Shown here piece by piece: positions 1-49,424 of a stretch of 49,424 bases of DNA. Made by a program: the position numbers and the translations under genes. The notes beneath the pieces were generated by a model. The model made no database searches, was not told where the DNA came from, and worked only from the letters and a program-made list of their open reading frames with translations. Source of the stretch: a virus; IMG/VR virus record IMGVR_UViG_3300036770_008625, positions 1 through 49,424 of that record. The stretch is one strand, 5' to 3'. Numbering within the stretch: the stretch's first letter is position 1; the number at the start of each line of letters is the position of its first letter.

Positions 1-126
1 GGTTTTGCTGAAGAAGATAGACTCTGGAGTATTGATGATACAACCATCACACAGAGCTGGAACAATCTGTCCTTGATAGAGAATCTTTATCAGACTCCTG
101 GACATTATGATCGGATCATGACATGA
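1..126 (+). CDS. C-terminal end of an unidentified protein (partial)
   Basis: The window opens inside a reading frame that runs 41 codons to a TGA at 124-126. The visible tail is polar and ends in GHYDRIMT. It overlaps the helicase start in an ATGA arrangement, so the two are probably translationally coupled and co-transcribed, which suggests a replication-related role. No motif is visible in the fragment and the family cannot be named. Confidence 0.6.
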   Translation, partial: GFAEEDRLWSIDDTTITQSWNNLSLIENLYQTPGHYDRIMT

Positions 127-1529
127 TAAAAAATCACACCTTAGATGTGCAGCGATTATTTTTAGAAATGATGCTGGAAGATGCACAGAGCTATGTGCGT
201 GTGCAGAACATCTTCAACCCTGAAAACTTTGATCGCAGCCTGAGAAGTGCAGCCGAATTTATCAAGACACACTGCGATGAGCACAAGACCATGCCGGATC
301 GAGCACAGATTTCAGCCACCACTGGAATTAAATTGGCTCCGGTGCCAGACCTCACGGAAGGACACTTTGACTGGTTCCTGGAAGAGTTTGAAGCGTTTAC
401 CCGCAGGCAAGAACTGGAACGCGCGATCCTGAAATCAGCAGATCTCTTGGAAAAGGGCAACTTTGATCCTGTGGAGAAACTGATCAAGGATGCGGTGCAG
501 ATCTCGCTCACCAAGGACATGGGCACAGACTACTTTGATGATCCGCGTGCGCGACTCATGGCCTTGAAATCCAACAACGGTCAGAATTCAACAGGCTGGC
601 CCGCTCTGGACAAGCTCCTGTATGGCGGATTCAATCGTGGCGAACTGCAGATCTTCGCAGGCGGGTCGGGTTCGGGCAAGAGCCTGTTCATGCAGAACTT
701 GGCCGTGAACTGGGTGCAGGCCGGACTTTCGGGAGTGTACATCACGCTGGAACTGAGCGAAGGCTTGTGTAGCTATCGGATCGATAGCATGATGACCAAT
801 ACTGCCACCAAGGACATTTTTAAAGACATTGATACTGTAGAGATGAAGGTCAAAATGCTGGCCAAGAAGGCTGGTAAACTGCGTGTGAAATACATGCCGG
901 CACAAAGCACAGTGAATGACATCCGCGCCTATCTCAAAGAACTGGAAATACAGACCAAGGTCCGGACAGATTTCCTTTGTATCGACTATCTGGATTTGCT
1001 GATGCCGGTTTCGGCCAAGGTGAGTCCAAACGACCTGTTCGTGAAAGACAAGTATGTGAGCGAGGAACTGCGCAATCTAGCCAAAGAACTCAATGTGCTG
1101 TTTGTGACAGCCAGCCAGTTGAACAGAGCGGCCGTGGAGGAGATCGAATTCGACCACAGCCACATATCTGGTGGTATCTCCAAGATCAATACTGCGGATA
1201 ATGTGTTCGGCATATTCACATCGCGTGCCATGCGTGAGCGTGGACGTTATCAGTTGCAGTTGATGAAGACACGAAGTAGTTCTGGTGTAGGACAGAAGGT
1301 GGAACTGGAGTTTGACATCGAAAGCCTGAGGATCCGAGATCTTGCAGAAGATCAGGGCTATCAGGAATTCAAGAAGCGTGCGCCCAGTATCTATGAAAGC
1401 ATCAAGGCCAAATCCACACTGAACAACGATGAGCCCAATGCCACTGTGGCTGATGAACCCGGTCGGATTACTGCCGAAGTACAGTCTAACAAACTAAAAC
1501 AACTGCTGGGACAGATCAAGCAAGGTTAA
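123..1529 (+). CDS. Replicative DNA helicase, T4 gp41 / DnaB superfamily
   Basis: A 468-aa RecA-fold helicase that would form a hexameric ring and unwind the phage fork while moving 5'-3' on the lagging strand. An N-terminal helical domain (about residues 1-140) is followed by the motor domain. Walker A is GGSGSGKS with its lysine at residue 186. Walker B is FLCIDYLD around Asp288. TASQLNR at about residue 340 matches the DnaB-family sensor segment. Length matches T4 gp41 (about 475 aa). The ATG overlaps the upstream stop (ATGA). The 3' end overlaps the convergent polymerase gene by 14 bp, leaving no room for a separate terminator. The family call is firm; membership in the gp41 branch rests on length and overall look. 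Confidence 0.93.
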   Translation: MIKNHTLDVQRLFLEMMLEDAQSYVRVQNIFNPENFDRSLRSAAEFIKTHCDEHKTMPDRAQISATTGIKLAPVPDLTEGHFDWFLEEFEAFTRRQELERAILKSADLLEKGNFDPVEKLIKDAVQISLTKDMGTDYFDDPRARLMALKSNNGQNSTGWPALDKLLYGGFNRGELQIFAGGSGSGKSLFMQNLAVNWVQAGLSGVYITLELSEGLCSYRIDSMMTNTATKDIFKDIDTVEMKVKMLAKKAGKLRVKYMPAQSTVNDIRAYLKELEIQTKVRTDFLCIDYLDLLMPVSAKVSPNDLFVKDKYVSEELRNLAKELNVLFVTASQLNRAAVEEIEFDHSHISGGISKINTADNVFGIFTSRAMRERGRYQLQLMKTRSSSGVGQKVELEFDIESLRIRDLAEDQGYQEFKKRAPSIYESIKAKSTLNNDEPNATVADEPGRITAEVQSNKLKQLLGQIKQG

Positions 1530-3219
1530 GGTACTGGTTGATGTCCATACTGCGCACATTGATACGATGCACCTGCAGAAACTGGCTGCCGTCTCGACTC
1601 TGCAGTTCTCCCTGTCCTACTATCACTGATCCAGATCCGTACTTGACAGGATTATCCACTATAAGATCCACGTACTCTCCTTCGCCTACACCCAAGGTGA
1701 TAAAGTGGATGTATTTTTTCTTGTCTCTTTTAAACACCCGACTGTTGGCCACGATGCCGGCAAACTCGTAACGATTCAAATAGAGGTTTCTTACACCCAT
1801 GTTGGGTAAGAAACCCGGAGAGTTCCATGCGCCATGCTCCACAAAACTTTCTACAGGATCTTCTGTAATCCAGTTCGTAAATCCCAGTTCTCTTAGATCC
1901 CATCCTGCACGCTTGGCTTCGTTCCTGTAGACCCAGCGTGCATATGAACCCTGACAGTGCTTGAGAGCTGCCCTCCAGAACTCTCTAGGGTTATGCGCTT
2001 TCTGATAAGCAAGGGCCCAGATCAGCCTGCCAAGATTCACAGCATGCGCTCGGCACAGGCCAAATCCTGAAAGACTTTGCATCTCTTGACGTATCTGTTC
2101 ACGTTCTGGATGATCACCCAGGCGGGCCATGAACTCCATGACCTTTTCTTCATTGCGTTTGGCGAATGCCCGACGATACATGTCTGCTTCGTAGGCATTG
2201 ACCGATATTAACTTCATTATCTTTTCTATGGCATCATCTTCGCACACTATGGCTGATTCTTGAACTGATGTCTTGGTCCAATCATGGAAGAAACTTGCTT
2301 TCTTCCTTCCTTCCACTGCCACCGGGCGTACCAAGGCCGTGGCAAACACACAGTCCTCCACTGAGGTAGGCTTGATGGCACGGAACAAGCGCCTCATGGC
2401 AGGTGATTCTCCCTGCGTCACACCCAACACATCACCGCGCTGTAGGAGATCCGCGGTGCAATCATCGGTCTTGGGATACTCGTGGATCATCCTGGAGGGA
2501 TCGATTTCCATGAGCTGGCTGAGCCCACGATTGGCCAGGATGTCTACCTTGAGATGTTCAAGATCTTCCACTTCGTTCTTGTCCAGTAGGATGAGATTGT
2601 CGGCGCGGAACAGGCTCTGGGGCAGTTTGCGATCAAACACTATCACACCGCCACAGTGTTTTGATAGGCAACGTTTCTTGCCCATGAGCTTCTTCTCGAT
2701 CCGTTCGGCTTCCTCTGGATCTACGCCCAACTTGGCATAGTCAATGTCTCGGGGCAAGCGTCCCTTGGCGCCCAAGCGTTTGGCTGCTTCTCTACGAGCC
2801 GACTTCTCTTTGTACATCACGTAATTGGAGATGCGTGCTGTTTTGCCAGGCCAGGCGTCGAAGATCCTCTGCATGGCCAGCTCCTGCTGGTGGTGTGGCA
2901 CATCGATGTCCACATCCGGAAGATCATCTCGGAACGGGTTCAGGAAGCGCGCCAATGGAATATTCCACTCTATGGGATCTACATCCGTGATAGCCATGAG
3001 ATAGCATACCAGGCTGGATCCAGCCGATCCGCGCGTCATGTGTGGTATGTCCGAGTTGAGGTCCAGCACGCGTCGGATCTTGAGGAAATAATCCGTGAAA
3101 CGCTGCTGGATGATTATGGCGAATTCCTCCGCCAAGCGATCTTGATATTCCGGGATATCAGGGCAGGACCTGCGGAATTCTGCCAACAAGGATTCTATCT
3201 GTTCTAGTTCTGTCGCCAT
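1516..3219 (-). CDS. Family C DNA polymerase (DnaE-like alpha subunit, short, no PHP domain)
   Basis: A 567-aa protein matching the polymerase core of bacterial DNA polymerase III alpha. RGSAGSSL (residues 63-70) matches the GRGSGAGSL motif. PDVDID carries Asp102 and Asp104, aligning with the two catalytic aspartates of E. coli alpha (401, 403). KVDILANRGL carries Asp226, aligning with the third (555). KHCGGVIVF is the conserved KHAGGVV segment. A helix-hairpin-helix-like part (GFGLCRAHAVNLG) and a C-terminal OB-fold-like part (about 470-550) follow. It is about half the usual 1,160 aa: the N-terminal PHP domain and beta-binding tail are absent. ATG at 3219 is chosen because AAAGG lies 8 nt upstream; an in-frame TTG at 3249 would add 10 residues. 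It converges on the helicase gene. It could be the main replicase or an accessory polymerase. Confidence 0.9.
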   Translation of the reverse strand: MATELEQIESLLAEFRRSCPDIPEYQDRLAEEFAIIIQQRFTDYFLKIRRVLDLNSDIPHMTRGSAGSSLVCYLMAITDVDPIEWNIPLARFLNPFRDDLPDVDIDVPHHQQELAMQRIFDAWPGKTARISNYVMYKEKSARREAAKRLGAKGRLPRDIDYAKLGVDPEEAERIEKKLMGKKRCLSKHCGGVIVFDRKLPQSLFRADNLILLDKNEVEDLEHLKVDILANRGLSQLMEIDPSRMIHEYPKTDDCTADLLQRGDVLGVTQGESPAMRRLFRAIKPTSVEDCVFATALVRPVAVEGRKKASFFHDWTKTSVQESAIVCEDDAIEKIMKLISVNAYEADMYRRAFAKRNEEKVMEFMARLGDHPEREQIRQEMQSLSGFGLCRAHAVNLGRLIWALAYQKAHNPREFWRAALKHCQGSYARWVYRNEAKRAGWDLRELGFTNWITEDPVESFVEHGAWNSPGFLPNMGVRNLYLNRYEFAGIVANSRVFKRDKKKYIHFITLGVGEGEYVDLIVDNPVKYGSGSVIVGQGELQSRDGSQFLQVHRINVRSMDINQYLNLA

Positions 3220-3223
3220 GATG

Positions 3224-3262
3224 GGTGCCTTTAAATTTGCCTTTGGCAATATTTAAGGCACC
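3224..3262 (-). promoter_or_regulatory. Long imperfect inverted repeat with late-type motif over the polymerase ribosome-binding site
   Basis: Positions 3224-3241 and 3245-3262 form near-complementary 18-nt arms around a 3-nt loop. The inner part TTGCC/GGCAA and the outer part GGTGCC/GGCACC pair perfectly. Read on the minus strand, TTAAATA (3250-3256) lies in the left arm, and the AAAGG Shine-Dalgarno of the polymerase gene lies in the right arm. A transcript starting further upstream could fold and hide this site. No U-tract follows, so it is not a typical intrinsic terminator for the upstream structural gene. Confidence 0.55.
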
Positions 3263-3280
3263 GATTTGCTACTCAAGATT

Positions 3281-4165
3281 TTATGCGAAGGTACAGCCGT
3301 TGTTGCCTATGCAGTACCACTTGGAGTTGATGTATTGCAGGGTGCAGGCGTCACCGCGTGTGTCAAACGTGATGGTGCCGGTGCCCGATGCCTGCCATCC
3401 TGCGTTGGCCACGGTTATCACCATGTCACCAGCTGTGGCCACCATGGCAAAGGTCTTGATCTGGCCTTCTACTCCGGCAGCCAAGGTCGCAGTTTCCGCA
3501 GCCGCAGTTGTAAAATAGCTGGTGGTAAGAGCTAGATTGGCAGCAGCAGCGTCAGCAAGATCCTCACTGGAATTGTTCAACGGCTGGATGCGTTTGTTGA
3601 CCTCGCTCACTATGATGGTTGTGCCCCCATCTCTGGTCACGAATTCAAAATCATACAGCCCCGTGGCCGCGAACGTGATGGTATTGTTGGCAGTGTTAAG
3701 TCCTTGGATGCCTTGGTTGTTGACACTCACAGCGGCAGGTAAGGTCAGTGTGTGGGCTGTGGATGTGATGTTTACACTGAGGCGTATCATGCCCACTGAG
3801 CCTGATACAGGGAAGTTGATGAAACTGAGGCTGATAGAGCCCGTGGTGCTCACGGTCTGATAATGTCCTGCCGCATAATCAATGGTCACGGATCCTGCAG
3901 TGGCAGTGACCTGCACCAAGGTAGCAGAAAAATCCTGTATCTTGGCTGCATACAAGAGATTGTCGTTCATGTTGTTGTCCAGCGTGCTGCCCGTGATGGC
4001 CGCCTTCAGCAGGCTCTTGGTCTGTAGCTCATTGATTTCGTCTTCTGCATACTGGAAGTTGGTCTGGATATTGGTGAAATTGTCCCGGAAACCCTGGGTG
4101 TTGTTGGGCACACCGGCCACGGGGTAGTTGGCATCGATGTTGTTGGGGTTGATCAGACTGGTCAT
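3281..4165 (-). CDS. Putative virion structural protein (tail-fibre or baseplate associated)
   Basis: A 294-aa Thr/Ser/Ala-rich protein of low charge. The N-terminal segment (residues 3-37, SLINPNNIDANYPVAGVPNN and the following QGFRDNFTNIQTNF) is a recurring start of aquatic T4-like structural proteins. The rest is repetitive beta-strand-like sequence, with a Cys-bearing end (WYCIGNNGC). It is transcribed leftward from a late-type promoter at 4189-4196, divergent from the rightward gene block at 4.2 kb. Its exact place in the virion cannot be read from sequence. Confidence 0.6.
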   Translation of the reverse strand: MTSLINPNNIDANYPVAGVPNNTQGFRDNFTNIQTNFQYAEDEINELQTKSLLKAAITGSTLDNNMNDNLLYAAKIQDFSATLVQVTATAGSVTIDYAAGHYQTVSTTGSISLSFINFPVSGSVGMIRLSVNITSTAHTLTLPAAVSVNNQGIQGLNTANNTITFAATGLYDFEFVTRDGGTTIIVSEVNKRIQPLNNSSEDLADAAAANLALTTSYFTTAAAETATLAAGVEGQIKTFAMVATAGDMVITVANAGWQASGTGTITFDTRGDACTLQYINSKWYCIGNNGCTFA

Positions 4166-4188
4166 AGTGATTCCTTGTGCGCTGAGAT

Positions 4189-4196
4189 ATTTATTG
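4189..4196 (-). promoter_or_regulatory. T4-like late promoter motif, leftward
   Basis: AATAAATA on the minus strand, about 23 nt before the ATG of the leftward structural gene. It is arranged back to back with the rightward CTAAATA at 4211, forming a divergent late-promoter pair in a 72-nt gap. Confidence 0.6.
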
Positions 4197-4210
4197 TTTA
4201 CGGGTCACCG

Positions 4211-4217
4211 CTAAATA
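4211..4217 (+). promoter_or_regulatory. T4-like late promoter motif, rightward
   Basis: CTAAATA located 20 nt upstream of the ATG at 4238, where no coding sequence is expected. It probably starts the 4238-7099 transcript. Confidence 0.6.
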
Positions 4218-4237
4218 ATACCAAAGGTCCGCGGCAA

Positions 4238-4486
4238 ATGCAAAAAAGAACACGCAGCATACTGGAAGAACTAGACACGCTATATGTAGAACGAGATCGG
4301 CGTCTTGTGATCGAAAACAGGGCCAGCAATCTCATCGACAGTGCCATCCGGTTGCTGGAACAGATCGAATCTGAATACAGTGCCGAACAAGCAGAAAATC
4401 TCACTCGTAAACTGCTCAACGCCATACGCCAGAAAGATCCCAGCAAATTTTCGCGTTCCGTAAGGAGGACCCATGCGGATCAATGA
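4238..4486 (+). CDS. Small charged helical protein, unknown function
   Basis: An 82-aa protein rich in Arg, Glu and Leu, with heptad-like spacing across residues 5-60 that suggests a coiled coil. The ATG at 4238 follows the late promoter motif. Longer in-frame extensions upstream would run through the promoter and are rejected. Its last 14 nt overlap the next gene, and the AAGGAGG site for that gene lies within it, so the two are likely translated together. No known family is recognised. Confidence 0.6.
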   Translation: MQKRTRSILEELDTLYVERDRRLVIENRASNLIDSAIRLLEQIESEYSAEQAENLTRKLLNAIRQKDPSKFSRSVRRTHADQ

Positions 4487-5219
4487 AATAGTAGCGTCTG
4501 CCACGCTCACAGAAGCTGCACCCGGCAGCTTTGGTGCACAGGCCGGAGTATTTGGACGTGCGTTGGGGCAGGCCGCTACGCAGGCCATGTTGCCCGGAGC
4601 TAACACTGGTGGAGCAGCAGCAACGAGAACCGGTGATGCCCGAGCTGCCGCGGACGAAATCAGCGAGCCAGTGCTGCGTCAGCAGGCCGCAGCACTCACC
4701 AAGACCTGGAACGACATGGTCACGGACCAGATGAAAAAAGCCGGGATATCATCGCCGCTACAACTTTCTACCGAACAACAACGAGTCATGTCCGACAATC
4801 TCATGAACATGATAAATCAGACTCTACTACAGCAGCGGTTTGGTGGCGATTTCCGCAGCATACCAAAATGGGTGGATCAGCCCAATCAACCAAAAGCCCA
4901 ACAAATGGTGACTGACATCAAACGTGCAGCTGGTCAGATTCTCAACATCCGCGCACAACCCCAGAATCTCAAACAGCAACAAGAACAATGGTATGACTTG
5001 GCCAAGCTGACAAATCAGGCTTCAAGACTGGCTGCATTCAATCCCTATCAGTACGGTTCTACCCAGCAATCAACACAGCCGGGTCAGAAAATCACGCAAC
5101 CACCACGCATCACGGTTGATCCCCAGGGTAGATACCAAATCGGCAAAGTGCAGTTGGACCCTCGTGATCCAATGGATGCCGCAGTGATCGCCAAGATACA
5201 GGCAGCCTCCCAGCCATGA
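4473..5219 (+). CDS. Conserved phage protein, Gln/Ala-rich, unknown function
   Basis: A 248-aa protein with an Ala/Gly-rich N-terminus, a helical Gln-rich middle (residues 70-170) and a Pro/Gln-rich linker (about 195-215). AAGGAGG stands 4 nt before the ATG, an unusually strong ribosome site. It begins MRINEIV and overlaps the next gene by ATGA. Position in a late operon suggests a virion or assembly role. The opening Met-Arg/Lys-hydrophobic pattern recurs at 8796 and 9704. No family is assigned. Confidence 0.6.
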   Translation: MRINEIVASATLTEAAPGSFGAQAGVFGRALGQAATQAMLPGANTGGAAATRTGDARAAADEISEPVLRQQAAALTKTWNDMVTDQMKKAGISSPLQLSTEQQRVMSDNLMNMINQTLLQQRFGGDFRSIPKWVDQPNQPKAQQMVTDIKRAAGQILNIRAQPQNLKQQQEQWYDLAKLTNQASRLAAFNPYQYGSTQQSTQPGQKITQPPRITVDPQGRYQIGKVQLDPRDPMDAAVIAKIQAASQP

Positions 5220-7099
5220 TGCTTGCGGAAGGCGGCAACGTGTTCAAGGATGCTGAGGGTCAGCCACTCACCCAGCGCATCAATCTCGCGGACATAGAAC
5301 CCACGGTGCGCTGGCTGGAAGGCATCACCGATCTACCCTTGCTGGACAACATGCTGGGTACCACAGGACTCAAACCCACATCGGGGGATCTGGACCTTGC
5401 CGTGGATTCCAATAAGGTCAACAAAGAAGAATTTTTCCAGCGCCTTGCTGGCATGATACAGCAGCAAGGGCAAGATCCGCGGTCGTGGGTGCGCAAGTCT
5501 GGTACCGCGGTACATCTGCTCACGCCCATTGGCGGCAGGCCTGGTCGTGGTTTTGTGCAGACCGATTTCATGTTCTTGCCCAAACCGGAGTTTTCCAAGT
5601 GGATCCTGCGTTCAGACCCGCAGTCGGAATACAAAGGTGCTACGCGCAACATCTTGATCAACTCCATGGCCAAGGCCCAGGGCTACAAACTGAACCAGAT
5701 TGCCGGAATCGCTGACAGAGCCACGGAGCGACTGATCACCGATGATCCAGACGAGATCGCGAAGATGCTGCTGAACCCCAGGGCCACTCGAGACGATCTC
5801 TCGTCGGTGGAACGAATCCTGGCCGCGCTCAAGAATGATCCCAAGCGCGAGCAGAAACTGGCAGACTTCCGTGACCACATGCAGCGTGCAGGCACACCCT
5901 TGGATGAAGGCACCGCAGTATACACTGAATACAACGAAATATCCATCATGGCTCGGCTGCGTGATCGCATCGTGAACCAGGGCATGGCTCCCTTGATCGA
6001 ATCTCAGACCCTGCAAGAGGTCGAAGAACCCGGCGTGGGTGGCCGTGCCAAGGGCATCGAACATCTGGAAGATCTGGTGTTCCGGCGTGGCAGTGCAGGT
6101 GTGCGCCAGGCCCTGGACATCATCAAGCAGGCCGCTGAATCGCCCAGCACCACCACAGTGAAATGGGACGGCAAACCTGCCGTGATATTCGGACGCAAGC
6201 CCGCCACAGGAGAATTTGTGCTCACCGACGGTGCCGGATTTGAAGCTCGAGGCTACGACGGGCTGGCCACTTCACCGGAAATGATGCGGCAGATACAACA
6301 GTCTCGCGGCGGCGATCGTGGAGGTCTGATAGAGATATACAACACCCTATGGCCTCAGCTGGAGGCAGCCTTGCCCAACAACTTCCGTGGTTATGTCAAG
6401 GGCGACCTGCTGTACACTGCCACTCCGGGTGTGCAGGCCGGCAACTATGTGTTCCGACCCAATACCGTGGAGTATCGCATACCGGTCAAAAGCAGCCTGG
6501 GCCAGCGCATAGGCAACAGCAACATCGGCATCGCCATGCACAGCATGTATGCCGATCAGGGCGATGCCCGACAGCCCTTGAGCCGCGTGAAGTTCAACGA
6601 TGTTCCTGGTCTGCTGTTGATCGAGCCCATCGTGAGCCGAGGCATTGAGCCTGATGCCCGCCTGATAAGTGAGATACGCCGAGTATTGAACGCCAACGGC
6701 ACAGCCATTGACACCCTGTTCAACCCCGCAGAACTGCGCGCCCAGCAGATCACGGATCTGGCTCGCCTGTGTGTGGACTACATAAACTTCCGCATCGGTA
6801 CCGGCAACTTTGACGACCTGGTCAGTGGCTTTGGTGAATGGTTGCAGACCCGGGTCACCCCGCGCAAATTCCGCAACATCATAGAATATCTCAAGAGTCC
6901 ACAATCCAACACCGCGGCCTTGGCTGCTGCGTTCACACTGTTCTTGCTGCTGCACGATCTCAAGATGTCAGTGCTGGAACAGCTGGATCGGCAGAGCCCC
7001 GGCAACGAAGGCTGGGTCATGGCCACTCCTGCTGGCTATGCCAAGGCTGTAAACAGGTTTGACTTTACCGTGGCCAATCGCGCCAGAAACAACCCCTAG
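5216..7099 (+). CDS. Putative two-domain nucleotidyltransferase-like protein
   Basis: A 627-aa protein. The N-terminal region has SGDLDLAVD (Asp58, Asp60) and FVQTDFMFL (Asp117), the spacing of metal-binding carboxylates in pol-beta-fold nucleotidyltransferases. The C-terminal half begins with IEHLEDLVF and then TVKWDGKPAVIF, where K316-W-D-G319 matches the KxDG adenylation motif of ligases and capping enzymes. Similar KWDG proteins occur as unnamed families in T4-like cyanophages. If both domains are active, the protein could transfer nucleotides to RNA, DNA or protein; the substrate is unknown. The ATG overlaps the upstream stop. The domain reading is motif-based, so the biochemical role is inference. 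Confidence 0.65.
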   Translation: MMLAEGGNVFKDAEGQPLTQRINLADIEPTVRWLEGITDLPLLDNMLGTTGLKPTSGDLDLAVDSNKVNKEEFFQRLAGMIQQQGQDPRSWVRKSGTAVHLLTPIGGRPGRGFVQTDFMFLPKPEFSKWILRSDPQSEYKGATRNILINSMAKAQGYKLNQIAGIADRATERLITDDPDEIAKMLLNPRATRDDLSSVERILAALKNDPKREQKLADFRDHMQRAGTPLDEGTAVYTEYNEISIMARLRDRIVNQGMAPLIESQTLQEVEEPGVGGRAKGIEHLEDLVFRRGSAGVRQALDIIKQAAESPSTTTVKWDGKPAVIFGRKPATGEFVLTDGAGFEARGYDGLATSPEMMRQIQQSRGGDRGGLIEIYNTLWPQLEAALPNNFRGYVKGDLLYTATPGVQAGNYVFRPNTVEYRIPVKSSLGQRIGNSNIGIAMHSMYADQGDARQPLSRVKFNDVPGLLLIEPIVSRGIEPDARLISEIRRVLNANGTAIDTLFNPAELRAQQITDLARLCVDYINFRIGTGNFDDLVSGFGEWLQTRVTPRKFRNIIEYLKSPQSNTAALAAAFTLFLLLHDLKMSVLEQLDRQSPGNEGWVMATPAGYAKAVNRFDFTVANRARNNP

Positions 7100-7121
7100 C
7101 CCACCATTTTTGCCAAGAATG

Positions 7122-7128
7122 GTAAATA
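7122..7128 (+). promoter_or_regulatory. T4-like late promoter motif
   Basis: GTAAATA in the 68-nt gap after the nucleotidyltransferase-like gene. A short GAGG/CCTC hairpin and AAGGAG ribosome site follow before the ATG at 7168. Confidence 0.5.
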
Positions 7129-7167
7129 AAAGCAGAGGTATAGCCTCACTTATCAAGGAGATTTAAA

Positions 7168-7593
7168 ATGGCTTCAATTACCAAAGTTAACGGTACCACC
7201 CAACCAGTATTTGCTATCGACGTGCAGAATGGCTCGATCGCCAATACTGCCAACATCGCTGCCCAAGGTCCTGTGAACCTTGCTGGTCCCAAGCTGGACT
7301 TCTTCAGCTTGACAGCCAACAGCGCTCTCAGTGCTTCTGGCGCTGCCAACGCTTCGGGCTACATCAACAATGTGCTCCAGGCCATCCAGCAGACAGCTAC
7401 CGTGGCCATGTATCAGGTCACACCGTCGGATGCCGCAGTGCTCAACATCGCTGTGTATCCCACAGGTGCGTTTACCACTGCCACCCTGGTCGCTGCTGCT
7501 CAAACAGCCAACGCCACCGGCGGCCTGAACATCGGCATCCCCACAGCCAACGTTGCTGGTGCTGCCACGTTCACCACCACACCTCTGTCCTGA
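7168..7593 (+). CDS. Putative small structural protein, Ala/Thr-rich
   Basis: A 141-aa protein very rich in Ala, Thr, Asn and Val, with almost no charged residues and no Cys, typical of capsid decoration or tail-fibre beta structure. It has its own late promoter (7122), a strong AAGGAG site 8 nt before the ATG and its own intrinsic terminator (7618). It is therefore a single-gene transcription unit, which suggests high late expression. The function is inferred from composition and context only. Confidence 0.6.
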   Translation: MASITKVNGTTQPVFAIDVQNGSIANTANIAAQGPVNLAGPKLDFFSLTANSALSASGAANASGYINNVLQAIQQTATVAMYQVTPSDAAVLNIAVYPTGAFTTATLVAAAQTANATGGLNIGIPTANVAGAATFTTTPLS

Positions 7594-7617
7594 TCAGCGG
7601 GTTGATTCAGCAACTCA

Positions 7618-7646
7618 CCCCGGACCTAAAAAATCCGGGGTTTTTG
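7618..7646 (+). terminator. Intrinsic terminator
   Basis: The perfect 7-bp stem CCCCGGA (7618-7624) / TCCGGGG (7634-7640) is followed directly by TTTTTG, ending the single-gene unit at 7168-7593. Confidence 0.9.
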
Positions 7647-7653
7647 TTTGGCA

Positions 7654-7660
7654 TTAAATA
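7654..7660 (+). promoter_or_regulatory. T4-like late promoter motif placed for a leaderless mRNA
   Basis: TTAAATA ends 6 nt before the ATG at 7667 and lies just after the 7618 terminator. At T4-like spacing the transcript would begin at or next to the A of the ATG. Confidence 0.55.
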
Positions 7661-7666
7661 TCATTC

Positions 7667-8074
7667 ATGAAGATCCTTTGCCGCACCCTGTTTGATTGTT
7701 CCCATACCGGGGTCACAGGACACTATCGTGCCAGCCAGGTACCGTTCCAGGATCGCACAGGTCAGACCATTGAAAATCTAGATCAATGGAACCGCGCACG
7801 CAATCAACAGCGCAACTGGGAAACACTGCTGCAGATCATCGGTCTGCGTTGCCAACCCATGGACATAGTTTATCCTGTGCAACAGGACGATCATTGGCAG
7901 TTCCTGTTTGCCACAGACATGCCTGGAATATTTGATCCAGACTTTGCTGCACTGTATCAAGACTGTGCTGGTGTCCCCATGCTGGTGGGACTGGGCGAAC
8001 ACACAGCGACAGATCCTGTGCTCACGGTCACTGGGCCCACACAGAACATCTGGTTTGAGGCGCTAAATAGCTGA
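7667..8074 (+). CDS. Conserved aquatic T4-like phage protein, unknown function
   Basis: A 135-aa protein starting MKILCRTLFDCS, a beginning I associate with unnamed families of T4-like marine phages. It is mixed alpha/beta with aromatic residues and Cys5, Cys11, Cys58 and Cys105. There is no Shine-Dalgarno before the ATG; the late promoter lies only 6 nt upstream, so the mRNA is probably leaderless. Its last codons contain the late motif for the next gene. No function can be assigned. Confidence 0.6.
   Translation: MKILCRTLFDCSHTGVTGHYRASQVPFQDRTGQTIENLDQWNRARNQQRNWETLLQIIGLRCQPMDIVYPVQQDDHWQFLFATDMPGIFDPDFAALYQDCAGVPMLVGLGEHTATDPVLTVTGPTQNIWFEALNS
8063..8069 (+). promoter_or_regulatory. T4-like late promoter motif inside a gene end
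   Basis: CTAAATA overlaps the Leu-Asn-Ser codons just before the stop of the preceding gene and lies 18 nt before the next ATG (8088). The position suits a promoter, although the bases are also coding. Confidence 0.45.
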
Positions 8075-8087
8075 ACGGAAAAACGCC

Positions 8088-8354
8088 ATGCCAGATACCA
8101 CAGACATCGAAAAGAAAAGCCTAGAAGCACACGTAGAGCTGTGCGCCGAACGCTATCGCTTCCTGGAACAGAAATTCGAAGTGGTGGAACAGAAGATCAC
8201 CGATCAAGGCACTGTGATCCGCGAAGTGCATGACATGGTACAGAACATGGCGGAAAAACGCACAGACCAGATCATGGCCTGGGGCATGGCCGTCATAGGC
8301 TTCCTGGTGGGAGCAGTGCTGTGGTTCGGAGCACAATATCTACAACAGCTATGA
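8088..8354 (+). CDS. Coiled-coil protein with one C-terminal membrane segment
   Basis: An 88-aa protein. Residues 5-60 are a charged helical stretch (EKKSLEAHVELCAERY and following), probably a coiled coil. Residues 64-83 (IMAWGMAVIGFLVGAVLWFG) form one membrane helix. The layout is N-cytoplasmic coil plus C-tail anchor. Similar small proteins are common in T4-like aquatic phages and have no proven role; membrane anchoring or lysis timing is possible. The stop overlaps the next start by ATGA. Confidence 0.65.
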   Translation: MPDTTDIEKKSLEAHVELCAERYRFLEQKFEVVEQKITDQGTVIREVHDMVQNMAEKRTDQIMAWGMAVIGFLVGAVLWFGAQYLQQL

Positions 8355-8824
8355 ACTATGAGCCCAAAATAGAATCTTGGGCCCGGCGCGAACTGCCGCG
8401 TCATTTTGATGCCATGATCATCGAAGATCAAGGGCAGATCCTGGCATTCGGGAACTACCGTATCGCCCCGCATCGAGGTCAGCAACAGATTTTCAAACGA
8501 GATGAACTGGTAGCAGCCATGGCCAACCGTCGCACTGCCATGAGCTACTGTGTGGCCGATCATAGACAGGATCTCAATCTAGCCCGGCAGATCCTGCAGC
8601 TGGATCAGGCACAACAGACCCTACAGACCGATGTGCGCGTGCGTCAAAAAGTGGCTGAACGCAGCAGCAGCGATCTCTTCCGAGAGCGCGTGCAGACCAA
8701 ACTGCAATCGCGACAACAACAGCTCAGAGACATCACTTACCAACTGGAGAAATGCATCTCGCGTGCTAAATATCTACAACTTCGAGGATTCATCAATGAA
8801 ACTGCAAGAACTCGCCGCACCTGA
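8351..8824 (+). CDS. Helical basic protein, unknown function
   Basis: A 157-aa protein starting MNYEPKIESW. Residues 85-145 are strongly Gln/Arg-rich and helical, likely a coiled coil. The ATG at 8351 is chosen from the ATGA overlap with the preceding stop. The last 29 nt overlap the next gene. The segment QGQILAFGNYRIAP may be a small beta unit. No recognised family; the late operon context suggests a virion-related role. Confidence 0.55.
   Translation: MNYEPKIESWARRELPRHFDAMIIEDQGQILAFGNYRIAPHRGQQQIFKRDELVAAMANRRTAMSYCVADHRQDLNLARQILQLDQAQQTLQTDVRVRQKVAERSSSDLFRERVQTKLQSRQQQLRDITYQLEKCISRAKYLQLRGFINETARTRRT
8766..8772 (+). promoter_or_regulatory. T4-like late promoter motif
   Basis: CTAAATA sits 23 nt before the ATG at 8796, inside the end of the preceding gene, and a GAGGA ribosome site lies between motif and ATG. 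Confidence 0.45.
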
Positions 8825-9704
8825 CCGCAAAAAACAGACCCGTCAGGTCATGGAACAATACTTTGGCCGCACACCAGATTATCAGCGCCTTTCTGTTGCC
8901 GCTGCCCAACGCATGCTGCGCCGTGTGCGTGGCCTGATCCAAGAGCATCGGTACACCACTGCGCGCCACTACAGCGAGCAAGAACCTGCCTATCTCCGCT
9001 TGATCATGCTGGAACAGGCCCTGGCGCAACATGTGCAAGAAGAGATGATTCCTGTGGCCGCGCCAGCTACATCCACAGCCAAACCAGCCACTCAGAACAG
9101 CCAGACTGCACAGAAAACCACCGTGGATGTGAAAGATCCCAAACTGGCTGCTGCTCTCAAGAAAAGCCAGGCCGGACAATCACTCACACCAGACGAACAG
9201 AAGATGGTGAGTTCAGCTGCCTTGATGCAGCAGGAAAGCCGCCTTAAGCGTGCTCTTGTCACTCTCAAAGAAAGCGAAGTGCAACAGGCCCAAGTGGTGC
9301 TGGCTGCCCAGGACATGGTAGACAACATCCAGGGCATGATCGAAGATGCCACCGAAATGCAGTTCAAAGAGCTGCCGGCCTTGGTAGATTCTATCCGCAA
9401 TCAGATCGGTATGGATCAAGCCATGCAATTCCAGCAGGAGGCCACTGCTGCCCTTACAGGGCTGGTGCAGGCCTTGCAGGGCACCAAGACCAATCTCGAG
9501 CAGGGTCTGGGCGTGGTCACTGGGCAGGCACAGGCCACTCCGGCTCTGGATGCGGCCATGTCAGCAGCGGATTCTGGTGCTGCACCAGTTCCCGGTGAAG
9601 AAGAAGTTGATCTCAGCCTGGATGCCAATCTCCCCGCAGAAGAACCCGAAGAGCCCCAAGAACCTGCGGGCACCCAAGGTGCTCTGGGACGCGGACGCAG
9701 ATAA
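8796..9704 (+). CDS. Conserved phage protein with long helical and acidic C-terminal regions
   Basis: A 302-aa protein. Residues 1-75 are a compact basic helical region (KLQELAAPDRKKQTRQVMEQ). An Ala/Pro/Thr linker (about 85-105) leads to a long helical, Gln-rich middle (120-245) and a Pro/Glu-rich acidic tail. The ATG at 8796 is supported by GAGGA 8 nt upstream and the late motif; in-frame codons further upstream overlap the previous gene in another frame. The opening MKLQELA resembles MRLREL of the next gene, possibly a shared signal. The acidic tail and coil would suit a scaffold or core protein, but this is inference. Confidence 0.55.
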   Translation: MKLQELAAPDRKKQTRQVMEQYFGRTPDYQRLSVAAAQRMLRRVRGLIQEHRYTTARHYSEQEPAYLRLIMLEQALAQHVQEEMIPVAAPATSTAKPATQNSQTAQKTTVDVKDPKLAAALKKSQAGQSLTPDEQKMVSSAALMQQESRLKRALVTLKESEVQQAQVVLAAQDMVDNIQGMIEDATEMQFKELPALVDSIRNQIGMDQAMQFQQEATAALTGLVQALQGTKTNLEQGLGVVTGQAQATPALDAAMSAADSGAAPVPGEEEVDLSLDANLPAEEPEEPQEPAGTQGALGRGRR

Positions 9705-10048
9705 TGCGGCTCAGGGAGCTGGCTGAGCCCCCGGTACCCAAGCCAGACCAATTGATGGGGCTGGTAGAGTTCCTAGCAGGCCGCGCTGATGATACAGGTG
9801 CACGACGCCAGATCAGCAAAAACGCTTTCATGAGCCTGGCCCAAGAACTGGGCATCAATGTCACTGCTGCCAATATTGCGGAAATCGTGGGCAGACCGCC
9901 GCTGAGCAACATGTTGGAGCCCTTGGATCCCAGCTCTGACGTCATAACCTTCCGCGGTGGCGAAGTCACACCTACCCAGATGCCCGTGAGCAAGGCCCAA
10001 GACATCGTGGCCCGAGCGGCCAAGTCTGCACTCAACAAACGCACCTAA
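9704..10048 (+). CDS. Conserved small phage protein, unknown function
   Basis: A 114-aa protein whose ATG shares one base with the preceding stop (TAATG). It starts MRLRELAEPP, like the preceding protein, and is otherwise helical with a middle resembling a small DNA-binding-like helical bundle (SLAQELGINVTAANIAEIVG). That resemblance is weak and no family can be named. It ends the late operon just before the sigma70-like promoter of iscU. Confidence 0.55.
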   Translation: MRLRELAEPPVPKPDQLMGLVEFLAGRADDTGARRQISKNAFMSLAQELGINVTAANIAEIVGRPPLSNMLEPLDPSSDVITFRGGEVTPTQMPVSKAQDIVARAAKSALNKRT

Positions 10049-10055
10049 ATAAATA
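10045..10055 (+). promoter_or_regulatory. T4-like late motif pair upstream of iscU
   Basis: CTAAATA and the overlapping AATAAATA lie at the stop codon of the preceding gene, 53 nt before the iscU ATG. They may add late expression to the sigma70-like promoter just downstream, or be chance AT-rich sequence. Confidence 0.35.
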
Positions 10056-10061
10056 TCCAGG

Positions 10062-10090
10062 TTGACAGCGCCCTATCGCTGTTGTACAAT
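10062..10090 (+). promoter_or_regulatory. Sigma70-like promoter of the iscU-iscA unit
   Basis: TTGACA (10062-10067), a 17-bp spacer and TACAAT (10085-10090): a near-consensus host-type promoter. The predicted start near 10097 leaves a short leader holding AAGGAG before the ATG at 10108. Confidence 0.88.
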
Positions 10091-10107
10091 GAACCAAGGA
10101 GACGCAC

Positions 10108-10497
10108 ATGGCTTATTCAGCTGCTGTTATTGATCACTATGAAAATCCAAGAAATGTAGGATCGTTGAACAAAAATGACCCCACTGTGGGCACCGGAATG
10201 GTGGGAGCCCCCGCATGCGGTGATGTGATGAAACTGCAAATCCAGGTGGATGACAGCGGAGTGATTCGTGATGCTAGATTCAAAACCTACGGTTGTGGCA
10301 GCGCGATTGCTTCCAGCAGTCTAGTCACAGAATGGGTCAAAGGCAAAACCTTGGATGAGGCCATGGCTCTGAAAAATACCGAAATTGCGGAGGAACTGGC
10401 CTTGCCACCTGTGAAGATTCATTGTTCCATCCTGGCCGAAGATGCGATCAAAGCTGCCATCGAAGACTATCGCAAAAAACATGATCTCAGTGACTGA
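10108..10497 (+). CDS. iscU: Iron-sulfur cluster scaffold protein IscU
   Basis: A complete 129-aa IscU, the scaffold on which cysteine desulfurase and electron donors assemble [2Fe-2S] clusters before transfer. Cluster ligands are all present: Cys37, Asp39, Cys63, His105 and Cys106, at the same numbers as in the E. coli protein. LPPVK (99-103), the HscA chaperone recognition motif, is intact, so it may use host HscA/HscB. Expression is from a strong sigma70-like promoter, suggesting early synthesis. iscA overlaps its 3' end by 17 nt. No iscS is visible nearby, so host desulfurase is probably used. Possible clients here include IscA, the radical SAM protein and host Fe-S enzymes. Confidence 0.97.
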   Translation: MAYSAAVIDHYENPRNVGSLNKNDPTVGTGMVGAPACGDVMKLQIQVDDSGVIRDARFKTYGCGSAIASSSLVTEWVKGKTLDEAMALKNTEIAEELALPPVKIHCSILAEDAIKAAIEDYRKKHDLSD

Positions 10498-10810
10498 TAT
10501 CGCAGCCGAAAAAATCCGTGCTTCTATCCAAAAAAGAGGTCGAGGCCTGGGCATCAAGGTTGGTGTGCGTACCACTGGCTGTTCGGGCTTGGCCTATGTG
10601 CTGGAATATGTGGATCAAGAACAAGGTAGCCAAATTTGCACCCGGCACTTTGATACCAACGGTGTGCGAGTGTATGTGAATCCTGAGCATCTGGTGTATC
10701 TCGAAGGCATGACCATAGACTATCAACGGCGAGGCCTCAACGAAGGTTTCGAGTTCATAAATCAAAACGAAAAGGATCGCTGCGGCTGCGGCGAATCATT
10801 CCGAGTTTGA
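10481..10810 (+). CDS. iscA: A-type iron-sulfur carrier protein IscA
   Basis: A 109-aa A-type carrier (E. coli IscA is 107 aa) that accepts or supplies iron or clusters for target proteins. The three conserved cysteines are present: Cys34 in TTGCSGLAY, and Cys101 and Cys103 in CGCGESF. RRGLNEGFEF is also family-typical. The ATG at 10481 gives the standard length and overlaps iscU by 17 nt, indicating one transcript and coupled translation. The stop overlaps the TTG of the nuclease gene. Confidence 0.96.
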   Translation: MISVTDIAAEKIRASIQKRGRGLGIKVGVRTTGCSGLAYVLEYVDQEQGSQICTRHFDTNGVRVYVNPEHLVYLEGMTIDYQRRGLNEGFEFINQNEKDRCGCGESFRV

Positions 10811-11523
10811 TCACAGAACGATTTCAGTATGCGCCACTGACCCGAGAGAGCGTGGAGGGCCAGCGGCTTTACGCCACCCCCGATGGCCGAAAACTACCCA
10901 GTGTGACCACTATACTGGATCGCACCAAACCAGCAGAAAAACGCCAGGCTCTAGAAAACTGGCGCCGGCGTGTAGGACACGAAAAGGCACAGCAGATCAC
11001 CACTGAAGCTGCCAATCGTGGTACCAGGATGCACAGCTACCTAGAGCACTACGTCATTAACGGCTCACATAAAGATCGTGGCACCAATCCCTTTGGTTGG
11101 GCCAGCCATGCCATGGCGGAAAAGGTCATCCAAGAAGGTCTGTGCCGGGTCACTGAATTCTGGGGCACAGAAGTTCCTCTGTATTTCCCTCAGATCTATG
11201 CCGGTACCACAGATTGCGTAGGCTTGCACGAAGGCATTGAAAGCATACTTGATTTCAAACAGACCAACCGGCCCAAAAAAACCGAATGGATCGAAGACTA
11301 TTTTCTGCAATTAGCGGCCTATGCAGAAGCCCACAACGAAGTGTATGGCACGAGGATACGCCGCGGTGTGATCTTGATGTGCGCCCGGCCCGAGCAGGAT
11401 GATCAAGGAAACTTCGTCTCAGAGCCCCAATATCAAGAATGGATAGTAGAAGGTTCTGAATTTGAACAATGGCGCCAGCGTTGGTGGAAGCGGGTAGAAC
11501 AATACTACCAGGACCACGCATAA
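10807..11523 (+). CDS. PD-(D/E)XK-type exonuclease
   Basis: A 238-aa protein with the layout of phage PD-(D/E)XK nucleases. PSVTTIL is near the N-terminus; GTRMHSYLEHY is the helical motif with Glu/His; YAGTTDCVG and ILDFKQT (Asp, then D-x-K) form the catalytic core; YFLQLAAYAEAHNEVYG is the Q-x3-Y helix of RecB-like nucleases. It likely processes DNA ends in recombination or degrades host DNA. The start is TTG at 10807, overlapping the iscA stop (TTGA); no in-frame ATG exists nearby. Co-transcription with iscUA is interesting because some RecB-like nucleases carry Fe-S clusters, but no four-cysteine cluster motif is seen here. Confidence 0.85.
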   Translation: MITERFQYAPLTRESVEGQRLYATPDGRKLPSVTTILDRTKPAEKRQALENWRRRVGHEKAQQITTEAANRGTRMHSYLEHYVINGSHKDRGTNPFGWASHAMAEKVIQEGLCRVTEFWGTEVPLYFPQIYAGTTDCVGLHEGIESILDFKQTNRPKKTEWIEDYFLQLAAYAEAHNEVYGTRIRRGVILMCARPEQDDQGNFVSEPQYQEWIVEGSEFEQWRQRWWKRVEQYYQDHA

Positions 11524-11526
11524 ATA
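11519..11526 (+). promoter_or_regulatory. T4-like late promoter motif
   Basis: CATAAATA overlaps the stop of the nuclease gene, 23 nt before the tail-spike ATG. Confidence 0.6.
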
Positions 11527-11549
11527 CCCAATCACATAGGTAAATCAAC

Positions 11550-13364
11550 ATGGCCATTGTACAGGTATCGAGAATCACCCAAAGAAAGGGTCTAGAGCAG
11601 GATCTACCGCAGCCCTTGGCGGGTGCAGAACTGGGATGGGCTGTGGATCAACGCAGGCTGTTCATCGGCAATGGCACCTTGACCGAAGGTGCGCCCGTGG
11701 TAGGCAACACCGAAATACTCACAGAGTTTTCCGACATCCTGGGGTTCGCGGCCACCTACACCTATCAAGGAGAAGCAGCGGGTTATACTGTACAGACCGG
11801 AGTGACCTCTGGCACACCCGTGTCGCAGAGCCTGCAGAGCCGCCTGGACAGCTATGCCATAGTTTCAGATTTTGGTGCCACTGGCGATGGTGTCACCGAC
11901 GATACCGCTGCCATCAATCGCGCGCTGTTCCAGTTGTACTGTGTACAGGCCAACTCACAGATCCGGCGCAGCCTGTTTTTTCCGGCCGGCACCTACAAGG
12001 TGTCTGACACCATCAAGATTCCGCCCTATGCCAAGCTCTACGGAGAAGGCGCCAACAGCTCAATCATTTCGTTCCAGGTAGAAATCTGGGCAGCCAACAC
12101 TGCCTATGCGGATGGCGTACTGGTCAGCGACGAGGATCCCGGCACCGGTGTAATAACCTACTATCGCAGCGTGGCTGCAGTGCCCGGAACCGGTATACTG
12201 CTCACAGACGCAGACTATTGGGACAGTGTGAATTTGCCCAACTATGTGGTGCAGACCGCCGACAGCCTCCAGCAGACCGGCGTCAACCTCGGTCAAAACG
12301 GAGCCACGCTGCCGCGCAACGTGGAAGTCTCCAGCATGGCATTTGAAACCCAGACCTTTGGCAATGACAGTGCTCTAGGTCACCAGATCATGCTGTTGGA
12401 ACAGGCACGGCAATTTTACTTCGATAGCGTGACCTGGCGAGGACCCCTGCTCACCAGCCAGCTGGATTCAGCTGTGGAAAATCTTGCTGCTGTGAGATTC
12501 GCCGGCACCCTGGCCACCCCACCCACACAGATCACCTTTGACAAATGCAGATTTCAGAATCTCACTTTTGCCATCAACACCGACGAACTGATCCAAGGTA
12601 TCACGATCAGCAACAGTTGGTTTGACAGCCTTTATCAGGGTATCTTGCTGGGAGACAATGCTCCTGTGAACGGTGGCCCCACTGGTGTGCGTGTCATGCA
12701 CAACATCTTTGACAACATCTATGCCGAAGCCGTGGTCATAGAAAACTGCAGCCTCAATGCCACGGGCTACAACACATTCCTGGATGTGGGCAACCAGTTC
12801 AACGGCGCTGCCAACCCGGCCACACCCATCATCACGATCAATGCCAACAACAACCTCAGCGTGGGAGACATGTTCCTACGCACTACCGCGCAGAGCCTGC
12901 AGGGTACAGGTTATCCTCGTATCCGTATCTTCGATTCAGGCACTGCCAGCACACCCACTGCCATTGGTATCACCAGCGGCAGCCAGATACAACTGGGCAA
13001 TTATGTGCGCGAATCTGGAGTGCAGGTCACTCTAGAAGATGGGTTCGCTGACCAGGCACTGTTCACCTTTGACACAGCGCTGGCACAAAGCAACGGCGGT
13101 TTCCAGGCCTTGCGCATGGACTATACCATCTACAGGTTGACTGCTGGCACCAAGGCCGTGCGCACAGGATCATTCACCGTGGTAGCTGGAGGCGACGATT
13201 CTGCAGGTGAAGGTGTGGTGTTCGTGGACGACTATACCGAAAACGAGGGTACAGACATCGATCTCAGTGCCACCGAATCCAGTGATGTGGTTACGGTGAG
13301 TTATACTGCGGCAGCCACTGGTTTTGACGGAACCATATATTACAGCATCACGCATCTGGCCTGA
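11550..13364 (+). CDS. Tail spike / tail fibre protein with pectate-lyase-like beta-helix
   Basis: A 604-aa virion protein. Residues 1-50 (VSRITQRKGLEQDLPQPLAG and AELGWAVDQRRLFIGNG) are a conserved attachment head seen in many aquatic T4-like fibres. Residues 108-125 (VSDFGATGDGVTDDTAAIN) are the hallmark entry of pectin-lyase-fold spikes. Repeated strand-turn sequence follows (FDKCRFQNLTF, ISNSWFDSLYQGI, MHNIFDNIYAEAV) to about residue 450, then a beta-rich C-terminal domain. It probably binds and may cleave a surface polysaccharide; catalytic residues cannot be set by eye. It is driven by the late motif at 11519 and followed by a gene starting at its own stop. Confidence 0.85.
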   Translation: MAIVQVSRITQRKGLEQDLPQPLAGAELGWAVDQRRLFIGNGTLTEGAPVVGNTEILTEFSDILGFAATYTYQGEAAGYTVQTGVTSGTPVSQSLQSRLDSYAIVSDFGATGDGVTDDTAAINRALFQLYCVQANSQIRRSLFFPAGTYKVSDTIKIPPYAKLYGEGANSSIISFQVEIWAANTAYADGVLVSDEDPGTGVITYYRSVAAVPGTGILLTDADYWDSVNLPNYVVQTADSLQQTGVNLGQNGATLPRNVEVSSMAFETQTFGNDSALGHQIMLLEQARQFYFDSVTWRGPLLTSQLDSAVENLAAVRFAGTLATPPTQITFDKCRFQNLTFAINTDELIQGITISNSWFDSLYQGILLGDNAPVNGGPTGVRVMHNIFDNIYAEAVVIENCSLNATGYNTFLDVGNQFNGAANPATPIITINANNNLSVGDMFLRTTAQSLQGTGYPRIRIFDSGTASTPTAIGITSGSQIQLGNYVRESGVQVTLEDGFADQALFTFDTALAQSNGGFQALRMDYTIYRLTAGTKAVRTGSFTVVAGGDDSAGEGVVFVDDYTENEGTDIDLSATESSDVVTVSYTAAATGFDGTIYYSITHLA

Positions 13365-13789
13365 TGTGGCACCGATCCTATGCAGATCGATTGCAGTCGT
13401 GGCACGGGCTGCGCACTAATTCGCAATCACTGAGCCTTGTGCCCTGCCTTGAAACCATCAACGGCTGGTGGATGCGGTGTCCTTGGACCTCCTATTACCT
13501 ACATTGGGACGATCTGGGGCAATGGCCCGATCCTTGGCAGTTGTTGCAAGACAATCGGTTCTGCGATCTTGCGCGCGGGCTAGGAATCCTGTATACTGTA
13601 GCCATGCTGGATCGTGATGATTTTGGTACTGTTGTGCTGGCACAGTGCGACCACGACAATTTAGTCCTGGTCGCTGACGGAAAATATGTTCTTAATTGGC
13701 AGCGCGACAGCATCGTAAATATCACTCCAGGCCCTGTGTCGCAACATCGCAGCATCGATCATATAAAAATACTAGAGAAAATCCATTAA
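13364..13789 (+). CDS. Conserved Trp-rich phage protein, unknown function
   Basis: A 141-aa protein with many Trp (WHRSYADRLQSWHGL, WWMRCPWTSYYLHWDD, WPDPWQLL). Proteins with this Trp-rich layout appear to recur as unnamed families in pelagic T4-like phages. The ATG shares a base with the stop of the tail-spike gene (TGATG). It ends 6 nt before nrdA, so it could be co-transcribed with either neighbour. No catalytic motif is recognised. Confidence 0.6.
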   Translation: MWHRSYADRLQSWHGLRTNSQSLSLVPCLETINGWWMRCPWTSYYLHWDDLGQWPDPWQLLQDNRFCDLARGLGILYTVAMLDRDDFGTVVLAQCDHDNLVLVADGKYVLNWQRDSIVNITPGPVSQHRSIDHIKILEKIH

Positions 13790-13795
13790 AATCAC

Positions 13796-16114
13796 ATGAA
13801 AAGCATCACAGTAGTCAAACGAAACGGAGCGCGAGAGCCATTGGCTCTGGAAAAATGGCAGGCACAGATCGCAAAAGTATGCTCGGGCATCGCAGATGTG
13901 AGCCAGAGCATGATCGAGATCAAGGCGCAACTGCATTTTTACGATGGCATACCCACCACCGAAATTGACGGTATCACTCTGCGGGCCATTGTGGATCTCA
14001 TCGATATCGAGGCCAATCCAGATGTAGGGCACACCAATTATCAGTTCGTGGCTGGCAAACAACGTCTAAGCATGTTGCGCAAGGATGTGTACGGCAGCTA
14101 CACGCCCCCTCCCTTGTATGAAATCGTGCAACGCAATGTGGCCACCGGACTGTACACACCCGAACTGCTGACCTGGTACACGCCAGAAGACTGGCAGCGC
14201 ATGGAAGACATGATCGATCATGCACGCGATGAAACCTACAGCTATGCCGCCATTGAGCAGCTGATCGAAAAGTATCTTGTGCGTAATCGCGCCACTCGAG
14301 AGATCTACGAAACGCCACAGGTGCGGTACATGATAGCAGCAGCCACGGTGTTCCATGGTGAGGAACCCAACACCGCGCGTATGCGCTACATCAAGGAGTA
14401 TTACAATGCGGCTAGTGATGGTCTGTTTACTTTGGCTACCCCTGTTCTTGCTGGGCTTGGTACTCCTACCAAACAATTTTCTAGTTGTGTGCTTATACGC
14501 AGCGATGATGACCTTGATAGCATATTTGCTAGCGGTGAAATGATGGCCAAATATGCCAGCAAACGTGCTGGCATCGGTTTGGAGATTGGTCGTCTCCGCC
14601 CACTAGGTAGCCCCATCAGAGGTGGCGAGATCATGCACACCGGTATGATCCCATTCCTAAAGAAATGGTTTGGTGACCTACGTTCATGCAGTCAAGGCGG
14701 TATCAGAAATGCTTCGGCCACTGTGTTCTATCCCATATGGCATCATCAGTTTGATGACCTCATCGTTCTCAAAAACAACCAAGGTACAGAAGAGACCAGG
14801 GTACGACACATGGATTATGGTGTGGTGCTATCTGCGTTCTTCTGGCGTCGCTTCAAGAACAAGGAAGACATCACTTTCTTTGATCCCAACGAAGTGCCTG
14901 ACCTATACGAAGCCTTCTATCGAGACGCCAAACTATTCGAAGAACTTTATGTAAAATATGAACGGCGTCGAGACCTACGCAAAAAGGTCATGAGTGCAGA
15001 AGAAGTGTTCAAAGGCGGTATCCTCAAAGAGCGCACCGATACCGGTCGGATCTATCTTGTGTTCATAGACAATGTCATGAACCAAGGACCATTCGATCCT
15101 GAGTATCATACCATATATCAGAGCAATCTCTGCTGCGAGATCCTGTTGCCTACTAAACCGTTCCGGCGCCTGGATGACGAACAAGGACGCATTTCGCTGT
15201 GCACCCTGGGAAGCATAAACTGGGGAGCTTTCCGAAATCCCGAAGACATGCGCCGAGCCTGTCGTATCCTGCAACGCAGTCTCTGCAACATCTTGGACTA
15301 TCAAGATTTCCTCAGCATACAATCCAAACTCAGCAACGACGAGATACAACCTCTAGGTATCGGTGTCACCAATCTCGCCTACTGGCATGCCAAGCGCAGT
15401 CTCCGGTACGGTGAGCCCGAGGCCTTGGCCGAAGTAAAAAGCTGGATGGAACATCAGGCCTACTATCTCACCGAAGCCACCGTGGAACTGGCGCGCGAGC
15501 GCGGACCTTGCCTGCACAGCGCCCAGACGCGTTATGGTCGAGGCGAATTTCCCTGGGAGCGGCGTGCTGCGGCCGTGAATGAACTCACAGATTTTACACC
15601 AGAACTGGACTGGGAGTCTCTGCGTACCGAGATGCGACAGCACGGAGTCCGCAACGCCACCTTGATGGCCATCGCTCCGGTAGAATCCTCATCGGTAGTG
15701 ATCAACTCAACCAACGGCATAGAATTGCCCATGAGCCTGATCACTGTGAAAGAAAGCAAGGCCGGGAGTCTTACCCAAGTGGTACCGGAATATCAGAAGC
15801 TGCGCAATCGCTATCAACTGATGTGGGATCAGACCGATTGCATCGACTACATCAAGACTGCCGCTGTGTTGGCTGCCTATGTGGATCAAAGCATCAGCAC
15901 CAACACCTTCTACAATCCGGCCCACTTTTCAGATCGCAAAGTACCCACTACCTTGATCGCACACAATCTCATGCAGGCACATCGCTGGGGTATCAAGACA
16001 TTCTACTACAGTCTCATCAACAAACAGGGCGCCAAAAGCCAGTCCGAAGACATGCCCGAACCGGCGCGGTCTGATTCCCTCGATGAAGCAGACTGTGAAG
16101 CCTGTAAACTATAG
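13796..16114 (+). CDS. nrdA: Ribonucleoside-diphosphate reductase, large (alpha) subunit, class Ia
   Basis: A 772-aa subunit that reduces ribonucleotides to deoxyribonucleotides for phage DNA synthesis. All key residues are visible: Cys231 in SSCVLI (redox pair), Asn444-x-Cys446-x-Glu448 in SNLCCEI (radical site), Cys469 in SLCTLGS (redox partner), a Tyr-Tyr pair in FYYSLIN (radical transfer) and the C-terminal CEAC shuttle pair. An N-terminal ATP-cone-like region (residues 1-90) suggests dATP/ATP control. Synonymous codon use changes sharply around 14404-14560, over the Cys231 region, toward T-ending codons. The order nrdA-nrdB-glutaredoxin forms a complete reduction module. Confidence 0.97.
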   Translation: MKSITVVKRNGAREPLALEKWQAQIAKVCSGIADVSQSMIEIKAQLHFYDGIPTTEIDGITLRAIVDLIDIEANPDVGHTNYQFVAGKQRLSMLRKDVYGSYTPPPLYEIVQRNVATGLYTPELLTWYTPEDWQRMEDMIDHARDETYSYAAIEQLIEKYLVRNRATREIYETPQVRYMIAAATVFHGEEPNTARMRYIKEYYNAASDGLFTLATPVLAGLGTPTKQFSSCVLIRSDDDLDSIFASGEMMAKYASKRAGIGLEIGRLRPLGSPIRGGEIMHTGMIPFLKKWFGDLRSCSQGGIRNASATVFYPIWHHQFDDLIVLKNNQGTEETRVRHMDYGVVLSAFFWRRFKNKEDITFFDPNEVPDLYEAFYRDAKLFEELYVKYERRRDLRKKVMSAEEVFKGGILKERTDTGRIYLVFIDNVMNQGPFDPEYHTIYQSNLCCEILLPTKPFRRLDDEQGRISLCTLGSINWGAFRNPEDMRRACRILQRSLCNILDYQDFLSIQSKLSNDEIQPLGIGVTNLAYWHAKRSLRYGEPEALAEVKSWMEHQAYYLTEATVELARERGPCLHSAQTRYGRGEFPWERRAAAVNELTDFTPELDWESLRTEMRQHGVRNATLMAIAPVESSSVVINSTNGIELPMSLITVKESKAGSLTQVVPEYQKLRNRYQLMWDQTDCIDYIKTAAVLAAYVDQSISTNTFYNPAHFSDRKVPTTLIAHNLMQAHRWGIKTFYYSLINKQGAKSQSEDMPEPARSDSLDEADCEACKL

Positions 16115-16122
16115 GAGCCGCC

Positions 16123-17223
16123 GTGAGCCGCGCACAATACAATCTCAACACTGCCACTGACTATCTTTCACGCTGTATGTTTCTGGATCCTGCCGGTCCT
16201 GTCACCATACAGCGATTCGAAGAAGTCAAGTACAACAAACTACAGAAATTTGAGCAGGAGGCCCGTGGTTTCTTCTGGGTACCAGAAGAGATCAGTCTCA
16301 CCAAGGACGCACAGGACTTCAAAGAAGCCAGCGAAACTGTGCGGCACATCTTTACCTCCAATCTCTTGCGACAGACTGCCTTAGACAGCCTGCAAGGCCG
16401 AGGCCCCAGCCAGATTTTTGTGCCCGTGGTAAGCCTACCGGAGCTGGAAGCCCTTGTCTATAATTGGACCTTTTTTGAAACGAATATCCATAGCCGCAGC
16501 TATAGTCATATCATCCGCAATATCTATAATGTTCCTAAAGATGTTTTTAATACCATCCATGATACTCGCGAAATCGTGGACATGGCTGCAAGTGTGGGCA
16601 AATATTATGACCGTCTACACCAAATCAACTGCCGTCGTGAGATGGGTGAAACAGTTCCGGAAGCGGAACACATCGAGGCGATCTGGCTAGCACTCAACGC
16701 TTCCTATGCTCTAGAAGCATTCCGTTTCATGGTGAGCTTTGCTACCAGCCTGGCCATGGTGGAAAATCGTATCTTCATCGGCAACGGCAACATCATCAGC
16801 CTTATACTGCAGGATGAGATCCTGCATCGAGACTGGACCGGCTGGATCATCAATCAAGTGGTCAAGGAAGACGCCAGGTTCGAACAGGCTCGGGCACGTT
16901 GCGAAGCCGAAGTCATGGCCATGTACCTGGAGGTCATACAGGAAGAAAAGGCCTGGGCTGACTATTTGTTCTCACGGGGACCTGTGATCGGACTCAACGC
17001 TGCTATCTTGAAGGACTTTGTTGACTATACTGCAGCACAGGCCCTGCGCGAGATCGGTATCAAATACACCGAACCGGCACCGCGTAGTACACCCATCCCT
17101 TGGTTCAACAAGCATGTGGACACCCACAAAAAACAAACTGCACTGCAGGAAAATGAATCAACTAACTATGTTATAGGCGTCATGAGTGATCGACTGGACT
17201 ATGATGCCTTGCCTGAACTATAA
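16123..17223 (+). CDS. nrdB: Ribonucleoside-diphosphate reductase, small (beta) subunit
   Basis: A 366-aa di-iron subunit that makes the tyrosyl radical for NrdA. Visible ligands: Asp in TALDSLQGR, Glu119 and His123 in FETNIHSRSYSHI, Glu in LEAFRFMVSF, and Glu/His in LQDEILH. Tyr127 would be the radical tyrosine. The Glu119-His123 spacing is E-x-x-x-H, one residue longer than E-x-x-H of E. coli and T4. The start is GTG at 16123 with TAGGAG upstream, 8 nt after nrdA. A second codon-use island covers this motif (about 16450-16580). The C-terminus, DYDALPEL, is acidic as expected for binding the alpha subunit. Confidence 0.95.
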   Translation: MSRAQYNLNTATDYLSRCMFLDPAGPVTIQRFEEVKYNKLQKFEQEARGFFWVPEEISLTKDAQDFKEASETVRHIFTSNLLRQTALDSLQGRGPSQIFVPVVSLPELEALVYNWTFFETNIHSRSYSHIIRNIYNVPKDVFNTIHDTREIVDMAASVGKYYDRLHQINCRREMGETVPEAEHIEAIWLALNASYALEAFRFMVSFATSLAMVENRIFIGNGNIISLILQDEILHRDWTGWIINQVVKEDARFEQARARCEAEVMAMYLEVIQEEKAWADYLFSRGPVIGLNAAILKDFVDYTAAQALREIGIKYTEPAPRSTPIPWFNKHVDTHKKQTALQENESTNYVIGVMSDRLDYDALPEL

Positions 17224-17232
17224 GGAACGCCA

Positions 17233-17475
17233 ATGACCAAAGCAGTAGTATGGAGCAAATATCACTGTCCCTATTGTGACCAAGCCAAGAATCTCTTGGC
17301 ATTGCGCGGCATAGAATTCGAAGAGCGCAAGATCGGAGACGGCTGGACGCGCGAAGACCTTCTAGCAGCCGTGCCTGATGCAAGAACAGTGCCGCAGATC
17401 CTGTTGGACGGCAAGCTAATCGGCGGATTCACAGATCTCAAAAAATATCTAGATGAGGCAACCAATGCAGCTTGA
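17233..17475 (+). CDS. Glutaredoxin
   Basis: An 80-aa glutaredoxin with the dithiol active site CPYC (residues 12-15), TVPQILLDG with the cis-Pro, and GGFTDLKKYL at the glutathione-binding end. It follows nrdB by 9 nt with an AAGGA site and would recycle electrons to the NrdA C-terminal cysteines, as T4 NrdC does. Its last 11 nt overlap the next gene. Confidence 0.95.
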   Translation: MTKAVVWSKYHCPYCDQAKNLLALRGIEFEERKIGDGWTREDLLAAVPDARTVPQILLDGKLIGGFTDLKKYLDEATNAA

Positions 17476-17764
17476 TGTCAGCAAAGTATACACTTTCAAA
17501 CTCAGCAGCGGCGAAGAATTGGTGGCCAAGGTCACATCTATAGACGGTGATTGGATCACTGTCAGTCACCCGGTTGCAGTGGCTCCTAGTCCGCAGGGCA
17601 TGGCCCTGGTCCCTGCGCTGTTTACCGCAGACCATGAGAAAAAAATCTCGATAAATATCACGATGGTCAGCATGATAGCCACAACAGATAGCTCGGTAAA
17701 AAACAAGTACACAGAAGCTACTACCGGAATAGCATTGCCTGAAAAAAAATTAGTATTTGGATGA
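17465..17764 (+). CDS. Putative Sm-like / SH3-barrel phage protein
   Basis: A 99-aa beta-rich protein. The start VYTFKLSSGEELVAKVTSID and the following WITVSHPVAVAP have the Sm1-like pattern of a small five-stranded barrel, as in RNA-binding LSm/Hfq folds. Similar proteins appear to be common, without a proven role, in T4-like aquatic phages. The ATG at 17465 overlaps the glutaredoxin gene. It ends two nt before the PAAR gene, so it could equally act in virion assembly. The fold assignment is by eye and uncertain. Confidence 0.5.
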   Translation: MQLDVSKVYTFKLSSGEELVAKVTSIDGDWITVSHPVAVAPSPQGMALVPALFTADHEKKISINITMVSMIATTDSSVKNKYTEATTGIALPEKKLVFG

Positions 17765-17765
17765 C

Positions 17766-18053
17766 ATGCCCAACGCGCAACGACAAGGAGATCCTAACAC
17801 AGCCGGAGGAGTCAATACCTCTGGTGTAGGATCTGTACGCGTGAATGGCCGTCCCATAGTGGTGCCCGGCATCGGAGTCACACCACATCCCTGTTGCGGA
17901 GCTCCGGGATGTGGCATCCACTGTTCGGCTGTGACCACGGGCGGCAGCGCCAATGTGCGAGCGGGCGGCAGACCCGTGATACGCACCGGCGTTGACGCAG
18001 ATACCTGTGGTCATCCTCGATCAGTGGGCAGTCCTAATGTGAGGATCAACTGA
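17766..18053 (+). CDS. PAAR-motif spike-tip protein
   Basis: A 95-aa PAAR-like protein that would cap the central baseplate spike (equivalent to T4 gp5.4) and help pierce the outer membrane. Gly-rich repeats (GSVRVNGRPIVVPG, SANVRAGGRPVIRTG) and the Cys/His groups HPCCGAPGCGIHC and CGHPRS would hold a metal ion at the tip. The chosen ATG is at 17766; an in-frame TTG nine nt upstream is possible. The gene overlaps the next one by TGATG, forming a structural triplet. Confidence 0.88.
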   Translation: MPNAQRQGDPNTAGGVNTSGVGSVRVNGRPIVVPGIGVTPHPCCGAPGCGIHCSAVTTGGSANVRAGGRPVIRTGVDADTCGHPRSVGSPNVRIN

Positions 18054-19201
18054 TGGCACAAGGATTGGTGTCACCGCTTGCGCTCACAGCAGGTCGCAAT
18101 TTTTACAACACCACTGGCAACACCGGTATCACTACCAATGCGGTGTTTACCTCCACAGTGGCCACCTACAACAGCAATGCACTGATGGCCAATCTCTTAC
18201 CAGCCTTGACCAATGCGGCTGCTCTGGTGTCGGCCAGCAGTATGAGCACTGCTACGTTGAACAGCATCAGGACTCTGGGCAACAGCACAGCACCGGCCTT
18301 GGCCGACAGTGTGCCGGTAGGGATCTCGGTCACGATCGGCAATACCGGAGTCACTGGGCAGATGTTGGCCAATGCCAGCACCTATCTTGGTTCCGGCAAC
18401 TTCAGCGTATTCGCCCAGGCATTCGGTGCCGCACTGGGCTACATCACGCTGACCAACAACATCATCAACAGCGCGGTGAACAGCAACAGCTATCTTGGTC
18501 CCACGTTTGAAAACATGGATGATCTCATCACCGGCGATGTGACCAGGGTCAATCTTGCGCTGCGGGTATTGGGACAAGATCTCGATGACTTGGGAGAGCT
18601 GTTTGACTTTGCAAATTTGGATTTTTTCGGCACCCCTGCAGGGCTGCTGAATCAGCTCAGCGCTCGCGGCAACATGATCAATGGCTCCACCCCTGCTGTC
18701 ACCGCAGCTCTGCAAGATCAAGGCCTCACACTGCAAAACATCGCGGATCTGGTCAACCTCAACGTGGCCAGTCTGTTCAATCCTCAGGGTCTCACCACCA
18801 ATCAATTTGACGCTCTGCAGAAACGGGCTTACCCAGGTCTGTGCAACGTGATTGATGCGGATCTTCAGGATGTGTTGGATATACTAGACATCACCACGCC
18901 CAACATCCAGGCCATGTGCGATCTGCTGGATCCTGCCAAGATCTTGCCCAACAGCTATCTCAGTCTCACCCTGCCCACACCTGCCGGTGATATCTTGATC
19001 TACAATGAGGATGGATCAGTGAACAGCCAAGTGGAACAGACCTTGAACGATGGCAGTATCACACCGCAGGGTTGCGATCAGCTGGCCAAGATCATACCGG
19101 CGGATCAAGCAGCTGCCAATCGAGCTCTGCAGGTGGCCTTGGGGCAGATCAAGAACATTGGTAATCAGACCACTGCGTCGCTGGCGAGATTGTTGACATG
19201 A
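18053..19201 (+). CDS. Putative baseplate or spike-associated structural protein
   Basis: A 382-aa protein rich in Ala, Asn, Thr and Leu. The N-terminal 130 residues are helical and low in charge. The middle (NLDFFGTPAGLLNQLSARG, LTLQNIADLVNLNVASLF) has repeated helix-turn elements. It begins on the stop of the PAAR gene and overlaps the next gene by ATGA, so it is likely incorporated with the spike tip. The segment DFFGTPAGL recurs as DFFGTAAGLP in the next protein, suggesting a duplicated origin. The virion position is inferred from context. Confidence 0.65.
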   Translation: MAQGLVSPLALTAGRNFYNTTGNTGITTNAVFTSTVATYNSNALMANLLPALTNAAALVSASSMSTATLNSIRTLGNSTAPALADSVPVGISVTIGNTGVTGQMLANASTYLGSGNFSVFAQAFGAALGYITLTNNIINSAVNSNSYLGPTFENMDDLITGDVTRVNLALRVLGQDLDDLGELFDFANLDFFGTPAGLLNQLSARGNMINGSTPAVTAALQDQGLTLQNIADLVNLNVASLFNPQGLTTNQFDALQKRAYPGLCNVIDADLQDVLDILDITTPNIQAMCDLLDPAKILPNSYLSLTLPTPAGDILIYNEDGSVNSQVEQTLNDGSITPQGCDQLAKIIPADQAAANRALQVALGQIKNIGNQTTASLARLLT

Positions 19202-20016
19202 GCCTATCCAGTCTCAAAAATCTTCCACTGGCAGCCACCGGATCTTCTCCATTACCATCGGATGTGCAGCAGTATTACCTGACCACTCTGGCCCAGGGTA
19301 GTGGACCCAACGGCACCTTTTTGGTCACGGATTTTTTTGGCACCGCGGCCGGGCTGCCCAGTACCGAATATCTTAGCACAGTGAACACCATCATTGCCCA
19401 GCGTCTGGCGGACGGCACCTTGACCAATCTTAATGTGCTCTACGGACAACTCTTAGACACCGTGACCGGAGTGTATGGTACACCACCAACCATAGTGATA
19501 CCGTCTGGACCAGCTGCAGGCACCTACGCAGATTATGACAGCGCTGTCACTGCCTTGGTATCTGCTATCAATTCTGCCATTGCGGTGGCCAACACGGTCA
19601 TGGCCGCCGATGCTGTGACCATGAACGCTGCCTGGCAAGACATGGTGAGCCATTTTGCCAACGAATCTGTAAACCAGACTAGGGCCAGCGTGAGTTTCAC
19701 TACCATTCCAGGCGATGCACAACTGCCGGTCACGGCCTTTATGACTGCGCTCAATGGTTATGGAGTGGATACTCAACAAGGCATGAGCGCCCAGTTCTTG
19801 GAAAGCATCGCGGATCTGACCAACCGCGCTGGCCAGGCCATGGTAGGTGCTCTTAGAGAAGGCCGCAACAATGCGAGCATGGATGCAGATTCGGTAGGTC
19901 ACGACAACGTGGTACCAGATCTGCCCTCGAGCGCGCCACCTCAGGCCACGCTGATCAACAGCCAATACACGGTCACAGAAGCCCGTGCTCTGGTCCAATC
20001 ACGGCTAGCACCCTAA
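19198..20016 (+). CDS. Putative structural protein related to its upstream neighbour
   Basis: A 272-aa protein of similar composition to the preceding one, with the shared DFFGTAAGLP segment (residues 43-52). It also contains an Ala-rich helical centre (AVTALVSAINSAIAVANTVM) and ends RALVQSRLAP. It is the last gene of the PAAR-linked triplet and is followed by a sigma70-like promoter for ligase. No catalytic motif was seen. Confidence 0.62.
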   Translation: MSLSSLKNLPLAATGSSPLPSDVQQYYLTTLAQGSGPNGTFLVTDFFGTAAGLPSTEYLSTVNTIIAQRLADGTLTNLNVLYGQLLDTVTGVYGTPPTIVIPSGPAAGTYADYDSAVTALVSAINSAIAVANTVMAADAVTMNAAWQDMVSHFANESVNQTRASVSFTTIPGDAQLPVTAFMTALNGYGVDTQQGMSAQFLESIADLTNRAGQAMVGALREGRNNASMDADSVGHDNVVPDLPSSAPPQATLINSQYTVTEARALVQSRLAP

Positions 20017-20027
20017 TATCAGGGTGG

Positions 20028-20056
20028 TTGACCGAATATTCCATTTTCTGTATACT
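20028..20056 (+). promoter_or_regulatory. Sigma70-like promoter of the DNA ligase gene
   Basis: TTGACC (20028-20033), a 17-bp spacer and TATACT (20051-20056). The leader of about 22 nt carries AGGAG before the ATG at 20086. Confidence 0.85.
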
Positions 20057-20085
20057 ATGTTTATTCTTTAGAAGTAGGAGCAGAT

Positions 20086-21501
20086 ATGGGACTCACGCAT
20101 CCCAGTAAATATTCGGCGCAGATCCAGTTTGATGATCCGCGTTTTGACGGAGTTGACATGGCGGCAGATTGGATCCGCGATCTGGAAAGTTCAGACAGCC
20201 GCCTTCACAAAGAACGAGTGGTGGAAAAAGCTCTCATGGCCGCGCGCCTGGGATCAGCATCGGCCCAGGGATTCCTTTACAACTGCTATCTGGCCCTCAA
20301 CCCCTTCTTCGTGTACGGGGTGAAAAAGGTTCCTGAAAGTGCGGGCTTGACTGATCGCGACAACCCCTGGACAGCATTTTGGGGACTGTGCGAAAGCCTG
20401 CGTACCCGTTCGGTCACGGGCGGCGATGCCCGCCAGGCTATAGCGGACATGATGCTGAGATTTGATTCCGAGCAGTGGAACGGCCTGGCCCGGCGGGTGC
20501 TGATCAAGGATCTGCGCTGTGGCGTGTCGGAAAAAACCATCAACAAGATCTGCGGCAAAACCGAATACGCCATTCCGGTGTTTACCTGCCAGTTGGCACA
20601 GGATTCCGGCGACCATCCTGCCAAAATGCAGGGCACCAAACGCCTGGAAGTTAAGTTGGACGGTGTTCGTGTGCTGGCCATGTGTTATGTTCGCAGTGGC
20701 ACCGTGAATCTCATGAGCCGCAACGGCAAGGCATTCACCAACTTCGGGCACATCGAACAGCAACTGATGCCACACATCAAAAGAATCAGCATGAAGATGT
20801 TCAATACTGGCGCGGACTTTGTGCTGGATGGTGAGATCGTGGGTGAATCATTCCAGGCCCTGATGCGCCAGGCACAGAGGAAAAAAGATGCTGATGCCGC
20901 GGATTCGATCTATCATGTGTTTGACATCATGCCCATGGAAGACTTCTACCGTGGGTACTGGAATGCACAACAACACAAGCGACTGACCAAATTGGAATCC
21001 GTTCGAGATGTGCTGGCAGAATATTGCCCGGCCATCCAAATCATGCCGGGCATGACTGTGGATCTCAACGGGGCGGAAGGACATGACGTCCTACGCAGGT
21101 TCGCGGATGCCTCGGTAGAGCAGGGCTATGAAGGCATCATGATCAAGGATCTCGATGCTCCATATGAATGTAAGCGATCTAGCTTCTGGATGAAGTGGAA
21201 GCCCACCATCACGGTAGACTTAAATATTGTGGGAACGGAAGAAGGCACCGGTCGCAACCAAGGCCGGTTGGGTGCGTTGATTTGTGAGGGAGTAGACAAT
21301 GGACGTGACATTCGTGTTAATGTTGGCAGCGGTCTGCGTGATAGCGATCGTGATGAGTTCTGGAAGCATAGGAGTGACCTACTTGCTAGAGTCGTGGAAG
21401 TTGAGGCGGATGCGGTCACGCAAAACCAAGACGGAACCTACAGTCTGAGATTCCCCCGATTTGTCAGATTCCGTGGGTGGGAAGCAGGGGAAAAAATCTA
21501 A
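20086..21501 (+). CDS. ATP-dependent DNA ligase, T4 gp30-like
   Basis: A 471-aa ligase that seals nicks during replication and repair. Motif I is K190-L-D-G193 (LEVKLDGVRVL), with Lys190 forming the AMP adduct. Motif III-like VLDGEIVGE, motif IV EGIMIKD and motif V FWMKWKP follow. The N-terminal 170 residues form the DNA-binding domain (LIKDLRCGVSEKTINKI) and the C-terminal 100 the OB domain. Length fits T4 ligase (487 aa). The ATG is preceded by GGAG at 5 nt. Codon use changes around 21200-21400, just after motif V, towards T-ending codons. It shares a base with the next gene (TAATG). Confidence 0.96.
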   Translation: MGLTHPSKYSAQIQFDDPRFDGVDMAADWIRDLESSDSRLHKERVVEKALMAARLGSASAQGFLYNCYLALNPFFVYGVKKVPESAGLTDRDNPWTAFWGLCESLRTRSVTGGDARQAIADMMLRFDSEQWNGLARRVLIKDLRCGVSEKTINKICGKTEYAIPVFTCQLAQDSGDHPAKMQGTKRLEVKLDGVRVLAMCYVRSGTVNLMSRNGKAFTNFGHIEQQLMPHIKRISMKMFNTGADFVLDGEIVGESFQALMRQAQRKKDADAADSIYHVFDIMPMEDFYRGYWNAQQHKRLTKLESVRDVLAEYCPAIQIMPGMTVDLNGAEGHDVLRRFADASVEQGYEGIMIKDLDAPYECKRSSFWMKWKPTITVDLNIVGTEEGTGRNQGRLGALICEGVDNGRDIRVNVGSGLRDSDRDEFWKHRSDLLARVVEVEADAVTQNQDGTYSLRFPRFVRFRGWEAGEKI

Positions 21502-21680
21502 TGTACGTGATAGTAGCAGCCATCTTTTCCACAGTGACCAATCTGTCAATGACCGTGACCTTGCCGGATCAGTATGACGACTATGCGGACTGCCTGTACT
21601 GGGCCACCACCTACAAGGCATCAGTGAACGATCAGGAGGGTTCTGTCAGGGTGCGAGAGGTACAATGTCGGCTAGGATAA
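21501..21680 (+). CDS. Small protein with hydrophobic N-terminus, unknown function
   Basis: A 59-aa protein beginning on the ligase stop (TAATG). The first 20 residues (MYVIVAAIFSTVTNLSMTVT) are hydrophobic and could be an uncleaved signal or membrane segment. The rest is polar, with two Cys (CLYWATTY and the C-terminal QCRLG) that could form a disulfide if exported. No family is recognised. Confidence 0.5.
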   Translation: MYVIVAAIFSTVTNLSMTVTLPDQYDDYADCLYWATTYKASVNDQEGSVRVREVQCRLG

Positions 21681-21787
21681 TCTTGTGGTTTGCTGTGGTG
21701 GTCATGGCTGTGGAAGCCTTGGTCATGACAAACTTGTGGGCACACTGGGCATGGGCCTTGTGTTTGCTGTGGTTGGTATCTTGTTAG
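21665..21787 (+). CDS. Membrane micropeptide (40 aa)
   Basis: Overlaps the preceding gene by 16 nt. It encodes a 40-aa, Trp- and Leu-rich peptide (MSARIILWFAVVVMAVEALV and onward, ending CLLWLVSC) with one or two closely spaced membrane helices and almost no soluble part. No obvious Shine-Dalgarno precedes it beyond GAGAGG at about 9 nt. The function is unknown; such peptides often act on the host membrane. Confidence 0.45.
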   Translation: MSARIILWFAVVVMAVEALVMTNLWAHWAWALCLLWLVSC

Positions 21788-21793
21788 AATCAA

Positions 21794-21799
21794 TATAAT
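21794..21799 (+). promoter_or_regulatory. Possible -10 element upstream of groES
   Basis: A perfect TATAAT lies in the 176-nt gap before groES, but the best -35 (TTGGTA at 21773) has a short 15-bp spacer. A GTTCAC/GTGAAC inverted repeat follows at 21816-21834. It could be an early promoter for groESL, in addition to the late-type promoter at 21893. Confidence 0.35.
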
Positions 21800-21892
21800 T
21801 GTGACATCCCAGGCTGTTCACATCACGCGTGAACCTATGACTCGGCCAAAATTAATTTCGCCGAAATATTAGCGTTTCGTCTTTGATTGCTG

Positions 21893-21963
21893 TATAAATA
21901 CGATTTGCATGGTGCCATTGGACCATGCGAATTTTCTTGCTTAACCTAAAGGAGAAAAATGCA
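21893..21963 (+). promoter_or_regulatory. Late promoter and structured 5' leader of groES-groEL
   Basis: TATAAATA (21893-21900) exactly matches the T4 late consensus. A hairpin with GCATGGT (21907-21913) pairing ACCATGC (21922-21928) follows, extendable by three further pairs. The segment CTTGCTTAAC and the ribosome site AAAGGAG then precede the ATG at 21964. An earlier ATG (21959) opens only ATG-CAA-TGA. The same order of elements, with matching sequence TTGCTGTATAAATA, GATTTG and CTTGCTTAAC, occurs before hsp20 at 30.7 kb. Confidence 0.8.
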
Positions 21964-23903
<1,940 letters not shown>

Positions 23904-23907
23904 ATAG

Positions 23908-23935
23908 AAAAGGGAGGCTGGTCCTCCCTTTTTTT
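23908..23935 (+). terminator. Intrinsic terminator after groEL
   Basis: A 7-bp stem AGGGAGG (23911-23917) / CCTCCCT (23923-23929) with a 5-nt loop, followed by a T-run. A GTAAATA motif at 23900-23906 just before it overlaps the groEL stop and could be a late promoter for the next gene, with the hairpin then at the 5' end of that mRNA. Confidence 0.9.
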
Positions 23936-23939
23936 CTAT

Positions 23940-24314
23940 ATGACATTTAGACCTCGCATGGACCTTGATATGTTGCGCTCGGAATGGCTGGTAGAAAAGG
24001 CCATGGCCAGTGATACCTATGCTCAAAATCTCTATGCGGCCATGTGCAATCGAGAATGGCAACATCAAGACGTGTGGACGGTGCTAAACGACCAGGTCTG
24101 GTCATGTTCGTGGCGCAGTGCCGGCGACATCGTGGCTAATATCCAGGGCAAAGGCGACTACATGGACTGGTATTGTTCGGGTATGACGGGCATTCCGGAC
24201 AATCACGGACAAACTCCAAAACAGTTTGTACCAGAAGGTCACATCACAGCAGAAATACGCGAGGATCTGGCCAAACTGGGCTGGCATCCGGTAGACATAG
24301 AAAGCACTCGATGA
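23940..24314 (+). CDS. Conserved aquatic phage protein, unknown function
   Basis: A 124-aa protein with the segment VWSCSWRSAGDIVANIQGKG followed by DYMDWYCSG, and a C-terminal helix EIREDLAKLGWHP. This pattern looks familiar from unnamed families in T4-like cyanophages. The two Cys (WSCSW, WYCSG) may bind metal. It begins only 5 nt after the groEL terminator and no clear Shine-Dalgarno is visible. The stop overlaps the next gene (ATGA). Confidence 0.6.
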   Translation: MTFRPRMDLDMLRSEWLVEKAMASDTYAQNLYAAMCNREWQHQDVWTVLNDQVWSCSWRSAGDIVANIQGKGDYMDWYCSGMTGIPDNHGQTPKQFVPEGHITAEIREDLAKLGWHPVDIESTR

Positions 24315-25444
24315 AAGTTTCAATTTTAATCGATCAACCCAGTATTGATCTCCGTGTCTTTGATTTTTTAAGAGCCGAATTATATTCTAAACAGAAGGAT
24401 GTCTTTATCGAATATCATACGGATCCGAATGCCTTATGCGGTGCAGACAAAAAGATATTGTTTTCATATATGCCCTCACACCTAGACCACAATCTAGATG
24501 ATTTTGATCTTGTGTTTTTCTCTAATGGAGACGAGACCACCACTGTGGCCACGGAATGCTTGCTAGAACACCTCGATCATCCGCATGCTTACCTACTGGC
24601 CAATGCCTGGTTGCATCAAGGGCATGCATTGTACCACAAGGTTATATCATGCAATAATGATTTCTTGATTACTAGACAATATTGGACCAATGCATATTTT
24701 CCGCAATATCACAGTCATCAGGTCGCAGCACCTACCAAAGTCACTGATCTATTTTTTATCAATGGTGCCAATCGTTCTTGGCGGCATCATGTCATTGAAG
24801 AGATCAAGAAACAGATCCCAACATTGTTGTGTCATTCAAGTCTGAGCGATGTGATACATGAAACAGACGACGCTTTCTGGGAATCAGACCAAGACAGCGC
24901 GTTCCGAGAATATGTGAATACACGGTATTCAATCAAACGTAATGTTTCCAGCAGGTACTATGAAAATTCTGTGTCTTTTCCAGTTCCTTCTGGTGTTTTG
25001 GGCTTGCCACAGGGTGAATGCATCATACCCCCCGGTTATTTTATCACCAATCACTATTATCAGTATCGTTGTGTAATCTTTCCAGAGGCGACTTGGAAAA
25101 ACAACGAAGCGTCGCCAACAGAAAAGATCGCCAAGTGTTTTTTTGCCAAAACCTTGCCATGGCCGGTAGGCGGCTCCAAAATCAATCAGATTTACAACGC
25201 TCTGGGCTTTAGAACTGCATGGAATCTCTTGCCTGAGACATTGCGAGATTATGACGATGAAAACGATCATATCAAACGTCATAGCAAGATGTCAATTGCC
25301 ATGGCATGGCTTGCAGAACACAGCGAAATTTTGAAATCTCAGGCCTGCCAACAGATCATTGACCAAAATTACATCACCTTTCTTTGCAACGACATAGACG
25401 CCAGGTCGGTTGCAAGGCTCCAAAAATTATTGCTTGACCAATAA
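24311..25444 (+). CDS. Unknown protein, possibly glycosyltransferase-like
   Basis: A 377-aa protein of distinctly lower GC and freer codon use than its neighbours, suggesting recent transfer. The N-terminal half has Rossmann-like alternation (KVSILIDQPSIDLRVFDFLR, KKILFSYMPSHL). The C-terminal part (ASPTEKIAKCFFAKTLPWPV, then GGSKINQIYNALGFRTAWNL) recalls the acceptor-end motif EK..k.f....P...G of GT10-like sugar transferases and related phage proteins. This resemblance is weak. The ATG at 24311 is set by overlap with the upstream stop. A role in modifying a surface sugar is a guess. Confidence 0.5.
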   Translation: MKVSILIDQPSIDLRVFDFLRAELYSKQKDVFIEYHTDPNALCGADKKILFSYMPSHLDHNLDDFDLVFFSNGDETTTVATECLLEHLDHPHAYLLANAWLHQGHALYHKVISCNNDFLITRQYWTNAYFPQYHSHQVAAPTKVTDLFFINGANRSWRHHVIEEIKKQIPTLLCHSSLSDVIHETDDAFWESDQDSAFREYVNTRYSIKRNVSSRYYENSVSFPVPSGVLGLPQGECIIPPGYFITNHYYQYRCVIFPEATWKNNEASPTEKIAKCFFAKTLPWPVGGSKINQIYNALGFRTAWNLLPETLRDYDDENDHIKRHSKMSIAMAWLAEHSEILKSQACQQIIDQNYITFLCNDIDARSVARLQKLLLDQ

Positions 25445-25463
25445 TTGATTTCTGTGCTAGAAT
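25434..25463 (+). promoter_or_regulatory. Sigma70-like promoter with extended -10
   Basis: TTGACC (25434-25439), an 18-bp spacer and TGCTAGAAT (extended -10, hexamer 25458-25463). It overlaps the end of the previous gene and precedes GGAGG and the ATG at 25493. Confidence 0.8.
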
Positions 25464-25492
25464 AGCAATATCATAAAACACTGGAGGTTGCT

Positions 25493-25744
25493 ATGAATTA
25501 CTGGGGATTTTTGCGTTGGCAGTTCCGGGGCTGTTTGGCCAGTCCTACTTTCTGGGGTTTCCTGGCCTTGGCTGTGGCCACTGTGCTGATGCTGTTCGCG
25601 GCTCCCACAGCCTTGATCATGACCGTGGCGGCCACTGGTGCTGGCTTGGTTATCTTGGATGCTGGCATCTCGTGGTTCCGCATGAGCTACAGCATCTATG
25701 AATCCGAACAACAGCAGATCGAGCGCCGACTGGGAGACCGATAA
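25493..25744 (+). CDS. Small membrane protein with two predicted helices
   Basis: An 83-aa protein. Two hydrophobic stretches (FWGFLALAVATVLMLF and LIMTVAATGAGLVILDAGISW) form a hairpin in the membrane, with basic residues at the N-terminus and a charged C-terminal helix (SEQQQIERRLGDR). It is the first gene behind the promoter at 25434, with CTGGAGG upstream. The function is unknown; a role in host-membrane control or superinfection exclusion is possible but unproven. Confidence 0.6.
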   Translation: MNYWGFLRWQFRGCLASPTFWGFLALAVATVLMLFAAPTALIMTVAATGAGLVILDAGISWFRMSYSIYESEQQQIERRLGDR

Positions 25745-25745
25745 C

Positions 25746-25904
25746 ATGAGATCACTGGCTCTAGCTGTCGCGGCTGTTTCTGCATTCCTGGTGGTCACCC
25801 GTTGGGGCACGCCCGAGGCCATAGCCTGGACTGTGGCTTTTTGTGGTTGGTTGCCGCATGCGTTTGATGACAAGAAGGAGAGGGATAATGGCCACCAAGC
25901 GTGA
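25746..25904 (+). CDS. Small hydrophobic protein (52 aa)
   Basis: Begins 2 nt after the previous stop. The first 37 residues are hydrophobic (MRSLALAVAAVSAFLVVTRW and following), likely one or two membrane segments. A charged tail, DDKKERDNGHQA, follows. Its 3' end overlaps the next gene and carries that gene's AAGGAG site. No family is recognised. Confidence 0.5.
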   Translation: MRSLALAVAAVSAFLVVTRWGTPEAIAWTVAFCGWLPHAFDDKKERDNGHQA

Positions 25905-26847
25905 AAAACAAGAACTCATGGACACTCTGAAGTTTACACCCATCCGAGCCCGATTGTTGATCCAGGGCTATGGTGGCGAGTGCTATATCGGGTCAGTGAG
26001 CCGTGCAGACTACGAAGTGTTCAAGGCCCGGCGGGTGGACCTCGATCAGTATCTGGGAGACTGGGACAATGAGCTGTTCCAGGATATCCCCACAGAGAAT
26101 CGTTTCACAGAACCCGGGCAGGCCTATGAGTGCGACGATCTGTTCCACGGTTCAGGTGCTACCATGGATGACAGCAGTTGGATCACCGTCAGCAATGACG
26201 AAACAAACGAGGATCTGTTCCGGACCAATTTGGACATAGCCCACCTGGAACAGCAGGGCATTGGGGTAGATTGCAGTGAAGGTTTTGAAAGCGACGAACT
26301 GGATGATGGCACAGTGATCTTCTGGGGTGGTCAAGGTGAAAAGGGCTGTTTCTTTGATGCCGAATTTACTTTGACAAAACCCTTTGATCCACGACTGCTG
26401 AAGATTTACTACGGCAACGGTGATGGGTGGAACATTCTAAGCCATGTGGAATACGATGGTCAGGATCTAGAAGGCCAAGATGGATACAGCACCACTGGTA
26501 AATGGAGCGAGAACAAGTTTCATATCGTGGGTGAGGAAGCGGTCTATGAAAGCGAGTACCGTGACGAGGACGATGATGACGATGGCGATGTACCAGTGCT
26601 GGAAGGCGAGGAGATGTGGGCCCAAGAAGCCATCGACTCCGAACTCGACACCTGGGAAGGCATCCCACTGTCGCCCTGGCATGAGGGCAACGTGAAGCCA
26701 ACAGTGAAAGGTCGTTACCAGGTATTTGAAAAGGATGCCAGCTGGCCATTCCCCATGTGGGCAGAGTGGACCGGTCGTTCTTGGACGGACGATGGCAAGA
26801 AAGTTAAAGTAAAACAGTGGCGGGGACTGAGTCAACCCGCAGACTAA
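25888..26847 (+). CDS. Large acidic protein of unknown function
   Basis: A 319-aa protein, very acidic, with a run of Asp/Glu at about residues 225-240 (DEDDDDDGDVP). The N-terminal part, FTPIRARLLIQGYGGECYIG, is a compact hydrophobic block that appears in unnamed aquatic phage proteins. The C-terminal 50 residues are Trp-rich. The ATG at 25888 follows AAGGAGAGG. Strong negative charge could mimic DNA or bind basic partners, as some phage inhibitors do, but no evidence here shows this. The gene is followed by the RNA island. Confidence 0.55.
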   Translation: MATKREKQELMDTLKFTPIRARLLIQGYGGECYIGSVSRADYEVFKARRVDLDQYLGDWDNELFQDIPTENRFTEPGQAYECDDLFHGSGATMDDSSWITVSNDETNEDLFRTNLDIAHLEQQGIGVDCSEGFESDELDDGTVIFWGGQGEKGCFFDAEFTLTKPFDPRLLKIYYGNGDGWNILSHVEYDGQDLEGQDGYSTTGKWSENKFHIVGEEAVYESEYRDEDDDDDGDVPVLEGEEMWAQEAIDSELDTWEGIPLSPWHEGNVKPTVKGRYQVFEKDASWPFPMWAEWTGRSWTDDGKKVKVKQWRGLSQPAD

Positions 26848-26849
26848 AG

Positions 26850-27117
26850 AACGCGGCGCCTAGTCAGCGCATAGTGTGACCCGCATGATGAAGTGGCGTG
26901 ACAGCCACGGGTGGTTCCAGTCCAACCGAACTGGCGCTGGCAATGCGTGAACGGGCCTGTGGAGAGCGGGTGTCCTGCTACCTTATTCTGCCTTAGGCAG
27001 AAATTTTGCCTGCTGAGGTGTCCACTGGGGCGATGGCTGCCGGTGAGGGGCTAACCAGGCGTAGTGGGTCGAAAGGTAAATGACCGCGACGGAGCCGTCA
27101 GAGCAGTTTTTTTTTTT
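26850..27117 (+). ncRNA. Candidate structured non-coding RNA 1
   Basis: About 270 nt without a credible ORF but dense in complementary segments. CAGCGC near 26865 can pair with GCGCTG near 26930, enclosing two hairpins (GTGGC/GCCAC and CCAGT/ACTGG), which makes a three-way junction. A 7-bp hairpin TTCTGCC-tta-GGCAGAA lies at 26986-27002. CCACT/AGTGG encloses GCC/GGC and GGT/ACC pairs at about 27024-27068. GACG/CGTC at 27088-27099 and an 11-T run (27107-27117) close the element like a terminator. It is not recognisable as tmRNA, RNase P RNA, 6S RNA or a group I intron. It could be a stable RNA or a leader of the micro-ORF that follows. Confidence 0.55.
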
Positions 27118-27132
27118 GGAAAGGAACATGGC

Positions 27133-27216
27133 ATGAAGATCCATCCCCGTGAATGGTTGGCCTATGTGAAATGGCGCATCATGAAACTGTTTCGAAAACG
27201 GCGATACGTCACCTGA
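27133..27216 (+). CDS. Basic micropeptide (27 aa)
   Basis: An ATG at 27133 with AAAGGA 7 nt upstream encodes a 27-aa peptide rich in Lys, Arg and Trp (MKIHPREWLAYVKWRIMKLF, ending RKRRYVT). It is amphipathic and strongly basic. It lies between candidate RNA 1 and a perfect terminator. An overlapping ATG at 27128 gives only two codons. It may be a real regulator or membrane-active peptide, or a minor ORF of the RNA unit. Confidence 0.4.
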   Translation: MKIHPREWLAYVKWRIMKLFRKRRYVT

Positions 27217-27218
27217 GC

Positions 27219-27243
27219 AAAGCCACCGAAAGGTGGCTTTTTT
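27219..27243 (+). terminator. Intrinsic terminator
   Basis: AAAGCCACC (27219-27227) / GGTGGCTTT (27232-27240) with a GAAA tetraloop and further T residues. It ends the first RNA and micropeptide unit. Confidence 0.92.
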
Positions 27244-27245
27244 GA

Positions 27246-27274
27246 TTGCATACCTGTGTAAATCATGCTAAACT
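27246..27274 (+). promoter_or_regulatory. Sigma70-like promoter of structured RNA 2
   Basis: TTGCAT (27246-27251), a 17-bp spacer and TAAACT (27269-27274) with an extended -10 TGC. It lies directly after the 27219 terminator, and the predicted start is near 27281, where the second structured region begins. Confidence 0.65.
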
Positions 27275-27280
27275 ACTATG

Positions 27281-27521
27281 GCAGTGAAGGGGCGATGGTA
27301 GGCGCAGGTCCGGCACGCACCCGGGAAGGTGAGCCGTGGCGACAGCAGTGACTTGGGAAGTCCTACGAGGGTGTGGCACCAGGCGATGTGATCAGCCACC
27401 CAGGATCACGTCAAAACCCACATGATGTCCAACAGGACCTCTCTGTGGGGAGTACGCCAGGCCAGTGGCAGGGTGAAAAGCAGGTAGCAAGAACTGTATC
27501 GAACCGGAGATCTCTATTCAT
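27281..27521 (+). ncRNA. Candidate structured non-coding RNA 2 or long structured leader
   Basis: About 240 nt between a promoter and the ATG at 27522. Hairpins: CGGC...GCCG enclosing CACC/GGTG (about 27311-27336); GACTT-ggg-AAGTC (27350-27362); a 9-bp stem GATGTGATC/GATCACGTC (27385-27412); CCCAC (27417) with GTGGG (27445) enclosing GTCC-aaca-GGAC; GCCA/TGGC near 27460-27475. The loop sequence GCCAC (27395-27399) can pair with GTGGC (27373-27377) as a pseudoknot. It shares GGGGCGATGG with RNA 1. It may be a stable RNA, or a riboswitch-like leader for the next gene. Confidence 0.55.
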
Positions 27522-27815
27522 ATGTCAAAGCAATTCGATCCACTTGGAAAAACGGCCCCGGAACTGCACCGATTTTGGTTCTTGGTATCCACCCAGGAGC
27601 AATGGTATGGGATCATGCGTGAGTGCCGGGCCTGGTTCGGAAAAGACTGGCGCGGTATGAGCAAGGTGCGCCGCAAACTGGGATCAAAACACAGCCCTCG
27701 GCCGCAGTTGGTGCCGGTCTGGTTTGAAGTGCCAGATCCGCGTTTCGCCACCTGGATCGCCGTAAAAATGAGCCTGCAGGTACAGAGTGATGCCAAGTAT
27801 CAAACCAATAAATAA
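27522..27815 (+). CDS. Small basic Trp-rich protein, unknown function
   Basis: A 97-aa protein (FWFLVSTQEQWYGIMRECRAW and downstream RGMSKVRRKLG) directly after the structured RNA 2 region. GGAG lies 11 nt before the ATG, a rather long gap. The basic middle may bind nucleic acid. If RNA 2 is a leader, this is the regulated gene. It ends 6 nt before the membrane protein gene. No family was recognised. Confidence 0.5.
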   Translation: MSKQFDPLGKTAPELHRFWFLVSTQEQWYGIMRECRAWFGKDWRGMSKVRRKLGSKHSPRPQLVPVWFEVPDPRFATWIAVKMSLQVQSDAKYQTNK

Positions 27816-27821
27816 TCGATT

Positions 27822-29297
27822 ATGTTCCTGACCTACCTCATGCTGTTTGTGGCCCTGTGCCTCAGTGCCGTGGCCGCTTTTTACTCTATCATAGGACTCA
27901 CGGCCATATTCGCAGCCGCGGTATGGCCCATCGTGATCATGGGCACCATCCTGGAAGCGGCCAAGCTGGTGGTCACAGTGTGGCTGCACGAGTACTGGCA
28001 GGATGTCAAACTCAGCATGAAGATCTATCTAGTGCCCGCGGTGTTCACGCTGATGGTGATCACCAGCATGGGCATCTTCGGATTCCTGTCAAAGGCGCAC
28101 CTCGACCAGACAGTTCCCACCGGAGATGTGCAGGCCCAGGTGGCCTTGATCGATGAAAAGATCACCAACGAACGAGACACCATAGCAAACGCTCGCACCT
28201 TGCTGGGACAACTGGATCGGGCAGTGAGCGATCTGGCCGCTGCCGGAGATCGCGAGGTCAAGAACCGTGATGGTTCTGTCACTGTGCAGACGGCAGCCGA
28301 ACGCAGTCTCCAGGTGCGCAGACAACAGGCCCGAGACAGGGCCGCGCTCACTAAGACCATAGAAGACAGCCAGGCCCGCATCGTCAAACTGCAGGAAGAG
28401 AAGGCACCATTCGCCAAGGAACTGCGCAAGGTGGAAGCCGAGGTTGGTCCTATCAAGTACATCGCCGCCTTGATCTATGGCGACAATCCTGACGCCAATC
28501 TCCTGGAAAAAGCAGTACGCTGGGTGATCATAATACTCGTGATAGTGTTCGATCCCTTGGCCATCATGATGCTGCTGGCCGCCACAGAGAGTTATCGCTG
28601 GGAACGTGAGCGTCGCAAAACTATAGTACCAGTCACACCAGAACCAGAACCTATACCAGACTCGGAACCTGTACCAGACTCTGAACCTCCGGTGCTAGGG
28701 CCCAAACCAGACAATCCAGTAGAGTACAAGGTACTGGATGATGTCAGTGAGCCAGACTACATTGAACCAGCAAAGGTTTCAGATATCTCAAAAAATGACA
28801 GCTCAGCATCTAACACTGAAATCGAAGCAATTCATGATACCGACGACACAGACAATGCAATAGTAGCCGACGAAACAAATCATCGAATCAAAGAAGCCAT
28901 GAAACGATGGAAGGCCGAAAATCCTACAAAGACGCTGAAGGAACAAAGACATAGACTGGAGCTGGGTGTCATTGACGAATTACCCTGGATGACTTTGTTA
29001 GCGGACAACACAAATGATCGCGAAATCAACACAGGTTTCGGAACCGCATTCCCAGAAAACAGTGCCAAAGGGGATGTGTTTGTGCGTGTAGACAGATTGC
29101 CCAACACAGTATTCAAGTACAATGGTCAGAGTTGGATAGAAGTCGACAAGAATCACAGCACCAGTTATACCTATGACGAAGCATACATAGATTATCTGAT
29201 AGAACAGATAGATCGAGGCACTTATGACCCGGAACTGCTGAGCTCAGTGGAAGCAGATCTCATAGCCAAACGTATCAATCCAACTGATCGAACATGA
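27822..29297 (+). CDS. Membrane-anchored coiled-coil protein
   Basis: A 491-aa protein. Two or three helices at residues 1-90 (MFLTYLMLFVALCLSAVAAF, VFTLMVITSMGIFGFL) precede a long coiled coil (about 100-215). Another helix at about 232-252 (WVIIILVIVFDPLAIMMLLA) follows, then a Pro/Glu linker (PEPEPIPDSEP) and a soluble C-terminal domain with VFVRVDRLPNTVFKYNGQSW. That C-terminal part resembles unnamed virion or membrane proteins of T4-like phages. Base composition falls from GC-rich codons before about 28620 to AT-rich codons after it, suggesting a mosaic. It overlaps clpX by ATGA. The function is unknown. Confidence 0.6.
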   Translation: MFLTYLMLFVALCLSAVAAFYSIIGLTAIFAAAVWPIVIMGTILEAAKLVVTVWLHEYWQDVKLSMKIYLVPAVFTLMVITSMGIFGFLSKAHLDQTVPTGDVQAQVALIDEKITNERDTIANARTLLGQLDRAVSDLAAAGDREVKNRDGSVTVQTAAERSLQVRRQQARDRAALTKTIEDSQARIVKLQEEKAPFAKELRKVEAEVGPIKYIAALIYGDNPDANLLEKAVRWVIIILVIVFDPLAIMMLLAATESYRWERERRKTIVPVTPEPEPIPDSEPVPDSEPPVLGPKPDNPVEYKVLDDVSEPDYIEPAKVSDISKNDSSASNTEIEAIHDTDDTDNAIVADETNHRIKEAMKRWKAENPTKTLKEQRHRLELGVIDELPWMTLLADNTNDREINTGFGTAFPENSAKGDVFVRVDRLPNTVFKYNGQSWIEVDKNHSTSYTYDEAYIDYLIEQIDRGTYDPELLSSVEADLIAKRINPTDRT

Positions 29298-30496
29298 TCC
29301 AAGATGCCATCAATGTCTGCAGTTTCTGCAGCAAGCACAAAGATGCGGTGGCCAAACTCATAGTTGGTGGAACAGCAGCCATCTGCAACGAATGTGTCGA
29401 TCTATGCGAACATCTATTGCAAGAACAGACGGCACCATCGACAAAAAATACCAAGGACATCGATCCGGTACAAATCAAAAACTTTCTTGATCAACACGTG
29501 ATCGGCCAGCACGACGCCAAGATAGTGTTAAGCGTGGCGATAGCTAACCATTACAAACGCATCAATTGCGCAGCCACTGACGTGGAAATAGAAAAAGTCA
29601 ATATCCTGATGTTAGGGCCCACTGGCTGCGGCAAAACGCTGTTGGCAAAAACCGTGGCACGATATCTGGATGTGCCATTCGTGATAGCTGATGCCACCAG
29701 TCTCACAGAAGCGGGCTACGTAGGTGATGATGTAGAAAGCATGATTTCCCGCCTGTACAATGCTGCTGGCCAAGACATAGAACGATGCCAACGAGGCATA
29801 GTGTTTATAGATGAAATAGACAAGATATCACGCAAAAGTGAAAGTGTGAATATCAGCCGTGATGTCAGTGGTGAAGGTGTCCAACAGGCCTTGTTGAAAG
29901 TGGTTGAAGGTACAAAATGCAGGGTCACACCTCAGGGTGGCCGCAAGCATCCATCTGGAGATACGGTAGAAATAGACACTACCAATATCCTGTTCATAGC
30001 TGGAGGTGCTTTTGTGGGTCTTGATGCCTTGATAGCCAACAGGACCAAGGGAACCAGCATAGGATTTAGAGCCAGTGTGGATTCTGTCACATCGGGTGAT
30101 CTTTCACGGGATTTGACGCCAGATGATCTGGTGAAGTTTGGATTGATTCCAGAATTCGTGGGCCGTTTTCCCACCTGGGTCACACTGCGACCATTGACAA
30201 AAACAGACTTGATCATGATTTTGCAACAGATCAAAAATAACTATGTGGCTCAGTATCAATGGTTGTTTGAGCAGGACGAAGTAGAACTCCGATTCACTTC
30301 TGCGGCTCTGGATCTCATAGCCGACAACACCTTATCAAACAAAACCGGTGCTCGTGGTCTGCACAGTGAGCTGGAAAGGATCTTGATGCCGCACATGTAT
30401 CAATTGACCAGCTATCGAAAACAGGGTATTAAGTGCGTAGATATAGACGAGCAAATGGTAAATACTCCCATGCAACTTCGGACGATTAATGAGTAA
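29294..30496 (+). CDS. clpX: ATP-dependent protease unfoldase ClpX
   Basis: A 400-aa AAA+ unfoldase. The N-terminal zinc-binding domain has Cys9, Cys12, Cys31 and Cys34. GPTGCGKT is Walker A and IVFIDEIDK Walker B; GYVGDD is the pore-1 loop; GGRKHP contains the RKH loop; [10 protein letters not shown] is the sensor-2 region. The IGF loop (TSIGFRASV), which docks ClpP, is present. It should therefore be able to pair with host ClpP, as no clpP is seen here. It would change which proteins are degraded in the infected cell. Codon use is more AT-rich than in the structural genes. It overlaps bS21 by 8 nt. Confidence 0.96.
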
Positions 30497-30710
30497 ATTT
30501 GGAAGAACAGTCACGGTAGGTGATGGCAACGTTGAAAAAGCCCTGCGCAAGTTCAAAAAAAAGATACAGGCATCAGGAATACTCAATGAACTACGGGATC
30601 GTGAACATTTTGTAAAGCCTACCACAGAGAGAAAAATCAAACGCAACGCTGCTCGAAATCGTTGGCGCAAATATGTGCAGAGTCAGCAATTGCCACCCAG
30701 ACAGTATTGA
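30489..30710 (+). CDS. rpsU: Ribosomal protein bS21
   Basis: A 73-aa bS21: VGDGNVEKALRKFKKKIQAS, then GILNELRDREHF and KPTTERKIKR with a basic tail. E. coli bS21 is 71 aa with the same RRFKR...E.R.RE.YEKPTTERKR plan. bS21 sits near the anti-Shine-Dalgarno end of 16S rRNA, so a phage copy could alter which mRNAs start. Phage bS21 genes are known from pelagiphages and huge phages. The ATG overlaps the clpX end. Its TGA lies within the -35 element of the hsp20 promoter. Confidence 0.93.
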   Translation: MSKFGRTVTVGDGNVEKALRKFKKKIQASGILNELRDREHFVKPTTERKIKRNAARNRWRKYVQSQQLPPRQY

Positions 30711-30796
30711 CAAATCAATCGCCTTGCTGTATAAATAGATTTGTAGTGCCGATGTCGGGCTACACAGTCATTCTTGCTTAACGAAAGGAGAATACG
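30707..30796 (+). promoter_or_regulatory. Combined sigma70/late promoter and structured leader of hsp20
   Basis: TTGACA (30707-30712), a 17-bp spacer and TATAAA (30730-30735) form a near-consensus sigma70 promoter. The same -10 also reads as TATAAATA (30730-30737), the late consensus. A hairpin TGTAG...CTACA enclosing CCG/CGG follows at about 30743-30765, then CTTGCTTAAC and AAAGGAG before the ATG at 30797. The arrangement mirrors the groES leader. Confidence 0.85.
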
Positions 30797-31231
30797 ATGA
30801 CTAAAATCACATCTTTTGATCTTACCCCGTTTTATCGCAACACAGTAGGCATGGATCGCCTGTTTGATCGCATTACCAGTCAGCTGGATGCAGCATCAGG
30901 TAATTATCCTCCCTATGATATCGTCCGCACCGGTGATGACTGCTATGAGATACGCATCGCTGCTGCTGGTTTCAAACAGGGTGAAATAGATTTGGAATTC
31001 CACGAAGGGCGTCTCAATGTCACAGGCAGGCAGACCCTAGAAGAACGTGCAGAGGTAGAATATCTGCATCACGGAATTTCCAATCGAGGTTTTCAGCGTG
31101 TGTTCACACTGGCCGATTATGTGGAAGTAAAAGGTGCTGTGATGAAAGATGGTATCCTGACAGTGCAGCTGGAACGCATCGTACCAGATACCATGAAACC
31201 CAAAAACATTGCCATTACCTACGCGGGTTAA
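30797..31231 (+). CDS. Small heat-shock protein Hsp20 (IbpA-like)
   Basis: A 144-aa alpha-crystallin-domain holdase that keeps unfolding proteins soluble. PPYDIVRTGDDCYEIRIAAA opens the alpha-crystallin domain, with AGFKQGEIDLEFHEGRLNV next; GFQRVFTLAD and the conserved DGILTVQLER are present. The order and size match IbpA and known T4-like phage Hsp20. The promoter can be read by host polymerase early and by a T4-like late system, suggesting expression through infection. Confidence 0.94.
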   Translation: MTKITSFDLTPFYRNTVGMDRLFDRITSQLDAASGNYPPYDIVRTGDDCYEIRIAAAGFKQGEIDLEFHEGRLNVTGRQTLEERAEVEYLHHGISNRGFQRVFTLADYVEVKGAVMKDGILTVQLERIVPDTMKPKNIAITYAG

Positions 31232-31235
31232 CCTG

Positions 31236-31267
31236 CTAAATATGACGGTGGCATTATGCCACCGTCA
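31236..31267 (+). promoter_or_regulatory. Late promoter motif followed by an 11-bp hairpin (clpS leader)
   Basis: CTAAATA (31236-31242) is followed at once by TGACGGTGGCA (31243-31253) and its perfect complement TGCCACCGTCA (31257-31267) with a 3-nt loop. No U-tract follows, so it is not a standard terminator for hsp20. The hairpin would sit at the very 5' end of the clpS mRNA. Confidence 0.65.
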
Positions 31268-31288
31268 ATTTCGAAAGAGATTCCTGCA

Positions 31289-31597
31289 ATGTCAAACGAC
31301 GACACCAACGTCAAGATCAAAATCAATCATCAATTGCAAGAGCCGGTTTTGTTCCGAGTGATATATCTCAACGACGATGTCACTTCTTTAGAATTTGTGA
31401 TCGACAGTTTAATACAATGGTTCAATTATTCCGATCAGGAGGCACAGGATGTTGCCGTTGAAATCCATCAGACTGGGTCAGCTGTGGTGGCCGTATTACC
31501 ATTTGAAATAGCAGAACAAAAAGGTATAGAAATCACGATGCAAGCCCGAGCACAGCATTTTCCCTTGCAGATCAAACTAGAGCCAGAAGCAGTCTAA
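31289..31597 (+). CDS. clpS: Clp protease adaptor ClpS
   Basis: A 102-aa ClpS. FRVIYLNDDVTSLEFVIDSL matches the YxVxLxNDDxTPMEFVxxVL core that binds N-degron residues, and AVEIHQTGSAVV matches the family second motif. The C-terminal PLQIKLEPE fits. In bacteria ClpS delivers N-end-rule substrates to ClpAP. No ClpA is seen here and ClpX is not its usual partner, so the phage protein probably acts on host ClpA. The ATG at 31289 is supported by AAAGAGA 8 nt upstream; an earlier ATG at 31256 lies inside the hairpin. Confidence 0.9.
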   Translation: MSNDDTNVKIKINHQLQEPVLFRVIYLNDDVTSLEFVIDSLIQWFNYSDQEAQDVAVEIHQTGSAVVAVLPFEIAEQKGIEITMQARAQHFPLQIKLEPEAV

Positions 31598-31678
31598 ACA
31601 CCATACACACAAGATATAAAAATTTGTCTTACAGAATTATAATCTGAACCTTGCCTTAATTTCTATCCATCAACATAG

Positions 31679-32038
31679 ATGAATATCATACTCGAAAACC
31701 AAATACACCTGATACCGGACAGTTTTACCAAGCTGCAACTAGATACCTTTCGCGATCTTACCAATGGACACACAGTGTCCGCGTGGTGCGTGATCGAGAA
31801 TCTACCGTTGCATGAATTTGCAACACTAGATGCTCATACCCAATTGCATCAAGAGTTGATAGTACAGTATAAAAAACGTAATTGGGACTTTTGTGTGTCA
31901 GCCATCGACAGTTTGATGGGTCGCTGGAACGGCGAATTGAACTCTTTCTATCATGACCTTTTGACCAGGGTCAACCATTATCAATCAGCGCCACCGGAGC
32001 AAGACTGGGACGGATCAATACCGCGGCGACTTATGTGA
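31679..32038 (+). CDS. Conserved phage protein, unknown function
   Basis: A 119-aa mostly helical protein (IHLIPDSFTKLQLDTFRDL, and YKKRNWDFCVSAIDSLMGRW). An 81-nt gap precedes it with TATAAT at 31638 but no matched -35. No clear Shine-Dalgarno is visible before the ATG. No family recognised. Confidence 0.5.
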   Translation: MNIILENQIHLIPDSFTKLQLDTFRDLTNGHTVSAWCVIENLPLHEFATLDAHTQLHQELIVQYKKRNWDFCVSAIDSLMGRWNGELNSFYHDLLTRVNHYQSAPPEQDWDGSIPRRLM

Positions 32039-32117
32039 ATTTTTCCGCAAGCAAAGAGCAGCATAAATTATTGGCACGGTGATTGCGATCGCCTGCACCT
32101 GACAAGGAATATCACGC

Positions 32118-33356
32118 ATGAAAAAAATAGGTTTTATAGGCCTGGGAAAATTGGGAATGGATTGTGCTGAAGTGTTTGCCACAAAACATGAGGTATATGG
32201 TTATGATATTGTCGCCAGACAAAGTGATTGGGTCAAGGTAACGCCGATACAGGAAGTGATCGAAAACAGTGAATGGATTTTCATTGCCGTGCCTACTCCG
32301 CATGCTGAAGGGTATGATGGATCAGTGCCCAGCAGTCACATGGAACCCAAAGATTTTGGGCATGAAGCTGTGAAAGATGCCATCTCCAGCATCAACAAAT
32401 TTGCATCTAGCCCTAAAAAAGTGGTATTGATATCCACTGTGTTGCCCGGCACTACACGCAGACACTTTATCGACCTGTTAGACTCCAAACATCAATTCCT
32501 TTACAATCCCTACCTCATAGCCATGGGCTCTGTTAAATGGGACATGGTAAATCCAGAGATGGTTATGATTGGAACAGAAGATGGGGATCGCAATGCACTA
32601 GCAGGTGAGCTGATTGACATCTATAACACTGTAATGGAGAACGATCCCAGATATGTAGTAGGGACCTGGGATGAATGCGAGGCCATCAAGATCTTTTACA
32701 ACACTTTCATATCGGCCAAGGTGGGTCTGGTTAACATGATCCAGGATTTTGCTCTCAAAATTGGCAACATCAATGTAGATGTGGTGACAGATGCCCTAGC
32801 TCAATCAACCATGCGTATCATGGGACCAAAATACATGACCGCCGGCATGGGAGACGCAGGTGCCTGCCATCCTCGAGACAACATCGCACTCCGCTGGCTG
32901 GCACAGGAATACGACATCGGTTATGACATGTTTGATACCATCATGCATGCGCGAGAAGTGCAGGCTAAAAATCTGGCGAAATTTTTGGTCGAGCAGTCTG
33001 AGCTTTATAATTTGCCAATAGTGATCCACGGTAAGGCTTACAAACCGGATGTTCCTTACTGTATAGGCTCATATTCTACATTGGTGGCGCATTATGTAAA
33101 AGAACTGCACAGAAACGTAGTGTATCTTGACCCTCTGGCCGATGACCAAAAAGATGTGGTCGAGGAATTGCCCGGACCGGCTGTGGTTCTGTTGGCGCAT
33201 AATCGACATATCACCTATGGGTATACCGGACAGAATGCCGAAGATCATTTTTATTCCAACATAGCCAGTGGTAGTGTTTTTGTTGATCCATGGCGAGCCA
33301 TGCCCGATACCGAGGGATATACTGTGATCCATTATGGCAATACCCGATCACGCTAA
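32118..33356 (+). CDS. UDP-glucose/GDP-mannose dehydrogenase family protein
   Basis: A 412-aa nucleotide-sugar dehydrogenase. GFIGLGKLG (residues 5-13) is the NAD-binding Gly motif. NPYLIAMGSV matches the NPEFxREG segment. GDAGACHPRD carries Cys250, aligning with the catalytic thioester Cys of the GGSCFPKD motif. KAYKPDVPYCIGS matches the GxxKPxxxDxRES end. It would oxidise UDP- or GDP-sugars to uronic acids for surface polysaccharides. AAGGA lies 11 nt before the ATG. It has lower GC than the structural genes and overlaps the next gene by 23 nt. Confidence 0.85.
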   Translation: MKKIGFIGLGKLGMDCAEVFATKHEVYGYDIVARQSDWVKVTPIQEVIENSEWIFIAVPTPHAEGYDGSVPSSHMEPKDFGHEAVKDAISSINKFASSPKKVVLISTVLPGTTRRHFIDLLDSKHQFLYNPYLIAMGSVKWDMVNPEMVMIGTEDGDRNALAGELIDIYNTVMENDPRYVVGTWDECEAIKIFYNTFISAKVGLVNMIQDFALKIGNINVDVVTDALAQSTMRIMGPKYMTAGMGDAGACHPRDNIALRWLAQEYDIGYDMFDTIMHAREVQAKNLAKFLVEQSELYNLPIVIHGKAYKPDVPYCIGSYSTLVAHYVKELHRNVVYLDPLADDQKDVVEELPGPAVVLLAHNRHITYGYTGQNAEDHFYSNIASGSVFVDPWRAMPDTEGYTVIHYGNTRSR

Positions 33357-33870
33357 GTGGCGACGAGCACACATCGACCCTTGGTGGGATCTCAGCTATC
33401 GCGATCTTGAATATATAAACGAACCGTTCAATGATCCGGTCAGTCTTGCCGAGTGGCGCCGGCTTGGTTATACTCAAACCAGGTTCACGGGTGACATGTA
33501 TGACATGCGCAACGCAGAACCCCAATGGCTGGAACCGTTCCGCACAGAATTCCCATGGCGATATTTTTCTTGGTCGGTATACCGTATGGGTCCCGGCACA
33601 GTATTGCCAGAACATCGTGATACCTATGCGAGATTTAAACAAATACATCACATTGAAAACTCGCAAACCATCTACCGTGCCGTGGTTTTCTTGGCGGATT
33701 GGCAAAGCGGACATTATCTCGAAATCGATAAGCACCCTGTCACACAATGGCGACGCGGTGACACAGTGGCATGGCAAAACGACGTACCACATCTCGCTGC
33801 CAACATGGGGACCGCAGATCGATACACTTTACAAATAACCGGAGTCTGCGACGAAAATCCATTCCTATAA
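33334..33870 (+). CDS. Putative 2-oxoglutarate/Fe(II)-type oxygenase
   Basis: A 178-aa protein with a double-stranded beta-helix pattern. PEHRDTY supplies His94-x-Asp96, VPHLAANMG supplies His153, and Arg163 lies ten residues on in DRYTLQITG, as in Fe(II)/2-oxoglutarate hydroxylases that bind the co-substrate with a distal Arg. YRMGPGTVLPEH is the usual strand before HxD. The substrate is unknown; protein side chains, nucleotides or small molecules are possible. It overlaps both neighbours, forming a tight four-gene block. Confidence 0.7.
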   Translation: MAIPDHAKWRRAHIDPWWDLSYRDLEYINEPFNDPVSLAEWRRLGYTQTRFTGDMYDMRNAEPQWLEPFRTEFPWRYFSWSVYRMGPGTVLPEHRDTYARFKQIHHIENSQTIYRAVVFLADWQSGHYLEIDKHPVTQWRRGDTVAWQNDVPHLAANMGTADRYTLQITGVCDENPFL

Positions 33871-34771
33871 CGAGTGGGACTGCCTCAAAGAGATTGTTGT
33901 TGGCACCGCTTATCAGGCCAATTGGCCTCGCAACGACCCTGTTTGGGCTGAAGAAAAACATCGAACTGTCTGGACGGAATCTAAGCCTCCGTCAGGACCT
34001 GTGCCTGATTGGATCATCCAAGAAACCGAAGAAGATCTTGCCGGCCTATGCGACATCCTCACCCAAGCCGGAGTGATTGTACATCGACCTGCCCGGATAG
34101 ACTATCAGATGTCCGATGGGTTCAGCGGATATTGCCCGAGGGATAGGGTCTTGATTGCCGGCGATATCGTAGTGGATGTGGCCATGCTGTACCCCAGCCG
34201 CAACCAAGAAATATTCGGCTTAGAATATCTGGTGTCTCACGACTTCAAATATCGAACCATGCCGCCGGATCAGGGTCTAGTATGTGACGCTGCCAACATC
34301 TGTCGACTTGACGATGTTTGGCTGTTTCTTGAAAGCCAGAGCGGAAACCGTGCAGCCTATCGATGGTTGGTAGAACAGTTCCCCCACATCCGCATATATC
34401 ACTGTGATTTTTATTCCGGTGTACACATTGATTCTACTGTGGTACCTTTGCGCGAAGGTTTGGTGATGTTGAACGCCAGTAGAGTATCGGAATACACTGT
34501 GCCAGAACCCTTGAAAAACTGGGACAAAATCTGGATACATGACTGTGTTGCCCAGGATTTTTATCAGTATCCTTACGCATCAAAATGGATTGGCATGAAT
34601 ACCTTGAGCATTTCGCCCGATACAGTGATCGTGGATGCGGCGCAGATTGATATCATACGGATGTTAGAACAGCACAGTTTCACTGTTATACCACACACTC
34701 TCCGCCACAGTCGCACATTGGGCGGGGGATTTCATTGCGTGACCCTTGATCTCTGGCGCCAAAAAGCCTAG
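33851..34771 (+). CDS. Amidinotransferase (glycine/inosamine amidinotransferase family) with apparent ACG start
   Basis: A 306-aa protein. The N-terminus KIHSYNEWDCLKEIVVG is the typical family opening. CPRDRVLIAGDIVVD, GVHIDSTVVPLREGLVMLN with the active His, and GGGFHCVTLDL with catalytic Cys296 identify the fold. It would move an amidino group from arginine to an acceptor amine. No ATG, GTG or TTG exists between the in-frame stop at 33836 and the conserved N-terminus. ACG at 33851 sits exactly where ATG should be, 6 nt after GGAG. The first usual start is GTG at 34001, which would remove about 50 conserved residues. Either ACG is used or an ATG has mutated. Confidence 0.85.
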   Translation, partial: TKIHSYNEWDCLKEIVVGTAYQANWPRNDPVWAEEKHRTVWTESKPPSGPVPDWIIQETEEDLAGLCDILTQAGVIVHRPARIDYQMSDGFSGYCPRDRVLIAGDIVVDVAMLYPSRNQEIFGLEYLVSHDFKYRTMPPDQGLVCDAANICRLDDVWLFLESQSGNRAAYRWLVEQFPHIRIYHCDFYSGVHIDSTVVPLREGLVMLNASRVSEYTVPEPLKNWDKIWIHDCVAQDFYQYPYASKWIGMNTLSISPDTVIVDAAQIDIIRMLEQHSFTVIPHTLRHSRTLGGGFHCVTLDLWRQKA

Positions 34772-34791
34772 CATCGATTAAACAAATCCTG

Positions 34792-34797
34792 TATAAT
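34792..34797 (+). promoter_or_regulatory. -10 element placed for a leaderless uvsE mRNA
   Basis: Consensus TATAAT in a 32-nt gap. The next ATG is at 34804, exactly 6 nt after the hexamer, so transcription should start on the start codon. No convincing -35 is seen. Confidence 0.6.
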
Positions 34798-34803
34798 TAA
34801 GGT

Positions 34804-35829
34804 ATGACTATACCTCGAATCGGTTTCTGTTGCAAATGGTTGTCGGATCCTTCAGAATGCGGAGGCATGAAGGTCAATGCTGCCAATCGTGAACTCAACG
34901 GCAGATCAACCACAATGCGTTGGTTGCGCGAACATCCTGAGGACGCCGAACAGCGCCAGTGGGACATCATGAACCATAACGCCGCTGCCGCCCTTAAAAT
35001 GGTGGAGACCGTGGGTGCTCTGCGTCCCGAACTGAGAATGGTGCGACTGGGGTCGGAGATGTTGCAGGGATATACCGAACCCAACTGGAAGGCCTGGTGG
35101 CAGCAGGCCGACATACAGCAGCATCTTGAGCGGATCTTCCGACCCATCGGTGATCGTGCCCGCGAGCTGGGCGTGCGGCTGGACTTCCATCCCGGACAGT
35201 TCTGCGTGCTGGCATCCGAATCGGACGGCATCGTGGAACGAAGCATAGAAGAATTTGAATACCATGCCGACATGGCGCGCTGGATGGGCTACGGATCAAC
35301 CTGGCATGATCATGGATTTGGGATCAATGTACATTTGTCGGGCAAAGGCGGTCCAGACAAGTTCCTGCGCACTCTGGGGCGTCTCAGCCCCGAGGCGCGA
35401 AACCTCATCACCATCGAAAACGACGAAATAAGTTATGGCCTTGACGTTACTCTTGCTGTGGCTGACCACGTGGCTCTTGTGTTGGACCTGCATCACCACT
35501 TCATTAAGACCGGAGAATATATTGACCCGCAAGACCCTCTTACACAGCGTGTTATTGAGTCTTGGCGTGGTGTTCGCCCTCTGTGTCATTATAGTGTTAG
35601 CCGGGAAGATATTCTTGTGGATCATGATCCCGGAGTTCGTCCAGATCTTGGAGACCTTCTTGCGCGAGGTTTTAAGAAACAGAAACTACGGGCTCATTCA
35701 GACTTTTACTGGAATCGCGCTGTGAACGACTGGGCTGCCACGTTCTCGCCTTGGTTCGACATCGAGTGCGAAAGCAAAGGTAAAAATCTCGCATCCTTTG
35801 CATTCGCTGAACAGCACGTTCTGTGTTAG
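34804..35829 (+). CDS. uvsE: UV-damage endonuclease UvsE/UvdE
   Basis: A 341-aa TIM-barrel endonuclease that nicks 5' of UV photoproducts and abasic sites to start repair. RIGFCCKW at the start, RLDFHPGQFCVLAS, WHDHGFGINVHLSG, TIENDE, LVLDLHHHFI and LRAHSDFYW carry the His, Glu and Asp metal ligands. The UV-repair role suits a phage of sunlit water. The ATG is only 6 nt after a TATAAT. Codon use changes markedly at about 35425-35690, over the metal-site strands, towards T-ending codons. It overlaps the next gene. Confidence 0.93.
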   Translation: MTIPRIGFCCKWLSDPSECGGMKVNAANRELNGRSTTMRWLREHPEDAEQRQWDIMNHNAAAALKMVETVGALRPELRMVRLGSEMLQGYTEPNWKAWWQQADIQQHLERIFRPIGDRARELGVRLDFHPGQFCVLASESDGIVERSIEEFEYHADMARWMGYGSTWHDHGFGINVHLSGKGGPDKFLRTLGRLSPEARNLITIENDEISYGLDVTLAVADHVALVLDLHHHFIKTGEYIDPQDPLTQRVIESWRGVRPLCHYSVSREDILVDHDPGVRPDLGDLLARGFKKQKLRAHSDFYWNRAVNDWAATFSPWFDIECESKGKNLASFAFAEQHVLC

Positions 35830-36113
35830 ACTTCTTCAGACCCACTTGGGAGTGGATCCGCCAGGACTGGCACACCAATCCTCTGCGTTTTGCTGTGGAA
35901 GTCACGGCCTGGGCTATCTCAATCGGCTGCAGCCTATGGATGGCGGCAACTGTGCCCACACCGCCCTTGATCCTGATCTATCCCTGGTTCATTACCGGAT
36001 GCGTGATGTATGCCTGGGCGGCTTGGACGCGCCAGAGTTTTGGCATGCTGGCCAACTACCTGCTCTTGGTCAGCATAGATACAGTGGCGTTGGCCAGGAT
36101 GTGGATGACCTGA
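35823..36113 (+). CDS. Small membrane protein with three predicted helices
   Basis: A 96-aa protein starting with GTG inside the end of the UV endonuclease gene. After an amphipathic start (LDFFRPTWEWIRQDW), three hydrophobic segments follow (VTAWAISIGCSLWMAA, LILIYPWFITGCVMYAW, MLANYLLLVSIDTVAL). Similar small membrane proteins occur in T4-like phages without known function. The next 108 nt to 36221 hold a late motif and no gene. Confidence 0.55.
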   Translation: MLDFFRPTWEWIRQDWHTNPLRFAVEVTAWAISIGCSLWMAATVPTPPLILIYPWFITGCVMYAWAAWTRQSFGMLANYLLLVSIDTVALARMWMT

Positions 36114-36187
36114 CGTCGTATCCTTAGAATGCAATCGCATTTTGCACTGTAGCATTAACCTAGCGCATTTCTTTTTGGCCCGGGCAC

Positions 36188-36194
36188 CTAAATA
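36188..36194 (+). promoter_or_regulatory. T4-like late promoter of the exported-protein operon
   Basis: CTAAATA lies 27 nt before the ATG at 36222, with TAAGGAG between. No other promoter is visible until 41.3 kb, so it probably drives all genes from 36222 to 41011. Confidence 0.6.
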
Positions 36195-36221
36195 TAGAGT
36201 CGCCTAAGGAGCTAGACAACA

Positions 36222-36818
36222 ATGATAACTAAAAAATTCTGGGCGGGCATAGCAATCTCCATCACTATGACCTCCGCCTGGGCACAAGCCATAGTGACGG
36301 AAAGCACAAGCAATTCCACTACTAGATCTACCACTGAAACCACGGTGAACTCACCTCCACCATCGGCCATAGCACCATCTATCAACTCCATGAACAACGA
36401 CCTCTGCGCCGTTGGTGTGAGTGGTGCGGCACAGACCCAGATCCTGGGCATCGCCATCGGATCTACATTCCGAGACAAGAACTGCGAGCGTCTCAAACTG
36501 GCCAAGAATCTCTATGACATGGGCATGAAAGTGGCTGCCGTGGCCACGCTGTGCCAGGACGAGCGTGTGTTTGTGGCCATGCTCAACGCGGGCACGCCTT
36601 GCCCCATCAACGGCAAGATCGGTACCGAAGCTCGCCGAGAGTGGGATCAGCGTGATCTCGCTGCCGTGGAAGGCGCCGACAAGATCGGTGATACCGGTTT
36701 TTACGCCGCCCCCATCAATATCCGTGAACAACCAGCGGACACCGCTGCACCTACCGCTGCCTGCCGGGGCTACACAGGAAAGGATCCCATAGTACTCGAC
36801 CGATTGGAATGCCAATGA
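36222..36818 (+). CDS. Secreted Cys-containing protein, unknown function
   Basis: A 198-aa protein with a clear signal peptide (MITKKFWAGIAISITMTSAWA, likely cut after AWA). A Ser/Thr-rich linker leads to a compact domain with LCAVGVSGAAQTQILGIAIG, RDKNCERLKLAKNLYDMGMK and VATLCQDERVFVAMLNAG. It has five or so Cys, suggesting periplasmic disulfides. Similar domains appear in unnamed pelagic phage proteins. It is the first gene of a late operon of exported proteins; its ATGA overlaps the next. Confidence 0.65.
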   Translation: MITKKFWAGIAISITMTSAWAQAIVTESTSNSTTRSTTETTVNSPPPSAIAPSINSMNNDLCAVGVSGAAQTQILGIAIGSTFRDKNCERLKLAKNLYDMGMKVAAVATLCQDERVFVAMLNAGTPCPINGKIGTEARREWDQRDLAAVEGADKIGDTGFYAAPINIREQPADTAAPTAACRGYTGKDPIVLDRLECQ

Positions 36819-37174
36819 AAACTGCCCTCGTAGGTCTGTGCATGATGTCTAGCATAGCCTGGGCTCAGACCCAGGAATCGGTCACCACCACCATGTTTCC
36901 TGCTGTGTGTGTGGATGCCGAAACGCTGAGCAAGACCGTGGACGAATTCAAAGAACTGCCTTTCGCTCGTGGAATCAGCAACAGTCTTGGCAATCCTGAA
37001 GCGCCGGCACGCAGCCTGGTAATCTTCGTGAATCCGGAAACACAGACCTGGACCATCGTGGAGCGTGTGGATCCCAACCGATACTGCATCATGGCCGTGG
37101 GACAGAAGTTTGAACCTGTGCCTGCAGACATCCGTGACCGAGTGGAGCAGGAAAGGTCTCGAGGTGAATCATGA
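36815..37174 (+). CDS. Small secreted protein, unknown function
   Basis: A 119-aa protein with a signal peptide (MKTALVGLCMMSSIAWA, cut before QT). The mature part has a Cys pair (VCVDAE, YCIMAVG) and mixed alpha/beta content. It ends RDRVEQERSRGES, charged and helical. ATG 36815 is favoured by the ATGA overlap; an ATG six nt upstream is equally in frame. It overlaps the next gene by ATGA. Confidence 0.6.
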   Translation: MKTALVGLCMMSSIAWAQTQESVTTTMFPAVCVDAETLSKTVDEFKELPFARGISNSLGNPEAPARSLVIFVNPETQTWTIVERVDPNRYCIMAVGQKFEPVPADIRDRVEQERSRGES

Positions 37175-39411
37175 AAGCATGGTTAGCCGCGCTCATGGTC
37201 GTGGCCTCCACGGCCTGGGCTGATACCACTGCCAATCTCATAACCAATCAACCCGGAGTTTCTGGCACATGCGTTTGGACTGGTATCGGTGGCTACAGCC
37301 AACTGGGCGGACAACATCCTATCACCTTGTGGGGCTGCTGTACTTCCTATTCAGGATCAGCACCGTTCTTGGACACCAGCACCGGCAGCCCCAATGGTCA
37401 GTCAGGACAGATCATCTGGAGCTATGGTCAGGCCACTGTACAGCAAATCATAGCCGTTAACCAAGCCCTGGCTGCAGTGGGTGCAGGCGTGCAGATCTCG
37501 GGCTACAACTGGGGCTATGAAGTCAGGAACATGAACGGAGACGATCGTCAGAGCAGTGTAGACACGCTCACAGCCACCACCTTCATGACCGATTCAGCGG
37601 GTGCTATCATACTGAGCGACACCAGAGTGTACAACACCAAGACCGAGTGGAACTGGTACGGCGGTACAGTCTCAGCAGCTTCGCCTATAGATCTTGCTTC
37701 GGCTGGCAATCTTGGTATCAGGTTCACATCCATGGATTCCGGTTTCTGGGGCGGATATTATGGTCCACAGGTGCGCAACGTGGACCTCAGCCTCAACTAC
37801 ACAGCCTCTCCAGTAGATCCTTGTGTAGCGGATCCACAGAGTTCGCCCACCTGTGCAGGCTATCGCACCTACTACAACATGACTGACGATGGGTTCGCAC
37901 AGGTCAATTTGCCGTTTGCTTTTCCGTTCTATGGGCAAGTGTTTACCACATCTTACATGTATACCAACGGCGTAGTAGGTTTCCTCAACAACAACTGGGG
38001 GTTCTGCTGCGACGGTACCGATCTCGATGGTCAGGTGTACGCAGCCAATTCGCCTTGGCGTTATGCCATCTATGCCTTGAACACTGACCTCTATCCCGGA
38101 GCCAATAGCCAGTTCTATACCCAGCAAACCAACAATGGCACCGGCATCAAGTACACCTGGCAAGACGTGGTTGAGATTGGTACCACAAACACAAACACCT
38201 TCCATGTAGAAATCAGAGACACCGGGTTCATCGGCATCACCTATGATCAGATCAACCTCTCAGACTATCGCCAACCCTTGATAGGCATAGCAGGCGACAT
38301 CAGTCAGGGTCAATACGACCAGAAATTCTACAACACAGCGATCAATCTCGCCCAGATCAATCTTACCACGCCAGCAAGTTCTGGTTGGAGGTATGAATTC
38401 AGCGGCACAGAGATCACGGATGTATGCGCCTTGGATCCCTTGTGGAACACTGCCTGTGCAGGTTATGCACAGGCCTACTTCAACCAGCAATGTTCAATAT
38501 CAGCACTGTATGACAGCACCTGTCCGGGATATGCACAGGCCTATCATGATCAACAGTGCTCGATCAACGCTTTGTACGCCACCACCTGCACTGGCTATGC
38601 CCAGGCCTACTATGACCAGCAGTGTGCGGCCAATCCCTTGTATGATTCCGCATGCCCGGGCTACCAGCAAGCCTACTTCGATCAGCAGTGTGGGCTGGAT
38701 CCTTTTTACGATACCGCCTGTCCCGGATATGCCCAGGCCTACTATGACCAGCAGTGTGCGGCCAATCCCTTGTATGATTCTGGTTGCGACAACTACGACA
38801 TCGTATATGAAGCCACGCAGCCGCCCGCGCAAGAAGATACTACCACCGTTGTGGCACAGGCTGATACCGCCGCTTCCTCATCCTCGGCATCAGAACCCAC
38901 TGCTGCCACTAGCCCAACATCGCCCACGTCTGTGAGTCCGGCTGCCGTGGTCAGCACCGTGAGGCCTATCGCACCAGCGGCCGCTCCGGCACCATCCGGT
39001 CGCGCACAGTCCACAGAAAATGCTCGCCAAGAAACACGGGCCGCAGAGCAGAAACAAGAACAAAAGAAAACTGACCGTGCTGTAGCCCGTGCAGTGCCGC
39101 GGGGAACTACCGGCCAGGCCGCTCAAAAGGCTGCGGCCGACAAGGCCGAAGAAGCAGTGGCTGATGCTGCCGCTGCTACTACCATAGAAGCGCAACAGGC
39201 AGCACAGAGCCTGGTGCTGGGGCTCATGGGCTACAATCCTGCGTTCTCTGCTTACCAGAACAGCATCGTGCCCGACACCAATGCTGCTGTGATGGCTCGG
39301 CAGTACAATCAACCCACCGTGGACAATCGCCGGGCCTTGCGCGGCCTGTCGGGTGCCAGCGATAGCATGCACCAGGACATGGTGGATCAACAATACGGGA
39401 GGATGCCATAA
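37171..39411 (+). CDS. Large secreted adhesin-like protein with 22-aa Cys repeats
   Basis: A 746-aa protein with a signal peptide (MKAWLAALMVVASTAWA). Residues 20-215 are a beta-rich Trp/Tyr/Gly domain with SGYNWGYEVRNMNGD. Residues 245-410 resemble a nidogen-type extracellular domain (LPFAFPFYGQVFTTSYMYTN, VEIRDTGFIGITYDQINLS). Residues 419-550 are six 22-residue repeats of the form C..NPLYDS.CPGYAQAYYDQQ. A Ser/Thr/Pro linker and an Ala/Lys/Glu-rich helical C-terminal region follow. The signal peptide makes it unlikely to be an ordinary virion fibre, which is assembled in the cytoplasm; it may act in the envelope during late infection or at lysis. Confidence 0.7.
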   Translation: MKAWLAALMVVASTAWADTTANLITNQPGVSGTCVWTGIGGYSQLGGQHPITLWGCCTSYSGSAPFLDTSTGSPNGQSGQIIWSYGQATVQQIIAVNQALAAVGAGVQISGYNWGYEVRNMNGDDRQSSVDTLTATTFMTDSAGAIILSDTRVYNTKTEWNWYGGTVSAASPIDLASAGNLGIRFTSMDSGFWGGYYGPQVRNVDLSLNYTASPVDPCVADPQSSPTCAGYRTYYNMTDDGFAQVNLPFAFPFYGQVFTTSYMYTNGVVGFLNNNWGFCCDGTDLDGQVYAANSPWRYAIYALNTDLYPGANSQFYTQQTNNGTGIKYTWQDVVEIGTTNTNTFHVEIRDTGFIGITYDQINLSDYRQPLIGIAGDISQGQYDQKFYNTAINLAQINLTTPASSGWRYEFSGTEITDVCALDPLWNTACAGYAQAYFNQQCSISALYDSTCPGYAQAYHDQQCSINALYATTCTGYAQAYYDQQCAANPLYDSACPGYQQAYFDQQCGLDPFYDTACPGYAQAYYDQQCAANPLYDSGCDNYDIVYEATQPPAQEDTTTVVAQADTAASSSSASEPTAATSPTSPTSVSPAAVVSTVRPIAPAAAPAPSGRAQSTENARQETRAAEQKQEQKKTDRAVARAVPRGTTGQAAQKAAADKAEEAVADAAAATTIEAQQAAQSLVLGLMGYNPAFSAYQNSIVPDTNAAVMARQYNQPTVDNRRALRGLSGASDSMHQDMVDQQYGRMP
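38425..38820 (+). repeat. Six tandem 66-bp coding repeats
   Basis: Six exact-length units of 66 bp, each encoding 22 aa beginning with Cys and holding a second Cys at position 11, with the core GYAQAYxDQQ. A 53-bp stretch is identical between units 3-4 (38596-38648) and units 5-6 (38728-38780), 132 bp apart, which points to recent two-unit duplication or gene conversion. Unit 6 is decayed (CDNYDIVYEATQ). Confidence 0.92.
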
Positions 39412-39578
39412 TGAGTTGGTTCCGAAGAGCGCCACATGCGAAAGAACAGCCCCGACTGAGACCACATCATGCTGTGAACGATGAGCTACGTCGCGAAGTG
39501 GAAGAAAATCGCCTGCGCTTAGAAGAACATCGTCGACAGCAACAAGAAAAGGAAAGCCAAGATGGAAAACTTCATTGA
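39411..39578 (+). CDS. Small charged helical protein (55 aa)
   Basis: Starts on the stop of the adhesin-like gene (TAATG). It encodes 55 aa, almost entirely Arg, Glu, His and Gln (ELRREVEENRLRLEEHRRQQ), a likely single coiled-coil helix. No signal peptide. GGAGG lies 7 nt upstream. It may bind a partner membrane protein in the same operon. The function is unknown. Confidence 0.5.
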   Translation: MSWFRRAPHAKEQPRLRPHHAVNDELRREVEENRLRLEEHRRQQQEKESQDGKLH

Positions 39579-39753
39579 CGACAACGTGGCCTATCACAGG
39601 CTCAAACCCACCTGCACCTGCGGTTGTGCCAAGCACTGTGGACTGAGTTGCATGACCGACGGCTGTGATTGTTTTGAGTGCGCCTGTGCTATGTGCAAGG
39701 ATCCGCTGTTGTTTGCTGGTCTGGACATCGAACGGTATGGCATGAGAGACTGA
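39562..39753 (+). CDS. Cys-rich metal-binding micro-protein (63 aa)
   Basis: The stretch CTCGCAKHCGLSCMTDGCDC, continuing FECACAMC, contains ten Cys and a His within 30 residues (about 18-46). This is zinc-ribbon-like or metallothionein-like, and no signal peptide is present, so it is probably a cytoplasmic Zn binder. The ATG has AAGGA 10 nt upstream and overlaps both neighbours. No known family is recognised. Confidence 0.6.
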   Translation: MENFIDDNVAYHRLKPTCTCGCAKHCGLSCMTDGCDCFECACAMCKDPLLFAGLDIERYGMRD

Positions 39754-39863
39754 TGGCACCCTATGTGTTTTCATTCATGATAGATGCTGCCAGTTTGGCC
39801 CTGGGTATGGTGCTGGGTGCAGTAGGCGCCCTGGCCATGATATTAGTGATAAAGAATTTTTAA
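39753..39863 (+). CDS. Membrane micropeptide (36 aa)
   Basis: Starts on the preceding stop (TGATG). One membrane helix with Gly-zipper-like spacing (ASLALGMVLGAVGALAMILV) and a short basic tail, IKNF. Such helices can pack into oligomers, as in small pinholins, but this is inference from composition and operon position. Confidence 0.5.
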   Translation: MAPYVFSFMIDAASLALGMVLGAVGALAMILVIKNF

Positions 39864-39876
39864 GGAGCAGAAGAAA

Positions 39877-40332
39877 ATGTCAAAAAACATCGACGAACAA
39901 GTGGACAAATTAGAAGCCGCTGTCGATCCCAACACCGTGATCTCCATCGGCGGCTATAATTTCACGCCTGCCAAACTCATGATCGCGGGTGGTATCCTGT
40001 CATCGGTATTAGGCGGTTTGTATGGTGCGTTTGAAGTGTACAAAGATTATCAAAGCATGAAGGAGGCCATCCAGACCTATGTGGCTCCTGACCTGTCAGA
40101 GATCAATCAAAAGATCGCTGTGCTGGAACAGAACTCAGAAAAAAGCACAGAGTATGTGCGAGACATCAACACGAACCTCAAACAGGACATCCGCAGGATC
40201 GAAAAGATCGTAGAGCAGGTAGAGCGTGATAGCAAGATAGCTCAGCGTGAAACTGACAAGGACGTGCGCGAACTGCGCAAGGAAGTGGACGACAAGATCA
40301 AAAAAGCCCTAGATAACCCTTTGAGCCAGTGA
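39877..40332 (+). CDS. Membrane protein with long C-terminal coiled coil
   Basis: A 151-aa protein. A single membrane segment (residues 32-52, KLMIAGGILSSVLGGLYGAF) follows a 30-residue N-terminus, and residues 60-145 form a continuous charged coiled coil (EINQKIAVLEQNSEKSTEYV, then KQDIRRIEKIVEQVERD). AAGGAG lies 9 nt before the ATG. The coiled coil plus the lipoprotein encoded next recalls an i-spanin/o-spanin pair that joins inner and outer membranes at lysis. That role is a hypothesis based on topology and order. Confidence 0.6.
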   Translation: MSKNIDEQVDKLEAAVDPNTVISIGGYNFTPAKLMIAGGILSSVLGGLYGAFEVYKDYQSMKEAIQTYVAPDLSEINQKIAVLEQNSEKSTEYVRDINTNLKQDIRRIEKIVEQVERDSKIAQRETDKDVRELRKEVDDKIKKALDNPLSQ

Positions 40333-40340
40333 GGTTAAGT

Positions 40341-40580
40341 ATGCGTATGAAATCAATCTTGGCAGTGTCAATGAGTTTAGTGTTAGTGGGCTGTGGTCAG
40401 CAGTTTCGATATCCCTGCCAAGACCCCACCAACTGGGACAACGCCGAGTGCAAACGGCCTATCTGTGAAGTAAATCGAGACTGTCCAGATCTAATCTTCA
40501 AAGAAAATCCCAATATTAAATTGCCGGCAGCTCTACCACCACCGAGCCCAGTGCCGCCCTCTAAAGGAGAATGTAAATGA
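40341..40580 (+). CDS. Small lipoprotein, possible o-spanin
   Basis: A 79-aa protein with a lipoprotein signal (MRMKSILAVSMSLVLVGC; lipobox LVGC). The mature part of about 62 residues holds five further Cys and a Pro-rich end (PAALPPPSPVPPSKGEC). It directly follows the membrane coiled-coil gene. Short, Pro-rich lipoproteins next to such genes are typical of outer-membrane spanins. The ATG at 40341 is chosen over an upstream GTG because it gives a standard signal peptide. Confidence 0.65.
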   Translation: MRMKSILAVSMSLVLVGCGQQFRYPCQDPTNWDNAECKRPICEVNRDCPDLIFKENPNIKLPAALPPPSPVPPSKGECK

Positions 40581-41011
40581 TCCAGTTCCTTAAGGAGCTA
40601 AAGGCTTTGTTCAAGAGCGATAAACCTGCTCGTCCTCGTTATACCGAAGAAGAACTCATGATACGTTTGAAATTCTTCATTGGCATCTGCCTCGCCTTGA
40701 CCTTGATTGGCATCGTGTTCGTAGTGCTGTACTCTATCATCTTTGTCACTCAGCCTCTGAATGCCATGAGCCCCATCGATGCCAAGTTCTTTGAATTGAT
40801 CATCCCCATCGCTACGTTCCTCACAGGTACGCTGAGTGGTATCATGCTGGCCGGCACAGGTAAAGACGCGGCTATGACTGGTATCAACCTGGCCAACGCT
40901 GCTAACAATGCATCCAAAGCGGCTGCATCTCCGGTATCGGCACCAAAGCCGCTACCTCCACCGCCACCTCCACCGCCACCTGCTGCTCCACCGCCACCAC
41001 CGATGTTCTAG
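40577..41011 (+). CDS. Membrane protein with poly-proline tail, holin candidate
   Basis: A 144-aa protein. Two membrane segments (FFIGICLALTLIGIVFVVLY at about residues 32-55 and FELIIPIATFLTGTLSGIML at about 72-92) follow a charged N-terminus. An Ala/Asn helix and a cytoplasmic or periplasmic tail with runs of nine and five prolines (PKPLPPPPPPPPPAAPPPPP) end it. ATGA overlap with the lipoprotein gene places it in a possible lysis or envelope cassette. Holin activity is suggested only by topology and position. Confidence 0.6.
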   Translation: MIQFLKELKALFKSDKPARPRYTEEELMIRLKFFIGICLALTLIGIVFVVLYSIIFVTQPLNAMSPIDAKFFELIIPIATFLTGTLSGIMLAGTGKDAAMTGINLANAANNASKAAASPVSAPKPLPPPPPPPPPAAPPPPPMF

Positions 41012-41263
41012 TTATTTTTTAACAGGTTTTTTAGCAGTGGGTTTTTTGCCTGCTGGTTTCTTGGCAGCGACCTTTTTTGCTGCAGTTTTGACCTTGACGA
41101 TGTCTGCAGCAATACCGGTTTTGGCAGTGGACACTGCTACTTTGATGTCTTCGAGATTGACTTCACCATCTTGATTGATGTCCAGATTTTTCTTGCCTGC
41201 AGAAACATTGTAGTACACAATGGCGCCAATCACGACCACGGCTGCTATGATTAAAAGTTCCAT
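41012..41263 (-). CDS. Membrane-anchored EF-hand protein with Lys/Ala tail
   Basis: An 83-aa protein. One N-terminal membrane helix (LLIIAAVVVIGAIVYY) is followed by a complete EF-hand loop (DINQDGEVNLED, with Asp at 1, 3 and 5 and a terminal Glu/Asp), probably binding calcium. A Lys/Ala/Pro tail (KKVAAKKPAGKKPTAKKPVK) resembles histone-like DNA-binding tails. Its stop abuts the stop of the rightward operon. AAAGGAG lies 6 nt before the ATG at 41263. A late motif (41288-41294) drives it leftward. The function is unknown; a calcium-sensing membrane-DNA link is a guess. Confidence 0.65.
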   Translation of the reverse strand: MELLIIAAVVVIGAIVYYNVSAGKKNLDINQDGEVNLEDIKVAVSTAKTGIAADIVKVKTAAKKVAAKKPAGKKPTAKKPVKK

Positions 41264-41287
41264 CAACGACTCCTTTAAGTAGGTATA

Positions 41288-41294
41288 TATTTAC
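41288..41294 (-). promoter_or_regulatory. T4-like late promoter motif, leftward
   Basis: GTAAATA on the minus strand, 24 nt before the ATG of the EF-hand gene, back to back with the isocitrate lyase promoter region. Confidence 0.5.
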
Positions 41295-41304
41295 CAGCTC
41301 AATA

Positions 41305-41335
41305 TTGCCACTGACGTTTTGCAGCGCAATAAATA
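41305..41335 (+). promoter_or_regulatory. Promoter region of isocitrate lyase
   Basis: TTGCCA (41305-41310), a 17-bp spacer and AATAAA (41328-41333) could be a sigma70-like promoter. The same -10 reads AATAAATA (41328-41335), a late-type motif. GGAG and the ATG at 41364 follow. Confidence 0.55.
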
Positions 41336-41363
41336 TCTTACATAACTGATTTTGGAGATTGCA

Positions 41364-49424: not shown

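Follow-up and report, generated by a model that had tools for sequence, protein, structure and literature searches.

The window analysed here is the whole of IMG/VR virus record IMGVR_UViG_3300036770_008625, a stretch of 49,424 bases that carries genes for a DnaB-like helicase, ribonucleotide reductase, DNA ligase, GroES/GroEL, ClpX, Hsp20 and UDP-glucose dehydrogenase, alongside other phage genes. Two possible auxiliary metabolic genes encode a weak DAHP-synthase-like protein (43054-43899) and a radical-SAM/QueE-like protein (46292-47482). An earlier note on this DNA described positions 26848-27521 as a gene-free island holding two structured RNAs (block 1 and block 2). No ORF of at least 60 aa fills this interval, bar a GTG-start overlap at 27373, and the hairpins and terminators described for it are present in the sequence. 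The gap is real but not the only island, because the ORF list has other gaps of several hundred nucleotides (21502-21924 and 39412-39876). Between the ligase gene and the operon that follows the island, the window carries GroES/GroEL, three unknown genes and block 1 (21925-27119 in all), and this segment looks like an insertion, because the ligase lies far nearer to the leader in relatives.

The small features between the two blocks were all located: a 27-aa basic ORF, a perfect GAAA-loop terminator and a promoter-like element, best read as TTGCAT-N17-(TGc)TAAACT (Table 1). In relatives, the micropeptide lies after the ligase gene; its DNA is 90-93% identical over approximately 50 nt in two loci, L002 (about 1004-1059) and L015 (544-594), and is weakly kept in L003 and L004. 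Terminator-like hairpins occur at the same place in five loci (L004, L014, L044, L045 and L060), and the terminator in the window insulates the downstream operon against upstream transcription.

Table 1. Positions of the genes, signals and RNA helices at the locus
Feature	Position	Strand	Details and evidence
Basic micropeptide, 27 aa	27133-27216		MKIHPREWLAYVKWRIMKLFRKRRYVT; DNA conservation in relatives
Intrinsic terminator	27219-27240	+	9 bp, GAAA loop, T tail; sequence
Sigma70-like promoter	27246-27274	+	TTGCAT 27246-27251, 17-nt spacer, extended -10 TGcTAAACT 27266-27274; sequence
Structured RNA domain	27280-27568	+	Whole 5' leader plus first ~16 codons of g27.5
P0, 5' strand	27281-27292	+	GCAG ... 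GGGG; intervening UGAA faces GGAA
PK1, 5' strand	27305-27310	+	CAGGUC; partner 27350-27355 GACUUG; 5/5 main pairs compensatory
Hairpin H1	27312-27335	+	GGCACGC / GUGAGCC, apical loop ACCCGGGAAG; covariation
Helix P2, 5' strand	27337-27341	+	UGGCG; partner 27455-27459 CGCCA
Helix P3, 5' strand	27377-27381	+	CACC plus covarying base; partner 27471-27475, N-GGUG
Hairpin H4	27385-27412	+	GAUGUGAUC / GAUCACGUC; 9/9 pairs compensatory
PK2, H4 loop	27395-27399	+	GCCAC; partner 27465-27469 GUGGC; 5/5 pairs covary, 88.6% of cells paired
Hairpin H5	27418-27448	+	Outer CCACA/UGUGG, inner GUCC/GGAC
Small 3' hairpin	27480-27497	+	GCAG / CUGU
Shine-Dalgarno-like region	27506-27515	+	GGAGAUCUCU; GGAG plus conserved GANNYCUCU block
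g27.5, basic protein, 97 aa	27522-27815	+	Residues 1-15 encoded by the RNA element
P0, 3' strand	27556-27567	+	CCCC ... CUGC, within g27.5 codons 12-16; 27559 covaries with 27289
g27.8, membrane/coiled-coil protein	27822-29297	+	Weak DUF4407 similarity; next gene of the operon
ClpX-like AAA+ protein	29294-30496	+	Zinc finger
Ribosomal protein bS21	30489-30710	+	PF01165
Hsp20 and ClpS-like ATP-dependent protease adaptor	30797-31597	+	Hsp20 30797-31231; ClpS-like 31256-31597

The two blocks fared very differently. Neither folds better than its dinucleotide shuffles (z = 0.12 and 0.19); folding energy therefore gives no support, and comparison has to decide. For block 1 (26848-27119), no homologue was found in phages, plasmids, the fetched loci or IMG/VR (one exact 20-mer), and in relatives that carry the micropeptide the block is not upstream of it, a short ORF taking its place in L015. 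The sequence ties proposed between the blocks dissolved as well: GGGGCGATGG, said to be common to both, occurs at chance level (5 matches with at most one mismatch, against 4.0 expected), and the complementary 7-mers TGCTACC and GGTAGCA are without comparative support. Block 1 is also not a paralogue or copy of block 2, because the model of block 2 has no second match in the window. With neither homologue nor energetic signal, block 1 should be set aside. Of the two structured RNAs claimed for the island, block 2 alone is structured and covaries; block 1 is not supported.

Block 2, by contrast, belongs to a widespread set of RNAs. Searches of IMG/VR, GTDB representatives and phage and plasmid collections gave approximately 95 further IMG/VR contigs with a homologous RNA, some of them longer than 200 kb. 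Scans with the g27.5 and g27.8 proteins returned loci that share the gene order ligase, gap, g27.5, g27.8, ClpX, and in five of these block 2, but not block 1, stands directly before g27.5. A DNA pattern combined with an alignment-based scan yielded a set of 14 RNAs of the window type, and a shorter, divergent version (the short type) is present in many more loci. A second DNA pattern, aimed at the short type and independent of the proteins, returned 94 contigs, of which 85 are genuine; g27.5 lies directly downstream in 81 of the 85, and in the remaining four the ORF there is short or seems to be cut off by the end of the contig. Model R1, built from window-type RNAs only, detects the short type at E = 2e-15 to 6e-4, exclusively upstream of g27.5, and found nothing credible elsewhere in 51 sources, block 1 included. 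In record searches, R1 and R2 gave at most one match per record. The isolate Pelagibacter phage Mosig (L055) carries a g27.8 homologue plus an annotated tmRNA gene (9320-9658); no g27.5 was found in it by tblastn, and R1 has no match in the fetched locus.

No known family accounts for this RNA. At gathering cut-offs Rfam 15 has no match in the window, and at E <= 10 nothing overlaps block 2 and there is no credible match in ten relatives. The view that the region does not resemble tmRNA, RNase P or a group I intron held, with no covariance-model or ARAGORN match (tRNA likewise), and no conserved ORF spans block 2. Searches of open literature found no description of the RNA, although unpublished or subscription-only accounts may exist. 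As judged from sequence comparison, the block 2 RNA is a new structured RNA family, previously undescribed.

Covariation gives the fold its shape. In a sequence-only alignment of the 14 window-type RNAs, compensatory changes occur in 36 of 49 pairs, a count that rests on MAFFT alignments of related, not independent, sequences, a kinship addressed by slid and tree-based controls. Paired bases fill 78.8% of cells; sliding the 3' strands by 1-3 columns lowers this to 37-40%, and none of 500 shuffles reaches the observed values. The short type behaves likewise (25/32 pairs with compensatory changes and 85% of cells paired, against 33-46% slid, n=52; 34/49 pairs in 20 diverse RNAs). An alignment-free test, which paired each strand with its own or with another sequence's partner, agrees for PK2, H4, H5, H1 and the short-type PK1, and was not significant for the window-type PK1 and the short-type H5. 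Most of the short-type structure escaped RNAalifold when this was used alone, the main helices being pseudoknotted or variable in length.

The 9-bp stem and 5-bp pseudoknot guessed at for block 2 both exist and covary across phages. They correspond to H4 and PK2, in which the H4 loop of the window type pairs with a stretch downstream of P2 (GCCAC/GUGGC, GCCGC/GCGGC or GACCG/CGGUC). PK1, whose strands flank H1 and the 5' strand of P2, is at its strongest in short-type RNAs, where all seven pairs are compensatory and U-A changes to C-G at several positions; the inner pair of P2 changes from A-U to U-A. In P3, CACC pairs with the GGUG just upstream of AAAGC, with one covarying closing pair and 94% of cells paired (26-41% slid). 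A local GGUG-NGG-CACC hairpin in block 2 shows no compensatory change and is replaced by this long-range helix. Because of their strand order, PK1, P2 and P3 are mutually interlocked. The fold also contains the invariant unpaired bases UGNGRCA and CAAAAC, and some short-type relatives have other pairings in place of PK2 and P3. The apical loops of H1 (27319-27328 in the window, and its homologues) are often self-complementary, as in CCCGGG, CCUAGG, CUCGAG and AUCGAU; as a dimerization signal this palindrome is suggestive, but with distinct hexamers it does not reach significance (697 of 10000 permutations).

These compensatory changes are a constraint on pairing, and so tell against a signal acting at the level of DNA, such as a replication-origin transcript serving as R-loop primer. 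The presence of at most one copy per searched record, the strong promoter and the long conserved region would suit an origin; however, the GC skew of a 364-kb relative shows neither a maximum nor a minimum at the RNA, and we regard this reading as highly improbable.

The domain does not end where the island does. The earlier 3' boundary is too short, as the element spans 27280 to approximately 27568, about 47 nt inside the ORF that starts at 27522; block 2 was rightly seen as a possible structured leader, but its closing inside the downstream coding region had been missed. This closure is helix P0, in which the transcript's 5'-terminal 13 nt pair into g27.5 codons and enclose the ribosome-binding site. 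When every pair of columns between the transcription start and +105 was scanned for covarying helices, the top helix joined the 5' end of the transcript to short-type codons ~21-25. There P0 reaches 13 bp (for example, UGCAUGACCAGGG with CCCUUGGUCAUGCA), with 12-13 bp in many sequences, and its strands change in concert: UGCACGGUUGGGG with CCCUCAGCCGUGCA in L106, CGCAUUGGUAG with CUACCGAUGCG in L143 and UGCAUAGUGUCGG with CCGACGCUAUGCA in L127. Across 20 diverse sequences the main part of P0 is 91.9% paired and eight of nine pairs are compensatory. Neutral simulation on the tree did not reach P0 in any of 300 runs, the pairing being 0.949 (maximum simulated 0.892) and the covariation 1.57 (maximum 0.64).

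In the window type, P0 consists of GCAG/CUGC plus NGGG/CCCN around a symmetric UGAA/GGAA loop, with pairing in 99.1% of cells (33-50% slid). Leader nucleotide 10 and the second base of codon 13 form G-C in seven phages, U-A in five, G-U in one and a mismatch in one, so that codon 13 tracks the leader in 13 of 14 phages and residue 13 of g27.5 is Pro, Gln or Leu in line with the base at leader nucleotide 10. Codons 8-15 of g27.5 show 100% synonymous identity among 12 diverged window-type phages, whereas the rest of the gene has a mean of 47% codon identity at conserved residues; the conserved pattern reads CTT-RRA-NNA-ACG, together with a conserved UGCAC. A further pairing within the short-type coding region, GCGUU/AACGC, was not kept in relatives when these were read through without a formal test.

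The subtypes differ in where translation begins. In the short type the start lies ahead of the GANNYCUCU block; in the window type, and in the subtype of L123, whose upstream frame has a stop, it lies downstream of the block. The nucleotides of the block are recognizable in all three subtypes, whether translated (short) or untranslated (window). Around the start region, it is the RNA rather than the peptide that is kept. Members of the third subtype (L123, L139, L141, L143 and L156) have GUG, or UUG in L143, in place of the upstream AUG, and an in-frame stop, and keep the same start-region nucleotides though translation starts further downstream.

A free-standing non-coding RNA, processed from the transcript with its 3' end inside the g27.5 ORF and perhaps acting as an RNP with the g27.5 protein, might be expected to show such conservation whether or not the segment is translated. 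Like many stand-alone RNAs, it has its 5' end paired with its 3' end, and the linkage to one small basic protein is strict. Excision, however, would deprive g27.5 of the start of its ORF, the promoter and start codon are always kept, and we saw no 3' processing site or terminator, which leaves this an unlikely reading. We are similarly doubtful of a bifunctional RNA, an ornate machine whose 3' end is also part of the g27.5 gene and which works as a ribozyme or as an RNP, bound to protein or associating with itself. If that were true, g27.5 translation and RNA folding would exclude each other, the RNA would dictate residues of the protein, and the self-complementary H1 loops would allow kissing-loop dimers.

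The order of elements is invariably promoter, RNA and g27.5 operon. In the homologues, many promoters read TTGACA-N17-TATAAT, and the end of the -10 box lies 6-9 nt ahead of the first base of the RNA. The RNA begins where transcription from its own sigma70-like promoter would start, and keeps a constant position between the promoter and one gene, on the same strand and with no terminator between. This constant position, the promoter spacing and the upstream terminators support a cis-acting leader, and we take the RNA to be a cis-acting mRNA leader element of the g27.5 operon. The earlier alternative of new non-coding RNAs or a structured leader is thereby narrowed: a leader unlike any Rfam family stands, and the second RNA and the sequence link between the two do not.

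The g27.5 protein has no Pfam or PHROG match, nuclease domain or PDB sequence relative, a fold search gave no significant PDB or viral match, and no relatives were found in bacterial genomes. AlphaFold2 predicts a small alpha/beta fold, in which residues 1-5 have pLDDT <50 and no structure is assigned before residue 16. Relatives of g27.5 that are without the RNA are also without about 5-15 residues of the N-terminal extension, which is encoded by the codons that pair in P0 and those before them. Because the core is similar in phages that do not have the RNA, RNA binding by g27.5 is not implied. In L067, L072, L074 and L075, which have a g27.5 relative and no RNA, a -10-like box stands almost directly before the start codon, which suggests that a leaderless transcript or very short 5' UTR replaces the structured one.

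Downstream, the ClpX, bS21, Hsp20 and ClpS genes belong to an operon whose probable role is to adjust proteolysis and translation in the host. Chen et al. (PMC9723584) described genes for Hsp20 and Clp protease in the neighbourhood of phage bS21 genes, which matches the operon here; the text of that paper makes no mention of a non-coding RNA. The presence of Hsp20, ClpX and ClpS genes would fit an RNA thermometer governing a heat-shock-like operon, but known thermometers are short, imperfect hairpins that mask the Shine-Dalgarno sequence and are little conserved, whereas this leader is large, conserved and pseudoknotted, and we consider a thermometer very unlikely. A small-molecule or ion riboswitch, in which a P0-closed aptamer would mask the ribosome-binding site upon binding, would agree with the compact multi-pseudoknot fold, the invariant unpaired bases and the fixed position before one operon. 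No Rfam riboswitch aptamer matches the RNA, however, and the operon encodes no metabolic enzyme that hints at a ligand; we give this reading a low probability.

P0 could also act without any ligand, as a lock on the 5' end that hides the triphosphate while the compact domain shields the long operon mRNA from host RNases. Stabilizing 5' stem-loops are established for bacterial mRNAs, and P0 is built from the outermost 5' nucleotides of the transcript, with 12-13 bp in many short types. A simple hairpin would suffice for this purpose, though, and the invariant loops, two pseudoknots and frozen start-codon bases would be unexplained, which makes such a lock rather improbable.

With P0 closed, the Shine-Dalgarno sequence and start codon sit within the closed domain, and the fold includes the ribosome-binding site and the early codons. 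Control of translation is favoured because the ribosome-binding site is inside. Our data are consistent with a model, to which we give somewhat better than even credence as a whole explanation, where positions 27280-27568 act as a cis-acting translational operator resembling the alpha-operon pseudoknot. Transcription would begin at approximately 27280. The RNA folds into the interlocked pseudoknots (PK1 with P2 and P3, plus PK2), and P0 closes the domain by joining the 5' end of the mRNA to g27.5 codons 12-16. The domain would govern the initiation of g27.5 translation and, by coupling, that of the g27.8-ClpX-bS21-Hsp20-ClpS operon. A phage factor may stabilize the domain; the first candidate is the product of g27.5 itself, because it is basic, small and always adjacent, and an excess of this product could shut the operon down. 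Translating ribosomes would open P0. The leader thus probably controls the timing of translation of the phage protein-quality-control operon.

Several known systems are comparable to this RNA. The leader of phage T4 gene 32, an autoregulated gene, is likewise a phage mRNA with a 5' pseudoknot ahead of the gene start; that pseudoknot is a small one at the extreme 5' end, and it makes no closing contact with the coding region. Nearest in mechanism are the E. coli alpha-operon (rpsM) and rpsO operators of uS4 and uS15, in which a pseudoknot that includes the ribosome-binding site is locked by the product (PMC10931766). The leader described here also folds over its ribosome-binding site but is unrelated to these in sequence and fold, is approximately 290 nt long with several interlocked pseudoknots, is phage-encoded and pairs the 5' end of its transcript far inside the ORF. 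The ornate RNAs GOLLD, ROOL and OLE, which cryo-EM shows to be homo-oligomers (PMC12286853), were likewise large RNAs found via comparative genomics; they are non-coding, whereas the leader overlaps an ORF and has no Rfam match. Strict linkage of a conserved structured RNA to one ORF also recalls the IscB omega-RNA (HEARO) and other RNAs that lie beside the gene of their partner protein, but no nuclease gene adjoins the leader: g27.5 matches nothing in Pfam and shows no nuclease domain, and there is no HEARO match in Rfam.

Large RNA families that are proven by covariation and lie outside Rfam are now rare, and the leader RNA is one such. It is common in uncultured phages, some with genomes of more than 200 kb, where it heads a ClpX-bS21-Hsp20-ClpS operon. 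P0 is an unusually clear case of a helix that spans the whole leader and the early codons, fixing both synonymous and amino-acid choices. The leader RNA represents a direct and testable handle on the timing of this phage operon.
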